From positions 157,032-221,031 of the forward strand of contig JBFMGG010000004.1 in assembly GCA_040752835.1 (NCBI GenBank): a stretch of DNA of 64,000 bases, read 5' to 3'. The notes under the pieces are model-generated. The model saw only the letters and a list, made by a program, of their open reading frames with translations. It was not told the DNA's origin and made no database searches. Shown piece after piece: positions 1 through 64,000 of the stretch. Source of the stretch: Campylobacterota bacterium. Its GTDB lineage: Bacteria; Campylobacterota; Campylobacteria; Campylobacterales; Sulfurimonadaceae. Positions within the stretch are counted from its first letter, which is position 1. Each line of letters opens with the position of its first letter. The translations under genes were made by a program, and so were the position numbers.

Positions 1-17
1 CAAAGAGGAACACTGAT

Positions 18-260
18 ATGAAAACACGGATCTTTATTGCCGCGGCCGCGGCCGCTCTCCTGTCAAGCGGATGTGCCGAAAAACAGCTTGTCATCAACGG
101 GATGATCTGCCCTGCGGGAACCAACGAGGACCGTGCACGGGCCGATTTCGCCGAATGCCGCGTCTACGACCTTGAAGCGGCTACCAAAGCTTCCCGCGCA
201 CCGCTTACGATCGAGTGTCAGAAATGCCTCGAAAGCAAAGGGTACAAAATCGAGCAATAA
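18..260 (+). CDS. Small predicted lipoprotein, unknown function
   Basis: An 80-residue protein with a short signal peptide rich in alanine (residues 4-14) followed by a lipobox LSSGC, so residue Cys19 would be lipidated after signal peptidase II cleavage. The mature part has five further cysteines, including a CxxC at the end (QKCLES region has C, K, C spacing), which suggests disulfides or metal binding in the periplasm. A purine-rich ribosome binding site (agaggaa) lies about 8 bases before the ATG. It is convergent with rplT and its upstream context is outside the window. I do not recognise a family; function unknown. Confidence 0.6.
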   Translation: MKTRIFIAAAAAALLSSGCAEKQLVINGMICPAGTNEDRARADFAECRVYDLEAATKASRAPLTIECQKCLESKGYKIEQ

Positions 261-331
261 CGTCATGCTTTCGCGCATGGCGGTGTTGTCCTACTAAACG
301 GAAGTTTGGGAAAAAAGAAGAAGAGAGGAGT

Positions 332-350
332 GGGGCTCTCGAAGAGCCCC
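332..350 (-). terminator. Terminator of the infC-rpmI-rplT operon
   Basis: A perfect 8-bp stem (GGGGCTCT/AGAGCCCC) with a 3-base loop starts 8 bases beyond the rplT stop codon. On the minus strand it is followed by a pyrimidine-rich tract ending in TTTTTT. It probably stops transcription for the ribosomal operon and may also act on the convergent lipoprotein gene. Confidence 0.75.
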
Positions 351-357
351 GCACTTT

Positions 358-711
358 TTAGAGCGCTGATTTGGCCTGAGCAGTGAGGGCGGTGAATGCC
401 GCCGCGTCGTTCATAGCCATATCGGCAAGGATTTTGCGATCAAGTTCGATGTTGGCACGTTTAAGACCGTTCATGAAAGTCGAATAGTTCATACCGTTAA
501 GGCGGCAAGCCGCGTTGATACGGATGATCCACAGTTTACGGAAATCCCGTTTTTTCTGTTTACGGTCGCGGAATGCGTATACGAGTGAGCGTTCGAGCTG
601 CTCTTTCGCTTTACGGAAATGTTTGCGTCTTCCGCTGTAGAAACCGCGTGCAAGTTTCAGTACTTTTTTATGACGTCTGCGTCTTACGACACCTGTTTTA
701 ACTCTTGGCAT
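358..711 (-). CDS. rplT: 50S ribosomal protein L20
   Basis: A 117-residue, strongly basic protein with the typical L20 start ([16 protein letters not shown]), and the [15 protein letters not shown] and RINAACR segments of the globular domain that binds 23S rRNA during early 50S assembly. The length equals that of bacterial L20. It is the last gene of the thrS-infC-rpmI-rplT group, about 100 bases after rpmI. In other bacteria L20 represses translation of its own operon by binding the leader; the 142-base infC-rpmI gap has hairpins that could serve this, but I cannot show it. Confidence 0.97.
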
Positions 712-810
712 TGTTTTCCTTTCTTTACCCGGTACATCTCAATTTTAATGACGGGGTGCCGCTCTTGTGCGGACTTGCCCAGACTAATCTGGAGGGTATT
801 CTCGCGGCGT

Positions 811-1005
811 TTAGCCTACGATCATTTTTTTGATCGCTTTTTCGTCTACTTTAGCAACCACTTTAGGAGTGTTTTGCTTGCGACGGGTAGCTGCATCTTG
901 CTTTGTCAAAATGTGGCTGCGGAACGCTGTACCACGTTTGATAGTGCCGTTTTTCTTTACTTTGAAGCGTTTGACCGCCCCTTTAACCGACTTCATTTTT
1001 GGCAT
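811..1005 (-). CDS. rpmI: 50S ribosomal protein L35
   Basis: A 64-residue very basic protein with the L35 pattern [24 protein letters not shown] and HILTKQ. It is part of the large ribosomal subunit. It lies between infC and rplT in the order conserved across bacteria. A separate promoter with a perfect TATAAT (minus strand, 1047-1052) sits upstream, so rpmI-rplT can be transcribed independently of infC. Family assignment is firm; the start is the first ATG and fits the usual length. Confidence 0.96.
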
Positions 1006-1046
1006 CGACTTGATCCTTTCGCAAAAATTCTCTAAAAGAGGGGCGA

Positions 1047-1052
1047 ATTATA
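1047..1052 (-). promoter_or_regulatory. Internal promoter (-10 box) for rpmI-rplT
   Basis: On the minus strand the sequence reads TGCTATAAT, an extended -10 box with perfect TATAAT, about 40 bases before the rpmI start. Campylobacterota sigma-70 promoters rely mainly on such an extended -10 box and an upstream AT-rich stretch. Confidence 0.6.
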
Positions 1053-1098
1053 GCATAAAATTGTTGAAGATGTGCCCCGTTCTTATGGAGGCGGGAGA

Positions 1099-1142
1099 GC
1101 GGAAGAATTCCGCAGAAGGTCGCCTTCCCCCTCGGGGGGAAG
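1099..1142 (-). promoter_or_regulatory. Two hairpins in the infC-rpmI gap
   Basis: A perfect 8-bp stem (CTTCCCCC/GGGGGAAG, 1124-1142, 3-base loop) directly follows the infC stop, and a second 6-bp stem (GCGGAA/TTCCGC, 1099-1113) follows it. There is no T run, so this looks like an attenuating or processing structure, or part of an autoregulatory leader, more than a full terminator. Confidence 0.45.
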
Positions 1143-1147
1143 AGAGA

Positions 1148-1678
1148 TTATTTTTTGTCTTCTTTTTTCGGAAGGACGAGCATGTTGCAGTAACGCCCTT
1201 CCATCGCGGGAGCTTTGTCCATCGTCCCGACATCCTCGACCATCGGCCACACTTTTTTGAGAACGGCTTCAGCCGCTTCGGGGTGCGCCATTTCGCGTCC
1301 GCGGAGGAAGACACGGAATTTGACGTGTTTCCCCTCGGTTAGGAATTCGCGCGCATGTTTGACTTTGTAGCTGATGTCGTTGTCGGCGATTTTTACCGAG
1401 AGCTTGATCTCTTTGACTTCAACTTTGGTCTGTTTTTTGCGCGCTTCTTTTTTCTTTTTCTCTTCTTGGTAATGAAACTTGCCGTAGTCCATGATTTTAG
1501 CGACGGGGGGTTTCGCATCCGGAGAGATGAGGACGAGATCGAGTCCCATATCGTTTGCTTTGTCCATCGCTTCTTTAATGGAAACGATACCTAATGCTTC
1601 GCCGCCGTCGATAACGCAGCGTACCTCAGGAACCCTGATATCTTCGTTCATCAGGACTCGGTCTTGTTTTTTACTCAA
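1148..1678 (-). CDS. infC: Translation initiation factor IF-3
   Basis: A 176-residue protein with the IF-3 N-terminal domain ([13 protein letters not shown]), the lysine-rich linker ([12 protein letters not shown]) and the C-terminal domain ([37 protein letters not shown]). IF-3 binds the 30S subunit and checks start-codon and tRNA choice. The start chosen is a TTG that overlaps the thrS stop as TTGA. A non-AUG start is expected for infC because IF-3 discriminates against such starts and so represses itself; the next in-frame ATG (MNEDIRV) would remove only nine residues and is the alternative. Confidence 0.95.
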
Positions 1679-3483
1679 AAATGTACCTCATTTATTTTGT
1701 TTTTGACGAGAGAGAGGAACTCTTCCTCGCTCAGGTTGTATTGTTCACGTTTACGGCGGTCACGTACCGCAACGTTTCTGGAGTTCACCTCTTCATCGCC
1801 CAGTACGATGATCATCGGAACCCGCCCTTTTTCCGCCGTACGGATCCGTTTATTGAGGCTTTCGTTCTTATCGAAAATCTCGTAATCGGCTCCGAGGTCC
1901 ATCAGTTTTTCGCCCAGTTCCCGCGCGTAGGCGACATGCGGTTCGGCGATCGGAACGATCGCTACCTGCGTCGGAGCGATAAACATCGGGAATTCCCCAG
2001 CGTAATGCTCCGTCAATATACCAATAAATCGCTCAAATGAACCTAAAATCGCGCGGTGGATCATTACCGGCTGGATTTTGACGTTCTCTTCGCCGTTGTA
2101 TTCGAGTTCGAAACGTGCCGGGAGGTTGAAGTCGAGCTGAACGGTTCCGCACTGCCATTCACGGCCGATCGCATCGAGAATCTTAATATCGATCTTCGGT
2201 CCGTAGAACGCTCCGCCCCCTTCGTCGATGTCGTATTTGAGGCCGTGTTTGTCGAGAGCGGTTTTAAGCGCGTTCGTCGAAATCTCCCACACCGCGTCGT
2301 CGCCGACCGCTTTTTCGGGTTTGGTGGAGATCATCATTTTGTACTCGAATCCGAACGACTTCATGATCCCGTCGATGAAATCGACGATCTCGATGATCTG
2401 TTCCTCGATCTGTTCGGCGGTACAGAAAATGTGGGCGTCGTCCTGGGTAAACTCGCGGACGCGGAACAACCCGTGCAGGGCCCCGGTCATTTCGTGGCGG
2501 TGGACCACCCCGTATTCGAAATATTTCAGCGGAAGATCGCGGTAAGAGTGCAGGTCGTGTTCGTACACTTTGATGTGGCCGACGCAGTTCATCGGTTTCA
2601 CCCCGAACTCAAGCTCGTCGATGTGCGTGAAATACATGTTCTCACCGTAGTTCTGGTAGTGGCCGCTCACTTTCCACAGATCGCTGCGGAGCATCTCCGG
2701 GCCGCGTACCGGTTCGTATCCCCGTTTGCGGTGGGCTTTAAAGAGGAGCTGTTCCAGACGCGAACGCATCCGTGCCCCTGCCGGAAGCCAGATCGGGAAA
2801 CCCGAACCGACCTCTTCGCGGAAGGTGAAGAGTTTCATCTCCGCACCGATTTTGCGGTGATCCCGCTTTTCGGCTTCGGCCATCATCTCCAGATAGTTCT
2901 TCAGCGATTCCTTGTCGGCAAACGCGATTCCGTAAATACGGGTAAGCATCTCGTTTTGGCTGTCGCCTCCGAGATAGGCGCCCGAAATCTTGGTCAGCTT
3001 GAAATTGCGCAGCAGCCCGACGCTCGGCAGATGCGGCCCGCGGCAGAGGTCTTCGAATTCCCCCTGCTTGTAGATCGACACCGTCTCGCTGGGGATACGG
3101 TCCATGACCGCCTGTTTGAGGTGGTCGTCGGCGAACTTGGTGCGCGCTTCGTCTTTCGTAATCTCGTAACGGGTGATCGCCTCTTTTTTCTTGACGATCT
3201 CCTGCATCGTTTTTTCGATCGTTTTGAGATCCTCTTCCCCGATGTGGGCGTTGACCTTGAAGTCGTAATAAAATCCCTCTTTGACGACGGGACCGACGAA
3301 AAATTTTGCTTCGGGATAAATCTTTTTGATCGCTTCGGCCATCAGGTGGGCGCAGGAGTGGCGGATCACTTCCAGCGCTTCGGGAGAGTTGTCGTAAGCA
3401 ATCTCTTCACCACTGATCCCCAGGGCCTGAGCGGTTTGCAAATCGACAATCTGATCGTTATGTTTGATCGCAATAATATCCAT
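1675..3483 (-). CDS. thrS: Threonine-tRNA ligase
   Basis: A 602-residue class II aminoacyl-tRNA synthetase. It has an N-terminal TGS-like domain (about 1-60), an editing domain with [13 protein letters not shown] (HxxxH) and, in the catalytic core, the zinc-binding Cys in MNCVGH, His in DDAHIFC and His in [13 protein letters not shown], with motif 2 ([12 protein letters not shown]) and motif 3 ([13 protein letters not shown]). The C-terminal anticodon-binding domain starts near [11 protein letters not shown]. It charges tRNA-Thr. The stop overlaps the infC start, so the two are translationally coupled. A tRNA-Val gene lies just upstream on the same strand. Confidence 0.97.
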
Positions 3484-3593
3484 AAGGGTAACCCTTGTGT
3501 GAGAAAATATCGCGGATTATACGGAAATGTTGATTGGATTGAGTTTAAACGGTTAAAAAAAGAGTGGAGTATTGGGAAAAAATAAAGGAAGAA

Positions 3594-3669
3594 TGGTGGC
3601 CACAACAGGACTTGAACCTGTGACCACTACCATGTCAAGGTAGTGCTCTACCAACTGAGCTATGCGACC
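3594..3669 (-). tRNA. tRNA-Val (anticodon GAC)
   Basis: A complete 76-base cloverleaf on the minus strand: acceptor stem GGTCGCA/TGTGGCC with two G-T pairs, D arm GCTC-AGTTGGTA-GAGC, anticodon stem CTACC/GGTAG with loop TTGACAT (anticodon GAC), T arm ACAGG-TTCAAGT-CCTGT, discriminator A and an encoded CCA end. It reads GUC and GUU valine codons. Confidence 0.96.
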
Positions 3670-3712
3670 ATTGAGAGGACGAAATTATAGCCGCCCGGAA
3701 GTTAAAAGCGAC

Positions 3713-4156
3713 TTAATTTTTACAATAACGTGGCCAAAAATTCAAAATCAGCAGCCAGACCACCGCAAAATCGATCATAACGTCGGCGAAATTAAACACC
3801 GCAAAATCGAATCCGCAATGCCAATAGACGTAATCGACGACCCCGCCGTGTATAAACCGGTCGTAGACGTTCGACGTTCCGGCGCCGACCATGATCCCGA
3901 CCGGTACGACATAACAGTTCTTTTTGAGCCAGAGGGTATACCCTACAACCCCGGCGAGGAGGGCGATCTGTATCCATTTAAGAGCTTCTTCGAGAAAAGC
4001 GAACATCGAAAACGCCACTCCGCGATTGTAAACCAAAATAAGGTCGATGCATTCGGTATAGTGGCGGAACCCTTCGACGAAGAGTGCCTTGATGTTTTGA
4101 TCGACGATGAAAACGGCGATCGCGGCAAGCAGTAAAAACCCGAACGCTTTAAGCAT
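3713..4156 (-). CDS. lspA: Prolipoprotein signal peptidase (signal peptidase II)
   Basis: A 147-residue membrane protein with about four transmembrane segments. The family motifs are present: D in [16 protein letters not shown], the catalytic Asp in NVYDRF and the second in FNFADVMID. It removes signal peptides from lipid-modified prolipoproteins in the inner membrane, such as the small lipoprotein at the left end of this window. It overlaps the glmM stop by 8 bases (4149-4156), so it is coupled to glmM, an order conserved in Campylobacterota. Confidence 0.95.
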
Positions 4157-5489
4157 TCAGGGCCTTCTCAAAAAATGCCACAAGGCGATCCATCGCTTTT
4201 TCCATCACTTTCGCGTCTTTCCCCTCCAGCAGGATACGGAGTTTGTTCTCGGTCCCCGAGTAGCGGATCAGGTGGCGCATGTGTTGCGCTTCGACGTTTT
4301 TGAGCTCTTCTTCGAGCCCTTCGATCTGCTCGAGGGGCTTTTTCGTTTTGACTTTGATATTGACGAGCTTTTGAGGGTAGAGTTCGAACGGCCGCAGCAC
4401 GCGGCTCGCTTTTTGGCCCGAAGTCAGAAGGAGCGCCAGAACCTGCAGCGCGCTCACCAGCCCGTCCCCGGTTTTAGCGTAATCGTGCATGACGATATGG
4501 CCGCTTTGCTCACCGCCGAAATTGATGCCGTTTTCGCGCATCTGTTCCAGTACGTATTTGTCTCCGACGTTGGAACGGAACAGTTTCAGCCCTTCGGCGT
4601 TCATCGCATCTTCAAGCGCCTGGTTGCTCATCACCGTCGCGACGATCCCGCCCCCTTTCAGGTTTCCGCCACGGTGCAAAAAGAGCCCCAGCGCGCCGAG
4701 GATCTGGTCACCGTCGACCTCCTCGCCGTTTTCGTCGACGACGATAAGGCGGTCCGCATCGCCGTCCAGCGCCAGCCCGATATCGGCGCGGTACTGTTTC
4801 ACCGCTTCGCGGACGTCTTTCGTGTGAAGCGCTCCGCACCCTTCGTTGATGTTGAATCCGTTGGGTTTGTCGTGCAGAACGATCACTTCGGCCCCGAGTT
4901 CTTCAAGAACCGTCGGCCCCACCTTGTATCCTGCTCCGTTGGCGGTGTCGAGGACGATACGAAGCCCCTGCAGCGTCAAATCGCGGCTGAACGAATTTTT
5001 CAGCTGCACAATGTAACGGCCGATCACGTCGTCGATCCGTTTGGCCGAACCGATCTTTTTCCCCGTTACATGTCCCTCTTCGAGGCGGGCTTTGTCGTGC
5101 GCGATCGCCTCGATCTGCGCCTCGATCTCTTCGGAGAGCTTGTTGCCGTGGGCGTCGAAAAATTTGATCCCATTGTCTTCGTAGGGGTTATGGCTGGCCG
5201 AAATCATAATCCCCGCGTCGCAGCGCATGTTCTCCGTCAGAAACGCGATCGCGGGGGTCGGCATTGGTCCGATCTGGACAACATCGTAACCGACTGCCGT
5301 AAGGCCGCTGACGATCGCGTTTTCGATCATGTAACCGCTTCGACGGGTATCTTTACCGACCAGAATTTTTTTCGTCCGGGCGTGATCACGGAAGTAGATT
5401 CCGGCCGCCATTGCTACGCGCATCGCAAGTTCCGCCGTCAAAAATGACCCTGCTTCTCCCCGCACCCCATCGGTTCCAAAAAGTTTCAT
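4149..5489 (-). CDS. glmM: Phosphoglucosamine mutase
   Basis: A 446-residue enzyme that converts glucosamine-6-phosphate to glucosamine-1-phosphate for UDP-GlcNAc, peptidoglycan and LPS synthesis. It starts [14 protein letters not shown]. The phosphoserine loop is [16 protein letters not shown] (Ser99), the Mg loop is [12 protein letters not shown], the sugar loop GGEQSGH and the phosphate loop [12 protein letters not shown]. The length fits the family. It is the first gene of a minus-strand pair with lspA and is divergent from rpsT across a 267-base AT-rich gap that must hold both promoters. Confidence 0.96.
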
Positions 5490-5756
5490 TATTTTTTTCT
5501 TCCTTTTATTTGATGTTATACACTAAAACGAATTCATCCGTTTCAGTGGCAAGGACTAAAGTCCTTCGCAATCCCCTAAAGCTACAAAAACTGCCGTTTT
5601 TGAGAATATTTTAGAAGCATCTATATTTTTTAATATTTTATTAACACTAAACATTAATAAAACTTTTTTATGTCAAAACCTATAAATTTTAACTTAAATT
5701 TAATTATCTTTAAGGTAGCATTCTACCCTAAAAAAAATTCGACAAGGATAAATGCC

Positions 5757-6020
5757 ATGGCAAACCACAAGTCAGCATTGAAACGTATCCGCCAGACGGA
5801 AAAGCGTACAGAACGCAACCGGTTTTACCGCACACGTATCAAAAACATCGTCAAAGCAGTTCGCACTGCCGTAGAAGCGGGCAATAAAGAAGAGGCAAAA
5901 GCCGCTCTCATTATCGCTAACGCCAATCTTCACAAATATGTTAGCAAAGGTGTCTTGAAAAAAGAGACTGCCGCTCGCAAAGTCAGCCGCCTCCACCTCG
6001 CCGTCAACAAACTGGCGTAA
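5757..6020 (+). CDS. rpsT: 30S ribosomal protein S20
   Basis: An 87-residue basic protein, [21 protein letters not shown] at the N-terminus and LHLAVNKLA at the end, as in S20. It binds 16S rRNA in the body of the 30S subunit. The ATG at 5757 is chosen because AAGGAT lies 7 bases upstream and the protein then begins exactly as the family does; an in-frame extension upstream does not look like S20. The 267-base gap before it (5490-5756) is AT-rich with no clear gene. prfA follows after 57 bases in the same direction. Confidence 0.96.
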
Positions 6021-6077
6021 TCCGGTTTGTTTCTTTGCCTCTTTCGAGGCAACCCATCTTTCTTCTGGACTAACATC

Positions 6078-7145
6078 ATGCTAGCCGACAAACTGACCCC
6101 CTTTATCAACCGCTACAATGAGATTACCGAACTCCTGAGTTCTCCCGATATCGGTAACGACGTCAAACGGATGACCGACCTCTCGAAAGAACAGTCCTCG
6201 CTGCAGGCGATTTTTTCCAAAGCGACCGAGTACAAAAAGCTTTTGGCCGATATCGAAGAGAACAAAGCGCTCGTATTCGACGCCGAACTGGGAGAACTGG
6301 CCAAAGAGGAGCTCAAATCCCTCGAACCGCAGGTCGAACCGCTCGAAGAAGAGATCAAAAAGCTCCTCATCCCCGCCGATCCCAACGACAAGCGTAACAT
6401 CTACATCGAACTGCGCGCCGGGACGGGAGGAGACGAGGCGGCCCTGTTTGTCGGCGATTTGTTCAACGCCTACGTCCGCTACGCGGATGTGAAAGGGTGG
6501 AAGATCGAACTGATGAGTTCCAGCCCTTCCGATGCGGGGGGGTACAAAGAGATCATCGCCCTCATTAAAGGCGAGCAGGTCTACTCGCGCCTCAAATACG
6601 AAGCGGGAACCCACCGGGTGCAGCGGGTCCCCGCCACCGAGTCCCAGGGACGGGTTCACACCTCGGCGATCACGGTCGCCGTGATGCCCGAAGTCGATGA
6701 CGTCGAAATCACGATCAACGAAAACGACCTCAAAATCGACGTCATGCGCTCCTCCGGCTGCGGCGGGCAGAGCGTCAACACCACCGACTCGGCGGTACGG
6801 ATCACCCACCTCCCGACCGGAATCGTCGTTACCAACCAGGATGAGAAATCGCAGCACAAAAACAAAGACAAGGCGATGAAAATCCTCAAAGCGCGCCTCT
6901 ACGAGATGCAGATGGAAGAGGCAAAAGAAAAAGAGATGGCCGAACGCAAAGAGCAGGTCGGAACGGGAGACCGTTCAGGGCGTATCCGCACCTACAACTA
7001 TCCTCAAAACCGCATCTCCGACCACCGGATCAACCTCACTCTCTACCGTCTTGACGAGATCATGCAGGGGGGATTGATGGACGACATCATCGAGCCGCTG
7101 ATCGCCGATGCGCAGGCAACATTAATGGAAGCGTCGGGACTTTAA
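6078..7145 (+). CDS. prfA: Peptide chain release factor 1
   Basis: A 355-residue class I release factor. The GGQ catalytic loop is in [20 protein letters not shown] and the codon-recognition tripeptide is PAT ([16 protein letters not shown]), which marks RF1 (UAA and UAG) and not RF2. The start [16 protein letters not shown] is chosen to match the family length; an upstream extension in frame has no RF1 similarity. It releases finished peptides at the ribosome and is the substrate of PrmC, which is not in this window. rpsT-prfA is a common pairing in this phylum. Confidence 0.96.
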
Positions 7146-7146
7146 G

Positions 7147-7225
7147 AAAAATCGCAAGCGATTTTTGGGCTTCCTGCCGAAGGAGACCCAGTGTCAACGT
7201 AGCTATCGGGACGCGTTCCGATAGC
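7147..7225. terminator. Hairpin cluster between convergent prfA and dapF
   Basis: Right after the prfA stop is a perfect 9-bp stem AAAAATCGC/GCGATTTTT with a 2-base loop (7147-7166), which ends in T5 on both strands and can act as a bidirectional terminator. It is followed by a weaker stem (GGG..TCCT/AGGA..CCC, 7167-7189) and another perfect 8-bp stem GCTATCGG/CCGATAGC (7202-7225) close to the dapF stop. Confidence 0.65.
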
Positions 7226-7228
7226 GTA

Positions 7229-7978
7229 TCAAAATTTCCAATAGGTCTCAAACACCCCTTTGACTTCCCCTTTGAACGTAATCACTCCCTCTTCAAGCCC
7301 CAGATAGAGCGTCTCCCCGCTTTTGGGGAACACCTGCGTTTGGTCCGAAACGATCCCTTCGCGGTTGGCACGGTAAAACGACGCGGCCATTCCCGTCCCG
7401 CATGCGAGGGTTTCATCTTCAACTCCGCGCTCATAAGTGCGCACCCGCAGCGTTCCATCAGGGTTGCGGGCGGCGATGTTGACGTTGGCGTTGTATTTGT
7501 GGCGCAGACCCCGCGCGAGCTCAATATTGAAATCCTCGATATCGGCGTCAAACGTGATTAAGTGGGGGACTCCCGTATCGATGAGCCACCATTGCATCCC
7601 CGCTTCGTCGATCTCCCGATCGACGATACTCGGAGGGGTCAGATCGCTTTGCACCATATTCCCCTCCACCTGCGCTTTGATCACTCCGGCACCGGTCAAA
7701 AAAGCCATGGATGAGGGAGCCAATCCGAAACGGTGGGCGTAATGGGCACAGGCACGGCTGCCGTTGCCGCACATCGAGGCGGTCGAACCGTCGGCATTGT
7801 AAAACTCCCATTCGAAATCGAGGCTTTCGTGCGGAACCAAAACGATCAGTCCGTCCGCGCCGATCCCGTTCTGACGGTCGCAGAGGGTTCGGGCAAGCGC
7901 GGAACGGTCGGCTTTTTCGAACGCGTGGAAAATGACGAAATCGTTGCCGCTGGCACAATATTTGGCGATCTGGAGCAT
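7229..7978 (-). CDS. dapF: Diaminopimelate epimerase
   Basis: A 249-residue enzyme that epimerises LL- to meso-diaminopimelate for lysine and peptidoglycan. Both catalytic cysteines are visible: MCGNGSRACAHY and ETLACGTGMAASF. The N-terminal LQIAKYCASGNDFVIF is typical. The start at 7978 has AAGGAT 6 bases upstream. An alternative ATG at 8008 overlaps the coaE stop as TAATG and would add ten residues (MAHIYPKDSR); it cannot be excluded. dapF, coaE and the SpeE-like gene form one minus-strand unit. Confidence 0.94.
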   Translation of the reverse strand: MLQIAKYCASGNDFVIFHAFEKADRSALARTLCDRQNGIGADGLIVLVPHESLDFEWEFYNADGSTASMCGNGSRACAHYAHRFGLAPSSMAFLTGAGVIKAQVEGNMVQSDLTPPSIVDREIDEAGMQWWLIDTGVPHLITFDADIEDFNIELARGLRHKYNANVNIAARNPDGTLRVRTYERGVEDETLACGTGMAASFYRANREGIVSDQTQVFPKSGETLYLGLEEGVITFKGEVKGVFETYWKF

Positions 7979-8007
7979 ACGGGAATCCTTCGGATAAATG
8001 TGTGCCA

Positions 8008-8613
8008 TTATACCTTAGGGACGGGATAGAGCGCTTTAATCGTTTCGACGAATTTTTCGCATTCACTCTGGAGATGTTTGAGATTGGAGGAATTGTCGAT
8101 CACCCAGGTCGCGCGCGCTTTTTTCTCGTCGATGTCCATCTGGCTCTCAATCCGGCGGAGCGACTCCTCTTCCGAAAAACCGTTGCGTTTGATGAAGCGC
8201 TCAAGCTGAAGGGCTTTGGGGGTATAAACGACGACCGAGTCTTTGATCGGGTACGACCGGGTCTCGAAAAAGAGCGGAATGTCGATCAGATAGGGGTAGC
8301 CGAGGGCATCTTGTTTTTCGCTCTCTTCCTCGATGGCGGCACGGATTTTGGGATGGAGGAAATTTTCGAGCTCTTTTTTGGCATCGGGATCGGCAAAAAC
8401 GACTTTCCCCAGCGCGGGGCGGTCGACTTTTCCCCCTTTCACAAACGCCGGGCCGAAACGCTCCTCAACCCACCGGGCGTTCTGATCGAGTATCCGGTGG
8501 GAAATGGTATCGGCATCGATGATCCGAAGACCGCTCAGGGAGAGGAGGGACGCAACGGTGCTTTTGCCCGTCGCAATCCCTCCGGTCAATGCGATGGCGT
8601 AGCGGTACGGCAT
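8008..8613 (-). CDS. coaE: Dephospho-CoA kinase
   Basis: A 201-residue P-loop kinase for the last step of coenzyme A synthesis. The Walker A motif is LTGGIATGKSTV near the N-terminus, followed by IIDADTISHRIL and DIPLFFET, both family hallmarks. The start MPYRYAIALTGG overlaps the stop of the upstream gene as TGATG, so the two are coupled; a longer in-frame reading would only translate the upstream gene out of frame. Confidence 0.93.
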   Translation of the reverse strand: MPYRYAIALTGGIATGKSTVASLLSLSGLRIIDADTISHRILDQNARWVEERFGPAFVKGGKVDRPALGKVVFADPDAKKELENFLHPKIRAAIEEESEKQDALGYPYLIDIPLFFETRSYPIKDSVVVYTPKALQLERFIKRNGFSEEESLRRIESQMDIDEKKARATWVIDNSSNLKHLQSECEKFVETIKALYPVPKV

Positions 8614-9167
8614 CAGTTGCGGATAATCCCCAGATAATTCTTGCGGATGTACTGCGGCATCGCGAATGCGGCCGTATGGATATCGCAATTGTAGTAGCTT
8701 TGCCCTTCGAGCAGATCGCTGCGCTGTAAAATCAGGTCTGCGGTAGGGTGGTATTCTTTGGAACACAGCAGAAGCGTTGTTCCGTCCCCGACGGTATAGG
8801 GCATAATGATTTTGAAATAGTTGCCGAGGATCTGCATCAGTTTCGTATTGGCTTCGAGCTCATCCATATCCGGGTGGCGGAGCACGCACAGGCCGTCGTC
8901 TTTGAGAACGCGGTTGAGATGAGCCAGTGCCGCCGCGTCGTCGCACAGCGCGTCCAAGATAACGACATCCGCACTTCCCTCAGCGGCATTTCGAAAGGTA
9001 TCGAGCAGCTGCGCATTGGAGGCATACACCGCTTCAACGTCACGATACCGCGCCAGTTCGCTTCCCAGAAGGTCGGCTTTATCGCTCGAAACCAGCACCG
9101 ACTTGGGATTTTTATGGGTACACATCGGAACGTGGACCATCATTTCGGGGTAAATAAACGTTTTCAT
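8613..9167 (-). CDS. speE: Shortened spermidine-synthase-like protein
   Basis: A 184-residue protein that matches, from memory, the C-terminal two thirds of Helicobacter SpeE: FIYPEMMVHVPMCTHKNPKSVLV near the start and YYNCDIHTAAFAMPQYIRKNY near the end. The Rossmann-like core is kept (VVILDALCDDAAAL, LNRVLKDDGLCVLRHP). The N-terminal beta domain of about 75 residues found in full-length spermidine synthases is absent, and residues upstream of the chosen ATG do not restore it. It is coupled to coaE. It could be a minimal aminopropyltransferase or a protein that has lost that activity; the gene symbol reflects homology only. Confidence 0.7.
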   Translation of the reverse strand: MKTFIYPEMMVHVPMCTHKNPKSVLVSSDKADLLGSELARYRDVEAVYASNAQLLDTFRNAAEGSADVVILDALCDDAAALAHLNRVLKDDGLCVLRHPDMDELEANTKLMQILGNYFKIIMPYTVGDGTTLLLCSKEYHPTADLILQRSDLLEGQSYYNCDIHTAAFAMPQYIRKNYLGIIRN

Positions 9168-9285
9168 CAATACGGGTCTCTCGTCTTTTTGCAGAATTTT
9201 CGAGCGATTGTAACATGCGGAGATTAAAAGGCATTGAATATTCGTTGTAGCCTCGGACATTAAAGGTTGTACCGTTCCGTTTCGA

Positions 9286-9291
9286 TATAAT
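9286..9291 (+). promoter_or_regulatory. Promoter (-10 box) for the DUF2892-like gene
   Basis: A perfect TATAAT in the sequence gatataatttc lies 34 bases before the start at 9325, in the gap divergent from the SpeE-like gene. Confidence 0.5.
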
Positions 9292-9324
9292 TTCGGCACA
9301 ATCCACTATCCAACGGAGTTCAAC

Positions 9325-9528
9325 ATGTGTGCAGAAAAAATTCAGCGTTTCCTGATGGCCATCGTCCTGACCGTGGCCATGGTCCTCTTCATGAACGGCC
9401 AGCTTCAATGGGCGGTTATCATCCAGACCTTCGTCATTTTGATGGTCCTGGTATGGGCATTGACCGATTTTTGCCCGTCAATCTGGATGTTCCGGAAAAT
9501 CTTCGGGTCGTGCGATAAAAAAGATTAA
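9325..9528 (+). CDS. Small membrane protein, DUF2892/YgaP-like
   Basis: A 67-residue protein with two transmembrane segments (about residues 8-24 and 28-45) followed by FCPSIWMFRKIFGSC, a Cys-Pro motif and second Cys typical of DUF2892 inner-membrane proteins. In other bacteria this domain can be fused to rhodanese (YgaP), which hints at a link with sulfur chemistry; here it is free-standing. AAGGAG-like sequence (acggag) is 8 bases upstream. Exact role unknown. Confidence 0.65.
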   Translation: MCAEKIQRFLMAIVLTVAMVLFMNGQLQWAVIIQTFVILMVLVWALTDFCPSIWMFRKIFGSCDKKD

Positions 9529-9571
9529 CGGCTAATACGCCCCTCTCAATTTTCCCTAACGACTCTTGCGT

Positions 9572-9577
9572 TATAAT
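9572..9577 (+). promoter_or_regulatory. Promoter (-10 box) for purM
   Basis: A perfect TATAAT within gttataatccc lies 30 bases upstream of the purM start. Confidence 0.5.
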
Positions 9578-9606
9578 CCCCTCACTATTTCAGGTGAGGG
9601 ATTTTT

Positions 9607-10602
9607 ATGAGCCAAATCAGCTACAAAGATGCCGGTGTCGATATCGATGCGGGCAACAGCTTCGTCGAAAACATCAAACCGCTGGTCAAATCGACCGCCG
9701 TTCCCGGAGTTTTGGGAGGGATCGGATCGTTTGCGGGTGCTTTCGAACTGCCTGCGGGATATAAAGAGCCGGTTATGCTCGCCGCAACGGACGGGGTCGG
9801 GACGAAGCTCAAACTCGCGATCGACTCGGGAATCCACGACACGGTCGGAATCGATCTGGTCGCCATGTGCGTCAACGACCTCATCTGCAACTTCGGAACT
9901 CCTTCTTTTTTCCTTGATTATTACGCAACCGGGAAACTCGACGTGGCTGCCGCAACGGCCGTCGTCGGAGGAATCGCGGAAGGATGCCGCCAGGCCGAAT
10001 GCGCCCTTATCGGCGGAGAAACGGCCGAGATGCCGGGAATGTACCATTCCGACGATTACGATCTGGCCGGGTTTGCCGTCGGTATCGGGGAAAAAAGTGA
10101 GCTTGACCGTACCGACAGAGTGGCCGCGGGAGACGTTCTCATCGCCCTGCCCAGCTCCGGTCTGCACTCGAACGGCTTTTCCCTCGCCCGTAAAGTCCTG
10201 TTTGAAAAAATGGGGATGAAATTCGACGATTCGTTCGAAGGCAAACCGCTGATCGAGACCCTCCTCACCCCGACGCGCATTTACGTCAAAACCTTCAAAG
10301 CCAACAAAGACAAAATCCAGGCCCTCGCCCACATCACGGGGGGCGGGATCGTCGAAAACCTCCCCCGCGTCCTCCCCGAGGGGCTGCGTGCCGTGATCGA
10401 CGAATCCTCGATCCGGGTCCTTCCGATTTTCGAGCTGATCTCTCAGCACGTCGAACGTGCCGAAATGTTCCGTGCCTTCAACATGGGGGTCGGAATGATC
10501 CTCGTCGTCCGTCCCGAGAACGTTGCCTCTATCCTCGCGAGCACCGACGGCTACGTCATCGGGAAGCTCGAAGAGGGGAAACGCGAAGCGGTTCTCGTCT
10601 AA
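9607..10602 (+). CDS. purM: Phosphoribosylformylglycinamidine cyclo-ligase (AIR synthase)
   Basis: A 331-residue PurM. It carries the ATP-binding segment [13 protein letters not shown], the motif [11 protein letters not shown] and [16 protein letters not shown], all typical. It closes the imidazole ring to give AIR in purine synthesis. It is a single gene with its own promoter and a ribosome binding site GTGAGGGA just before the ATG. Downstream is a 210-base gap before the convergent ccoG. Confidence 0.96.
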
Positions 10603-10629
10603 CTACCCTGCCCGCCCCTTTGCGGCGGT

Positions 10630-10740
10630 TCACCTTTTCTCCTCTGCGTTGAACGTAAACACCTTGCCTGTTTTTCCATCGATATGCGATTGCCGTACTT
10701 CGAGCGACAGCTTATTGGGACTACCGCTATCGAAACACTT
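10630..10740 (-). pseudogene. Possible gene remnant, 36 codons without a start
   Basis: In the purM-ccoG gap the minus strand has an open stretch bounded by TGA on both sides that reads like real protein, with segments such as NKLSLEVRQSHIDGK and VFTFNAEEKR. There is no ATG, GTG or TTG start in it. It may be the tail end of a decayed gene. I do not recognise the family, and chance cannot be excluded at this length. Confidence 0.25.
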
Positions 10741-10784
10741 TCAAAACCGACAGTTGAACTTTAACAAGGGAAGAAACGGAAGAG

Positions 10785-10801
10785 GGGGCGCCGAGCGCCC
10801 C
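10785..10801. terminator. Hairpin downstream of ccoG
   Basis: A perfect 7-bp GC stem (GGGGCGC/GCGCCCC) with a 3-base loop lies 12 bases past the ccoG stop codon. On the minus strand it is followed by a pyrimidine-rich tract, so it probably ends the recombinase-like/ccoG transcript. Confidence 0.55.
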
Positions 10802-10812
10802 TTTGCGAAAAG

Positions 10813-12252
10813 TTATTTGAGGAGATCGGCGCGGGGGAACGTAAACGTCGACTGGCGGTCGACGATCACTTTGTCCTTCGCATCGACGGCGTATGCGCGG
10901 ATCGTAATCGGAATGACCGTATCTTTGCGGTCGTCGTTGACGAGCATCTCTTCGGTATAGAGGACCACTACTTTTTTCTTGACAATCCCCGGTTTGACTT
11001 TAAACGGTTTGGCAGGCTGATCGATTTTGATCTTCCCTTCCATGCCCGCCGGAGCAATGACGTCGAAGTAATATTCGTGATCTTCGTTCAGCGTATTTTG
11101 GAGCAGGAACGTATAGGCGTTATCCACCCGCGTTTTCCCCTCCTCGGTCTGGTTGATCGAATAGAGGCGGTTTTCTTTGTTGATGTTGAGGAGCATGTAC
11201 TCTTTTTTGCTTCCCATCATCGCCAGCACGATGCTGACGATCACCAATACCGCGATGTAACCGAGAATTTTAGGACGGAAATAGTCGGTCTTTCCTTTCC
11301 GGAACAATGTCTCTTTTTCGCTTGACCATTCGACCAGCGTCGGCTTGCCCAGTTTCCCCATTACTTCGGTACAGGCGTCGACGCATTCAAGACAGTTGAT
11401 GCACTCCAGCTGGAGCCCTTTACGGATGTCGATGTGGGTCGGACAGACGGTCACACAGCTTTCGCACGTCGTACATTCGGCACTCGGGTTGACGCTGAGC
11501 AGGTCGTTTTGCTTGGTAAACACTTTTTCTTTGTTCTCGTTGTAGATGTCGCCGCCACGGTTGGGATTGTAGATCGCCATAACGGTGTCTTCATCGTAAA
11601 GAACCGACTGGATACGGGAATACGGACAGACGTACACGCAGAAATTTTCCTTGAGGAAAATAACGTCATACACCAAAAAGCCGACTATGACCAGGATCGA
11701 TCCGATCAGCACGGGGTGTTCGGCCGGGTTCTGGATGTAGGCGAAGAAATCTTCGGGCGGTACGAAATACCACATCAAATCGGCCGCGGCGATGAACGCG
11801 AGGCCCGTCCACAGCAAAAGCGCCACGACCCGCTTGAGCTTGTTTTCCGCTTTCGAATAATCGGGTTCTTGTTGCTTGTTTTTGATCCGCTTGCGCAGGC
11901 CGAGCAGTTTCGTCTCGATCAGGTCGCGGTACACGACGCGGAAAATCGTCTGGGGACACATCCATCCGCAGAAAACCCGTCCTCCCAAGACCGTTATACC
12001 GAAAACGCCGATGAAAAGAATCATCAGCAAAAACGGCATCAGGTAAAGTTCCTGCATGTCGAACTGCACGAACATCAGGTGGAGTTTGAGCTTGTCGAAG
12101 CTAAGCAAAAACAGATGGTTGCCGTCGACCTGGATCCACGGAATGACCAGCGACAAAACGGTCACCAGACCGTAGAACCAGTAGCGCTTGATTCGCCAGG
12201 GCGTCCACCCGGCCAAATATTCCTTCCCTTGCGGGGTTGTTGTTTCGCTCAT
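10813..12252 (-). CDS. ccoG: Cytochrome c oxidase accessory protein CcoG
   Basis: A 479-residue membrane iron-sulfur protein needed for cbb3-type oxidase assembly, where it reduces copper for the active site. There are about five transmembrane segments, GGRVFCGWMCPQTIFR after the second, then two 4Fe-4S sites (CTTCESCVTVCP and CINCLECVDAC) and a C-terminal immunoglobulin-like domain from about residue 370. The start MSETTT has a strong AAAGGAGG 5 bases upstream. It overlaps the preceding gene by one base (TAATG), so it is co-translated with the recombinase-like protein. The cco structural genes are not in the window. Confidence 0.94.
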   Translation of the reverse strand: MSETTTPQGKEYLAGWTPWRIKRYWFYGLVTVLSLVIPWIQVDGNHLFLLSFDKLKLHLMFVQFDMQELYLMPFLLMILFIGVFGITVLGGRVFCGWMCPQTIFRVVYRDLIETKLLGLRKRIKNKQQEPDYSKAENKLKRVVALLLWTGLAFIAAADLMWYFVPPEDFFAYIQNPAEHPVLIGSILVIVGFLVYDVIFLKENFCVYVCPYSRIQSVLYDEDTVMAIYNPNRGGDIYNENKEKVFTKQNDLLSVNPSAECTTCESCVTVCPTHIDIRKGLQLECINCLECVDACTEVMGKLGKPTLVEWSSEKETLFRKGKTDYFRPKILGYIAVLVIVSIVLAMMGSKKEYMLLNINKENRLYSINQTEEGKTRVDNAYTFLLQNTLNEDHEYYFDVIAPAGMEGKIKIDQPAKPFKVKPGIVKKKVVVLYTEEMLVNDDRKDTVIPITIRAYAVDAKDKVIVDRQSTFTFPRADLLK

Positions 12253-12911
12253 TAAACCTCCTTTGAGCTTGTTTCTATTACCGGGCAACGTATCGTCCCG
12301 ATCACCGTCGCTTCGGCTTCTTCGTCGTTTCCGTCGCCGAATACGCCACTGACGACCTCTTTGAGTTCACGCGATTCGATATAGTCTTTGAGCGAACTGC
12401 GGCTCACTCCCAAAATCCGCGCGATTTCGCTCACGCTGCGGCGCTCTTTGAGCAAATCGATGATTTTTTCAAGGTGAGTATCGAATTTGGATGAAGACTT
12501 CGATCCTTTCGGACGTCCGATCCCTTTTTTCGCATCGTCTTGCAAAATCTGACGAAGCTGGTCAATCAGTCCCAACACCACCATTGTATCACTATTGCGG
12601 TCGATTACGATTCTGGGTTTGACCAGCTTGATCGTATTGCCGTTTTTGAGAAGACAGCTGAGCATCTGCACCAAATCCTCGATGTGGCTGCTCAGTGCCC
12701 ACACGTCGTATACGATCAGCGTATCGTCATGGAGCGAGCGGAAAAACTGGACCACTTCGGTACGTTCGATCAGCCTTTTGCTTTGAGAGGTGTGGTCCAC
12801 CATCTCTTCCTCGATGATTAATCCTTTCTGATCAGCATAACCGTTTATCAGTTTCAGCTGTTCGTATACACCGTCAAAATCTTTGTCGGAGCGTATGTAA
12901 CTGACGATCAT
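12252..12911 (-). CDS. Serine-recombinase-like DNA-binding protein with degenerate active site
   Basis: A 219-residue protein with a resolvase-type N-terminal domain (about 1-125) and a resolvase-type helix-turn-helix (about 132-190: GRPKGSKSSSKFD, then VSEIARILGVSRSSLKDYI). Key catalytic residues look lost: the usual YxRVS start is YIRSDKD, and the usual VxxLDRLxRS stretch is YDVWALSSHIED, lacking the Asp-Arg and distal Arg. This suggests a DNA-binding regulator derived from a recombinase rather than an active enzyme. No transposon genes or end repeats lie nearby, and it is coupled to ccoG, which points to a housekeeping role in cbb3 oxidase control. That role is inference. Confidence 0.7.
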   Translation of the reverse strand: MIVSYIRSDKDFDGVYEQLKLINGYADQKGLIIEEEMVDHTSQSKRLIERTEVVQFFRSLHDDTLIVYDVWALSSHIEDLVQMLSCLLKNGNTIKLVKPRIVIDRNSDTMVVLGLIDQLRQILQDDAKKGIGRPKGSKSSSKFDTHLEKIIDLLKERRSVSEIARILGVSRSSLKDYIESRELKEVVSGVFGDGNDEEAEATVIGTIRCPVIETSSKEV

Positions 12912-12950
12912 TTAACGTATAAACTCCTTTGATTTATGAGTTTCATCGTC

Positions 12951-12980
12951 ATTCTAGCCAATGTTGACGATAATAGTCAA
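12951..12980 (-). promoter_or_regulatory. Promoter of the recombinase-like/ccoG operon
   Basis: On the minus strand TTGACT (12975-12980) and TAGAAT (12951-12956) are separated by 18 bases and lie about 45 bases upstream of the start. An inverted pair TTGAC/GTCAA with a 7-base spacer overlaps the -35 and could be an operator; the spacing does not fit a standard FNR box. Confidence 0.5.
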
Positions 12981-13000
12981 TAGAAAAAAGGGTTTTTTCG

Positions 13001-13786
13001 TCAATTTTTCGCGTCCAATATCACGACTTCACACTGCAGGGCAATCCCAAACTGCTCAGCGACCCGTTTCTGGGCTTCACCGATCAGCCACAGGGCGTCG
13101 TCGAACGTTCCGCCTCCGTAGTTGACCAGGAAATTGGCGTGAACTTCGCTGAACGCCATTGCGCCGCGCCGGACACCCTTGAGGCCGACGGCTTCAATCA
13201 GCCGGCCGGCGTAATCGCCGGGAGGATTCTTAAAACAGCTCCCCGCACTCGGATCGGAGGGCTGGTTCGAACGCATCTGCGCGAACATCGCGTAGCGCTC
13301 GTCCGAATACCCCGCAACGGCATCAAAAACCGCCTCGAAAACAACCTCGTCTATCGACGTTTTGCGGTAACCGTATTCGATCTCCTCTTTTTTCTTCCAT
13401 CCGCTCGGAGTCCGCAGCGCGATCAGGTGATTGAAGATTTCGTACTCTTTGAGCCCCGCGTTCATTTTGATCATTCCTCCGACCGTACCGGGAAGTTTGG
13501 AAAGATACTCGAAATGGGCGATGTCGTTTTTTTTGCAGAACGATACGACCCTCCCCCCCGGCGTCGCCGCACCGATATGGAGGCCGTCTTCCTCCAGCCG
13601 GATGAAATCGTACGTTTTGGCAAGGAGCATCAAAGGGGGCGGGGTCGGCGAAATGAGCAGGTTGTTGGCACTGCCGACGATGACGCGCCCCGGCGGAACG
13701 ATGTCGTCTTCGATCAGGGCGACGTCGACGACAGGACCGATCCGGATCGAGCTGAAGCGGGAGAAATCGATCGTTTTAAAATTCAT
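13001..13786 (-). CDS. murB: UDP-N-acetylmuramate dehydrogenase
   Basis: A 261-residue flavoenzyme that reduces UDP-GlcNAc-enolpyruvate to UDP-MurNAc. The FAD-binding part includes LPGTVGGMIKMNAGLKEYEIF, and the catalytic Ser is in AGSCFKNPPGDYAGRLIEAVGLKG. The short form is usual for Campylobacterota. The start MNFKTIDFSRFSS overlaps the fliQ stop as ATGA, so it is coupled to fliQ; a longer reading would run through fliQ out of frame. The fliQ-murB pair is characteristic of this group. Confidence 0.94.
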   Translation of the reverse strand: MNFKTIDFSRFSSIRIGPVVDVALIEDDIVPPGRVIVGSANNLLISPTPPPLMLLAKTYDFIRLEEDGLHIGAATPGGRVVSFCKKNDIAHFEYLSKLPGTVGGMIKMNAGLKEYEIFNHLIALRTPSGWKKKEEIEYGYRKTSIDEVVFEAVFDAVAGYSDERYAMFAQMRSNQPSDPSAGSCFKNPPGDYAGRLIEAVGLKGVRRGAMAFSEVHANFLVNYGGGTFDDALWLIGEAQKRVAEQFGIALQCEVVILDAKN

Positions 13787-14052
13787 TGCATGAACGTCGG
13801 AATCATATTGAATATCCGTATCGTGAAATCTTCCATCGTATTCATCATCCACGGCATGGTAAGGATCACGATCACGACGATCCCGATGATCTTGGGGATG
13901 AAGCTCAGGGTCATCTCATTGATCTGGGTCGTCGCCTGAAAAATACTGACGGCAAGTCCCAGGAACATCCCCACCAGCAGTGCGGGCAACGCGAGAACCA
14001 AAGCGATTTTGAACGTCTCGATCCCCAATCCGATCAGCTCTTCCTGCATCAT
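13783..14052 (-). CDS. fliQ: Flagellar type III export protein FliQ
   Basis: An 89-residue protein with two transmembrane helices (about 14-37 and 52-74), PALLVGMFLGLAVSIFQATTQINEMTLSFIPKI in the middle as in FliQ. It is part of the export gate with FliP and FliR in the flagellar basal body membrane. It begins immediately after the mqnD stop and overlaps murB. No other export-gate genes are nearby, a scattered arrangement common in Campylobacterota. Confidence 0.94.
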   Translation of the reverse strand: MMQEELIGLGIETFKIALVLALPALLVGMFLGLAVSIFQATTQINEMTLSFIPKIIGIVVIVILTMPWMMNTMEDFTIRIFNMIPTFMQ

Positions 14053-14916
14053 TTACGAGTACCTCAATTCGGTATATTCAAGCGGGATCATGAAATCTTT
14101 CGGATCGATGGCCGCATCGTAAAAACCGTGGCGATACCCCAGGTCGAACAGTTTTTTGATGGCGGCATACTGAATCTCGCTAAGGGTGATCGACTCGTCG
14201 TTGGCGTAGAGTTCGAGGTATTTCTCGAGCGTCGGGGCGTCGATCCGCACCAGGGAGCGCTCGAGAAGCATTTTCGAGAGGGTTTCTTTATGGTCTCGGG
14301 CCACCTTGACCGCTTTGGTCAGAAGGTTTTCGTATTCGATCGCGCTGCTAAGCGGGAGTGAACGGCGTATCGCCATCCCTCCCAGCGGAAGGGGAAGGTC
14401 GGAGCCGGCCAGCTCGCACCATACATCCCACAGTTCCCGTTCCACTTCGAGACTTTCGTCGTAGCCGAGGATGCTTTCGTGGATGAGAACCCCCGCATCG
14501 ACCTCCCCCGACAAAACCGCCTGCTCGATTTCCAGAAAGTTCATGTAAACGATTTTTGCGTCGGGATAGGCGATGCGAAACAGCAGTGCGTTCGTCGTGA
14601 ATTTCCCGCTGAGCGCCACCTTGAACCGTTTTTTGAGGACCGTCTCTTTTTTGCGGATCAGCTTGGGACCGTACCCCTGACCGAAACTGACCGCCGTGCG
14701 CAGCAGCGCGTAGTCGTTACGGATATGCGGGTAGAGGCCGAAACTGATCGCACTCACGTCGTAAGTGCCCGCAAGGGCCTCTGTGTTGAGGGTCTCGATG
14801 TCCAGGGCGATGTTTTCGAAAACGGTACCTTTTTTTCCGACCCATCCGAATTTGATGGCGTAGTACATAAAAATGTCATCGGCGTCGGGAGAGTGGGCAA
14901 TAACCGTTTTTTTCAC
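14053..14916 (-). CDS. mqnD: 1,4-dihydroxy-6-naphthoate synthase (futalosine menaquinone pathway)
   Basis: A 287-residue MqnD, which converts cyclic dehypoxanthinylfutalosine to 1,4-dihydroxy-6-naphthoate. It has the periplasmic-binding-protein-like fold with HSPDADDIFMYYAI at the start, DIETLNTEAL, and VDAGVLIHESILGY. I chose the GTG at 14916, which has AAGGAA about 7 bases upstream; a TTG at 14946 would add ten residues. The gene shows that menaquinone is made by the futalosine route, as in other Campylobacterota. Confidence 0.9.
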   Translation of the reverse strand: MKKTVIAHSPDADDIFMYYAIKFGWVGKKGTVFENIALDIETLNTEALAGTYDVSAISFGLYPHIRNDYALLRTAVSFGQGYGPKLIRKKETVLKKRFKVALSGKFTTNALLFRIAYPDAKIVYMNFLEIEQAVLSGEVDAGVLIHESILGYDESLEVERELWDVWCELAGSDLPLPLGGMAIRRSLPLSSAIEYENLLTKAVKVARDHKETLSKMLLERSLVRIDAPTLEKYLELYANDESITLSEIQYAAIKKLFDLGYRHGFYDAAIDPKDFMIPLEYTELRYS

Positions 14917-15001
14917 CTGGTTTCCTTGTTTGGCTGGACGAATCAATTAAATTTTAACGAAATAACGATAAAATAATACCATTCCATTAGTGTGAATTTT
15001 A

Positions 15002-15049
15002 ATATTTCAATTTGTCATATTTTTTAAATATATTTCAATTTGTCATATT
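15002..15049 (+). repeat. Two 20-bp direct repeats upstream of recA
   Basis: The 20-base sequence atatttcaatttgtcatatt occurs exactly twice, at 15002-15021 and 15030-15049, 28 bases apart from start to start. The repeats lie 45-92 bases before the recA start in an AT-rich divergent gap. They could be operator half-sites or a UP-like promoter element; the function is not known. Confidence 0.75.
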
Positions 15050-15093
15050 ATTGCCTTATCTAACAACCTAATACCGTATCAGGAGAGCAACGC

Positions 15094-17398
<2,305 letters not shown>

Positions 17399-17399
<1 letters not shown>

Positions 17400-17707
17400 T
17401 GCACCAGGACGACCGGCTGCTCGGAAATGAGGAAAACGAGAGTCTGACCGAACGCTATTTCGGGCTTTCGACTCTGAAGTTTTTCATTGCCGTCGCCGCC
17501 GTACTCGTTGCGGGCATCTACATGGGGCTGATTTTTTTCGGCAACAATTCGCTCAGCGTACTGCTCGACCTCGAAGAGCACCAAGACTACCTGATCGAAG
17601 ACATCGAACGTCTCAAAGCGGAGAATGCGGCCCTGCAAAAGCAGTACTTCGAGTACAAAGAACTCGATGCCGACGCCGATACCGAAGAGGTTTCTGAAGT
17701 TCATTAG
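17399..17707 (+). CDS. Septum formation initiator family protein (FtsB/DivIC-like)
   Basis: A 102-residue protein with one transmembrane segment (about residues 27-49) followed by a coiled coil (about 55-90: LEEHQDYLIEDIERLKAENAALQKQYFEY) and an acidic tail. This is the plan of FtsB/DivIC, which bridges FtsL and FtsQ at the division site. The N-terminal cytoplasmic part is acidic. It is coupled to eno. An AMIN-domain gene follows, consistent with an envelope or division role. Confidence 0.75.
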
Positions 17708-17756
17708 CCCTTCTTCGCCGTACCGACTCCGCATGATTCACACATGAAAGGGAAGC

Positions 17757-18368
17757 ATGAAATCATCACTTCTGGCCTGCATCCTCCTCCTCTCTCCGCT
17801 CATTGCCCGGGAAAACCCCTTTTTCGCCGTCACGTCGCCCGCACAGAAAGTGACGTCCAATCTCCCCGAAAACACCCCGATGCTGGGAGCCGTAAGCTAC
17901 AGCCTCCCCGACGAAGCCCGTATCCTCCAAGAGATCTCGTTGACCTATCAAAATGCCGACGGAAGCATTGAGATCCGTAAAATCGACCTGAACAGGGCTA
18001 TCGATTGGCACAAACCGATCGTGATCTCTCAGGGGGGGAAATCGGCACAGATCCCTTCCAATGCCAAAACCTCTTCCTCGGGCCAACTTGAATTTGTCCG
18101 GTTTTCAAGTACGCAAAAAACTCTCAGACTCGCCTCTTCCGTCCCTCTCATGCGTCATTTTGCCCTCAGTAATCCAAACCGGATCGTTCTGGATTTTTCG
18201 TACTCGAAACTGTTTGAGAAAACCCAAAAGGCGATGAACGCTGCTCCTTATCTGGGTGCGGAAATGACCTATCACGGCAAATTTGCCCGTATGAGCATCA
18301 CGCTGGACGGCCGCTACGACTACACACTGCGCCAATCGGGTAAAAACATCATTATTGATTGTCAATAA
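17757..18368 (+). CDS. AMIN-domain periplasmic protein
   Basis: A 203-residue protein with a signal peptide (about residues 1-17, LLACILLLSPLIA). The C-terminal half (about 115-203) reads as an AMIN domain with beta strands such as RIVLDFSYSKLF and FARMSITLDGRYDYTLRQSGKNIIIDC; AMIN domains target periplasmic proteins to the septum or bind peptidoglycan. There is no attached amidase domain, so it may be a targeting or scaffolding protein. It lies 49 bases after the FtsB-like gene. Start: ATG at 17757 with AAAGGGAAG upstream. Confidence 0.65.
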   Translation: MKSSLLACILLLSPLIARENPFFAVTSPAQKVTSNLPENTPMLGAVSYSLPDEARILQEISLTYQNADGSIEIRKIDLNRAIDWHKPIVISQGGKSAQIPSNAKTSSSGQLEFVRFSSTQKTLRLASSVPLMRHFALSNPNRIVLDFSYSKLFEKTQKAMNAAPYLGAEMTYHGKFARMSITLDGRYDYTLRQSGKNIIIDCQ

Positions 18369-18392
18369 AAGAAAAAAAGTGTCGGAAGAAAT

Positions 18393-18410
18393 TCCCCGCG
18401 TGTGCGGGGA
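18393..18410. terminator. Terminator between the AMIN-domain gene and tpx
   Basis: A perfect 7-bp stem TCCCCGC/GCGGGGA with a GTGT loop lies 6 bases beyond the tpx stop. On the minus strand it is followed after a short gap by a run of seven T, so it serves tpx, and possibly the convergent gene too. Confidence 0.7.
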
Positions 18411-18416
18411 GGAGAG

Positions 18417-18920
18417 TTATTTTACGGCAGCCAGTGCAGCTTCGTAATCGGGTTCCGCAGTGATTTCAGGAACGATCTCTTTGTAGGTTACGATACCTTC
18501 TTCGTTAACGGCGAAGATAGCGCGGCATGTAACACCCGCCAGAACGCCGTCCGCGATCAATACACCGTACGCGTTCGCGAAATCTTTGTTGCGGAAGTCA
18601 GAAGCAACGGTAACGTTCTCGATCCCCTCAGTTGTACAGAAACGGCCGCCGGCGAACGGAAGGTCCATCGATACGATTGTCAAATCAACGTTTGCCAATG
18701 AAGCCGCTTCTTTGTTGAAGTTGCGTGTTTCAGTCGCACATACTGCAGTGTCGAGTGAAGGAACCGCAACGATCAGCTGTTTTTTGCCTGTTGCGCCGCC
18801 CACTACTTTGTCTGCAAGACCGTTCGAGTTTACAACTGTGACCTGTGGTGCTTTATCACCGACTTTTACTTCGTTACCCGCAAGGTTAACGACGTTACCT
18901 TTAAGCATTGTTGTTGCCAT
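18417..18920 (-). CDS. tpx: Thiol peroxidase, 2-Cys peroxiredoxin
   Basis: A 167-residue Tpx. The peroxidatic Cys61 is in SLDTAVCATETRNF and the resolving Cys95 in GGRFCTTEGIENVT, the spacing of atypical 2-Cys Tpx enzymes. It reduces H2O2 and organic peroxides using thioredoxin. It is a single gene with an AGGAG ribosome binding site close to the ATG. Its codon use is highly biased and looks like that of a strongly expressed gene. Confidence 0.96.
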   Translation of the reverse strand: MATTMLKGNVVNLAGNEVKVGDKAPQVTVVNSNGLADKVVGGATGKKQLIVAVPSLDTAVCATETRNFNKEAASLANVDLTIVSMDLPFAGGRFCTTEGIENVTVASDFRNKDFANAYGVLIADGVLAGVTCRAIFAVNEEGIVTYKEIVPEITAEPDYEAALAAVK

Positions 18921-19013
18921 TTATAGCTCCTGTTTTTGTTTGGTACGAAAATTGTACTTAATTCGGATAATTTCACTCTGAATTATCCAATAGGTGTTTC
19001 GGCTTAAGAAATA

Positions 19014-19991
19014 TTACAGATTTGTCCGGGGAGAAACGCTCAGGGAACGGTAATCCGCCCATTCGCCGCGCAGGTAGTGTTCGACCGCAATCCGCCCTAC
19101 CATGGCGGCGTTGTCGGAGCAAAAACTCAGCTCCGCCGCCAGCATCTCGACATCGTAAGGGGCCAGAATTTTTTCGAGTTCGCCCCGCAGGTAACGGTTC
19201 GCGCTCGCGCCGCCGACAACAGCGAATCGTATGGGTGGGGTCATTTTAAAGTATTTTTTGAGTTTTTGGATCAGATGGGCGGTCGCGGTTTTTTGGAAAG
19301 CCGCCGCGATGTGGGGGTACTCTTCGGACTCTGCCCCCTCAACGGCCAGGCGCACCTGGTTTTTGAGCCCCGAATAGCTAAAGGCGATCTGCGGGGACTG
19401 CCACAGCGGAACGGTAAAAGCATAGCGCTCCGGGTCTCCCCGCGATGCAAGCCGCTCGATAACCGGCCCTCCCGGGTATCCCAGCCCCATCATTTTGGCC
19501 ACCTTGTCAAAGCTCTCCCCGTAACTGTCATCCAGCGTCGTCGCGACCGTTTTCATCGCATGGAGCGATTCGACCTCGATGAGCTGCGTGTGCCCGCCGG
19601 AGACCAATAAAACGGTCAAAGGGAAAACGCTCTCTTTTTCGATAAACAGCGAGTAGATATGCCCTTTGAGATGGTTGACCGGGATCACGGGAATTTTCAG
19701 CGCCAGGCTCAGCGCTTTGGCCATGCTCACCCCTTCGATGAGGGTGACGGCGAGTCCGGGGGCATTAGTGACGGCAACGGCTTTGAGATGTGTGAGCCAG
19801 GGCGAGCACTCTTCCAAAATCGCCGGGAGCGCCTGGGCATGCAGGCGACTGGCAAGTTCGGGAACGACGCCGCCGTATCGGGAGTGCTCCAGCTCCTGCG
19901 ATATTTTCTTGTGATAGATCAGTTTTTTGGTGGCGATCTCGGTAATCGCGATCGAACTGTCGTCGCACGAGCTTTCGATGCTGAGGATCAT
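19014..19991 (-). CDS. tsaD: tRNA N6-adenosine threonylcarbamoyltransferase
   Basis: A 325-residue TsaD (Gcp/Kae1) that makes t6A37 in tRNAs reading ANN codons. It starts [18 protein letters not shown]; the metal-binding HxxxH is [10 protein letters not shown], with [13 protein letters not shown] and the late [11 protein letters not shown] and [13 protein letters not shown] motifs. The ATG overlaps the stop of the upstream hydrolase (ATGA). The minus-strand chain cdsA-dxr-hydrolase-tsaD is coupled throughout, each start overlapping the previous stop. Confidence 0.95.
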
Positions 19992-20515
19992 GAAAGCACC
20001 CACTCTTTGACCCACGGCCACGGGCCGAATCCGGCGGCCGTGTTGATGTGCCCGGCATCGTGAAGTACGTGCAGGGGGACACCGAGCGATTCGGCAAGCG
20101 ACTGGGATTCGTCCAGGCTCATGTAGGGATCGTTGTCCGACACGACCATGAGCGCCTCCTCCGCATGCAAAGCGGCGGGGAGCGGTGCGGGGAAAAACGT
20201 CGCGACTTCGGGGTATTCTCCCAGATCGCGCGGAGGGGCGCACAGCAAAAGTTTTTTGACCCGCCCTTTCAGAAACGGGGCGATGTGAAACCAGAGGACA
20301 TTTCCCAGCGAATGAAGGACGACGACGTCGGGACGAAGATCGTCGAAGGCTTCCAGCGCTTCACGCACCCAGGTCTCTTTGTCGGGGCAGAGATTGTCGC
20401 TCATCTGCGGAAAGGCGACGATACAGTTCTCTACCGCCAGCTCCCGGGCGAGCCATGCCTGCCAGTGCGGCAGGTCGCTGCCGTGCCATCCGTGGAGGAT
20501 CAGAACCTTTTTCAC
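19988..20515 (-). CDS. RBBP9/YdeN-family serine hydrolase
   Basis: A 175-residue single-domain alpha/beta hydrolase. The start [15 protein letters not shown] is the family signature; the nucleophile is Ser69 in [10 protein letters not shown], the acid Asp129 in SDNDPY and the base His156 in [12 protein letters not shown]. The substrate is unknown. It starts with GTG overlapping the dxr stop (GTGA) and its stop overlaps the tsaD start. The coupling reflects operon packing and does not by itself imply a role in tRNA or isoprenoid metabolism. Confidence 0.85.
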
Positions 20516-21585
20516 GCCTGGCCCCGAACGTATTCGCGCACCCGAAGATCGATCTCAAAAATCTCTTCAACCGACGAAGGGACGGAATCAAACGCATCGT
20601 ATGCGCGCAGGATAAGGCGTGAAAGGGCCGAAAAGCCGATCTCGCCGGCAACGAAACGTTCGATTGCCGCTTCGTTGGCGGCATTGACGATCACGCCGCG
20701 CGCGGGGTTGGCCAAGAGGTCGTTTTTGATCTCCCAGATCGGATACCGCGCCGGATCGATCGTGCGAAATTCCAAAGATCCGATCCGGGCGAGATCGATC
20801 CGCTCGACGATGGGCGTTTCCACCCGCCCCATCAGCGCGTAGGCGATCGGAAGGCGCATATCCGCATGGGCGAAATGGGCAGTTGTGGAACCGTCGGCGT
20901 AGTCGATCAGGGCGTGAATCAGCGAGCGGGTTTCGATCAGGGCGTCGTATTCCCCTTCCCCGAAAAGCCATCGCGCTTCGAGAAGTTCGAAAAGCTTGTT
21001 CATCATCGAAGCGCTGTCGATCGTGATTTTCTGCCCCATCGACCAGTTGGGGTGTTTGAGGGCATCTTCGAGCGTCGCTTCACCGAGCTTTTCCAAAGGC
21101 CAGTCCCGGAACGCTCCGCCGCTGGCCGTCACCACCATGCGCGAGACGGGGCGGTCGGAGCGGTTGAGATACCAGAGGCCGAAATGTTCGCTGTCGATCG
21201 GAACGATCGAGGAGGTGTCGACGAACGTCCCCCCGACGACCAGCGATTCCTTGTTGGCCAACGCCACCTTTTTGCCGCATTCGAGTGCTTTGAGCGTCGG
21301 TCGGAAACCGGCAAAGCCGACGAGTGCGTTGACGACGTGCCCCGAGGAGGATTCTTCGATTGCCCGAAGTATCGCCTCATCACCGGCACGGACGTCGTGA
21401 TGCTCAACCCTGGAACGGTCTTCGTCACGCAGGACGACGACCCGTTTGGGAGAGTGCTTTCGGATCTGGGAATTGAGAAGGTCGATGTTGCGTCCGGCCA
21501 CCAGCGTATCGACGCTGAGGCCGAATTGTTCGGCAACGCGCAGGGCATTGACCCCGATGGAGCCCGTAGAGCCCAGAAGGATCAA
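20512..21585 (-). CDS. dxr: 1-deoxy-D-xylulose 5-phosphate reductoisomerase
   Basis: A 357-residue enzyme of the MEP isoprenoid pathway. The NADPH-binding motif GSTGSIGVNALRVAEQF is at the extreme N-terminus, ALANKESLVVGG and TASGGAFRDWP follow, with the metal and substrate site WSMGQKITIDSASMMNKLFELLEARWLF. The start is an ATG overlapping the cdsA stop (ATGA). cdsA-dxr order is conserved in Campylobacterota. Confidence 0.96.
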   Translation of the reverse strand: MILLGSTGSIGVNALRVAEQFGLSVDTLVAGRNIDLLNSQIRKHSPKRVVVLRDEDRSRVEHHDVRAGDEAILRAIEESSSGHVVNALVGFAGFRPTLKALECGKKVALANKESLVVGGTFVDTSSIVPIDSEHFGLWYLNRSDRPVSRMVVTASGGAFRDWPLEKLGEATLEDALKHPNWSMGQKITIDSASMMNKLFELLEARWLFGEGEYDALIETRSLIHALIDYADGSTTAHFAHADMRLPIAYALMGRVETPIVERIDLARIGSLEFRTIDPARYPIWEIKNDLLANPARGVIVNAANEAAIERFVAGEIGFSALSRLILRAYDAFDSVPSSVEEIFEIDLRVREYVRGQA

Positions 21586-22340
21586 ACAAGCCCCCGCAGG
21601 AGGACGAGCATGATGATCGAAGCGAACAGGTAGCCATCAATCCGGTCAAGCACCCCTCCATGTCCGGGAAGGATGGAACCGCTGTCCTTGACCCCCGAGC
21701 GGCGTTTGAGGTAACTTTCGAACAGATCGCCGAAAACCGCACCGATCGCCGCCATCATCGAAATGATCACCGCCTGGGTGATGTCGACGATCGTGACGCC
21801 GATAAAAAAACCGGCCACTGTCGCCACGGCGATCCCGCCGTAAACCCCTTCGCGCGTTTTACTTGGGCTGGAGATACTAAAGGGGGTTTTGCCGACGCTG
21901 CGCCCCACGAAATACGCCCCGATATCGGCCGACGCAACGACCACAAGCAGCCACAGCAGTGCGGTGATCCCGTACTCCTGGTACATGCTGAGCATAAACA
22001 GCATCCCCGCGGTGGGATAAACGAACGGAAAGAAATTTTTCCACGGAATATTCTGGGTATAGGCGACCGCGGCGGCAAAAATGAGCCCCGCGATAACAAA
22101 CAGATCCTCTCCGTAGGGGTAAAGGGCGGCGGCCAGCCACAAAATGGCGGCGTACGCGTACAGGGAGTTGTTGTTGATCCCGAAAAGACGCATCGCTTCA
22201 TGGAACGCCAGCAGATAAACGATCCCCATCACCATCCAGATCAACCAGAAGTTGTTGATTAGGCCGACGGTAAGAACAACGGCTACGAGAACGACGGCCG
22301 TTCCGACGCGATCTTTGATAGAATTTTTTGCGGTTTGCAT
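21582..22340 (-). CDS. cdsA: Phosphatidate cytidylyltransferase
   Basis: A 252-residue inner-membrane enzyme with about seven transmembrane segments that makes CDP-diacylglycerol from phosphatidate and CTP. The C-terminal signature is complete: LKRRSGVKDSGSILPGHGG followed by VLDRIDGYLF. It starts the cdsA-dxr-hydrolase-tsaD unit. Its promoter must lie in the 40-base gap to, or within, the upstream gene at 22381-22689. Confidence 0.95.
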   Translation of the reverse strand: MQTAKNSIKDRVGTAVVLVAVVLTVGLINNFWLIWMVMGIVYLLAFHEAMRLFGINNNSLYAYAAILWLAAALYPYGEDLFVIAGLIFAAAVAYTQNIPWKNFFPFVYPTAGMLFMLSMYQEYGITALLWLLVVVASADIGAYFVGRSVGKTPFSISSPSKTREGVYGGIAVATVAGFFIGVTIVDITQAVIISMMAAIGAVFGDLFESYLKRRSGVKDSGSILPGHGGVLDRIDGYLFASIIMLVLLRGLV

Positions 22341-22380
22341 TGTTGATTGACCAATGGTTAAGTTAGCGAATTATAGCGCA

Positions 22381-22689
22381 TCACACTTTAATATCGAGCA
22401 GATGCAGCGGCTTTTCAGGTTCGGGCTTCTCTTCTTCGGAACCCTCTTCGGATTCAGAGCGCCGCTGTTCCTCGTCGGCCTGCTCCCGGGTGTGCTCGCG
22501 GTCGGGATCGACTCCGTGGTTTTCTTCGGGAGGACGGACCTCTTCCACCTCTTTGCGGGCTTCCTGTGAAGCGGCCGCCGCGGCCAGCGTCTGGAGTTCG
22601 AAACGGTTGAGTACCGCTGTTTTTTCGCTCGCGACGGCAGCCATCTGCTGATTGACGTAAATTGCGTTACCGATCGGACCGACTGCCAT
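22381..22689 (-). CDS. Conserved hypothetical protein with acidic low-complexity tail
   Basis: A 102-residue protein. The first half (MAVGPIGNAIYVNQQMAAV, then VLNRFELQTLAAAAA) is neutral and probably helical; the second half is a charged Glu/Arg-rich stretch ending in a hydrophobic LHLLDIKV. There is no signal peptide or membrane segment. I recall similar short proteins next to cdsA in related bacteria but know no function. It sits 3 bases after the RqcH-like gene, in the same direction. Confidence 0.6.
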   Translation of the reverse strand: MAVGPIGNAIYVNQQMAAVASEKTAVLNRFELQTLAAAAASQEARKEVEEVRPPEENHGVDPDREHTREQADEEQRRSESEEGSEEEKPEPEKPLHLLDIKV

Positions 22690-22692
22690 TTT

Positions 22693-24018
22693 CTATCCTT
22701 TCTCGATGCTCAGCGTCTTGTAGTTGGTATACAGGACATTCGCCCCCTCGACGATTTTTACTTCTCTTCGAGGGGTATAATCGACCAGATAGCGCCCTTT
22801 CTCAAATACCGAAAAATCAACGCACAATCTGGCGGCCGCTTCGAGAAGCCGTTCGGGGAGCTGCTGCTTGTCGGTCGTGATCACGACGTGGGCGGAAGGG
22901 CGGTCTTTGAGATGCATCCAGATATCGCGGGCTTTGGCGTTTCGGAGCAGCTCAATGTTCCCTTTTTCGCTTTTCCCCAGCGACACTTTTACCCCTTCGA
23001 TCCAGAATTCGGCAACCGAATCGGAATTTTTAAGCTTCGAGAGGGGAGTCTTGGCAGGGAAAAGGAGCTGGATCTCCTCGGGGGATTTCGCATCCTCCAC
23101 CGCCTGGATGAAGAGCCTCTGATGACGGATCTTTTCCTCGAGATTGCGTTTTTCGAGGTGGAGCCCCACCGCTTTTTGCTTCGCTTTTTTCGAACGTCGG
23201 AAAAACGCCTCCGCACATCCGGCCGCACTGCCGCATCCCGCAGGGATTTCGAGCACTCGGGGCGTTCCGTCGAAATCTTTTACCCCGACCGAAGCGGCAT
23301 AGGGGTTCACCGCATCCAGGTTTGCGAGGATGAGATGCCCCGCATGCTGCGCTTCGAGCGATTCTTCCATCAATACCGATTCGTCTTCGAGCGCGCCCAG
23401 ATGTTTCTCAAGCTGTACGAGCCGTTTGTGGAGAAGCGATCTTTTTTCGCGTTTGAGCTTTTCGAGTTTTTCGGCCCCCTGCCTCCGAAACTCTTCGACC
23501 AGGAATTGCCGCACGTCGGCGAGCGGATACTCTTTGGGAACATACGGAAGCTTCGGAGGGTTGAGCAGTTTCTGGCCGACCCGCACGCTGCGGCTTGAGA
23601 CGTTCGCATCGATGTGCCTCAGTGCCTCGAGGACCGTTTCGTCCGATGAGAGGATGATCGCGTTGGTATGTTTTCCGGTGAATTCCAGCTGCAGTATCGT
23701 CGTTTCGCTTTTGTACGCCCCGCTCATGCTCACGGCGATGCGGATGATCTTGTCGTCGTTGTGGAGGGTGATCGAGGTGATCGAAGCGCGGTTGAAGCGT
23801 TTGGCGAGCAAAACGTCGAAAGGGGCCTGATACATTTTGGTCCGATTGGCGCTCTCGCCGATCGTGATCGCCGAATTGCCCCGCGCCATTTCGAAATTCC
23901 AGCTGTTGTCCGCATCAAAAACGATCCGTATCCCCGTATCGCTGTAACGGTACGCCGCAACGATGCGCTCAAAACGCCGCAGGTAGAACGCAATCTGCTT
24001 TAAATAAGAATATCTCAT
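22693..24018 (-). CDS. NFACT/RqcH-family ribosome quality control protein
   Basis: A 441-residue NFACT protein: N-terminal NFACT-N domain, a central coiled coil (about 175-215) and a C-terminal NFACT-R domain with [19 protein letters not shown]. RqcH binds obstructed 50S subunits and adds alanine tails to stalled peptides. It is shorter than Bacillus RqcH (about 570 residues). At the position of the Asp-Arg pair needed for tailing in Bacillus I read Asp89-Lys90 (HNDDKIIRI), so activity may differ. Older annotations call this family fibronectin-binding protein. Confidence 0.8.
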
Positions 24019-24050
24019 ACTATTTTACCTTCGCTTTAGAAAAACAAAAT

Positions 24051-24056
24051 TACAAT
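24051..24056 (+). promoter_or_regulatory. Probable -10 box of the chemoreceptor gene
   Basis: TACAAT lies 33 bases before the start at 24090, in the short divergent gap to the RqcH-like gene. Confidence 0.4.
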
Positions 24057-24089
24057 GGTGAATATTTCAACACGGACGGACAGCACCCC

Positions 24090-25661
24090 ATGCATTTTTT
24101 CAACACGATCAAAGGCAAATTCATCGTCAATCTGGTCGCCGCGATAAGCGCGATCTTGGTGAGTGTCATTGTAGCATACTTCATCGCCACGAGTTCGATC
24201 AAGACGATCATGACGAGCGACCTCAACACCGTGGCCGACTCGCTCGAACAGACGGTTCTCTATATCTCCGAAATCGATCCCGAAGCGTACAAAAACGATA
24301 CCTTCAAAAAAGACATCTTCAAAATCAAAATCGGCCAGAGCGGATACGTCTACCTCGTCGACAGCAAAGGGACGATGCGCGTTCACCCCAAAAAAGAGGG
24401 GGAAAATCTCGCGGGGCACGATTACATCGACGAGATCCGTTCCCACAAAGAGGGGGGGATCTACGAGTACCATTCGGCCACGACCGGTCAGGACAAGATC
24501 GCTGCCTACCGCTACATCCCCGCATGGGACATGTGGGTCGTCCCCGGAATCAACAAAGCCGATTATTTCGACGAGCTCAAAGCCGGGTTCTTTAAATGGT
24601 TCATGATTCTCGGCACCGTCCTCACCGGGATCCTGATCGCGATCAACTATTTCTCCGGACGCAGCATTCTGGGCCCGATCGAAGCGCTCGACAACGTTTC
24701 TTCCGACCTCGCCCACGGAAACGGCGATCTGACCAAACGGCTGCCGATCATGAACAAAAATGACGAGATTGGTATCGCCAGCAACTACCTCAACCAGTTC
24801 ATTGCCAAAATCCAGAGCACGATCAACGATACGAAGCGGATCACCACTTCGGCCGTCGGTTCGACCTCGACCCTTCACAATTCGGCAAGCAATCTTTCCA
24901 TCCAATCGGAAAAAACCAATACGATCGCCCAGAACACCAACGCCACAGCGGCCGAAATCGGCGAAACGCTCGAACAAAGCGTCAACATCGCCAAAAGTAC
25001 CCTCGACAACAGCCGCTCGACTGAAGAGGAACTCAACAGCGTCCGCGAAATCGCCAACGCCATTACCCGTGAAATCCACAGTACGACCCAGATGAGCAAC
25101 GAACTGGCCGAACGTTTCACCCAGCTTTCCAGCGACGCGGCCAGCGTCAGCGGGGTTTTGGGAATCATCTCCGACATCGCCGACCAAACCAACCTCCTCG
25201 CCCTCAACGCCGCGATCGAAGCCGCGCGGGCTGGGGAACACGGACGGGGCTTCGCGGTCGTCGCCGACGAAGTGCGCAAACTGGCCGAACGTACCCAGAA
25301 GAGCCTGACCGAAATCAACTCGACGATTTCGGTCGTCATCCAGTCGATTTCCGATTCATCCGACATGATGAGCACCAACAGCGAAAACATCGAGCGGCTC
25401 GCCGAGCGCAGCGAGGAGATCGACGCCAAAATCGATTCGGCCGCGCAGGTGCTCCGCACGAACGTCGACGCCAGCCGTCAAAGCGTCGAAGCGGCCGAGG
25501 CGATGGCCCGCAAGATCAACGAGATCATCGCCAAAGTCTCCGAGATGTCGGGCCTTTCGCAAAGCAACCAAGAAGAGATCACCAAAATCTCCGCCATCGC
25601 GGGGGAGCTCTACGACGCGGCCACCAGCCTCAACGCGCAGCTCGGGCAGTTTAAATCCTAA
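24090..25661 (+). CDS. Methyl-accepting chemotaxis protein with single Cache domain
   Basis: A 523-residue transmembrane receptor: TM1 (about 12-32), a periplasmic single Cache sensor (about 35-185, with [21 protein letters not shown] and [13 protein letters not shown] typical of sCache_2), TM2 (about 187-206), a HAMP region (about 207-262) and a long cytoplasmic helical bundle. The kinase-control hairpin, [20 protein letters not shown], is near residue 375. sCache_2 receptors usually sense small organic acids. There is no CheR-docking pentapeptide at the C-terminus. The ligand cannot be told from sequence. Confidence 0.92.
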
Positions 25662-25673
25662 AACCATTTCCGC

Positions 25674-25679
25674 TATAAT
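25674..25679 (+). promoter_or_regulatory. Promoter (-10 box) of the cobalamin uptake/synthesis operon
   Basis: A perfect TATAAT in cgctataattcccc, just 13 bases after the chemoreceptor stop. It would start a leader of about 220 bases ahead of the TonB receptor. Confidence 0.6.
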
Positions 25680-25685
25680 TCCCCG

Positions 25686-25908
25686 AAAAAAAGGGGAGGT
25701 TTGCGATGCGTTCACCGCGCGGTTTCGGGAAAAACTATTTTTCGCTCGTCGCGATCCAGGCGTACGCGTCGCATGTACGCCTCCTCCAGAACATCACCCG
25801 GATCGAGTGGATCTGCCCGACCCATCCGATCCATACCTATTCGACCGTCTCTCCTCCCGAGGGTGTCCTTACCTCATCCGCCACAACGATTATGCAACAA
25901 GGACACCC
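25686..25908 (+). promoter_or_regulatory. Structured leader with sequestered ribosome binding site before the TonB receptor
   Basis: The leader shows ordered hairpins: GGCGTAC/GTACGCC (25759-25765 with 25775-25781), GGATCG-a-GTGG/CCAT-c-CGATCC (25800-25810 with 25822-25832), and a perfect 10-bp stem GGGTGTCCTT/AAGGACACCC (25861-25870 with 25899-25908). The last ends directly at the receptor ATG and buries its AAGGA ribosome binding site. A competing pairing joins GGAGG and TGCGA (25695-25706) with TCGCA and CCTCC (25769-25784). This is the layout of a translational switch. I find no B12 box, so it is not an obvious cobalamin riboswitch. Confidence 0.6.
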
Positions 25909-25978
25909 ATGCACCGACACACTCTTTCACTCGTTGCCGCCGCAACGTTCGTCGCTTCCACCGAAGCCCGGGAACTGA
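25706..25978 (+). CDS. Possible upstream ORF overlapping the receptor start
   Basis: A 90-codon ORF with a strong AAGGGGAGG ribosome binding site 6 bases before its ATG. It runs through all leader hairpins and ends 70 bases inside the TonB receptor gene, in another frame. Residues such as FGKNYFSLVAIQAYASHVRLL look plausible in the first half, while the second half is Pro/Ser/Thr-rich and probably just shadows the structured RNA and the receptor gene. A ribosome on it would melt the hairpin that hides the receptor start, so it may be a regulatory leader ORF. Its product matches nothing I know. Confidence 0.35.
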   Translation: MRSPRGFGKNYFSLVAIQAYASHVRLLQNITRIEWICPTHPIHTYSTVSPPEGVLTSSATTIMQQGHPCTDTLFHSLPPQRSSLPPKPGN

Positions 25979-27693
25979 CGCTCGACCCGATCGTCGTCAG
26001 CGCCTCCAAGACCGAGCAGACTCTCCGCAGCGTGAGCGCCAATACCGACGTTATCTCCGCCGATGAGATCGCCGAACGCCGCTACGCGACCCTCGCCGAA
26101 GCGCTCAACTCCCTCGCGGGGGTCGGGGTCGTCAGCAACGGCGGTCTGGGAAAATCGACCGCCCTCTACCTCAGGGGATTCGATTCGAAACGGACCCTGG
26201 TCCTGATCGACGGGATCCGCTACAACGACAACACCTCGATGGACGGTGCGTCGTTCGAGCATCTGATGCTCGGCGACATCGAACGCATCGAGGTGATCAA
26301 GGGTGCCCAAAGCGGCATCTGGGGAAGCGACGCGAGCGCGGGGGTCGTCAACATCATCACCCGCAAAACCGCTCCGGGCACCGAAGCGAAAGCCCTCTAC
26401 GAACAAGGGAGTTTCGGCACCAAAAAATACGGCGGGTCGTTCGGGTACGGAAACGATACACTCGACCTCCGCCTCGACGCCCGAAAAATCGTTTCGGACG
26501 GGTTTACGTCGTACGCGCGGCGCTATACCGATATCGAGCGCTACGAAGACGACGGCTATGAAAACCGTACCCTCGGGCTGAACGTCGGATACCGTTTCGA
26601 CGGCGCCAACGCGATCCGTTTCGCCCATACCGACATCGACGTCTATACCGAATACGACTCCACGAACGGCGACTCCGCCGCAAACTACCGCAAAAACGAA
26701 AGACTCAGCCGTCTGAGTTATGAAAACCGCTTTGGGGATGCGCTCACCACCCTCTACGCCAACCGTTCGACGTTCGAACGGGACTATTCGACCGGAACGA
26801 CCTATAACGGACGGGTCGGCGAATACGGCGCGCACTCCCGCATCGGCTACCGCGAAAACGATTTCATCGTCATCGGCGGGGACTACAAAACCTTCGAACA
26901 TCTCAACCGCCTCAACCGGGAATACGACAACCGGGCCGTTTTCATCACCAACACCAACATCCTCGCCACCGGCACCGTCGTCACCGAATCGCTGCGGCGG
27001 GACGTGTTTGACGTGTTCAGCGACAAAACGACCGGAAAAATCGGTTTCAAGCACCCCTGGGGCGAAGAGGGGTACGTCAGCGCGAACTACGGGACCGCTT
27101 ACAACGTCCCCACCCTCTACCAGCTCTACGACCCGACATACGGGAATACCGCCCTCAAACCCGAAGAGACCCGAAGCTGTGACCTCACCGTCGGTTACAG
27201 CGGGATCAGCCTCACCTATTTCGAAAGCCGCATCAAGGAGATGATCGAATACGATTTCACCTCATCGGCGTACGGTAATGTCGAGGGAACCTCCAGAATC
27301 AGGGGGATCGAGGCGGCCTTCAGGCAAGAATTGGGGAACGGGGCCCTGGTATCGCTGGGGTATACCCGACTCGATGCCCAAAACCAGCGCGGGGAGAGCC
27401 TGCGCCGCCGTGCGAAAGAGAATCTCAAATTCGGGCTCGACTACTACGGCATCCCCAAAGCACATGTCGGGCTGAGCGGAGAGTACGTCGGAAGCCGCTA
27501 CGACAGCGACAACGACCGGGGTGCGCAGACGGGAAAATACACCGTTGCCTCCCTCGTAGCCGACTATGCGTGCACGAAACATCTCAAAATCTACGCAAAA
27601 GTCGATAATATTACCGACAAGTATTACCAGAGCGTCAACAATTACGCCTCTAGCCCCCGGGCCTGGTATGCCGGAATAGAGGTGTCGTTTTGA
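25909..27693 (+). CDS. TonB-dependent outer membrane receptor, BtuB-like
   Basis: A 594-residue receptor: short signal peptide (about 1-20), TonB box region LDPIVVSAS (about 25-33), plug domain (to about 150, with YLRGFDSKRTLVLIDGIRYND and EVIKGAQSGIWGSDASAGVVNI) and a 22-strand-type beta barrel ending in IEVSF with the usual C-terminal Phe. The length is close to E. coli BtuB. The following genes are DUF4430, BtuF, BtuD, BtuC and cobalamin synthesis, so corrinoid uptake is the likely task. The start at 25909 has AAGGA 5 bases upstream, inside a hairpin. The symbol btuB is not assigned because ligand residues cannot be checked. Confidence 0.88.
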   Translation: MHRHTLSLVAAATFVASTEARELTLDPIVVSASKTEQTLRSVSANTDVISADEIAERRYATLAEALNSLAGVGVVSNGGLGKSTALYLRGFDSKRTLVLIDGIRYNDNTSMDGASFEHLMLGDIERIEVIKGAQSGIWGSDASAGVVNIITRKTAPGTEAKALYEQGSFGTKKYGGSFGYGNDTLDLRLDARKIVSDGFTSYARRYTDIERYEDDGYENRTLGLNVGYRFDGANAIRFAHTDIDVYTEYDSTNGDSAANYRKNERLSRLSYENRFGDALTTLYANRSTFERDYSTGTTYNGRVGEYGAHSRIGYRENDFIVIGGDYKTFEHLNRLNREYDNRAVFITNTNILATGTVVTESLRRDVFDVFSDKTTGKIGFKHPWGEEGYVSANYGTAYNVPTLYQLYDPTYGNTALKPEETRSCDLTVGYSGISLTYFESRIKEMIEYDFTSSAYGNVEGTSRIRGIEAAFRQELGNGALVSLGYTRLDAQNQRGESLRRRAKENLKFGLDYYGIPKAHVGLSGEYVGSRYDSDNDRGAQTGKYTVASLVADYACTKHLKIYAKVDNITDKYYQSVNNYASSPRAWYAGIEVSF

Positions 27694-28040
27694 TCCGGTC
27701 GGCTGCTATGCTGCTAAGCGTCTTCGCCGCTCTCTCCGCACAGGAGATTGACGTGACGCTCATCTACGGTGACGGGCGCCCCGAGCGCACCGTCCGAACG
27801 GAATATACGCCGGGAGCGACGACGGCGCTGGAGCTTCTGAAAAAAGTAAGCCTCGTGGAGACGGAACAGAAAGGGAAATATACCTTTGTCCGTTCGATCG
27901 ACGGGAAAAAATCGGTGGTCGGAAAGTTCGGCTGGTTTTATCTCATTGACGGGCAATCGGTCCACACCATGGCGCAGAATTACACGCTGGAGGATGCAAA
28001 AACGATGACGTGGCTCTATAAGGTCGAAGCGTGTTATTGA
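27690..28040 (+). CDS. DUF4430 (transcobalamin C-terminal-like) exported protein
   Basis: A 116-residue protein with a signal peptide (about 1-18) and one DUF4430 domain: ALELLKK, then GWFYLIDGQSVHTMAQNYTLEDAKTMTWLYKV. DUF4430 is related to the beta domain of animal transcobalamin and intrinsic factor. Placed between a BtuB-like receptor and BtuF, it may be a small periplasmic or surface corrinoid-binding protein. The start used is a TTG overlapping the receptor stop (TTGA); an in-frame ATG at 27708 would still leave most of the signal peptide. Confidence 0.75.
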   Translation: MIRSAAMLLSVFAALSAQEIDVTLIYGDGRPERTVRTEYTPGATTALELLKKVSLVETEQKGKYTFVRSIDGKKSVVGKFGWFYLIDGQSVHTMAQNYTLEDAKTMTWLYKVEACY

Positions 28041-28855
28041 AATTTCTGTGTATCGCCTCTTTGGTCCTTCCGGCATGGTCGTTCGATCGGATCGTCGCCC
28101 TGAGCCCCTCGGTCAACGAAATCCTCTTCGCCCTGGGCGAAGGGGAAAAGATCGTCGGGAACACCGCCTACTGCCGCTATCCGCCGCAGTCAGAAAAGAT
28201 CCCGAAAGTGGGGGGATTTTTCACCCCCTCGCTCGAAAAGATCGTATCGCTCAAACCCGATCTGGTGATTTTGCAGGAGAACAACGCCCCTCTGGCGGAA
28301 AAACTCGAACGGCTGGGGATCAAGACGATGGTGGTCAAAATCGATACCCTCGCCTCGATCCGCCAAACCCTCCTCGGCATGGGGAGGTTGCTGGACAAAA
28401 AAGAGAAAGCGTCCGCCCTTGTGGCAAAAATCGACCGTTCTCTCCGAAGCCTCAGGGGGATCGCGCAAAAGAAAAAGATCCTGATCCCCATCGGCTACAA
28501 CACCGATCTTTCCAAAGAGGTCTTCGTGGCGGGGCAAAACCTCTATTTCGACGACATCATCGAAGCCAGCGGGAACGTCAATGCGTTCCAAAGCACCCAG
28601 AAGGGGCAGCCCGCCATCACCCTCGAAAAAATACTCTCTCTCAACCCCGACGTCGTGATCATCCTCGCGCCGCTGATGAAAGAGAAAAAATTCACCGAGG
28701 AGCAGCTCAAGGCCCCGTGGCTGAAACTTCCGATCAACGCGGCCCGAACGAAATCGGTCTTCGTCGAATCGGGCGAATACGCGGGGATACCGAGCGACCG
28801 GATCGTTTATTTCATCGACGATTTCAAAGGGTTTTTACGTGAAGCTGTCCGTTGA
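28031..28855 (+). CDS. btuF: Periplasmic cobalamin-binding protein (BtuF-like)
   Basis: A 274-residue ABC transporter substrate-binding protein of the vitamin B12/siderophore class. It has a signal peptide (about 1-17), RIVALSPSVNEILFALGEGEKIVGNTAYCRYPP as in BtuF, FFTPSLEKIVSLKPDLVIL and a C-terminal lobe with SLNPDVVIILAP. It should pass corrinoid from the receptor to BtuC. The GTG start at 28031 overlaps the DUF4430 gene by 10 bases; a TTG at 28037 (TTGA overlap) is an alternative. Assignment to cobalamin rests on its neighbours. Confidence 0.82.
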   Translation: MLLKFLCIASLVLPAWSFDRIVALSPSVNEILFALGEGEKIVGNTAYCRYPPQSEKIPKVGGFFTPSLEKIVSLKPDLVILQENNAPLAEKLERLGIKTMVVKIDTLASIRQTLLGMGRLLDKKEKASALVAKIDRSLRSLRGIAQKKKILIPIGYNTDLSKEVFVAGQNLYFDDIIEASGNVNAFQSTQKGQPAITLEKILSLNPDVVIILAPLMKEKKFTEEQLKAPWLKLPINAARTKSVFVESGEYAGIPSDRIVYFIDDFKGFLREAVR

Positions 28856-29537
28856 CAATCTCTCGACCCCGTTTCTGAAGGGGATTTCGTTTGCGGTGCA
28901 TGACGAAAACGCCGTGATCCTGGGCTCCAACGGGGCGGGAAAAACCACGCTCGCCAAAGCGCTCGTGGGGCTCTACGAAACCTCCTCGGTACGGGTAGAG
29001 GGGGAAAAACTCGCCTCACTCGGCTCCGGGCGCCGTGCGCAACTGCTCAATTTCGTCCCCTCCGGGCTCGACGTTTTCGACGAATACATCGACGCCGAAG
29101 CGTTTTTGAACCTCTCCCTCCTCAACGGTTCGACCCCCGACGACCTCGAAACGGTGATGGCACGGCTCGATATTACGGGGATCCGAAACACCCCCTGCCG
29201 ATGCCTCAGCAGCGGCGAAAGCCAGCTTTTGCTATTTGCGGGGGGACTGTTGCACAACGCCCGGCTGACAATTTTCGACGAGCCGACGGCAAATCTCGAC
29301 AGCGACAAAAAAATCAAGCTCTTTCGGATGCTCAAAGAACACCCCGGCCGGAAAATCATCATTACCCACGACCTGAACCTCGCTTACCGTCTGGGGTACC
29401 GGATCCTCTATCTGCGGGAGGGGGAACTCGTTTTCGACGGGTCGGCAACCGATTTTTTCGAAGAGGGCCGCTTCCGCTCCCTTTTCGGAGACTCGATCTG
29501 CCGGGTCGGGGGACATTTTGCGGTGAACTACGCATGA
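28839..29537 (+). CDS. btuD: ABC transporter ATPase (BtuD-like)
   Basis: A 232-residue ATPase: Walker A GSNGAGKTT (about 29-37), signature CLSSGESQLLL, Walker B LTIFDEPTANLD and switch His in IITHDLNLAYR. It powers import with BtuC. It starts with GTG inside the btuF 3' end (17-base overlap) and its stop overlaps btuC (ATGA). It is slightly shorter than typical siderophore ATPases because the leader strands are reduced. Confidence 0.85.
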   Translation: MKLSVDNLSTPFLKGISFAVHDENAVILGSNGAGKTTLAKALVGLYETSSVRVEGEKLASLGSGRRAQLLNFVPSGLDVFDEYIDAEAFLNLSLLNGSTPDDLETVMARLDITGIRNTPCRCLSSGESQLLLFAGGLLHNARLTIFDEPTANLDSDKKIKLFRMLKEHPGRKIIITHDLNLAYRLGYRILYLREGELVFDGSATDFFEEGRFRSLFGDSICRVGGHFAVNYA

Positions 29538-30493
29538 AACGGCTCATATTCGCACTGTCGCTGATGATCCTCGCCGCCGCCCCGTTTGTGGGCGAAACGG
29601 CGATGAAACTTGCCAACCTCTTCACCCCGGAGGCGACCGAATACCTCCTGTTCTGGGACCTGCGCCTGCCGCGGGTAGGTGTCGCGTTTTTCACGGGGGC
29701 GGTCCTCGCCCTGGGGGGAATGGTGTTCCAGGCCGTGTTTCGCAACGCCCTCACAACCCCCTTTACTCTGGGCGTCTCGAGCGGCGCGACCCTGGCGACG
29801 GCCGTAGGAATCGTATTTTTACCCGCATCGCTGGCGGCCCTCTCGTACTTTTTCAGTTTCGTCGGGGCGTTTTCGACAGTCGTACTGCTGTTTTTGTTCG
29901 CGCGGTCCCTCAAAGCGACCCAGACCCATTCGCTCCTGCTCATCGGGATCGCCCTCTCCTTTTTCTATTCCGCCGCGCTGATGGTGATTTTCTACCTCAG
30001 TGATCTCGAACAAAGCTATTCGATCATCCGTTTTACGATGGGAAGCCTGAGCGTGGTGGGGATGGAGAGCCTCTATCCCGTCGCGGCGGCGGCGCTGGCC
30101 CTGCTGTGGGTCGTCGTACGCTACCGTCCCGAGCTCAAACTGCTTCTCACCTCGTACGAAAATGCGTTTCTCAAAGGGATCGAGATCAAAAAAATCAACC
30201 TGATCCTCCTCCTCTCCGTCTCGATGAGCGTCGGGGTCTGCGTAAGCGTCGTGGGGCCGATCGGGTTTATCGGGCTGGTGATCCCCCACATCGTCCGGCT
30301 GCTCTACCGCCGCAGCAGCGACGCGCTGATCCTCCCCGTATTCTATTACGGGGGCGTCTTCTTGGTGCTCTGCGACCTCGTCGCGCGCAATCTCGGAGCG
30401 GCCAGCGAAGTCCCCATCGGGGTCGTGACGTCGTTTATCGGGGGACCGTTTTTCATCTACATCATCCTGAAAAAAAGGGGGAGGCATGGTTAA
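29534..30493 (+). CDS. btuC: ABC transporter permease, FecCD family (BtuC-like)
   Basis: A 319-residue inner-membrane permease with about nine or ten transmembrane segments. FecCD hallmarks are LRLPRVGVAFFTGAVLALGG, NALTTPFTLGVSSGATL, the ATPase-contact region VGPIGFIGLVIPHIVRLLYR and the end EVPIGVVTSFIGGPFFIYIILKK. The ATG overlaps the btuD stop; a longer in-frame reading only runs through btuD in another frame. Its end overlaps cobB by 8 bases, linking import to synthesis. Confidence 0.87.
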   Translation: MKRLIFALSLMILAAAPFVGETAMKLANLFTPEATEYLLFWDLRLPRVGVAFFTGAVLALGGMVFQAVFRNALTTPFTLGVSSGATLATAVGIVFLPASLAALSYFFSFVGAFSTVVLLFLFARSLKATQTHSLLLIGIALSFFYSAALMVIFYLSDLEQSYSIIRFTMGSLSVVGMESLYPVAAAALALLWVVVRYRPELKLLLTSYENAFLKGIEIKKINLILLLSVSMSVGVCVSVVGPIGFIGLVIPHIVRLLYRRSSDALILPVFYYGGVFLVLCDLVARNLGAASEVPIGVVTSFIGGPFFIYIILKKRGRHG

Positions 30494-31748
30494 CCTCTGC
30501 ATCAGCGCCGTCGCGTCCAACCAGGGGAAAACGCTCCTCACCTCGGCGCTTCTGTACCGTTTCAAAGACTCCGTCCGGCCGTTTAAAATCGGCCCCGATT
30601 TCATCGACCCGCAGTTCCACCGCGCCATCTGCGGCACCGAAAGCATCAACCTCGACGCGTTCATGATGAGCCCGGAGCAGCTGCAATGGCTGTACGGACG
30701 CTATGCCGACCGTGAGGCCGCGATCATGGAAGGGGTGATGGGGTTCTACGACGGAATGGACTACGGCAGCAGCGCTTACGATATTTCCAAACTGCTCAAC
30801 GTCCCCACGATCATCATCCTTGACGCACAGGGGAGCTACATCACCCCCAGCGCCGTTCTCGGAGGGCTCAAAGGGTACCGACAAGACAACACCATCCGGG
30901 GGGTCATCCTCAACCGTCTGGGTTCGCAGAGCCATTACGAACTGATCAAAAACCGGATCGAAAGCGATTTCGGGGACGTGGCGGTGCTGGGTTGGATCCC
31001 AGACGGCCTTGAGGCGCTGCGTGATACCCATCTGGGACTTGATTTAAATGAGATGGATAAACTCGAAGCGATCTCCAAAGCGGTGTTGGAACATATCGAG
31101 ATTGAATCGCTCATAGCCCTGGGGAGACGTGAAGCCAAAGAGAACACCTCGTATCCGTTTAGAGTGCTCCCCAAAAGCGATAAAAAGATCGCGGTTGTGA
31201 GCGATGAGAATTTCTCCTTTTTGTACCATGATAATCTCCGATTTTTGCAAGAGGTATTCGCCGATGTCGTTATCGTCCGCCCCTCACGCGACGAAGTCAT
31301 TCCTGAAGAGTGCGACAGCATCTACATCTGCGGCGGATATGTCGAGACACCCAAAGCGTACGCCTCCATCCAAAAGGCCCAAAAGTTTAAAGCTTCATTG
31401 ATCCGTCATGCCCGAACGAAAAAGATCTATGCCGAGTGCGCGGGGCTTCTCTATCTCGGAAAGGGCGTCGATGAAAAAGCAATGAGCGGGATTTTGGAGG
31501 TCTCCTTTACCCTCGAAAAACGGTTCCAGCGGATGGGATACTACACCAACGAAGCCGGGGTGAGGGGGCATGCGTTCCACTACACCCGTCCTCTCGAAGA
31601 GGGCGATGCCTTCGATATCCTCAAAGGGGCGAAAACGGGGACCGGGCAGCCGGGAAGCTGGCAAAACGGCGAGGGAAACGTGCTGGGCACCTACCTTCAC
31701 ACCCTCTTTCGCAGCCATCCCGACCTCGTTCGACGGAGGCTGATGTGA
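30486..31748 (+). CDS. cobB: Cobyrinate a,c-diamide synthase
   Basis: A 420-residue CobB/CbiA. The N-terminal P-loop region is SAVASNQGKTLLTSALL, followed by KIGPDFIDPQFH and EGVMGFYDG typical of the ATP-dependent ligase half. The C-terminal glutamine amidotransferase half has the catalytic Cys318 in YAECAGLLYLG and His in YLHTLF. It amidates the a and c side chains of cobyrinate. CobQ in this cluster does the remaining four. The stop overlaps the bluB start. Confidence 0.93.
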   Translation: MVNLCISAVASNQGKTLLTSALLYRFKDSVRPFKIGPDFIDPQFHRAICGTESINLDAFMMSPEQLQWLYGRYADREAAIMEGVMGFYDGMDYGSSAYDISKLLNVPTIIILDAQGSYITPSAVLGGLKGYRQDNTIRGVILNRLGSQSHYELIKNRIESDFGDVAVLGWIPDGLEALRDTHLGLDLNEMDKLEAISKAVLEHIEIESLIALGRREAKENTSYPFRVLPKSDKKIAVVSDENFSFLYHDNLRFLQEVFADVVIVRPSRDEVIPEECDSIYICGGYVETPKAYASIQKAQKFKASLIRHARTKKIYAECAGLLYLGKGVDEKAMSGILEVSFTLEKRFQRMGYYTNEAGVRGHAFHYTRPLEEGDAFDILKGAKTGTGQPGSWQNGEGNVLGTYLHTLFRSHPDLVRRRLM

Positions 31749-32371
31749 AAGCTTTCGACGTCCACGCCCGAACGATCCTCCAATCGATCCTCTCCTCCCG
31801 CCGCGACGTGAGGGGACACCATTTTCTCCCCGATCCGATCGAGGAAAAAGCGCTGCGGGAGATTCTCGAAGCGGCGATCTCGGCTCCCTCGGTGGGCTTT
31901 TCCCAGCCGTGGAAGTTTCTCCTGATCCAAGACCCTGCCAAACGCGAAGCGATCTATGAAGAGTTTAGGAGAGAAAACGCCAAAGCGGCCCAAGAGTTCG
32001 GTGACCGTCCCCTCTATCCGAACCTCAAGCTCGAAGGGATCAAAGAAGCGCCTCTCAATATCGCCGTCCTTTACACAAAACCCTCCAAAGCCGTGCTGGG
32101 GCAAACCACCCAGAAAAAGACAGGGGAGTACAGCGTCGTGTGCGCGATCCAGAATCTCTGGCTGATGGCGCGCGCCCACAATATCGGGGTGGGGTGGGTA
32201 AGCATTCTTCGCCCCAAGCGGGTCAAAAAGATTTTGGGGATCGGCCGCGAATACAAACTGATCGGCTATCTGACGGTGGGGTACGTGAACGAATTTCTCG
32301 ACGAACCCGAACTGCTGAAACTGGGGTGGGAAGAGAAAAAAACGCTGGACGAGGTGGTCGAATGGGTGTGA
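31745..32371 (+). CDS. bluB: 5,6-dimethylbenzimidazole synthase
   Basis: A 208-residue nitroreductase-fold enzyme with the BluB-specific RRDVRGHHFLPDP and SAPSVGFSQPWKFLLI, then EYSVVCAIQNLWLMARAHNIGVGWVSI. BluB cannibalises reduced FMN with O2 to form 5,6-dimethylbenzimidazole, the lower ligand of B12. It implies that the organism makes true cobalamin when oxygen is available. It starts with GTG overlapping the cobB stop and overlaps the kinase gene by 10 bases. Confidence 0.92.
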   Translation: MKAFDVHARTILQSILSSRRDVRGHHFLPDPIEEKALREILEAAISAPSVGFSQPWKFLLIQDPAKREAIYEEFRRENAKAAQEFGDRPLYPNLKLEGIKEAPLNIAVLYTKPSKAVLGQTTQKKTGEYSVVCAIQNLWLMARAHNIGVGWVSILRPKRVKKILGIGREYKLIGYLTVGYVNEFLDEPELLKLGWEEKKTLDEVVEWV

Positions 32372-33126
32372 AAACCGTTATTGCGCTCAGCGATTTGCCC
32401 GCCTCGCTGGGGGTGAAAACGATCACGCCCAGCAGTGAGGGAGTCATGGACAGCGTCTATTTTCTGGATGGGGATCGGGTCTTGAAAATTTTCGAGACGG
32501 CAAGCGAAGAGGCAGTGTACGAGGAACTCAAACTTCTGAAACAGTGTGAAACGCTCCCTGTATCCCAACCCATAGGAGAGGTCATGAACATCGGCGGCAA
32601 ACCCGCCCTCCTCTACCGCCGGTGTCCCGGCCAAAGCCTTGAAACGGCACACACCGATCCTATACGGCAGATCGGGGCGTTTTTACGGAATTTCCATGCC
32701 CGAACGGCAACGCGGCACAGTTCCAACGAAAGGCTCTTCGAGCGGTCGCGGCTGGCGCGGATGATCGGAGAGTCCGATATGCCGATTTTTGAAACGCTGT
32801 TCAACAAAATCGACCCGCCCCTGCGCAACGACGGGATTATTCACGGCGATCTCTTTTTGGACAACGCCCTCTTCGAGGGGGACAGCCTCTCGTGCGTCGT
32901 CGATTTCACGCAGGCGTGCAACGGCGATTTTGTGTTCGACCTCGCCGTCGCGGCTCTCTCCTGGTGCGACAGTGAGGAGAAAACGGCGGCTTTGCTGGAG
33001 AGCTACGGCGCAACGCTCACTCCCGAGGAATTTCGCCCCTACCGCGAATACGCAACCCTTTTTTATTGCGTCAACCGTTATCGAAACGGCGGAAATTATC
33101 ACGAACTATTGGAGAAACTGGTATGA
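32362..33126 (+). CDS. APH/ThrB2-family small-molecule kinase in the cobalamin cluster
   Basis: A 254-residue aminoglycoside-phosphotransferase-fold kinase that most resembles type II homoserine kinase: catalytic loop IIHGDLFLDNALF, metal site VVDFTQACNGDFVFDLAVAALSWC. It sits between bluB and cobT with overlaps on both sides. CobD in this cluster needs L-threonine O-3-phosphate, and no PduX-type threonine kinase is visible, so this protein may supply that substrate (or a related amino alcohol phosphate). That role is an inference from context. ATG at 32362 was chosen; GTG at 32368 is a shorter option. Confidence 0.75.
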   Translation: MGVKTVIALSDLPASLGVKTITPSSEGVMDSVYFLDGDRVLKIFETASEEAVYEELKLLKQCETLPVSQPIGEVMNIGGKPALLYRRCPGQSLETAHTDPIRQIGAFLRNFHARTATRHSSNERLFERSRLARMIGESDMPIFETLFNKIDPPLRNDGIIHGDLFLDNALFEGDSLSCVVDFTQACNGDFVFDLAVAALSWCDSEEKTAALLESYGATLTPEEFRPYREYATLFYCVNRYRNGGNYHELLEKLV

Positions 33127-34184
33127 TCAAAACCATCACGGGAAACAAGGATTTCATCGAAAGCCTGCGGGGAAAACGGGCCGATTTTTTGCTCTGCATG
33201 AGCAACACCAAAACGGCCGAAATCCCCGGGATTACCCAGGCGGGGATTCCGGGGTCGTTCCATCTCACCCCGACGCTCGATGCGGAGTTCATAGCGATCG
33301 GAGAAGTGCGGAGCCTGGGGAGCATCGCCGAAACCCCCAAAGGGGTCCCCACCCCCGCCCTCATCACCCGCGCCGTCCATCTCCTCCATCCCTTCCGCCA
33401 GATCGAACTGCTGAACCTGGGGCTGGAAGTTTCCCCGAAACTGGAGCATTTCAGACTCCATACGTTCAGCATTTCCCCCAGCGATTCGATCGAGGGGGGG
33501 GCAAATATCCCCGCCGCGGAGGTGTTTGAAAAAGCCATCGCCTTCGCCCAGGATCTCACCCTCCAAAGCGACTACATCATTCTGGGCGAGTCGGTCCCCG
33601 CAGGGACGACGACGGCCCTCGCTACGGCGCTGGCACTGGGGTACGACGCGCGGGATAAATTCAGCAGCAGTTTCAAAAACGATCCCGGCGACATCAAACG
33701 CGCCGTACTCGAACGGGCCCTCTCCCGCATCGGCAAAAGCGATGATCTCTTCGGCATCCTCTCTGCGGTGGGGGACAACATGCTCATCTTTAACGCCGGG
33801 TTGATCCTCGGTCTCCAAAACCGCGACATCCCGATTGTGTTGGCAGGGGGGACACAGATGGCGTGCGTACTGCTCATCGTCAACCGTATTCTGCAGATGA
33901 TGGAAGAGAAGCTCGACAGCTCCCGAATCGCCCTCTGTACGACCAAATGGGTCGCCGAAGATACGTCAAGCGATATCAAAGCCCTCCTGGAGATGAACGA
34001 TTTTCCTCTCAACGCCTATTACGCCGATTTCGATTTCTCCCTCACCGATCATCCCGCGCTGAGACTCTACGACCAAGGGGAAGCCAAAGAGGGGGTCGGC
34101 GCAGGGGGTGCGCTGGTCTACGCGTTGCTTAACGGCATCACCAAAGAGCAGATCACCCGCAAAGTGGAGAGCTTTTTGCAATGA
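33123..34184 (+). CDS. cobT: Nicotinate-nucleotide-dependent phosphoribosyltransferase CobT, archaeal/cyanobacterial type
   Basis: A 353-residue protein of the TIGR00303-like branch, with LLCMSNTKTAEIPGITQAGI, HLTPTLDAEFI, LGESVPAGTTTALATALALGY and VLAGGTQMACVLLIV. It activates the lower-ligand base by transfer of phosphoribose from nicotinate mononucleotide to give alpha-ribazole phosphate. This branch is known mainly from archaea and cyanobacteria and differs from E. coli/Salmonella CobT. Start ATG overlaps the kinase stop (ATGA); its stop overlaps cobU the same way. Confidence 0.85.
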   Translation: MIKTITGNKDFIESLRGKRADFLLCMSNTKTAEIPGITQAGIPGSFHLTPTLDAEFIAIGEVRSLGSIAETPKGVPTPALITRAVHLLHPFRQIELLNLGLEVSPKLEHFRLHTFSISPSDSIEGGANIPAAEVFEKAIAFAQDLTLQSDYIILGESVPAGTTTALATALALGYDARDKFSSSFKNDPGDIKRAVLERALSRIGKSDDLFGILSAVGDNMLIFNAGLILGLQNRDIPIVLAGGTQMACVLLIVNRILQMMEEKLDSSRIALCTTKWVAEDTSSDIKALLEMNDFPLNAYYADFDFSLTDHPALRLYDQGEAKEGVGAGGALVYALLNGITKEQITRKVESFLQ

Positions 34185-34672
34185 AGATACTTTACTTCGG
34201 CGGACAGAAATCGGGTAAAAGCAGCCTGGCGGAGGCCAAGGCCCTCGCTCTCGCGACCGACAAGCCCTATTACCTCGCCACCTACGACCACAGTTTCGGC
34301 GATGACGAGATGGGAATGCGGATCGACAGACACCGCACCGCACGCGGCGAAAACTTCATCACCCTCGAAGAGACGCACCATCTGGCCGATGTGATCCAGC
34401 CTCACCAAACCTACCTGATCGACTGCGTCTCGATGTGGATACTCAACCGGCTCGACGAGAGCGAAGAGACTCTGCTCGCGGAGATCGAAGCGCTGGGGCG
34501 CGTAGACGCTAACATCGTGTTTGTCCTGAACGACGTCGGATCGGGAGTCATCCCGAATGATCCCATCAGCCGCCGTTATGTCGATCTCAGCGGCATCATC
34601 GGTCAGGCACTGGCTAGGTTTTGCGACGAAGTCTACGAAGTGAAACTGGGACTGGAGAAGCGGCTCAAATGA
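34181..34672 (+). CDS. cobU: Adenosylcobinamide kinase/guanylyltransferase
   Basis: A 163-residue bifunctional CobU: P-loop FGGQKSGKSSLAE (about 6-18), MRIDRHRTARGENFITLEE with the His that carries GMP, LIDCVSMWILN and FVLNDVGSGVIPNDPISRRYVD. It phosphorylates adenosylcobinamide and then attaches GMP, making the GDP-activated substrate for CobS. Overlaps with cobT and cobD are both 4 bases (ATGA). Confidence 0.93.
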   Translation: MKILYFGGQKSGKSSLAEAKALALATDKPYYLATYDHSFGDDEMGMRIDRHRTARGENFITLEETHHLADVIQPHQTYLIDCVSMWILNRLDESEETLLAEIEALGRVDANIVFVLNDVGSGVIPNDPISRRYVDLSGIIGQALARFCDEVYEVKLGLEKRLK

Positions 34673-35676
34673 CGGCCTACGGACACGGTGGGGATGTAGA
34701 GGCGTTTGCAAAACACTGCGGATGTGCGGTGAGCGAGGTGGTCGATCTCTCCTCCAACATTAACTTCATCACCCCTATGGTCGATTTCAGCGAAGTTGTC
34801 CTCAATGCGTACCCCACCTACGACAGACTAACGGAGACGTTAGCCTCTCATTACGGAGTCACGTCGGAGGAGTTAGAGCTTTTTAACGGCGGCTCTTCGG
34901 CGATTTTTACATTGCTCCGATTTCTCGACAACCCCACCTGCACGATCTACTCCCCCGCCTATCTGGAGTACAAAAAAGCGGCGTTGCTTCACGGCAAGAA
35001 GGTGCACCTCATCGACCGCTTCGAGGCGATGGATGCGGAGGTTGAGGCCAACTCCCTCGTCGTCTTCGTCAACCCTTCCACTCCCGACGGACGCTACTAC
35101 GAGATCGAAACACTGATGGAGCAATGGAGTGCCAAAAACTGCACAATCCTCATCGACGAATCGTTTCTGGAGTTTTGCGGCGGAGCGTCGGCGACCCGTT
35201 ATCTCCAAACCTGCGACAAACTCTACGTTTTAAAATCACAGACCAAATTTTACGGATGCGCGGGGGTGAGAGTCGGGATCGTCCTCTCTTCGCGGGAGAA
35301 TATCGCCGCCCTCAAAGCCAAAGAGCCGCTATGGAAAATCTCGGCGGTCGACAGCCATTTTCTCATCACGGCGCTTAAAGATGAAGCGTTTCGTGCGCAA
35401 TCGCGAGAGCTGAACGCGGAGGCGAAAACGTATTTGAAAACCCTCCTAGATACGTCGCCCCTGTTTGAGAAGGTGTTTGAGAGCGATGCGAACTTTTTCC
35501 TCGTCCGGCTCGCTCACATGAATGCGAAAGAATTTCAGGAGAGACTGATTCCGTATAAAATCATGGTGCGGGATTGTTCCAATTTCGATTTTCTGGATGC
35601 GGGTTATGTGCGAATCGCCGTGAAAAGCATTGCGGAGTTGAAACGGTTTGAGGAGGCACTATGTTCGCTGACATAG
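34669..35676 (+). CDS. cobD: L-threonine-O-3-phosphate decarboxylase (CobD/CobC-like)
   Basis: A 335-residue PLP enzyme of the histidinol-phosphate aminotransferase fold. YGHGGDVEAFAKHCG and VDLSSNINF are typical of the cobalamin branch; the PLP-binding lysine is Lys193 in KSQTKFYGCAGVRVG. It makes aminopropanol phosphate, the linker between corrin ring and nucleotide loop. The ATG at 34669 overlaps the cobU stop; an upstream in-frame reading lies inside cobU and was rejected. It overlaps cbiB by 16 bases. CbiB next door uses its product. Confidence 0.85.
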   Translation: MTAYGHGGDVEAFAKHCGCAVSEVVDLSSNINFITPMVDFSEVVLNAYPTYDRLTETLASHYGVTSEELELFNGGSSAIFTLLRFLDNPTCTIYSPAYLEYKKAALLHGKKVHLIDRFEAMDAEVEANSLVVFVNPSTPDGRYYEIETLMEQWSAKNCTILIDESFLEFCGGASATRYLQTCDKLYVLKSQTKFYGCAGVRVGIVLSSRENIAALKAKEPLWKISAVDSHFLITALKDEAFRAQSRELNAEAKTYLKTLLDTSPLFEKVFESDANFFLVRLAHMNAKEFQERLIPYKIMVRDCSNFDFLDAGYVRIAVKSIAELKRFEEALCSLT

Positions 35677-36524
35677 CCCTCATCGCCTACGTCACCGACC
35701 GTCTCTTCGGCGAGTTCACATTTATCCGCCACCCCGTCGTCCTGATGGGCGATTTCATCACCGCGTTTCAAAAGCGGTTTTATCGAGATAGCATTATGCG
35801 CGGATTTTGGCTCGTGTTTTGGCTGTTAGCCGCCGTGTTAGCTCTCGTTTATCCGATTTCGCTGATCGGCAATCCGTGGATATTGGGGATCATCGCCTCG
35901 AGCGGGATCGCGGGAAAGATGCTCTATGAGAGCGTGAACAACGTGCTGAGCGACCCGCAATCGATCCGTTACCTCGTCAGCCGCGACACCGAAAATCTCA
36001 GCGAGAGCGAGATCAACAAAGCCGCGATCGAGACCTACGCCGAAAATCTGAGCGACGGGGTGATCGCCCCGCTGTTTTATCTGTTAGTTTTCGGTTTGGT
36101 CGGGCTTTTTCTTTACAAAGCCATCAACACCCTCGATTCGATGGTGGGGTATCGGAACGATAAATACGAGAAATTCGGCAAAGTGAGCGCACGGTTGGAC
36201 GATATCGCCAACTATATCCCCTCCCGCATCACGGGGGTGATCATCCTGATCCTCTTCGGCAAACTCGGAAAGCTCACCCAAACATGGCGTTACGGCGCGC
36301 TGCACGAGAGCCCCAATGCGGGATACCCTATTTCGGCGATGGCGCTCTCGCTAGGTCTCTCCCTCGGAGGGCCGACCCCCTATTTCGGAACGATCAAAAA
36401 CAAGCCCTACTTCGGCGAGGGGAAGCGGGAGATTACGACTCTGGATGTTCAGCGTGCATTAACCCTTCAGTGGAAACTCGATACCCTTGTGATTATCGTA
36501 TTAGCAGCGGGAGTGATGGCATGA
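35661..36524 (+). CDS. cbiB: Adenosylcobinamide-phosphate synthase CbiB
   Basis: A 287-residue membrane protein with about five transmembrane segments. CbiB motifs: DRLFGEFTFIRHPVVLMG, VSRDTENLSESEINKAAIET followed by YAENLSDGVIAPLFY, YKAINTLDSMVGY and NAGYPISAMAL. It joins adenosylcobyrate to aminopropanol phosphate at the membrane. It overlaps cobD (16 bases) and cobQ (4 bases). Confidence 0.94.
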   Translation: MFADIALIAYVTDRLFGEFTFIRHPVVLMGDFITAFQKRFYRDSIMRGFWLVFWLLAAVLALVYPISLIGNPWILGIIASSGIAGKMLYESVNNVLSDPQSIRYLVSRDTENLSESEINKAAIETYAENLSDGVIAPLFYLLVFGLVGLFLYKAINTLDSMVGYRNDKYEKFGKVSARLDDIANYIPSRITGVIILILFGKLGKLTQTWRYGALHESPNAGYPISAMALSLGLSLGGPTPYFGTIKNKPYFGEGKREITTLDVQRALTLQWKLDTLVIIVLAAGVMA

Positions 36525-37867
36525 GATCGATCTCTATTTTCGGCACCTCGTCCGATGCGGGGAAATCGACCCTCACGTTTGTGATCGGACGGCTTTTGCA
36601 AGAGAGAGGGATCAACGTCGGGGTGTTCAAAGCCCAAAACGTCTCCAACAACTCCCGCGTGTGCGACGACGGGAGCGAAATCGCGATCGCCCAGTATTTT
36701 CAAGCGGAAGTGCTAGCTCTTCCGACGAGCTACCACCTCAATCCGATCCTCCTCAAATCGGGACACGGCAACAGCGCGTCGCTGATCGTCAAAGGCAAAG
36801 CCATAACCGACAAGGACGTCCGCGACTACTACCGCGATCTCGACACCCTCAAACCCGCCGTGGACGAGTGTTTCGAATACCTGAGCGAGCGGTACGAGTG
36901 CGTCATCTGCGAAGGGGCGGGAAGTCCTGTCGAGCTGAACCTGATGGACAAAGACCTCTCCAATATTTACATCGCCGAAAAATACGACACCAAAATCATC
37001 CTCGTCGCCGACATCGAAAAAGGGGGCGTGTTCGCCTCGATCTGGGGGGTCTACAACCTCCTTCCCGAAGCGTTGCGCGCCAACGTCATCGGGGTGATCG
37101 TCAACAAGTTCCGCGGTGATCGGAGCCTGTTTGATGAGGGGGTGAAAATTATCGAAGAGCGGTTCGGTATCCCCGTCCTCGGCGTCCTCCCCTACCTCCC
37201 CCTCAATCTCGGATTTGAAGACAGCCAAAGCTTAAAAAACTTCGTCCAGAACAAACCAAACCCTGCGAAAAAAATCGGGATCATCAACTACCCCACGATG
37301 AGCAACTACAACGATTTCGAACCGCTCATCGCCGACGAGACGATCGCCGTCGAGTTCATCACCTCCAATGTGGCGCTGGAGAATTTCGACCTCATCATCC
37401 TCCCCGGAAGCAAACGGGTGATCGAGGATTTGCGGTGGCTCAAAAAAACGGGGCTGTTTGATGCGCTCAAAGAGCGGAAAAAAGAGATACTGGGGATTTG
37501 CGGCGGGTATCAGATGATGTTTGAAGCGATCCTCGACGAGGGGTGCGTCGAGACGGCGGAACCGAGTCGCGAAGACGCTCTGGGATTTATCGACGACGTG
37601 ATCGTGTTTCAGCGGGACAAAGTGCTCAAAAAAGGGAAATACGACATCTTCGGCACAACACTCTACGGGTTCGAAATCCATCACGGGGTGAGTGAAAAAT
37701 ATCCGCTATACTACGAAAAAGCTCACATCAAAGGGACGTTCGTTCACGGACTGTTCGAGGACGCGGCGTTTGAGAACTATAAAAAAACGACCCTCGATTC
37801 GTTTATCGATACGATGAGAGGCGAGATTGATATGGAACGCGTGATCGAGAGTATCAACGCGCTATAA
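36521..37867 (+). CDS. cobQ: Cobyric acid synthase
   Basis: A 448-residue CobQ/CbiP. The N-terminal half is an ATP-dependent ligase (FGTSSDAGKSTLTFVIGRLL, FKAQNVSNNSRV, CEGAGSPVELNL) and the C-terminal half a glutamine amidotransferase (Cys327 in GICGGYQMMFE, IHHGVSEK, GTFVHGLFEDAAF). It amidates side chains b, d, e and g of adenosylcobyrinate diamide. ATG overlaps the cbiB stop. It is the last gene before the AT-rich island that separates it from cobS and cobC. Confidence 0.95.
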   Translation: MRSISIFGTSSDAGKSTLTFVIGRLLQERGINVGVFKAQNVSNNSRVCDDGSEIAIAQYFQAEVLALPTSYHLNPILLKSGHGNSASLIVKGKAITDKDVRDYYRDLDTLKPAVDECFEYLSERYECVICEGAGSPVELNLMDKDLSNIYIAEKYDTKIILVADIEKGGVFASIWGVYNLLPEALRANVIGVIVNKFRGDRSLFDEGVKIIEERFGIPVLGVLPYLPLNLGFEDSQSLKNFVQNKPNPAKKIGIINYPTMSNYNDFEPLIADETIAVEFITSNVALENFDLIILPGSKRVIEDLRWLKKTGLFDALKERKKEILGICGGYQMMFEAILDEGCVETAEPSREDALGFIDDVIVFQRDKVLKKGKYDIFGTTLYGFEIHHGVSEKYPLYYEKAHIKGTFVHGLFEDAAFENYKKTTLDSFIDTMRGEIDMERVIESINAL

Positions 37868-37950
37868 TAAACAATCGGTTTTAAATAATATTTTATAACA
37901 ATTACAAGAACCTATTTGACAGGTAAGAAGTCAGGAATGAAGGTAAAACA

Positions 37951-38685
37951 GTGATAAATGTTAAGCTCATAATAATTGGACACTCAGATAGAGTAGTTGA
38001 TTTTGATGTAATACGTAAACACAAATCAAAGTTTTTTCAATTTACGGATATTGAACGAATAAGCAGTTTACCTGATCCTCAAAAAAATGATGGCTACTTA
38101 GATATTGTATATTCTAAGCGTGAAATAGTACAAATATTAGAGAAAGTCCAATTTGATGGCTTATGTGTTGCTGTGATGAATTATAGATACAATGATGATT
38201 TTTATATGCATAGAATTGATTCGAATAAAGTATGTATCTCAGTAACTGGTATTGAAGAGATTTTATTTCAAAAAGATATTTCTATTGAAAATTTTATCAT
38301 CAAAAATATCTATGAAGTTTTTGTTTTTTACAAAATACTGAATAATTTAACAGATAACAGCGAAGTTTATAACTTTATTCATAATGATACACGAGGTTGT
38401 CTTTTTGATATGAATGGAGATAAAAATGACATCATTTATAATACTGAAAACCCTATTATCTGTGATGAATGTAAGGGAAAAATCAATAAAAAATCCATTC
38501 CAAAAAATTTTCTTAACGATATAGAAAAAGAACTCAAAGATATAAATAAGCCAACTATAAAACGAATAGAACTATTTATCAAAAAATATCCGCTATATTC
38601 GGTGTTAATAACATTTGTTTTTTCAACATTGATCAATTTATTTTCAAATTGGTTATGGGAATATTTGAAGGAATGTAAAAATTAA
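37951..38685 (+). CDS. Unknown protein with CxxC site and C-terminal membrane anchor
   Basis: A 244-residue protein. The body is cytoplasmic in appearance; it has HNDTRGCLFDMNGDKNDII followed by ICDECKGKI, so a Cys in RGC and a CDEC pair could bind a metal. A single transmembrane segment (about 213-236, SVLITFVFSTLINLFSNWLWEYL) lies at the end. I have a sense of the RGC-x-x-D plus CxxC layout in uncharacterised accessory proteins but cannot name a family. It is AT-rich, unlike its neighbours, and precedes fic by about 100 bases. A toxin, sensor or defence role is possible but unsupported. Confidence 0.6.
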   Translation: MINVKLIIIGHSDRVVDFDVIRKHKSKFFQFTDIERISSLPDPQKNDGYLDIVYSKREIVQILEKVQFDGLCVAVMNYRYNDDFYMHRIDSNKVCISVTGIEEILFQKDISIENFIIKNIYEVFVFYKILNNLTDNSEVYNFIHNDTRGCLFDMNGDKNDIIYNTENPIICDECKGKINKKSIPKNFLNDIEKELKDINKPTIKRIELFIKKYPLYSVLITFVFSTLINLFSNWLWEYLKECKN

Positions 38686-38791
38686 TGACAACCCATACCC
38701 TGGCCAGCGTCACAATGCGCGGTGATTCTTGCTTATATCTTATGATGACCTTGGGACTTACAAGTCAGAATAGTATGGAAATAGAATTTAG

Positions 38792-39586
38792 ATGATTAAA
38801 TCGAAGTATCTTCTTTATGCGTTTAAAACGACTCATAATGCACCAATCCACTATTGGTATGAAACGGATAAACGATACTTTAGATCAACGAAACCGCCTA
38901 AAAATATTCTCGATAAAACGAATGCGGAATGTGACGGGTTAAGCCCTGAAGAAATCATTCAAAACCCTTGGAATCATTGGGAAAACAACGACATTCAAAA
39001 AATCATGACCTCTAGCGGTGTATGTATCAACTATCTCAAATCCACCGATAGCGATTGGATTCAAAAACATGAGGATTTAAAACTCCTCGAACTTTACAGC
39101 GATTTGGTTGTCAATTTCGATATTTCGAGATCATTCGGTTTTAATACCGTCAAAAAATGGCATACGAGGGCTTTTGAATCAATCTACCCATTTGCTGGCG
39201 AACTGAGAACCGTTGAAATGAGCAAAGGGGATAACCTCGAAGCGTGGACATGGAGGTTGGAATTTTTGCAAGGGATTCCAGCCCTCAATACGTTAATTAA
39301 AGAGGTTTCTAAAAAGCAGTATAAAGATATTGAGTCGATTACGGCGGATTTATCCCGATTGTTGAGCGAATTTTTATTTATTCACCCGTTTAGGGAAGGA
39401 AACGGGCGAATCAGCCGACTTTTAGGCGATATTATTTTGGCAAAAAACGGTTTCCCTATGATCGGACTCAATCTCAAAAGCGGGGATGATTATATTCAAA
39501 AAGTACATGAGGGGTATCACTGCAACTATGAACCGTTGCAGCAATTATTGATCGATAAAATCGAAGAAGAGATTAGGAATGGATAA
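38792..39586 (+). CDS. Fic-family AMP-transferase-like protein
   Basis: A 264-residue Fic protein with the complete active-site motif HPFREGNGR (residues 198-206) and a flap region KWHTRAFESIYPFAGELRTVEMSKGDN. Fic enzymes usually transfer AMP from ATP to a target protein. I find no internal inhibitory (S/T)xxxE(G/N) motif at either end, so it would be class I, needing a separate inhibitor. The convergent 51-residue protein at 39573-39728 carries such a motif. It has no signal or membrane segment. Its base composition marks it as acquired. Confidence 0.88.
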   Translation: MIKSKYLLYAFKTTHNAPIHYWYETDKRYFRSTKPPKNILDKTNAECDGLSPEEIIQNPWNHWENNDIQKIMTSSGVCINYLKSTDSDWIQKHEDLKLLELYSDLVVNFDISRSFGFNTVKKWHTRAFESIYPFAGELRTVEMSKGDNLEAWTWRLEFLQGIPALNTLIKEVSKKQYKDIESITADLSRLLSEFLFIHPFREGNGRISRLLGDIILAKNGFPMIGLNLKSGDDYIQKVHEGYHCNYEPLQQLLIDKIEEEIRNG

Positions 39587-39728
39587 GGCGATAATGTTCT
39601 TTCAACTCTTTTTTGGTGGTTTTAGAACCTTCCGCTTTGGCAGAGGTATAAACCGAATTGACGATCATAGTTTCCCGCTTTTTAGCGGTAGAGAAAAATT
39701 TATTCGTATTTGCGATTGTTTTTTTCAT
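39573..39728 (-). CDS. Candidate Fic inhibitor (antitoxin), 51 residues
   Basis: A small basic protein on the opposite strand, overlapping the 3' end of fic by 14 bases. Residues 29-34 read SAKAEG, a match to the inhibitory helix motif (S/T)xxxE(G/N) of class I Fic antitoxins such as VbhA and YhfG, followed by KTTKKELKEHYRLI, like the helical tail of that family. The ATG at 39728 has AAAGGGA 6-7 bases upstream. Known class I inhibitors usually lie upstream of fic on the same strand, so the tail-to-tail layout is unusual. Function is inferred from the motif and position. Confidence 0.6.
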   Translation of the reverse strand: MKKTIANTNKFFSTAKKRETMIVNSVYTSAKAEGSKTTKKELKEHYRLIHS

Positions 39729-39762
39729 AAAAATCCCTTTTTGCAACCTACAAAATGTGTTT

Positions 39763-39801
39763 TTTCCACTTGTCTGGTTACGTTGGTTCAACAAGTGGAA
39801 A
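39763..39801. repeat. 11-bp inverted repeat upstream of the candidate Fic inhibitor
   Basis: TTTCCACTTGT (39763-39773) and ACAAGTGGAAA (39791-39801) are perfect inverted copies with a 17-base loop, about 35-75 bases upstream of the inhibitor start. It may be an operator or an attenuator hairpin for the inhibitor transcript, or a terminator read from the left. Confidence 0.55.
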
Positions 39802-39861
39802 TAGTACCATGTTTTTGTTATATCGGCGTTAATGAGATCAAATTAATCAAGGCTACTCTAT

Positions 39862-40284
39862 ATGTCGTATAAAAAATGGTTCGACGCCCACGCCCAAAAA
39901 CACAAAGCGATTATGGCGAAATTGACCCGTCTGAGCGACGACGAAGTGATCGAATACTTCCGATTCGATAACATGGTTCAACACGAGCCGGAATTCTGCC
40001 CGCTGTATGCGGAGAACAAAAAGTGCCACGACATGGAAGAGCTTAACTGCTACCTCTGCGCCTGCCCGAATTTCCGCTTTAACGAAGGCGGGTTCGCAAA
40101 AGAAGGGGAACGAACCCTGTTCAGCACTTGTTCCATCGAGAGCCCCGACGGGGATCGGTATGTGAGTGAGACGGCGATCCATCAAAACTGCGCAGGATGC
40201 ATCGTCCCCCACCGCGAAAGCTACATCCGCAAACTCTTCGACCGCGACTGGTTCACCATCATGCGGGAGGTGCCGAGTGAATAA
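39862..40284 (+). CDS. Cysteine-rich small-domain protein (PF04071/COG2158-like)
   Basis: A 140-residue protein with eight cysteines: CPLYAENKKCH (46, 55), LNCYLCACPNF (63, 66, 68), Cys90, and CAGC before PH (110, 113). This CPxY...CH...CxxCxCP...CxxC...H plan matches the cysteine-rich small domain (zinc-finger-like) that I recall as COG2158. It is probably a metal- or cluster-binding cytoplasmic protein. It is coupled to cobS (overlap 8 bases) and has the GC-rich codon style of the cobalamin genes, so it belongs to that cluster and not to the island. Function unknown. Confidence 0.65.
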   Translation: MSYKKWFDAHAQKHKAIMAKLTRLSDDEVIEYFRFDNMVQHEPEFCPLYAENKKCHDMEELNCYLCACPNFRFNEGGFAKEGERTLFSTCSIESPDGDRYVSETAIHQNCAGCIVPHRESYIRKLFDRDWFTIMREVPSE

Positions 40285-41017
40285 TGTCTATCTGGGGATT
40301 AAATTCGCCCTGAGTTATTTCACCCTCCTTCCCGTCCGTTTTCGCCAGAGCGATGACCTCTCCCATCCCGCCGTCCTTCGGACGATGCTCTTGGCCCTCC
40401 CCGCCATCGGGCTGCTCCTCGCGGGGCTTTCCGTCGCCCTTTTCCTTACCCTCGAACCGCTGGGGTGGATCGGAGCGGTGATCGCCGCGGGTGCCTACAT
40501 GATCCTTTATGGATTTCTGCATATCGAGGCGATCATCGACGTCGCCGATGCGATCCACGCCGCCCACAGCGGCAAAGACCCTTACACGGTGATCAAAGAG
40601 CCGACGGTTGGGGCAATGGGGGTTTTGTACGGCGCGATGGCGGTCCTCTTCAAAACCGCGCTGCTCGCCTCGCTGCTGATGCACCAGCAGTTTGCCGCCT
40701 TTGCCGCCGTCGCGGTGATCAGCCGTCTGGGGCTGCTGGGCATTCTGGCACTCTTTGCGTTTCGCTCGACGTTCGTGTCGCAGCTGCGTGCCTCGTTCGG
40801 AAAAACCGCGCTGCTGGGGGCGGTGGCGGTCTATTCGCTGATCGGGTTTTGGCTCCTCTCGTGGCCGTACGCACTCGCTTTGGGATCAGGAATCGCGCTG
40901 GCGCTGCTGATCGCGCTGGCGCTGCGCCGAGCGCTGGGATTTCTCAACGGTGACACGCTGGGGGCGTCGCTGGAGGCGGTTGAAATCCTCCTGATACTCG
41001 GGTTCCTATGGCCCTGA
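40277..41017 (+). CDS. cobS: Adenosylcobinamide-GDP ribazoletransferase
   Basis: A 246-residue integral membrane protein with about six or seven transmembrane segments. CobS features: LGIKFALSYFTLLPVRF near the start and the active-site region GFLHIEAIIDVADAIHAAHSGKD, where usual family members have HLDGLADTxDG, so that motif is diverged; then GAMGVLYGAMAVLFKTALL. It joins GDP-cobinamide to alpha-ribazole (phosphate), completing the nucleotide loop. GTG start with GGGAGG 5-8 bases upstream, overlapping the Cys-rich gene. Confidence 0.85.
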   Translation: MNNVYLGIKFALSYFTLLPVRFRQSDDLSHPAVLRTMLLALPAIGLLLAGLSVALFLTLEPLGWIGAVIAAGAYMILYGFLHIEAIIDVADAIHAAHSGKDPYTVIKEPTVGAMGVLYGAMAVLFKTALLASLLMHQQFAAFAAVAVISRLGLLGILALFAFRSTFVSQLRASFGKTALLGAVAVYSLIGFWLLSWPYALALGSGIALALLIALALRRALGFLNGDTLGASLEAVEILLILGFLWP

Positions 41018-41538
41018 TCCTGCTGCGCCACGCTCCCCCGCCACCGCGCTGGCAAGGGAGCTATCTGGGCCACTCCGACGTCGACATCGACACAAGCCTC
41101 TTCGACGAAACGAAAATCGCGCCGCTGGTGCGCGAACGGTTCGACCGCGTCTACTCCTCCGACCTCATCCGATGCACCCAGACCCTGGACGCGATGGGGC
41201 TGCAAGGCTATCTCACCGATCGGCGGCTGCGCGAAGTGCGGTTCAAACCCTCCTTCGAGGGAAAAACCTTTGCGCAGATCGAGCGGATGGAGGGGTACGA
41301 CCCCGCCGCCCTCGCCTCCGAAGAGGATTGGCACCGCTTCGTCTGCGACGAATCCCCCGAAGCCTTCCGCCGCCGCGTCGGATCGTTTTTGGCAGAGCTT
41401 GACCCGAAACTGAACATTTTGGTCTGCACCCACGCCGGGACGATCAAAACCATCCTCTCCCTGCTCCGTTCGTCGGAGCACGATGGAATTCCGGCCTATC
41501 TGGACTATGTGCGCATCCCCCTTTTTGGGTACAATTAA
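41008..41538 (+). CDS. cobC: Histidine phosphatase, probable alpha-ribazole phosphatase
   Basis: A 176-residue phosphoglycerate-mutase-like phosphatase: ILLRHAPPPPRW (RHG-type motif as RHA) at the start, DRVYSSDLIRCTQTLD, and the second catalytic His in ILVCTHAGTIKTIL. In the cobalamin cluster it should remove the 5'-phosphate of alpha-ribazole phosphate or cobalamin phosphate. It overlaps cobS by 10 bases and is the last gene of the cluster. Confidence 0.83.
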   Translation: MALILLRHAPPPPRWQGSYLGHSDVDIDTSLFDETKIAPLVRERFDRVYSSDLIRCTQTLDAMGLQGYLTDRRLREVRFKPSFEGKTFAQIERMEGYDPAALASEEDWHRFVCDESPEAFRRRVGSFLAELDPKLNILVCTHAGTIKTILSLLRSSEHDGIPAYLDYVRIPLFGYN

Positions 41539-41560
41539 CCCTAAAAAAGGGGGAACTTCC

Positions 41561-43252
41561 GTGCGCATCGTCTGGCTGCTCGCCGCATCGGCACTCCTCC
41601 TTTTTTCGGCCCCCCTGCGGATCGTTTTCAGCGGAAACCATTCGTTCGAAGAATCGCGCCTGTATGAAGTGCTGGGGCTGCGCAAACCCTACGCGGTCGA
41701 AGTCTGGGAGGCTCCCCCCACCCTCGACGAAGTCGCCGTCGCCCAAAGCGTTTCGGCGCTGGGGAGCTTTTACCGGTCCAAAGGGTTCTACCACGCCCGC
41801 GTCACCTCGGAGGTGAAAGAGGGGAGCGTCACCTTCACCATCGCCGAAAACACTCCCGTCATCGTCAAAAGCGTCCAGGTCAACAGCCCCATCGACGTCG
41901 AAACGCTGGTGACGATCCGTCCCGAAGATCGGTTCGATCAGGAAAAATTTTCCGAAACGAAATCGGCGATCAAAAAACGCTACGGAGAGCGGGGATACTG
42001 CAACGCGAGCTTCAATGCCAAAGCGTGGGTCGACATCGAAACCGACGAAGCGCACCTCCTCTTCGAGGCCTTCCCGGGCGAAGCGTGCACCTTCGGCAAA
42101 ATCACCGCCTCGTCCACCCCCAACATCGACGGTAAGCTCACCGCCTCGATGCTCCGGTTCGAAGAGGGAGACCCCTACAGCGTCGAAGCGATCAAAAAAA
42201 GTTACGAGGCCCTCTACGCGCAGGAGGCGATCGCGCGGGTGGTGATCAACGACAACGAGCGCAACGGCAGCGTCGTCCCGATCTCCCTCGCCGTCGAAGA
42301 GGTCGAACGTCCGATCCGCTTCACCGCCGGTCTGGGTTACAGCAGCGACCAGGGACCAAGCGCGCAGATGGGGGTCAAACACCGCAATTTTTTCGGCGAT
42401 CTCAAAACCCTCTCGCTCGACGCCCGCTACACCGACCTGATGCAAGAAGTGGCCGGAACCCTCACCGTCCCGCTCCGCAACCGCGGCGTACTCGGGGCCG
42501 AGGTGGGATATAAAGACGAGACGTTCGACGGGTACAAAACCGAAAGTACCTACGAAAAAGTGACCGCCAAATACCAAGACACCCCGGCCTCGGTCATGGC
42601 GGGGGTCCTGTTTGACCGGGTGCAGACCTACGATTCGACCGACCCCGTCAACTTTCCCGACAGCATCCTCTACATCGCTTCGCCGCTGGGAGAGATCAAT
42701 CTCGATACCCGCGACAACATCCTCGAACCGACCAAAGGGTTCTGGCTGAACGCCAAAGGGATGGGATCGCTGCGTTCTCCCGTCTTTTCGGACGCCACCT
42801 ATTTCAAAAGCCTCCTCTCGGGAGCCTACATCCTCAGCGCCGGGGAGCATGTCGTAGGGGCAAAAGCCAAATGGGGGACGCTGCGCGTTTACGACGGCGA
42901 CGTTCCCGCATCGTATCGCTTCTACGCGGGGGGGATGAACTCCAACCGCGCCTACACCTACCGTGAACTGGGTCCCAAAAACAGTGCCGGTGACCCACTG
43001 GGGTTCCCTTCGCTGCTGGAAGGGAGCCTGGAGTACCGCTTCCCCATCTACGGCGAATTCCGGGGGGTCTTGTTCAGCGATCTCACGTTTATCGGGGACG
43101 ATTATATCCCCGATTACGACGTCGCCTATTGGGGGATAGGATGGGGGCTTCGCTACGTCACCCCCATCGGCCCGATCGCGTTTGACGTCGGATTCGATCC
43201 GGACGATCCGAGCCAGTATGCGATCCATTTCCGGATCGGGGAATTGTTCTAG
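41561..43252 (+). CDS. tamA: TamA/BamA-family outer membrane assembly protein
   Basis: A 563-residue Omp85 protein: signal peptide (about 1-18), roughly three N-terminal POTRA domains (about 20-265, starting PLRIVFSGNHSFEESRLYEVLGL) and a 16-strand barrel with FTAGLGYSSDQGPSAQMGVKHRNFFG and the L6 loop region RFYAGGMNSNRAYTYREL (VRGY/RGF-like). The length fits TamA better than BamA (about 750). A TamB gene lies 5 kb downstream on the same strand. Start is GTG at 41561 with AAGGGGG upstream; TACAAT at 41530-41535 is a possible -10 box. Confidence 0.8.
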   Translation: MRIVWLLAASALLLFSAPLRIVFSGNHSFEESRLYEVLGLRKPYAVEVWEAPPTLDEVAVAQSVSALGSFYRSKGFYHARVTSEVKEGSVTFTIAENTPVIVKSVQVNSPIDVETLVTIRPEDRFDQEKFSETKSAIKKRYGERGYCNASFNAKAWVDIETDEAHLLFEAFPGEACTFGKITASSTPNIDGKLTASMLRFEEGDPYSVEAIKKSYEALYAQEAIARVVINDNERNGSVVPISLAVEEVERPIRFTAGLGYSSDQGPSAQMGVKHRNFFGDLKTLSLDARYTDLMQEVAGTLTVPLRNRGVLGAEVGYKDETFDGYKTESTYEKVTAKYQDTPASVMAGVLFDRVQTYDSTDPVNFPDSILYIASPLGEINLDTRDNILEPTKGFWLNAKGMGSLRSPVFSDATYFKSLLSGAYILSAGEHVVGAKAKWGTLRVYDGDVPASYRFYAGGMNSNRAYTYRELGPKNSAGDPLGFPSLLEGSLEYRFPIYGEFRGVLFSDLTFIGDDYIPDYDVAYWGIGWGLRYVTPIGPIAFDVGFDPDDPSQYAIHFRIGELF

Positions 43253-44439
43253 GCCGCCGAAAAAACGACCCGGTAGCTCGTCTCGTCCTGTTCGTCGCGC
43301 AGCATCCACCCGTAATAATCGCAAAGCGTCCTGGCGATCGAAAGGCCTACGCCGCTTGAGTGGATCAGGGTAGAGGCCTGATCGCACGGAGGATTCGAGA
43401 TTTCGATGATCCCTCCGCGGCAGCGGATAAAAACATCGCTCCCTTCGCAGGCGTGGTTGAGCGCATTTTCGATGAGGATCCGGCACACCCGTTCAAAAGG
43501 GATCCGCGGTAGTTCGGCCACCGCCGCATCGGGAATATCGAGGTTGAAACACAATCCCCGGTGTTCCCACAATCCGCGCAACTCTTCGACCCACTCCCCG
43601 ATCGCTTTTTTGAGCCGGATCTTCTCCGTCTTGCCGACATGCTCGGTCGTATGCAAAATAGTGGTGATCTTCGCGGCGATCGTATCGATCTCTTCGCGCG
43701 CTTCGGCGATCGCGTCGCTTTTCCATTCCCCTTTCTGATCGGCCAGATCGATACGCAGGCGCAGTTGCGCCAACGGCGTTTTCAACTCGTGCGTCAGGGC
43801 CTTCATCGATTCGTGCTGGGCTTTTTGCAGACCGCTGATCCGCTGCTGCAGCGTTGCTATCGCGTCGCGCAGGGCGATGATCTCCCGTCCGCCGCTCACC
43901 TCGTCGGGTTTGCTCTCGGGATCGTCGCAGGTGAGACAGTGGTTGACGAGGGCATTGAACGGAGCGAAAAGATGGCGGATGAGCAGATAGATCACCCCGC
44001 TCGTAAATACAAAACCGAACAGAAAAAAGATCCATCGGCTGCCGATCATCCGAAAAAGCTCGTCGTCAATTTTGGCCGTTGACGAACTGATGACGAAATG
44101 GCGCCCGTCTTTCAGCGTGATCGCATGAAACAGCCTCTCGTCGCTTTTGGACGGGATGCTGGCGACCACCTCGATGCGCATCCGGTCGATGAGCCCCCCC
44201 TTCATCACGCTTCTTAGCTGTTCGTCGTGCCATATCAGCCGGCGCGTCCGCTCGTCCCACCGCGACACGTCATACTCGTGCACGATCATGTTCCCCAGAA
44301 AGGTCAGGCTGCGCGAAAGGCATTTGTGCATGTGCTGATAATAGATGCTGGCCAGACCGTATCCGAAGATCGCTACCGCCAGCACCGTCATCCCCAGCGA
44401 TACCGCCAGGATTCGCCCTTTAAACGTTTTTAAGAGCAT
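43249..44439 (-). CDS. Sensor histidine kinase
   Basis: A 396-residue membrane kinase: TM1 (about 10-32), a periplasmic sensor loop (about 33-134), TM2 (about 135-156), dimerisation domain with phospho-acceptor His217 in ALTHELKTPLAQLRLRID, and an ATPase domain with ILIENALNHA and SSGVGLSIARTLCDYYG. It overlaps the downstream response-regulator gene by 20 bases, so the pair is coupled. Its 3' end overlaps the convergent tamA stop by 4 bases. The signal is unknown; the divergent porin/flavoprotein genes are the likely targets. Confidence 0.92.
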   Translation of the reverse strand: MLLKTFKGRILAVSLGMTVLAVAIFGYGLASIYYQHMHKCLSRSLTFLGNMIVHEYDVSRWDERTRRLIWHDEQLRSVMKGGLIDRMRIEVVASIPSKSDERLFHAITLKDGRHFVISSSTAKIDDELFRMIGSRWIFFLFGFVFTSGVIYLLIRHLFAPFNALVNHCLTCDDPESKPDEVSGGREIIALRDAIATLQQRISGLQKAQHESMKALTHELKTPLAQLRLRIDLADQKGEWKSDAIAEAREEIDTIAAKITTILHTTEHVGKTEKIRLKKAIGEWVEELRGLWEHRGLCFNLDIPDAAVAELPRIPFERVCRILIENALNHACEGSDVFIRCRGGIIEISNPPCDQASTLIHSSGVGLSIARTLCDYYGWMLRDEQDETSYRVVFSAA

Positions 44440-45070
44440 AGCCGCGTCCTTTGACCGTTTCGATCACGTCGACCGGCAGTTTTTTGCGTATGTGGCTGAT
44501 CACCACATCTATGGTGTTGGACGTCATCGACGCGGGATCGGAATAAACGGCGTTGGCGATATCGTCCCGGCTGAAAACCTTGTCGGGCCTTGACGCCAGG
44601 AAGAAAAGGACGTCGTTCTCTTTTTTCGACAGCGTGATCGGTTTCCCATCGGCCGTAATCGTCTGATGGACCAGGTCCAGACAGATCCCGCCCGCCGTGA
44701 TCGTTTCGGGGGCAAACCGCCGGATCAGACCGTCCAGGCGCATCCGCAGTTCCCGGAGATCGTACGGTTTTTCAAGATAATCGTCCGCCCCCGCGCTGAG
44801 TCCGGCGATCCTCTCCTCGACCCCCCCGTAGGCGCTGGCGATCATGACGGCGCAGGAGGGGTGACGCTTCTTGAGTTTGGGGATGATCTCCATCCCGTTG
44901 TCCTCCCCGCACAGGTTACGGTCCAGCAACACCGCGCCGTATGAACAGCTTTCGATCCATTCCAGGGCCTCGTCGATCGTCTGGGCCGTGTCGATACGGT
45001 AAACCGACTCCAGGGCATCTTTGAGCATGCCCCTCATTTTCATATCATCTTCTATTATAAGTACTCGCAT
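44420..45070 (-). CDS. OmpR-family response regulator
   Basis: A 216-residue regulator: receiver domain with acidic pocket EDD (7-9), phosphorylation site Asp50 in VLLDRNLCG and Lys in LEKPYDLREL, then a winged helix DNA-binding domain with LSKKENDVLFFLA and NTIDVVISHIRKKL, ending KGRGYAL. It is transcribed divergently from the porin gene across a 131-base region with a TTTTCAT direct repeat, consistent with control of that promoter. Confidence 0.94.
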   Translation of the reverse strand: MRVLIIEDDMKMRGMLKDALESVYRIDTAQTIDEALEWIESCSYGAVLLDRNLCGEDNGMEIIPKLKKRHPSCAVMIASAYGGVEERIAGLSAGADDYLEKPYDLRELRMRLDGLIRRFAPETITAGGICLDLVHQTITADGKPITLSKKENDVLFFLASRPDKVFSRDDIANAVYSDPASMTSNTIDVVISHIRKKLPVDVIETVKGRGYALKNV

Positions 45071-45129
45071 GGGAAGTATTGTAATTTATTATTCGTCCAT
45101 TTTCGGTAAAACGTCAAAAAAAAATCACA

Positions 45130-45147
45130 TTTTCATGATTTTTTCAT
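45130..45147 (+). promoter_or_regulatory. TTTTCAT direct repeat, possible response-regulator box
   Basis: TTTTCAT occurs at 45130-45136 and 45141-45147, 11 bases apart, in the divergent region between the OmpR-type regulator and the porin. Direct heptamers one helical turn apart are the usual target of OmpR/PhoB regulators. The link to this regulator is inference. Confidence 0.4.
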
Positions 45148-45201
45148 CTGGCACCAGTACGATTGGAGCGTTTAAAACTTATCGAAGGAGTATCACACGA
45201 G

Positions 45202-46662
45202 ATGAAACGAAATGCGATCCTGTCCCTTTCCGCGATCCTCGCCACCCAGCTAATGGGGGCGGAAGATCTCAACGAAATGATGAAAGAGGGGAAATTCGGC
45301 GGTTACGTCCGGATTCACCACATTGAACCCGCTTTTTCCGATACCGTAGCCGCCACCGGCAGCGCCATCGGAGGCAAGCTCAAATACCAGACGGGAGCGC
45401 TGCACGGCCTTCGCTTCGGCGCGGCGATGTACACGACCCACGACACCGGACTGACCAAATGGGACTACAAAACCCGTGACGGCTATAATCAGGTAGCCCA
45501 GGGGCTTTTGGGCGACGCGATGGACAGCTATTCGACGCTCGGCGAAGCCTACGCAAGCTACCGTCTCTCCAACACCGACATCACCTACGGCCGTCAGGAG
45601 TTTAAAACCCCGATGACCGACAACGCCGTCACGATCATCCCTCAACTCTTCGAGGGAACGGTCGCGACGATCAAGGAAATCCCCGATTTCACGGTTACCG
45701 CGGCCCATATCACCAAAATGCAGTTCGGTACGCGTGCCGCCACCGATGCGGGGCTGATCGGCGACGCCGCCTATCAAATCACCTCGGGTGCGGGATACGG
45801 GCTTGTCAGCCCCTCGGTCAACGGTACGACGGGCGTGATTACCCCGGGTTCGGGTAAAGGGTCCTTCCTGGATATGTCGGATGCGACCCTCGGAGCCAAC
45901 AAACTCGATACGTCCGGGGTCACCGCGTTGGGAATCGAGTACGCCAAAGGAGGTCTCAAAGCCCGCGTCTGGGATTACTATGCGCACGAGATGTACAACA
46001 CGATTTACGCCGATGCCGAATACAAAATCAATGCCGGTCCGGCCAAAGTAACCCTCGGGGCCCAAATCCTCAAACAAGACGACGTCGGGAACTTCGCCAC
46101 TTCCGCCGGGGGGAACGAACTCAAAAAACTTCGCAGCGTCAACACGCTGACGGCTTCCTCCATTTACAAAACGAAAATCAGTTCGGACGGTCAGATCGAC
46201 GCCACGTTGTGGGGGGTTCAGGCCAAAGCCGACGTCGGAGACTTCAGTTTCTCCGCCGCCTACAACCGAAACGAGGACGGTCACGTGATGAACGCTTGGC
46301 AGGGCGATCCCGCCTATACCAGCATGATTTTCGCCCGTAACGAATACCGTGCCGACACCGACGCGTACAAACTCGGTGCCGAATACAGCTTTGCGTCCCT
46401 CGGGGTACCGGGGCTCAAATTCATCGTCAACCATGCCCGTTACGACACCGACGTGCAGACATGGACCGGAACCACGGGCAGTACCGCCGGAACCATCAGC
46501 ACCGTCCGGAACGAAACGACCGAAGTACAGGATTATATCCTCCACTACGCCGTCCCTTCGGTCAAAGGGTTGTGGTTCCGTCTGTTCCACGAACAGCGTG
46601 ACAACGGTACCCGCAACTACGAACAGGCGCACACCCGTCTGATCGCCAACCTGAGTTTTTAA
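45202..46662 (+). CDS. Outer membrane porin, OprD-like family
   Basis: A 486-residue beta-barrel protein with a signal peptide (about 1-20, ending LMGA) and a mature part that begins GKFGGYVRIHHIEPAF, alternating barrel strands such as FGAAMYTTHDTGL and YASYRLSNTDITYGRQEFKTPMTDN, and a C-terminal LIANLSF with terminal Phe. This matches OprD-type porins widespread in Campylobacterota. AAGGAG lies 11 bases before the ATG. The flavoprotein gene follows after 9 bases, so the porin may supply its substrate or compensate for periplasmic sulfide chemistry; that is inference. Confidence 0.82.
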   Translation: MKRNAILSLSAILATQLMGAEDLNEMMKEGKFGGYVRIHHIEPAFSDTVAATGSAIGGKLKYQTGALHGLRFGAAMYTTHDTGLTKWDYKTRDGYNQVAQGLLGDAMDSYSTLGEAYASYRLSNTDITYGRQEFKTPMTDNAVTIIPQLFEGTVATIKEIPDFTVTAAHITKMQFGTRAATDAGLIGDAAYQITSGAGYGLVSPSVNGTTGVITPGSGKGSFLDMSDATLGANKLDTSGVTALGIEYAKGGLKARVWDYYAHEMYNTIYADAEYKINAGPAKVTLGAQILKQDDVGNFATSAGGNELKKLRSVNTLTASSIYKTKISSDGQIDATLWGVQAKADVGDFSFSAAYNRNEDGHVMNAWQGDPAYTSMIFARNEYRADTDAYKLGAEYSFASLGVPGLKFIVNHARYDTDVQTWTGTTGSTAGTISTVRNETTEVQDYILHYAVPSVKGLWFRLFHEQRDNGTRNYEQAHTRLIANLSF

Positions 46663-46671
46663 GGAGCGGCC

Positions 46672-48036
46672 ATGAAACTCTCTCGACGCGATATGCTCAA
46701 AGCTTCCGGAATCGGCGCCGCGGCGCTGGCTCTTGGAGGCATCTCCGCGACATCGGCTTCGGCGGCCGAAAATCCTGCCGCCGCGACCGAGCTCCTGCCC
46801 AAACCCGGCGGCAAACGGGTCGTCATCGTCGGCGGCGGCTGGGGCGGCCTCACCGCAGCCCGCTACATCAAAAAAGAATCCCCCGAGGCCGAAGTGGTGG
46901 TCCTCGAAAAACGGGATCTTTTCATGTCGTGCCCGATAAGCAACGAATGGCTCAGCGGCGAAGTGGGAATGGATTTCCTGACCCGCGATTACTACACCGC
47001 CGCACAGGCGTTCGGATACAAAATGTTCCAGACCACCGTCACCGATATCGACCGTGAAACCCGCACCGTGTCGACGACGACCGGCAAGATCGGCTACGAT
47101 TATCTCCTTCTCTCGCCCGGAATCGCGTACGATTACACCAAATGGTTCGGCAAAGACACCCTTGCCGCCGAGCGGTGCCGCCAGGAGTGCCCGCCGGCGC
47201 TCATGCCCGGGAGCGAGCACGTCGCCCTTAAAAAGATGCTGGAGGAGTTCGAAGGGGGCAATTTCGTCATTTCCGTCCCCGACGGCCCCTACCGCTGCCC
47301 TCCGGCACCGTACGAGCGTGCCGCGATGGTGGCCCACTACCTGAAGAAAAACGGCATCCAGGGCAAAGTGATCCTCCTTGATCCCAAAGCCAAGCCTGCT
47401 CCGAAAGGACCCGGTTTTCTCGCGGCATACAAGGAACTTTACCCCGACATCGTCGAATATCGTTCCAATTCGCTGGTCAAAACCGTCGATCTGGATAAAA
47501 AAGAGGTCATCGTCACGGTCACCCTTGCAGACGACCGCACCGAAGAGGTACGCATCCCCTACGCTGCGGCAAATCTGATGCCGACCAACAAAGCGTCCGA
47601 AATTGTCGCGATGGCCGGTGTTTCAACGGGTAAAGCGGGATGGGGGATGATGGAATCGCCCACGTTCCAGAGCAAAGCGGACCCGAGGGTCTTCGTCATC
47701 GGGGATGCCGTCGGCGGCTATCCCTACCCCAAAAGCGGTGCGATCGCCAACGGCCAGGGACATATCGTCGCGTCCCATATCGCTTCACTGATTGCGGGGC
47801 GTCCGACGCTCAAAGAAGTGACTCTCCCTCAAAACATCTGTTATTCGATGGTCAATGACAAAGAAGCGATCTCGATCGGCGTCACCTTCTCGATGATGGA
47901 TGACAAAGACATCAACGGCAACGATATCAAAGTGATCAAGCCGAAAATGACCGAAAACAACACCCGTTCCCCCGAGCTGGGAAAAACCACGCACGAATGG
48001 TACAAAGGGATGATGCGCGACATTTTCGGAAGCTGA
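46672..48036 (+). CDS. Tat-exported flavoprotein, flavocytochrome c sulfide dehydrogenase-like
   Basis: A 454-residue FAD protein with a Tat signal (SRRDMLKASGIGAAALALGG, cleavage near 31-33), the dinucleotide motif VVIVGGGWGGLTAARYIK (about 50-67), and a C-terminal FCSD-type flavin-binding region with VFVIGDAVGGYPYPKSGAIANGQG. Cysteines 87, 169, 173 and 209 and one in NICYS could form the redox disulfide. FccB-type enzymes oxidise sulfide in the periplasm with cytochrome subunit FccA. No cytochrome gene with CxxCH is adjacent. SoxF or another periplasmic pyridine-nucleotide-independent flavoprotein is the alternative. Confidence 0.82.
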   Translation: MKLSRRDMLKASGIGAAALALGGISATSASAAENPAAATELLPKPGGKRVVIVGGGWGGLTAARYIKKESPEAEVVVLEKRDLFMSCPISNEWLSGEVGMDFLTRDYYTAAQAFGYKMFQTTVTDIDRETRTVSTTTGKIGYDYLLLSPGIAYDYTKWFGKDTLAAERCRQECPPALMPGSEHVALKKMLEEFEGGNFVISVPDGPYRCPPAPYERAAMVAHYLKKNGIQGKVILLDPKAKPAPKGPGFLAAYKELYPDIVEYRSNSLVKTVDLDKKEVIVTVTLADDRTEEVRIPYAAANLMPTNKASEIVAMAGVSTGKAGWGMMESPTFQSKADPRVFVIGDAVGGYPYPKSGAIANGQGHIVASHIASLIAGRPTLKEVTLPQNICYSMVNDKEAISIGVTFSMMDDKDINGNDIKVIKPKMTENNTRSPELGKTTHEWYKGMMRDIFGS

Positions 48037-48108
48037 CCGATTTCCCCCGCGGAGACGTTTCTCCTCCGTAGCCGCGGGATCAGGTTTAATGGTAAGTTTG
48101 GGCATAAT

Positions 48109-50967
48109 ATGCGGATGCAAACACCGTTGAACGAAGATCATCACCGGCCCCGGTCCAGACGGCTGAAAACCTTATTCAGACGGCTGTACCTAATTCTTCA
48201 TTTTCTCCTTCTCCTTAGTGTTTTTGTCATTGCGGGGGCGCTCTACGTCGCCTTCCGCCCCGACGGTCTCGAGATCGTACGCACCTACCTTCTCGAACCG
48301 CTGGGGATCCACTACACCCGTGCCGAGGGCTCCCTGATGGAAGGGTTTACCCTCCACGGCGTCCGCGCGGAGCGGATGGAAGCCAAAACCCTCACCCTGC
48401 GCTACAGCCTCGTCAAAATGCTCGAAGGGGACCACACCGTCGAATCGGTACGGATCGACGGGCTGCGGCTCCACCTCGACGATTTCGCCGACGGAAGCGA
48501 CACCCCCTGGCCGTTCCCGACGTTTCGCCTCAAACACGTCGCGATTCATAACCTTCAGCTCATCGGCACCTACCCCATCGAACTCGACATCGACGGGGTC
48601 CAGGGGAGCTACGATGGCGAAATGCTCAACTTTAAAACCTTCCGCGCCGCGTTCCGCTCCCGCTACGCCGACGGGGCCCTACACGGGACCCTTCGGGACA
48701 ACGCGATTTCGGGGGAGGCGCTCCTGTATCCCAACGCCGCCGCCCTGGCCCCCTACAGCGGCCGTTTTACCGATCTCCCCCGCACCATAGGGCTGCAAAT
48801 CGTCGAACTCTCCGACACGCGCGCGCACCTCAAAGGAAAGATCGACCGCCTTGCCCTCAAGCCCGATCCGACCCTCAGCGCCGAGAGATTCGCGTTCGAT
48901 TTTCGCTGCCGCTACGACGACGAACGCTTCGACGTCGACGCCTCCTACCTGCTGCGCCGGGGGGAGGAGACGATGCAAACCCGCCAGCACCTGCGCTATG
49001 CGTTCGACGGAATGACGACGAGCGAATTTTCCGGACGCATCGCCTCGAGCCGCCATCTCCCCTCGAACACGCTGCACGGATCACTCCGGGACGATGCCAG
49101 GGGGTTCGACGCTTCGGTCACGCTCGACGGGAGCACCCTGCACCTCTTCAGTGCCGATTACGACCGTTTTGCCTGGGAACTCGAAAGCCGCCACCAGGAC
49201 CTCGCCTTTCTCCCCGCCCTCCCCGAATTCGCCCGCACGTCGCCGCTGGGGATGCAGGCCCGCGGAAACTATACCCTCAGCACCGACACCCTTTCGGGGA
49301 GCCTGTCCGCCGAGCACAGCCACCTTCGCTTCGAGGGGGAGTTCTCGACCCGCGAGGGGGTCCACGCCCTTGAAGGTTCCCTCATCCTCCCCCCCGATGC
49401 GCCGATGTGGCGGGAGTGGAGCCGCAAACCGCCGTCACGGCTGAACCTCTCCCTCACCCACGAGCACAACGTCTCGCATCTCCATTTTCAGGGGGAATCG
49501 GTCGCATTTTCCGCATCGCTCGGCGACGGCCGGCTCAAAGGATCGGGCAACTACTCCGGGGCCTATTTCGACGTCGAGGGGTCACTGGCTCCTGGCAAAA
49601 GCGTGCTGGATATCAAAACCCTCATCCCCTCGGCATTTGCAACCGTTTCGTCGTTCCGCCCCATCGAACTCCACAAGGGGGAATACTACGATGCCGAGAT
49701 CCGCGCCCGGGCACGCGTCACGATCACCGATACGGTCGAAATCGACGCGAACGTCCAGGTACCGTGGTATGCGGCCGTCCTCGATACCCAGCACTCTTTC
49801 GGGGGGACCAACGGCTCGATCGACCTGCATTACCGCGAGGGGAACCTCACGATCCCCGCCTACCGTTTCGAAATCGCCGACCACCCGATCACCTCGAAAC
49901 GGACCTCGCATCTGCGCCTTACCCCCTCGGGCGATCTCCTCGTCGATGATTTCTGGATCTACGACACCCTCTTGCTGCAGGGGGCGGTTTCGGACGAAAA
50001 AGGGACGTCACTGCGCCTCTTCTCCGACCGGTTCGCCTACGAAGGCCCCGAGGGGAACGCCCATGCCGCGGCCGACATCACCTTTCTCCGCGACCGCGCG
50101 GGGGAACAGCAGCTTTACGGAAATGTAACAATTCTGGACGGAACGATCTCCTACCTGCCGCTGCAGCAGTTCAAAGTTCTCGACGACGACATCATCATCG
50201 TCCAGGACGTCCGTCCCCCTTCGCACACGCGGCTTTCGATGAACGTCCGCATCACTTCCCAAGAACCGCTCAAACTCCAGACCAAGGAACTCAACCTGCG
50301 ATTGATCCCCGACATCACCCTCTGGCGCGATCCGCTGGGACCGATGCAGATACTGGGGATGATGACGATCCCCTCGGGAACCGCCACGAGCGCGGGGAAA
50401 CGGTTCGATATCCACCACTCCGAAATCTATTTCGGAGGCGACGTCCCCCTCAACCCCTACCTCAACCTCACCATCGGTCATGAAGTCGATTACAAAAAAA
50501 TCGTCATCTACGTCACCCATACCCTCGATTCGCCGATTTTCCTCTTCACCTCCGATCCGGTGATGAGCCAAAACGACATCATGAGCTACATCCTCTTCGG
50601 TTCCCCCGCCAACACCGTCGCGGGGAGCGATTCGGGGACCTCATCGGTCCGTGCGGACGCGACCAACTTCATGCTCGGGGCGGGACTCAAAGGGCTCATC
50701 AACAGTACGACCAAACTCCAGATCGATACGATGAACATCCTCACTACCCAGGAAGGGGGAATGGGCTTCGAGGTGGGTGCGCGGATCAACAAAAACCTCC
50801 GCGTCCTCTACAAAAACGACACCCTCTCCAGCATCCTCGTACAGTACCAGCTCAACCGCTGGCTGCGGCTCGATGCCGACGTCCACGAACTGGGGCAGGG
50901 GATCAACGCCGTGTACATCAAAGATTTCCGCGATTTTCTCCCCCACAACAAGCCCCTCAAAAAATAA
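48109..50967 (+). CDS. tamB: Translocation and assembly module protein TamB
   Basis: A 952-residue protein with one N-terminal transmembrane anchor (about 26-46), a long periplasmic stretch of repeated beta segments, and the conserved C-terminal DUF490 domain (about 600-952, with LRDRAGEQQLYGNVTILDGTISY, VDYKKIVIYVTHTLDSPIFLFTSDPVMSQNDIMSYILFG). TamB spans the periplasm and works with TamA or in lipid transport to the outer membrane. Here it is 5 kb from tamA with unrelated genes between. Two in-frame ATG codons (48109, 48115) are equally possible starts. Confidence 0.88.
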   Translation: MRMQTPLNEDHHRPRSRRLKTLFRRLYLILHFLLLLSVFVIAGALYVAFRPDGLEIVRTYLLEPLGIHYTRAEGSLMEGFTLHGVRAERMEAKTLTLRYSLVKMLEGDHTVESVRIDGLRLHLDDFADGSDTPWPFPTFRLKHVAIHNLQLIGTYPIELDIDGVQGSYDGEMLNFKTFRAAFRSRYADGALHGTLRDNAISGEALLYPNAAALAPYSGRFTDLPRTIGLQIVELSDTRAHLKGKIDRLALKPDPTLSAERFAFDFRCRYDDERFDVDASYLLRRGEETMQTRQHLRYAFDGMTTSEFSGRIASSRHLPSNTLHGSLRDDARGFDASVTLDGSTLHLFSADYDRFAWELESRHQDLAFLPALPEFARTSPLGMQARGNYTLSTDTLSGSLSAEHSHLRFEGEFSTREGVHALEGSLILPPDAPMWREWSRKPPSRLNLSLTHEHNVSHLHFQGESVAFSASLGDGRLKGSGNYSGAYFDVEGSLAPGKSVLDIKTLIPSAFATVSSFRPIELHKGEYYDAEIRARARVTITDTVEIDANVQVPWYAAVLDTQHSFGGTNGSIDLHYREGNLTIPAYRFEIADHPITSKRTSHLRLTPSGDLLVDDFWIYDTLLLQGAVSDEKGTSLRLFSDRFAYEGPEGNAHAAADITFLRDRAGEQQLYGNVTILDGTISYLPLQQFKVLDDDIIIVQDVRPPSHTRLSMNVRITSQEPLKLQTKELNLRLIPDITLWRDPLGPMQILGMMTIPSGTATSAGKRFDIHHSEIYFGGDVPLNPYLNLTIGHEVDYKKIVIYVTHTLDSPIFLFTSDPVMSQNDIMSYILFGSPANTVAGSDSGTSSVRADATNFMLGAGLKGLINSTTKLQIDTMNILTTQEGGMGFEVGARINKNLRVLYKNDTLSSILVQYQLNRWLRLDADVHELGQGINAVYIKDFRDFLPHNKPLKK

Positions 50968-50969
50968 TT

Positions 50970-50985
50970 CTTGACTTCGGTCAAG
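50970..50985 (+). promoter_or_regulatory. FNR/CRP-type operator (TTGAC-N4-GTCAA)
   Basis: A perfect palindrome CTTGAC-TTCG-GTCAAG. The -10 box TATACT lies at 51007-51012, so the site is centred near -41.5 from the expected start of transcription, the classical position for activation by FNR/DNR/NssR-type regulators. It precedes the hemerythrin gene. It also overlaps the tail of tamB's downstream gap and could form an RNA hairpin, but lacks a T run. Confidence 0.7.
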
Positions 50986-51040
50986 TTTATTCGCCGACGT
51001 CCGATCTATACTGTCGTCATTTGATCCTCAGGAGAGACTT

Positions 51041-51475
51041 ATGAGCATTCTTTCTTTCATGCGCGACGACCACCGTGCATGCGACCACCACTACGCCGAG
51101 GCCGAATCGGCCCTGCTGGCCAAAGACCCCGAAAAAGCGCGCACCGCGTTCGCCGCGTTCGAGCACTCCACCCTGCACCATTTCGACATGGAGGAAAAAG
51201 AGCTTTTCCTCGCTTTCGAAAAACGGACGGGGATGATGGGCGGCCCGACGCAGATGATGCGCTACGAGCATCAGCAGCTGCGCAGCCTCCTCGAATCGAT
51301 GCGCCTCGCCCTCGCCGAAAACCGTATCGACGATTTTTTCGGCATCGGCGAATCGATGATGATCATGCTCCAGCAGCACAACATGAAAGAAGAGCAGATG
51401 CTCTACCCGATGATCGACCGCTCGCTCGGCACCGATGCCGAGGAGATGATCGTCAAGCTCAAAGAGATGGCATGA
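51041..51475 (+). CDS. Hemerythrin-like (HHE domain) protein
   Basis: A 144-residue four-helix protein with the metal ligands of the hemerythrin HHE family: DDHRACDHHYAEAE, HSTLHHFDMEEKEL, YEHQQLRSLLES and LQQHNMKEEQMLYPMID. Such diiron proteins bind O2 or NO, or repair iron-sulfur centres. AGGAGAG lies 6 bases upstream. It heads an operon with a DUF2249 protein and a 12-TM membrane protein behind an FNR-type site; this trio suggests a role in nitric oxide or microaerobic physiology. Confidence 0.87.
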   Translation: MSILSFMRDDHRACDHHYAEAESALLAKDPEKARTAFAAFEHSTLHHFDMEEKELFLAFEKRTGMMGGPTQMMRYEHQQLRSLLESMRLALAENRIDDFFGIGESMMIMLQQHNMKEEQMLYPMIDRSLGTDAEEMIVKLKEMA

Positions 51476-51714
51476 TCCTCCTCGACACCCGCGAGTACGA
51501 CCACCCGATCCCGCTGGAGATGGCCGTCGGCGCGTTCCGCCGCCTCGCCGGGGACGAGGTGATCCACATGATCCACCGCCGCGAGCCGATCCCGCTGTTT
51601 GAGATCATCACGCGCAACGGGGGGCGCTATCTCTCCTATTTGGATGCGGAAAACGTGTGGCACATCTACATCACCCGCAGTCCCACCCTGGATTTGGAGG
51701 TATACCGTGTATAA
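51472..51714 (+). CDS. DUF2249 domain protein
   Basis: An 80-residue protein matching DUF2249: LDTREYDHPIPLEMAVGAFRRL at the start, then HMIHRREPIPLFEII and WHIYITRSP. DUF2249 has a SirA/TusA-like fold and is commonly found next to hemerythrins and nitrogen oxide genes. Its ATG overlaps the hemerythrin stop (ATGA), and its end overlaps the next gene by 8 bases. Its molecular role is not established. Confidence 0.8.
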   Translation: MILLDTREYDHPIPLEMAVGAFRRLAGDEVIHMIHRREPIPLFEIITRNGGRYLSYLDAENVWHIYITRSPTLDLEVYRV

Positions 51715-52972
51715 CGGCCTTTCGCTCGACCAGGCGCCGCCGATCTCGGTGGTGCTCCGCTTTTTCCTTACCGTTCCTTTTTTCGGAATCGCCCTGTGCG
51801 CACTCGTATTTTTCGCACCGCGCGAAGTCCTCACCCCGCTGCACCCTTATTCGCTCTCCGCGATCCACCTGATGTTTTTGGGGGTAATGAGCATGAGCAT
51901 GATCGGCGCGCTGTTCCAGATGCAGAGTGTCCTGGGGGGGAAACCGATCCCCGCACCGGCGGGCAACGCCCTGATCATCCACACGTTTTTGACGATCGGA
52001 ACCCTCTCGCTCGCAACGGGGTTTCTGCTGTCACAACCGGTCCTCTTCACCCTTGCGTCGGTCCTGCTGGGAGCCGCGATCGTTTATACGGCCAACCTGG
52101 TCCTGCCGCTGCTGTTCGGGGGGGTCACCCACGATACGCTGCGGGGGATGCGCCTCTCCCTGATTGCCCTGACGTTCACGGCTCTGCTGGGGATCGTGAT
52201 GGCGTCGTCGTACGCCTCCGGGTCGTTCGGGTTTTACCACGAAGCGATCCGCACGTCCCACTACTCGCTGGGGCTGATCGGATGGGCCGCCGCCCTCGTT
52301 ATCGCGGTGGCGTTTCAGGTCATCGAGATGTTTTTCGTCACCGCCCCCTACAGCCGATGGTGCAAACGCAACGCCTTTAGGGTACTCTCGGCCGCCCTGG
52401 TTTTCAAAATCGCCTTTGCGTTTGCGGGATGGCCCTACGGCTGGGTGGCCGACCTCGTCATCGCCGCCTGGCTGGTCGGCTTTGCCGTAACGACCCTCAA
52501 ACGGCTGTCGGAGCGCAAACGGCGTGTTAGCGACGTGAGCGTCCGGTTTTGGAATGCGGGGATGGCCCTGCTGCTCCTCGCATCGCTCGCCCATGCGGTG
52601 TCCCTGTTCATCCCCGCGCCGTCCCTGGAAACCTTTGCGCTGCTCTCGTATGCCCTCTTCGTCCTCGCGGTCATTCTGGGGATGATGAACAAAATCGTCC
52701 CCTTCCTGGTATGGTTCCACCTCAATTCGGCCGGATTCATGGACGCACCGATCATGTCCAACGTCATCCCCGCCTCCCGTTCCAAACTCCTCTTCACCCT
52801 GTTCTCCCTCACGGCCCTCGCGCTGCTGTCCGGCAGCGTGTCGGGCGAGGCATTGGCCGCCGCGGGGCTGTTCGGCTCGGCGATGTTCGGCGTGCTGCTC
52901 TACAACCTGCTCAAAGCACTTTCCCTCTACCGCCACACTCTCGCCCACGGACAACGGTTTACGTTCGAATAG
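51707..52972 (+). CDS. 12-TM membrane protein, NnrS/heme-copper-oxidase-subunit-I-like
   Basis: A 421-residue integral membrane protein with about 12 transmembrane helices. Conserved-looking histidines lie in or near helices: LHPYSLSAIHLMFLGVMSMSM, the IIHTFLTIG segment, SHYSLGLIGW, LAHAVSLF and WFHLNSAGFMDAPIMS. The pattern HxxxLGxxSMxMIGALFQM recalls a family related to heme-copper oxidase subunit I or NnrS found beside DUF2249 and hemerythrin genes. Heme binding and a role in NO metabolism are inferences. GTG start with TGGAGG 6 bases upstream, overlapping DUF2249. Confidence 0.65.
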   Translation: MYNGLSLDQAPPISVVLRFFLTVPFFGIALCALVFFAPREVLTPLHPYSLSAIHLMFLGVMSMSMIGALFQMQSVLGGKPIPAPAGNALIIHTFLTIGTLSLATGFLLSQPVLFTLASVLLGAAIVYTANLVLPLLFGGVTHDTLRGMRLSLIALTFTALLGIVMASSYASGSFGFYHEAIRTSHYSLGLIGWAAALVIAVAFQVIEMFFVTAPYSRWCKRNAFRVLSAALVFKIAFAFAGWPYGWVADLVIAAWLVGFAVTTLKRLSERKRRVSDVSVRFWNAGMALLLLASLAHAVSLFIPAPSLETFALLSYALFVLAVILGMMNKIVPFLVWFHLNSAGFMDAPIMSNVIPASRSKLLFTLFSLTALALLSGSVSGEALAAAGLFGSAMFGVLLYNLLKALSLYRHTLAHGQRFTFE

Positions 52973-53011
52973 CGGTCCCCCGGCCTTTCGCTTTTATCGC
53001 CCCATCTGCGC

Positions 53012-53017
53012 TATAAT
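53012..53017 (+). promoter_or_regulatory. Promoter (-10 box) of the MgtC/DUF4010 gene
   Basis: A perfect TATAAT in gcgctataatcg lies 30 bases before the start at 53047. Confidence 0.5.
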
Positions 53018-53046
53018 CGTTAGAGAAAGAACGGCGGAGGGGTACC

Positions 53047-54306
53047 ATGGAAATCGATTCGTTATTCATCCAAAACAGCGGCCTTTCGCTGGTGCTCGGG
53101 TTTCTCGTCGGGCTTCAGCGCGAAATGCATACGATCTATTCGAACAAAACCCAGGATTTCGGCGGGGCAAGAACCTTTTCGATGATTTCGCTCTTTGGAT
53201 ACCTCTCGGCCTGGGCGAGCGCCTATTTCCCCTATTTTTTCCTCGTCGCCGCCGGGCTGATGGGGTTGCTGCTCGTCGCCGCCTACGTCGTCAACAACAT
53301 CTCCGCCTCGGAAAAAGGTTCCACCACGGAGTTCGCCGCCCTCGTCACCTTCCTCGTGGGTGCGATGCTCTATTTCACCCTTCCCATCTTCCCCGTCTTC
53401 ATCGCCATCCTCGTCCTTTTTGTCCTGAACCTCAAAGACAAGATCCGCGAATACGAACAAACCCTCACCAAACAAGACCTCGGCGCAGCCATCATGTTTA
53501 TGGTGATGACCTTCGTCATCCTGCCGATCCTCCCCGACGAGCCGATCGGCCCGATGGGGTTGATCAACCCCTACCTCATCTGGATCATGGTCGTTCTGGT
53601 GGCGGGAATCTCCTTTTTCGGCTACATCGCGATCCGCTTTTTCGGAACGACCCACGGAATCGGCGTCGCGGGGCTCTTCGGCGGCCTCGTCTCCTCGACG
53701 GCCGTGGCGATGAGCATGGCCCGCAGGGTCAATGAAAACGGCTTCCTGAGCAAAAACCTCGCCATCGGCATCGCGCTGGCCTCGTCGATGATGCTGATCC
53801 GCGCTGGAATCGAGATGTGGGTAATCAACCCCGCGCTCACCCTCCCCTTCCTCCTTCCCATCGCCCTGGGGTCGGTCGCGGGGTACGGTTACATCGCCTT
53901 TTTGTATTTTACCTCCCGCCACGAAAACATCCCCCAGGACATCAAGTTCAAAAACCCCTTCAGCCTCAAAGAGGCGCTGATGATGGGGCTCATCTTCGGG
54001 ATCACGCTGGCGCTCATCAAGCTGGCCGACCAGTACGTCGGGAACATGGGGGTTTACGCGGTCGCCGCCGTTTCGGGGATCGCCGACGTCGACGCGATCA
54101 TCCTCTCCCTCTCATCGCTGGCCAAATCGACCCTCCACCCCTCGACCGCCCACATCGCGATCCTCATCGCGATCCTCGCCAATTCGCTGGCCAAAGCGCT
54201 TCTCGTACTGTTCCTTGGCAATGTAGCCCTCTTCCGGTTGGCCATCACCTATTTTCTGATCTCGATCGGCACCTTTACCGCCGCCGCGCTCCTAACGCTC
54301 TTCTAA
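53047..54306 (+). CDS. MgtC/SapB + DUF4010 family membrane protein
   Basis: A 419-residue membrane protein with about 12 transmembrane segments. The N-terminal part (about 1-130) is MgtC/SapB-like (LVLGFLVGLQREMHT, GGARTFSMISLFGYLSAW) and the rest DUF4010 (YIAIRFFGTTHGIGVAGLFGGLVSSTAVAMSMARR, VSGIADVDAIILSLSSLAK). The family has been linked with metal or envelope homeostasis, but no activity is proven. It is a single gene with its own promoter and terminator. Confidence 0.82.
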   Translation: MEIDSLFIQNSGLSLVLGFLVGLQREMHTIYSNKTQDFGGARTFSMISLFGYLSAWASAYFPYFFLVAAGLMGLLLVAAYVVNNISASEKGSTTEFAALVTFLVGAMLYFTLPIFPVFIAILVLFVLNLKDKIREYEQTLTKQDLGAAIMFMVMTFVILPILPDEPIGPMGLINPYLIWIMVVLVAGISFFGYIAIRFFGTTHGIGVAGLFGGLVSSTAVAMSMARRVNENGFLSKNLAIGIALASSMMLIRAGIEMWVINPALTLPFLLPIALGSVAGYGYIAFLYFTSRHENIPQDIKFKNPFSLKEALMMGLIFGITLALIKLADQYVGNMGVYAVAAVSGIADVDAIILSLSSLAKSTLHPSTAHIAILIAILANSLAKALLVLFLGNVALFRLAITYFLISIGTFTAAALLTLF

Positions 54307-54311
54307 CGCTT

Positions 54312-54336
54312 CCCCCGTTTGGGGGTTATCTTTTTT
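54312..54336 (+). terminator. Rho-independent terminator
   Basis: CCCCC-GTTT-GGGGG followed by TTATCTTTTTT, 6 bases after the stop of the MgtC/DUF4010 gene. It is the best classical terminator in the window. Confidence 0.8.
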
Positions 54337-54379
54337 CCCGTTTTGCCGATATAGTGTTATACCAAACGGGAGTCCAGCC

Positions 54380-55321
54380 ATGCAGATCGCAGCCCAAAGC
54401 CTCAGCCTCAGCGCGTCGTCCCTGCACTATCGCAGCGAACAGGAAACATTGTCCCTCAGTTCCCCTTCCGCAGCCGTTTCCAAAGGGGTCGAAGCAGTGT
54501 GCGAATCCTCCGGCGACGATCCGCTCGAAGGGGTCGATCCCAAATACCGGATGATGGCACTCATGCTCGAAGCGCTAACGGGGCAGAAGATCACGTTAGC
54601 CGCTTTCCGCCCTAACGCGACGGCGGGTTCGGCGGTCGGCTCGGCCGGAACGGGCAGCGTTCCGAGTAATTCCCCGATTCTCGAATACCAGTACCAGATG
54701 CAAGAACTCAACCGCATGAGCTTTTCGGCAGAGGGGAAAGCCGTTCTCGAAGACGGCACCGTCCGGGAGTTCTCCCTTTCCATCGAATGGACCCAAAGTT
54801 TTTCCGAATCGGTACGCCTGCGGATCCAGGACGGCAAGATTCTGACCGATCCCCTCGTCATTTCGTTCGACGGTTCACAGCCGCTCTCTTCCAACGCGTT
54901 TGCCTTCAACCTGACGGGCAAAGAGGGTCAAAGCCTCCCTTACCTCTCCGGACGCGCGGGCTACCTCGCCCTCGATAACGACCGCGACGGGAAAATCACA
55001 CAGGGAAGCGAACTCTTCGGCCCCCGCACGGGGGAAGGGTTCATGGAGCTCGCCGCCCACGACGACGACGGCAACGGATGGATCGATTCGGGTGACGCGG
55101 TGTTCAAACAGCTGCGCATATGGATGGTAAACGAGGAGGGCGAAAATCTCCTCTCGCTCCAAGAAGCGGGAATCGGTGCGATCAGCCTCAAAACGGCATC
55201 GATCGATTACGCGTTCAAAAGCGACGCCGATACAACCGTGGCGCAGTACAAAAAAGCTTCCGTCGCATTAGGCGAAACAGCAGGTACCTACGGCGTTTTC
55301 GAAGTGGATGTGGCGGTTTAA
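54380..55321 (+). CDS. EF-hand-like calcium-binding protein, unknown function
   Basis: A 313-residue protein without an obvious signal peptide. The first 90 residues are Ser/Ala-rich; a beta-rich middle follows. The C-terminal third has two calcium-binding loops, DNDRDGKITQGSELFG and DDDGNGWIDSGDAVF, with the family text GPRTGEGFMELAAHD between them and LLSLQEAGIGAISL after. This ELFGPxTGxGFxELAxxD pattern occurs in many secreted or surface repeat proteins. A TATAGT -10 box lies at 54350-54355. Role unknown; possibly surface or flagellum related. Confidence 0.65.
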   Translation: MQIAAQSLSLSASSLHYRSEQETLSLSSPSAAVSKGVEAVCESSGDDPLEGVDPKYRMMALMLEALTGQKITLAAFRPNATAGSAVGSAGTGSVPSNSPILEYQYQMQELNRMSFSAEGKAVLEDGTVREFSLSIEWTQSFSESVRLRIQDGKILTDPLVISFDGSQPLSSNAFAFNLTGKEGQSLPYLSGRAGYLALDNDRDGKITQGSELFGPRTGEGFMELAAHDDDGNGWIDSGDAVFKQLRIWMVNEEGENLLSLQEAGIGAISLKTASIDYAFKSDADTTVAQYKKASVALGETAGTYGVFEVDVAV

Positions 55322-55393
55322 TACCCAAGAAAAAGATACCGTTGTAAAAGATTTTGGTTCCGGAAGTGGTGAAAAGAGGGAAGTTAAAAGATT

Positions 55394-55482
55394 ATGGCAG
55401 ACAGGAAGAGATTCGAACTCTCGGTAGGTTGCCCTACACACGCGTTCCAGGCGTGCGCCTTCGACCACTCGGCCACCTGTCT
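55394..55482 (-). tRNA. tRNA-Ser (anticodon GGA)
   Basis: A complete 89-base class II tRNA on the minus strand: acceptor stem AGACAGG/CCTGTCT, D arm with GAGTGGTCGAAGGC, anticodon stem CACGC/GCGTG with loop CTGGAAC (anticodon GGA), a long variable arm TGTAGGGCAACCTACC, T arm GAGAG-TTCGAAT-CTCTT, discriminator G and encoded CCA. It reads UCC and UCU. Confidence 0.95.
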
Positions 55483-55643
55483 ATTGGAAGATTGAAATTA
55501 TATCCGATTTAGCTTAAAAAGGGTGTAGAAAGAAAAGACAAAGCCTAGGGGAGGCGCCGTTACCGACGTTCCCGCTATAACTTTTCGAAGGAGAATCGAA
55601 CCGTCATTGTAAAAAAGAAGTGTTAATTTTGTGTAAAAAATCT

Positions 55644-55649
55644 TATAAT
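55644..55649 (+). promoter_or_regulatory. Promoter (-10 box) of the dGTPase gene
   Basis: TATAAT in tcttataattag, 29 bases before the GTG start at 55678. The rest of the 195-base gap after tRNA-Ser (55483-55677) holds nothing else I can support. Confidence 0.5.
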
Positions 55650-55677
55650 TAGCACACTTTCCCCAAAAAGGCTCATC

Positions 55678-56778
55678 GTGCGACCCGACGAACGTTTCTT
55701 CTCCATGAGCGACGACTTCCGCTCTCCCTACGCCCGCGACCGCGACCGGATCATCCATTCGGGCAGTTTCCGCCGCCTCGAATACAAGACGCAGGTGTTT
55801 CTGAACTCGCAGGGGGATTTTTTCCGCACCCGCCTGACCCACAGCATCGAAGTGAGCCAGATCGCCCGCTCCATCGCCTCGCATCTGGGGCTGGCCGAAT
55901 CGCTGGCCGAAGCGATCGCCCTCTCCCACGATCTGGGACACACCCCCTTCGGGCATATCGGAGGCGATACCCTCGATGAGTGCCTGAAGGAAAGGGGATT
56001 TGCCAACGGGTTCGAGCACAACTTCCAGAGCTTCCGCGTCGTTACCAAACTCGAACAGCGTTATAAGGCGTTTTTGGGTTTGAACCTCACCTATGCGACG
56101 CTGGAGGGGATCCTCAAGCACTCCTACCCCTATAACAAACCGTTTTTCCCCGACGCGATCCGCGACGCGTTCGCCCCCGATACCCATCCCAGTATCGAGG
56201 CGATGATCGTCGACCGTGCCGACGAAATCGCCTACATCAGCCATGACATCGATGACGGGATCGCCAGCGGACTCATCGGTTTCGATACCCTCCGCTCCAG
56301 CGAACTGATCCAAACGATCCTCGACAAAGTCCATGCCGAAGGGGTCCACGAGGACGAAGATGAAATGTTCCGCTACCGTTTCAGTTCCCATCTCATCAAC
56401 CACCTCGTCTACTCGCTCCTCGAACACTCGCGCGGCAAAATCGACAACTCAAGGGTCCTCTCCTCTGTCATACCCGCCTCCGAACCGATCCCGATCGGGT
56501 TCGAACCCGCCCTCGAGACGCAGATCAAAAAACTCAAAAAGCTCCTTTATCAGGAGCTCTATCAGCACAAAAACATCATGCGCAAGATGTTTGCGGGCAA
56601 ACAGGCGATCAAAGGGGTGTTCGAAGCGCTGATGGAAGAGCCCAAAATGCTCCCCCCCTATTATCTCAAACAGCTCGACGTGCGAAACAAACACCGCGTG
56701 GTCGCCGATTACATCGCCGGGATGTCGGACCGCTACGCGATGGAGCTCTTTAACGAACTCTACGGGCGTGAAGGGTAA
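55678..56778 (+). CDS. dgt: Deoxyguanosinetriphosphate triphosphohydrolase (dGTPase)
   Basis: A 366-residue HD-domain phosphohydrolase: RTRLTHSIEVSQIARSIA, the HD pair in LSHDLGHTPFGHIGGDTLDE, FEHNFQSFR and DEIAYISHDIDDG. It splits dGTP to deoxyguanosine and triphosphate, affecting dNTP pools. The GTG at 55678 fits the family start (RPDERFFSMSDDFRSPYARDRDRI); the ATG of MSDDF would be nine residues further in. BaiN-type flavoprotein follows after 30 bases. Confidence 0.92.
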   Translation: MRPDERFFSMSDDFRSPYARDRDRIIHSGSFRRLEYKTQVFLNSQGDFFRTRLTHSIEVSQIARSIASHLGLAESLAEAIALSHDLGHTPFGHIGGDTLDECLKERGFANGFEHNFQSFRVVTKLEQRYKAFLGLNLTYATLEGILKHSYPYNKPFFPDAIRDAFAPDTHPSIEAMIVDRADEIAYISHDIDDGIASGLIGFDTLRSSELIQTILDKVHAEGVHEDEDEMFRYRFSSHLINHLVYSLLEHSRGKIDNSRVLSSVIPASEPIPIGFEPALETQIKKLKKLLYQELYQHKNIMRKMFAGKQAIKGVFEALMEEPKMLPPYYLKQLDVRNKHRVVADYIAGMSDRYAMELFNELYGREG

Positions 56779-56808
56779 GCGCTGCCCCAGAGTGGTACAA
56801 TACGCTCC

Positions 56809-58029
56809 ATGAATACCATAGCAATTATCGGCGGAGGCGCCAGCGGACTGATGGCGGCGCTCTTTGCCGCACGCTCCGGCGCCGCCGTTACAATTTACGA
56901 GCACAACGCCTCCGTCGGGAAAAAGATCCTCGCATCCGGCAACGGCCGCTGCAACATCATCAATACCTCCGCCGGCGCTGCCGATTACGCGGGACAGGAC
57001 CCCTCGTTCGTCACCTACGCGCTCAAACAGCTCTCGTTCGGCTATTTCGAAAAACTCTGCCTTTCGCTGGGGCTCCTCCTCGATGTCAAGGAAGACGGAC
57101 GGTGCTACCCCCTCTCCAACGAGGCCAAATCGGTTCTCATCGCCCTCAAAAGCGCCGTAACCGAAGCGGGTGTGAGCATCCTTACCGATTCAAAAGTGAC
57201 CGCAATTACGAAAAGCGGTCCCCATTTTAGGGTCCGAACCGAAAAATCCGAAGCGACCTATGACAAAGTTCTCATTGCGACCGGCTCCGAAGCGGCTCCC
57301 CAGCTGGGAGCCACGGCCGACGGGCAGCACTTTGCCGAAGCGCTGGGACACGAGATTATCCCCGCCTACCCCAGCCTCGTCCAGTTCCATCTCGCCTCCA
57401 AACACCCACCCAAGATGGCGGGGGTCAAAACCGTCGCCGAGGTCACCCTCATCGTCGAGGGGAAAAACGACGTCCGCGTCACGGGAGACATCCTCTTCAC
57501 CCCCTACGGCATATCGGGGCTGGCAATCCTCGACGTCAGCCAGAGGGGTTCCTGCGCCCTCAGCCGCAAACAGCGCGTGAGTATTTCGCTCAACCTTCTC
57601 CCCCGTTTTGAGCGTCGTGAACTCACCGACGTGATCGAGAAACTGTTTGCCGCAGTCCCAGCCCAAAGCGTCCAGAACGCCCTGTGCGGCTTGCTCCCCG
57701 CCAAGCTCGTCACCTATCTCCTCGATGATGCGGGAATACCTCTATCCGCTCACGTATCGTCACTTCACCCCAAAGAGATCAAAAAACTCGCCCATCTCAT
57801 AGGCGAGTGGAAATTCGAGGTGACCGATACCCACGGCTTCAAACACGCCGAAGTGAGCGGAGGCGGGGTCTCCACCGCGCAGGTCAACCCCAAAACGATG
57901 GAATCGAAAGTCGTCGAGGGACTCTATTTTGCGGGAGAAGTACTCGATGTCGTGGGGCGTCGGGGGGGGTTCAATTTCCACTTCGCATGGGCGAGCGGGA
58001 TGATTGCGGGAAAAGAGATGGCGAAATAG
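56809..58029 (+). CDS. BaiN/HI0933-family flavoprotein
   Basis: A 406-residue FAD protein: IAIIGGGASGLMAALFAARSG (dinucleotide motif at the N-terminus), GKKILASGNGRCNIIN, a central insertion domain, and the C-terminal signature EVSGGGVSTAQVNPKTMESK followed by LYFAGEVLDVVGRRGGFNFHFAWASG. The family includes BaiN and similar NAD(P)/FAD oxidoreductases; substrates of most members are unknown. A TACAAT -10 box is at 56796-56801. It is convergent with typA. Confidence 0.88.
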   Translation: MNTIAIIGGGASGLMAALFAARSGAAVTIYEHNASVGKKILASGNGRCNIINTSAGAADYAGQDPSFVTYALKQLSFGYFEKLCLSLGLLLDVKEDGRCYPLSNEAKSVLIALKSAVTEAGVSILTDSKVTAITKSGPHFRVRTEKSEATYDKVLIATGSEAAPQLGATADGQHFAEALGHEIIPAYPSLVQFHLASKHPPKMAGVKTVAEVTLIVEGKNDVRVTGDILFTPYGISGLAILDVSQRGSCALSRKQRVSISLNLLPRFERRELTDVIEKLFAAVPAQSVQNALCGLLPAKLVTYLLDDAGIPLSAHVSSLHPKEIKKLAHLIGEWKFEVTDTHGFKHAEVSGGGVSTAQVNPKTMESKVVEGLYFAGEVLDVVGRRGGFNFHFAWASGMIAGKEMAK

Positions 58030-58044
58030 GGGAAAAAGGAAAGA

Positions 58045-58063
58045 CTCCCCGACAATCGGGGAG
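58045..58063. terminator. Bidirectional terminator between the flavoprotein gene and typA
   Basis: A perfect 8-bp stem CTCCCCGA/TCGGGGAG with a 3-base loop, 15 bases after one stop and 17 bases from the other. On the minus strand it is followed by TCTTTCCTTTTT, favouring typA termination. Confidence 0.7.
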
Positions 58064-58080
58064 GCCGGAAGCGAAGAAGG

Positions 58081-59883
58081 TTACTGTCTCGCGTGACGTT
58101 TGCGCTCGTTGATGTCGAGGTAACGTTTGCGGATACGGATGTTCTGCGGTGTAACTTCGAGGAGTTCGTCGTCTTCGATCCACTCCAGTGCGCGCTCGAG
58201 GTTCATCTCGCGCGGCGGAACGAGCTTGATCGCTTCGTCCGCACCGGATGAGCGGACGTTGGACTGCGCTTTCCCTTTGATCGGGTTGACGTCGAGGTCG
58301 TTGCTGCGGCTGTGCTCGCCGATGATCATCCCTTTGTACACTTTCGCCTGCGGAGCGACGAACAGAACACCGCGGTCCTGGAGATTGAAGAGCGAGTACG
58401 CGAGGGCGACGCCGTCTTCCATCGAAATGAGGGCTCCATACGGACGGCTCTCGACCGATCCGCTGTAAGGGCGGAATTCGAGGAACGAGTGGTTCATGAC
58501 CCCTTCCCCTTTCGTGTCGGTGAGGAACTGGCCGCGGAAACCGATCAGACCGCGTGCGGGGATTTCGAACTCGATACGGGTAAACCCTTCGCCCATTGGA
58601 ACCATCGCTTTCATCTCAGCCTTGCGGCGTCCCAAACGCTCGATGACGGTACCGCTGAACTCTTCGGGAACGTCGATGACGAGGTGCTCGAACGGTTCGC
58701 ATTTGACCCCTTCGATCTCTTTGACGATGACCTCGGGACGTCCGATACCGAACTCATAGTTCTCGCGGCGCATGTTTTCGGCAAGGATCGTGATCTGGAG
58801 TTCGCCCCGTCCGGAGACTTTGAACTTCCCTTCCCCGATCGTCTCGTAACGCATCGCGACGTTTGTCTGCATCTCGGCATCCAGACGCTCTTTGATTTTG
58901 TTGGAGGTAACGTGTTTTCCTTCGGTTCCCGCCAGCGGAGAATCGTTGACCGAGAAAACGACGGTCAGGGTCGGCTCTTCGATGTGCATCGGGTCGAGCG
59001 GCATCGGATTGTTGGGATCACAGACCGTGTCCCCGACGTCGACCGTTTCAAGGCCCGCGATCGCAACGATGTCGCCCGCTTCGGCCTGCTGGATCTCCAT
59101 CCGGTTGAGTCCGAGGAATCCGATCAGTTTGGAGATTTTCCCCTTCACCAGTTCTCCGTCGGCTTTGGCCAGCAGAACGTTGTCCCCTTTGGCAATCTTA
59201 CCGTTGAAGATACGGGCGATCCCGATTTTACCGACGTAGTTGTCGTAGTCGAGGGTGAAAACCTGCAACTGCGTCGGATTTTCCGCATCACCGGTCGGCT
59301 CGGGGACTTTTTCGAGGATCGTGTTGAACATACAGGTGAAATCACCGTCAGGCTCGGACATGTCGAGCTTCGCGATACCGTCACGCGCCGCGGCGTAGAT
59401 GATCGGGAAATCGAGCTGGTCTTCGGTCGCGTCCATCGCGACGAACAGGTCGAATACTTCATCGACGACGCGCTCAGGATCGGCGGAAGGTTTATCGATT
59501 TTATTGATGACGACGATCGGTTTGATCCCGAGGCCGAGCATCTTTTTAACGACGAATTTCGTCTGGGGCATAACCCCTTCGTAGGCGTCAACGAGAAGCA
59601 GCGCACCGTCGACCATTTTCAAAACCCGCTCAACCTCGCCGCCGAAGTCGGCGTGGCCCGGAGTATCGATGATGTTGATCTTGTGGTCGCCGTAGCGGAT
59701 CGCGGTGTTTTTCGAGAGGATGGTGATCCCGCGCTCTTTTTCGAGGGCGTTGGAGTCCATCGCCCGTTCATTGACTTGTTCGTGGCTTCCGAACGTTCCG
59801 GACTGTTTGAGCAGACCGTCGACTAGGGTCGTTTTACCGTGGTCAACGTGGGCGATGACGGCGATGTTACGAATTTTTTGCAT
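58081..59883 (-). CDS. typA: Ribosome-associated GTPase TypA/BipA
   Basis: A 600-residue translational GTPase: G1 [16 protein letters not shown]2/G3 with RGITI and [13 protein letters not shown]4 NKIDKPSA, followed by beta-barrel and EF-G-like domains and the BipA C-terminal domain ([47 protein letters not shown]). It helps 50S assembly and stress or low-temperature growth. Ribosome binding site AAAGGA 5 bases before the ATG. It is divergent from the flagellar fliK operon. Confidence 0.96.
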
Positions 59884-59991
59884 GGGTGTCCTTTGGTTAG
59901 GCGCAAAGATTTTTGCGAATTATATCTTTTTTTATTTTAAGGATATGTTAAGGGATTTGGACTTCTATCCGGACCACCCTTTCTCTTTTTA

Positions 59992-60006
59992 TGGAATGGC
60001 TTTTGC
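59992..60006 (+). promoter_or_regulatory. Sigma-54 promoter of the fliK-flgD-flgE-like operon
   Basis: TGGAAT-N5-TTGC with GG at 59993-59994 and GC at 60005-60006, the exact -24/-12 spacing of RpoN promoters. It lies 66 bases before fliK. In Campylobacterota, hook-phase genes depend on RpoN and FlgR, which supports the call. Confidence 0.75.
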
Positions 60007-60071
60007 TTGGTTGGCGTATCACATAGAATCGTGCGCGCAGGGCGCCCCCCTCCGCGCCAAAGGATCGGTTT

Positions 60072-61481
60072 ATGATCGTACACAGCAAAGAGACGAAAGC
60101 CAACGCCTCATTGATCGACCTCCTCGGGGGCGGCGGCAAAGGGGAAGATACCCGCAATTCGGTCTTTTCAAAACTCCTCTCGTCGCTGGGGATGCCCTCC
60201 AAAACGGGAGAGAAGGGGAACGCTTCGGAATTCAAAGCGCTCATCGACCCCAAAAACGGCATCGTCCGCGCTGCCGAAACCCCCAAAGCCAATACCGTTA
60301 ATAACGCGGGGCTCGGCGAACTCCGGAATCTGCTCAAAGGCGGGGGTGAGGAGACGGACGAACACCTCATCTCGGCCGAACTGACGCGTACCCTCTCGGG
60401 CGATCAGCTGCGCAACCTCATCGCCCAAGCCAAAGAGTACCTCAAAAAAGAGATTACGACCAAAAGCCCCGAGTATCAAAAAACGCCCGACAATCTCCCC
60501 AAAAGCCTCGCCGGCCTGATCCAGATGGCCCAGAAGATGGGGCTGGAACCTGAAAAACTCACCTTTGCCTCCATCCAGGGCGAGCCCGAGAGCCTCCCGA
60601 CACCCGAATTGCTCTCCAAGCCGCTCCTGGAAACCAAAGCGGTGGCGCAGCTCGCAACGCCGAACACACCCGAGGAGGCATCCCCCCTCGAAACGCTGAC
60701 CCAGCTGATCAGCGAACTGAAAAACAAAGAAAAAAAAGAGGCCAAATCAGCCGTAAAAGGGGATGAGGGATCGCGCAGCGACGAGGTCAAACCCGCCGAA
60801 CAGCCGCTCAAAACACTCCTTCAGGGGATCGAAAAACGCGAAACGGCACAAAATCCCCTCGCCGCCGAAACGCCCAAAAACGACGCACCCAAAAACGACA
60901 CGACGACGGCCGCAACGACGAAAACCGACTCCCTGATCGCCCTGCTGCAGGGCGAATCGCAGGGGACCAACGACGTCCCCGCGCACAAAAGCGGCACCTC
61001 CGCCGTCGAGCTCGATGCGCCCAAAACGGTAGCGGCCCCCAAAGCCGATTCGCTGGAGGTAAAAGCCAAAGAGGCCCAGCAGAGCATGCGTCATTTCGCC
61101 GCCGATCTCAAAGAGGCGGTGGAAAACTACAAGCCCCCCTTCACCCGTATCTCCATGAAGCTCAATCCCGAAAGACTCGGGGAAGTGGAAGTGACGCTGG
61201 TACAGCGGGGCAATAACGTCCACGTCAACATTCAGTCCAACAACGCGGGCAGCGTTGCCTTCCTGGCCCACAATGCCAGTGAGCTAAAAGCCCAGCTCGC
61301 CCATCAGGGGATCACCAACGCCACCATGAATTTCATGGGCGGCGATCCGCACAACCCGCAGCAGCAGCAACAGCATCACAACTCCCGTGAAGCTTACCGG
61401 ACCTACGAGTCGTTCGAGGAACTCGAACTGAACGAAGAGCAGCTCAGCGCTCTGGAAATCATCATCCCGCATTACGCGTAA
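60072..61481 (+). CDS. fliK: Flagellar hook-length control protein FliK
   Basis: A 469-residue protein with a long variable, Lys/Glu/Thr/Ala-rich N-terminal part (about 1-340) and a conserved C-terminal domain (about 355-440: [44 protein letters not shown]), the FliK specificity-switch domain. A Gln/His-rich stretch (QQQQQHH) follows. It measures hook length and switches export to filament substrates. flgD follows after 15 bases, flgE-type genes after that; all share a sigma-54 promoter. Confidence 0.88.
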
Positions 61482-61496
61482 AGCAAGGAGAACACA

Positions 61497-62174
61497 ATGG
61501 CTATCGACGCATTCGGAAACTACACCAACGGAGTCGCTTACGCGGACAACTCGGCCAAAGCGGCACCCGTAGACAAAAGCAAACTGGGAAAAGACGATTT
61601 TCTTAAGCTCCTGCTCCTCGAACTGCAGTACCAGGATCCCACCTCCCCGATGGATACCGAGCAGATCCTGCAGCAAACGTCGCAGCTCGCAACGCTCGAA
61701 GCGAGCCAGAACACCAACGATTCACTCGAGAAACTGGCTGCCGCACTGACCACGTCGATGCAGTACACCGGCCTTTCGGCGATCGGCAAACTCGCCGATA
61801 CCGGCAGTAACGCCGTCGTCCTCGAAGAAGGGGAAGACGCGACGTTCGAGCTTTACTTCCCGGTCGATATCATGGGCGGCAAATTCAATATCCTCGACAG
61901 CGCGGGGAACATCGTCAAAAGCGTACCCATCGACGAAACGTCCAAAGGGATCGCGCAGTACACGTGGGACGGAACCGACAACAACGGCGTCGTCAAGGAT
62001 GCGGGAATCTATTACGTCGAAGCGCCCTATACCGCCGCCGACGGAACAACCGGAACCAGCCGGGTGGGCATCTATCCGATCCAGTCGATCCGCTACGAAG
62101 AGGGAACCACTTACGCCAAGCTCGGTTCCAACTACGTCGATTTCAGCAAAATCGTCGAAGTCACCGACATCTAA
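61497..62174 (+). CDS. flgD: Flagellar hook assembly (capping) protein FlgD
   Basis: A 225-residue protein with the FlgD N-terminal signature FLKLLLLELQYQDPTSPMDT and QLATLEASQNTN, then a Tudor/fibronectin-like region (VDIMGGKFNILDSAGNIVKSV, YTWDGTDNNGVVKDAGIYYVEA). It caps the growing hook. AAGGAG lies 5-6 bases before the ATG. It is 9 bases ahead of the first flgE-type gene. Confidence 0.94.
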   Translation: MAIDAFGNYTNGVAYADNSAKAAPVDKSKLGKDDFLKLLLLELQYQDPTSPMDTEQILQQTSQLATLEASQNTNDSLEKLAAALTTSMQYTGLSAIGKLADTGSNAVVLEEGEDATFELYFPVDIMGGKFNILDSAGNIVKSVPIDETSKGIAQYTWDGTDNNGVVKDAGIYYVEAPYTAADGTTGTSRVGIYPIQSIRYEEGTTYAKLGSNYVDFSKIVEVTDI

Positions 62175-62183
62175 GGCCGCAGC

Positions 62184-63533
62184 ATGACGCAGGGATACTA
62201 CACCGGCCTCTCGGGGATCATGAGCCACCAATACGGCCTCGATATCGTCTCGGACAACATCGCCAACGTCAACACGGTGGGATTTCGCGGGGTCACTTCC
62301 GAATTTGCCGAGCTCTTCTCGAACGTCGTCTCCAGCGCGGGGAGCACTCCGACATCCAACGACATCGGAACAGGGTCGCGCCTCCAGGCGACCGGGATGA
62401 TTACCCAAAGCGGATCGCTCCTCCCCACCGACCGTTTCAGCGACCTCGCCATCGGCGGAAACGGCTGGTTCGGCGTCGTGGCGAACAACAACACCTATTA
62501 CACCCGTGCGGGGAATTTCACTTTCGACACGGCGCTGAAAAACCCCAACGATCCCAATTCCTCCGTCGCCCGTCTCACCACGACACAAGGCTACTACGTG
62601 ACGGGAACGATGCTGACCAACTACGACTACGTCGAGGGATTCGACTACGGCGATAACGATACGGGGGCCTATCTCATCCGCGAGCCCGCCGACGACGTCG
62701 CCTACAACGCGGTCGGGGCGCAGGGGATACTCGAACTTCCCGCCAAGCTCGCCTATCCCGTCGAGCCCTCCACCCTGGCGGAGTTCAGAGGAAACATCGG
62801 GCGGGAAAACGCGATCCGCTCCATCAGTTCGGACGTCATCAGCCCCAACAACGAAATCAACCGGCTGAAACTCACGTTCGAGCAGCACGTCGAAACCGAC
62901 GCGAGCGGCAACATCATCGTCCCCTGGGACGGCCTCACCTGGGATGTCGTCGCCACCGTCACCTCCAACGACGGCGACACCGTCTACGACACCCAAAGCG
63001 GACAGGCGGTTTTCGACGCCTCGGGAGGGCTTGCAAGCTTTACGATCCCCTCGGTCGACAACGACGGCGCGACGGTCGCGATCGACGTGGGAACCGGTTT
63101 CGAAGGGATCGTCTCCATCGAAGGGAACGAATTTTGGGGACGCGGCTCGGCCGACGGCGTATCGGGCGGCGTTCTCACCAAATACGGCGTCAACATCAAC
63201 GGTATCGTCAGCGCCGAATTTTCCAACGGCCGCCAGAGCGCCCTGGGGCGGGTAGCGGTCTACCATTTCCAAAACGACCAGGGGCTCGAACGGGCGGGGG
63301 ATACCCTCTTTACCCAAAGTTCCAACAGCGGAGAGCCGTTTTTCTGGACCGATGCCGAAGGAAACGCAATACCCGGAGCGACGATTTACAGCAACATGCT
63401 CGAAAATTCCAACGTCCGGCTGGACGTCGGGCTGACCGACATGATCATCATGCAGCGCGCCTATCAGGCCAACGCCAAAACGATCACCACCGTCGATGAG
63501 ATGATCCAAAAAGCGCTCTCGATGCGCAAATAA
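62184..63533 (+). CDS. Flagellar hook-basal body protein, FlgE-like
   Basis: A 449-residue axial protein. The N-terminal rod-hook signature GLSGIMSHQYGLDIVSDNIANVNTVGF and the C-terminal LTDMIIMQRAYQANAKTITTVDEMIQKAL are as in FlgE/FlgF/FlgG proteins. It carries LAIGGNGWFGV where family members have LAIxGxGFFxV. A second hook gene with its own sigma-54 promoter follows, so this may be a minor hook or a hook-rod junction protein. The symbol is left open because two FlgE-type genes are adjacent. Confidence 0.85.
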   Translation: MTQGYYTGLSGIMSHQYGLDIVSDNIANVNTVGFRGVTSEFAELFSNVVSSAGSTPTSNDIGTGSRLQATGMITQSGSLLPTDRFSDLAIGGNGWFGVVANNNTYYTRAGNFTFDTALKNPNDPNSSVARLTTTQGYYVTGTMLTNYDYVEGFDYGDNDTGAYLIREPADDVAYNAVGAQGILELPAKLAYPVEPSTLAEFRGNIGRENAIRSISSDVISPNNEINRLKLTFEQHVETDASGNIIVPWDGLTWDVVATVTSNDGDTVYDTQSGQAVFDASGGLASFTIPSVDNDGATVAIDVGTGFEGIVSIEGNEFWGRGSADGVSGGVLTKYGVNINGIVSAEFSNGRQSALGRVAVYHFQNDQGLERAGDTLFTQSSNSGEPFFWTDAEGNAIPGATIYSNMLENSNVRLDVGLTDMIIMQRAYQANAKTITTVDEMIQKALSMRK

Positions 63534-63535
63534 AC

Positions 63536-63550
63536 TGGCACGTTTTTTGC
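63536..63550 (+). promoter_or_regulatory. Sigma-54 promoter of the hook gene flgE
   Basis: TGGCAC-G-N4-TTGC matches the RpoN consensus completely, with GG at 63537-63538 and GC at 63549-63550. It overlaps the stop region of the previous gene and is 34 bases before the flgE start. Confidence 0.88.
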
Positions 63551-63583
63551 TTTTTAATTTTACTTTGTCATAAAGGACATACC

Positions 63584-64000
63584 ATGCTGAAGTCACTTTT
63601 CTCAGGCGTCACCGGGTTGCAGTCGCATCAGATTGCCATGGACGTGGAATCGAACAACATCGCCAACGTCAATACGATCGGGTACAAATACTCCCGCGCC
63701 AACTTTTCGGATCTGCTGGCTCAGACCAACCAGATCGCTACGGCTCCGCAGGGAGATCTTGGGGGTAAAAACGCCGTACAGGTTGGATTGGGGACGACGG
63801 TCAGCTCGATCACCCGCATCCACTCCCAAGGTTCCATCCAGAACACCGACAAAAATACCGACGTCGCGATTCAGGGGGACGGGTTCTTCATCGTCTCGGC
63901 CGACGGCGGGAACACCTACAAATACACCCGTTCGGGGGACTTCAAATTCGACGCGTCGGGCAATTTCGTCGACAACAACGGCTTCATCGTCCAGGGATGG
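63584..64000 (+). CDS. flgE: Flagellar hook protein FlgE (partial, cut by window end)
   Basis: The first 139 codons of a hook protein: MLKSLFSGVTGLQSHQIAMD, SNNIANVNTIGYKYSRANFSDLL, and DVAIQGDGFFIVSADGGNTYKYTRSGDFKFDASGNFVDNNG, the FlgE N-terminal signature and D1 domain. AAAGGA lies 8 bases before the ATG. The gene has its own strong sigma-54 promoter, fitting the major hook subunit. The rest lies beyond the window. Confidence 0.9.
   Translation, partial: MLKSLFSGVTGLQSHQIAMDVESNNIANVNTIGYKYSRANFSDLLAQTNQIATAPQGDLGGKNAVQVGLGTTVSSITRIHSQGSIQNTDKNTDVAIQGDGFFIVSADGGNTYKYTRSGDFKFDASGNFVDNNGFIVQGW

Follow-up and report, generated by a model that had tools for sequence, protein, structure and literature searches.

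A class-wide leader-peptide family tied to B12 genes in Campylobacteria and its probable role as a nascent-peptide arrest switch

Two small proteins encoded upstream of the genes that they control offer the closest described systems for the locus analysed here. CutF, from the cutFOG operon of Rhodobacter capsulatus, senses copper; it is a DUF2946 member that has a Sec signal peptide and a CxxxC motif for Cu binding. A stem-loop after its ORF shields the Shine-Dalgarno (SD) sequence of the following gene, and ribosomes that linger, or translate slowly, at the proline-rich C-terminus are believed to open this stem-loop (PMC9973294). CruR of Bordetella pertussis, also of DUF2946, carries a C-terminal RAPP motif and controls the gene of a TonB-dependent transporter through Rho; its Pro-Pro motif near the C-terminus is needed for downstream expression, and the ligand is thought to relieve the arrest (PMC9426467). 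Genes of B12 metabolism are known for a different device, the cobalamin riboswitch (RF00174), which controls btuB and metE (PMC9600662). Moreover, in the metE and ppe2 leaders of Mycobacterium tuberculosis, true riboswitches bind B12 and translated upstream ORFs modulate expression (PMC11260477).

The window, a stretch of 64,000 nucleotides from a Campylobacterota bacterium, contains the gene of a BtuB-like TonB-dependent receptor (25909–27693, + strand) with Pfam plug and barrel domains, whose top NCBIfam match is TonB-B12 TIGR01779 (E 4.8e-87, under that model's cut-off). On the same strand follow genes for a DUF4430 protein, BtuF-, BtuD- and BtuC-like proteins, the cobyrinate a,c-diamide synthase CobB, BluB, an uncharacterised ORF and CobT (27690–34184), and the genes from the receptor to CobT form an apparent operon of corrinoid uptake and salvage. 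The DUF4430 gene (27690–28040) lies between those of the receptor and the BtuF-like protein; its domain resembles part of transcobalamin, and the protein may therefore bind corrinoid.

Upstream of the receptor, a leader ORF of 90 codons (25706–25978, + strand) begins with ATG behind the ribosome binding site GGGGAGG (25693–25699) and stops within the receptor gene, as a sequence-only reading of this DNA had described. Directly upstream of the ORF, a consensus scan placed a promoter-like site on the + strand (TTTAAA, 18 nt, TATAAT; 25650–25679), and a spacing-matched TATAAT, at 25674–25679 in the window, precedes 33 of 65 non-redundant leaders. The transcript is thus expected to start shortly 5′ of the leader ORF.

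The leader ORF encodes a conserved peptide under purifying selection. In Sulfuricurvum, the same peptide precedes all 29 receptor orthologues examined and was detected by profile in 40 of 41 genomes, with the pattern MxxPxGFGKxYFSLxAIQAYASxVRLLQNITRIxW...YSTVSPP and variants thereof. Its reading frame shows a pN of 0.145 and a pS of 0.68, the latter near saturation (pN/pS 0.21), while the ratio in the other two frames is 1.6–1.8. The peptide constraint ends at Ser-Pro-Pro (codons 49–51; 25850–25858, + strand), whose amino acids never change across the Sulfuricurvum leaders at a pS of 0.69. Among the 20 loci where the leader ORF continues into the receptor gene, the ratio is 0.19 for codons 1–51 and 0.22 for the four codons that overlap the 5′ arm of a stem beside SPP, and it rises to 1.07 for the loop codons beyond. 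The window's own ORF runs on past SPP, although constraint ends there. Codons 34–48 (25805–25849 in the window) occur across Sulfuricurvum in three alternative versions, EWICPTHPIHTYST, ELVAPVCPIYIYSA and EWICPVCPVYTLSA, irrespective of leader type, as if swapped as blocks. Searches of NCBIfam, Pfam, PHROGs and PDB with the leader peptides gave nothing significant.

The stem beside SPP had been noted before, and it proved to be conserved. Its 5′ arm (GGGTGTCCTT; 25861–25870, + strand) begins 2 nt past the SPP codons and pairs perfectly over 10 bp with the 3′ arm (AAGGACACCC; 25899–25908, + strand), which contains the receptor's AAGGA (25899–25903) and abuts its ATG at 25909. Folded by itself, the segment between SPP and the receptor ATG reaches z = -3.8 with the SD 97% paired. 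Twenty Sulfuricurvum leaders share this layout (type A); their 5′ arm starts 2–3 nt past SPP and has the SD as its pairing partner. Pairing in the stem amounts to 92.5% over these leaders, and three of its pairs show compensatory changes, in six cells, a count that none of 500 shuffles reached; slid versions of the stem stay below 55% pairing. Nine further leaders (type B) have an ORF that stops right after SPP, mostly as PPxND-stop, and place an unrelated helix in the same position, adjoining the SD. When the first 9 nt after SPP are masked to mimic an arrested ribosome, the predicted openness of the SD rises from 0.03 to 0.62 in the window and from a mean of 0.13 to 0.43 in type A; the gain in type B is small (0.36 to 0.40), and these leaders are predicted to mask the SD weakly. 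At two loci (L018 and L025), the loop of the type B hairpin before btuB holds an insertion that looks like a palindromic repeat (CATTCCCG...CGGGAATGACGA).

The leader ORF is one member of a peptide family that extends beyond Sulfuricurvum across the class and is linked to B12 genes. This family and its metE target had been missed by the sequence-only reading, and the main interest lies in them rather than in the features first noted. Common to all members is the N-terminal signature [KR]GF(G/K/R)xxYFxLxAIxA (codons 5–19 of the window's leader; 25718–25762, + strand), seen in alignments and found by class-wide search in 174 of 397 Campylobacteria genomes. Codon choice inside the signature varies freely between members; what is conserved is therefore the peptide. 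Outside Sulfuricurvum the signature occurs in three settings, namely in short leaders of about 50 codons that precede receptors and end SPPxx-stop, in long leaders of about 105–130 codons, and fused to the N-terminus of the receptor itself. Long leaders end RTGVHPP or similar before metE and SPP before some receptors; most of them contain a KPCHCN-type cysteine cluster, and a CxCN-type cluster is found in all 27 metE-type and in 12 of 17 other long leaders. Such a long metE leader also exists in the window's own genome, on another contig (L103, G000:C3:265250-265330).

Targets were counted by hand over 80 GTDB loci, all Campylobacterota according to their titles, 7 of which had their downstream sequence cut short; the remaining 73 comprise 23 members before metE, 47 before or fused to a TonB receptor, and 3 others. 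In three Sulfurimonas loci (L179 and L181, from 3001, and L198), the gene downstream of a short leader, either adjacent to it or separated by a chemoreceptor-like ORF, is not a receptor gene but one that we guess from its N-terminal sequence to encode an outer-membrane porin; porins are possibly a third kind of target. In two further loci (L138, from 2248; L146, from 403), the whole leader runs in frame into the receptor with no stop codon and with an internal receptor start; these may represent steps between leaders that stand alone and those fused to a receptor.

Across the family, the Pro-Pro motif and the pairing downstream of it recur. Among 65 non-redundant leader peptides, which include one unrelated pattern match ('AGFSGK...'), 49 have Pro-Pro within their last 17 residues, against 3.5 expected from residue shuffling, and the preceding residue is nearly always Ser or His. 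GF and the terminal Pro-Pro are mostly either about 42–46 or about 100–110 residues apart. Of 27 long metE-type leaders, 25 have a first Pro-Pro 45–50 residues past GF, near the spacing of the short leaders, so that long leaders look like a short leader with a second module. For 77 non-redundant leaders, we compared the 30 nt after the terminal Pro-Pro with the 25 nt ending with the next start codon. Complementarity exceeds that of shuffled sequence (mean z -1.35, p 9e-10), with no enrichment in the coding segment upstream of Pro-Pro that served as control (z 0.02). It is stronger at receptors (-1.66) than at metE (-0.88) and individually significant in only 32% of leaders; the distance from Pro-Pro to the next ATG has a median of 62 nt.

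Judged by these features, the way of working looks close to that of CutF and CruR. As in CutF, a stem-loop shields the SD, here with compensatory changes and family-wide complementarity, but the genes under control are B12 genes. As in CruR, the ORF precedes the gene of a TonB-dependent transporter and places Pro-Pro near its C-terminus, whereas the copper ligand, the CXXC and RAPP motifs and the Rho-dependent output are features of CruR, and no sequence relation between CruR and the B12 leaders was found. While both precedents share with 49 of the 65 leaders a Pro-Pro close to the C-terminus, the motif here is SPP or HPP instead of RAPP, the well-studied arrest motif, and EF-P might relieve an arrest at such sites. 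Eight peptides of different types gave no match to DUF2946 (PF11162) at E up to 10, and a CXXC or CxxxC metal motif is absent from most short leaders, the window's included; membership in the CutF/CruR family thus fails. The leaders start with a basic and then hydrophobic N-terminus, which might be a Sec signal, and the same motif forms the N-terminus of receptors in other genera. The M. tuberculosis metE and ppe2 leaders likewise have upstream ORFs that are translated ahead of genes under B12 control, but the account of them describes no peptide family like the present one (PMC11260477). Classical amino-acid attenuation does not fit, as the leader peptides contain no run of Met codons and 25500–26000 contains no terminator-like site. 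Neither this family nor any arrest peptide linked to B12 was found described in the literature, which is weak evidence given a partial coverage that took in no preprints and few subscription papers.

We consider it probable that the leader is a nascent-peptide translation-arrest switch for B12 genes that does the job of a riboswitch. The leader ORF would be translated first on the mRNA. With the N-terminal signature synthesised, the ribosome would arrest on arrival at the C-terminal Pro-Pro and cover the 5′ arm of the hairpin just downstream. With this arm covered, the hairpin that masks the start region of the next gene could not form, and btuB, or elsewhere metE, would be translated. When corrinoid is plentiful, arrest would be absent or relieved, the hairpin would close, and the gene would be off. 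We infer the arrest at Pro-Pro, its ON polarity and corrinoid (or MetH status) as the signal; the polarity is suggested by the targets, an uptake receptor and an enzyme that works without B12, both of which a cell short of B12 would require. Of the two ways in which the sequence-only reading let translation of the first gene be switched, movement of ribosomes along the leader ORF has good support from the anatomy, with its conserved peptide, SPP beside the 5′ arm, and the recurrence of this SPP/stem arrangement before other receptors and before metE. Several points speak against an arrest switch, namely the low share of individually significant complementarity, the weak masking predicted for type B, most fused receptors, in which the signature is present without Pro-Pro, and a small group of receptor leaders (L064, L137, L139 and L140) that have the signature but lack a terminal Pro-Pro, three of them ending LPLKEY or LPVKDY.

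The same arrest could also act in the manner of CruR, with Rho-dependent termination in the leader as the output instead of masking of the ribosome binding site. CruR, itself an upstream ORF before a TonB-dependent transporter, works in this way (PMC9426467), and some leaders of the present family lack significant pairing with the SD. Nevertheless, we regard this output as unlikely in view of the compensatory changes that conserve the SD-masking stem in Sulfuricurvum, the enrichment of complementarity across the family, and the short gap between Pro-Pro and ATG.

The link of the leader family to B12 is drawn from gene content. Within a set of 397 Campylobacteria genomes (signature in 174, MetH in 183, MetE in 270), the signature and MetH occur together in 168 genomes, the signature alone in 6, MetH alone in 15 and neither in 208 (odds ratio 388). 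Thus, B12-dependent MetH is present in 168 of the 174 signature genomes, and four of the six exceptions rest on weak matches (E 0.005–0.009) that may be false. The signature is found in 4 of 138 genomes with MetE only, in 126 of 132 with MetE and MetH, and in 42 of 51 with MetH only. At the genus level, with weak matches left out and counts read by hand before testing, it occurs in 42 of 46 MetH genera and in none of 22 others (p 4e-14, a value inflated, like all co-occurrence p-values here, by shared descent). Individual families show the same pattern; f3 has strong signature matches only in genera with clear MetH. Corrinoid, proposed earlier as the signal, therefore gains indirect support from the target genes, the content of the operon and the co-occurrence with MetH.

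With MetH idle, both targets would be of use, and an extra cysteine-rich module sets the metE leaders apart from the short receptor leaders. An arrest switch might accordingly sense methionine, SAM, homocysteine or another product of MetH activity in place of corrinoid. This seems distinctly unlikely, because receptors are controlled too, including those in genomes that have MetH without MetE, and the window operon is devoted purely to corrinoid uptake and salvage. A further and quite tentative idea is that the nascent peptide senses corrinoid directly on the ribosome. The signature and the stretch of roughly 45 residues to Pro-Pro would then form a B12-responsive arrest module, to which the long metE leaders would add a tandem second module (CHCN...HPP) and so become two-input leaders.

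Strong conservation, an N-terminus that resembles a signal sequence, and the presence of the signature as the receptor's own N-terminus in other genera would also suit a small protein with a function of its own, such as a corrinoid-handling peptide that is secreted or sits in the membrane, with the stem serving translational coupling only. A finished protein would, however, be an odd product of the 20 loci with an unconstrained run-on past SPP into the receptor gene; related leaders precede MetE, a cytosolic enzyme, and the position of the invariant Pro-Pro next to the hairpin is fixed. We therefore hold this reading to be improbable.

The conserved part of the leader is the peptide, where a cobalamin riboswitch is an RNA aptamer that does the same job at the same target genes, btuB and metE. 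No recognisable B12 box had been seen in the leader, and Rfam gives no match at 25550–26100 at gathering and permissive thresholds; matches around the leader at E 2.9–6.3 in the permissive search are chance. RF00174 has no match in the window at its gathering threshold nor around the leader at E up to 10, none in 20 related loci, and none in 200 Campylobacteria genomes, with 8 of 14 control genomes positive. Elsewhere in the window (3498–3632), a match to the antisense RNA HPnc0260 overlaps a tRNA on the opposite strand (3597–3669). The upstream helices on which a ligand-binding leader RNA had been proposed did not hold up in 20 leaders. The GGCGTAC/GTACGCC hairpin is 69% paired, shows no compensatory change and does no better than its own shuffles, and the GGAGG/TGCGA pairing, described as mutually exclusive with it, is weak (64% paired). 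Both lie within codons whose third positions vary freely, and the proposal of a ligand-binding RNA is left unsupported. A second predicted hairpin (25800–25832) keeps 72% of its pairing with weak covariation, and we make no claim for it. A novel corrinoid-binding riboswitch whose RNA happens to hold an ORF is thus highly improbable, for although the 305-nt leader folds better than its own shuffles (z -2.75), its synonymous differences are near saturation, its upstream helices are unconserved, Rfam finds nothing on it, and the family is recognised across genera by its amino acids and not by its nucleotides.

If the arrest switch is right, a vitamin cofactor, or its status, would be added to the short list of signals that nascent peptides are known to read. 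The family offers recognisable modules that are directly testable, and it illustrates that conserved leader ORFs can go missing from Pfam and NCBIfam. It may also answer how B12 uptake and metE are controlled across a class in which searches found no cobalamin riboswitch of the known family.
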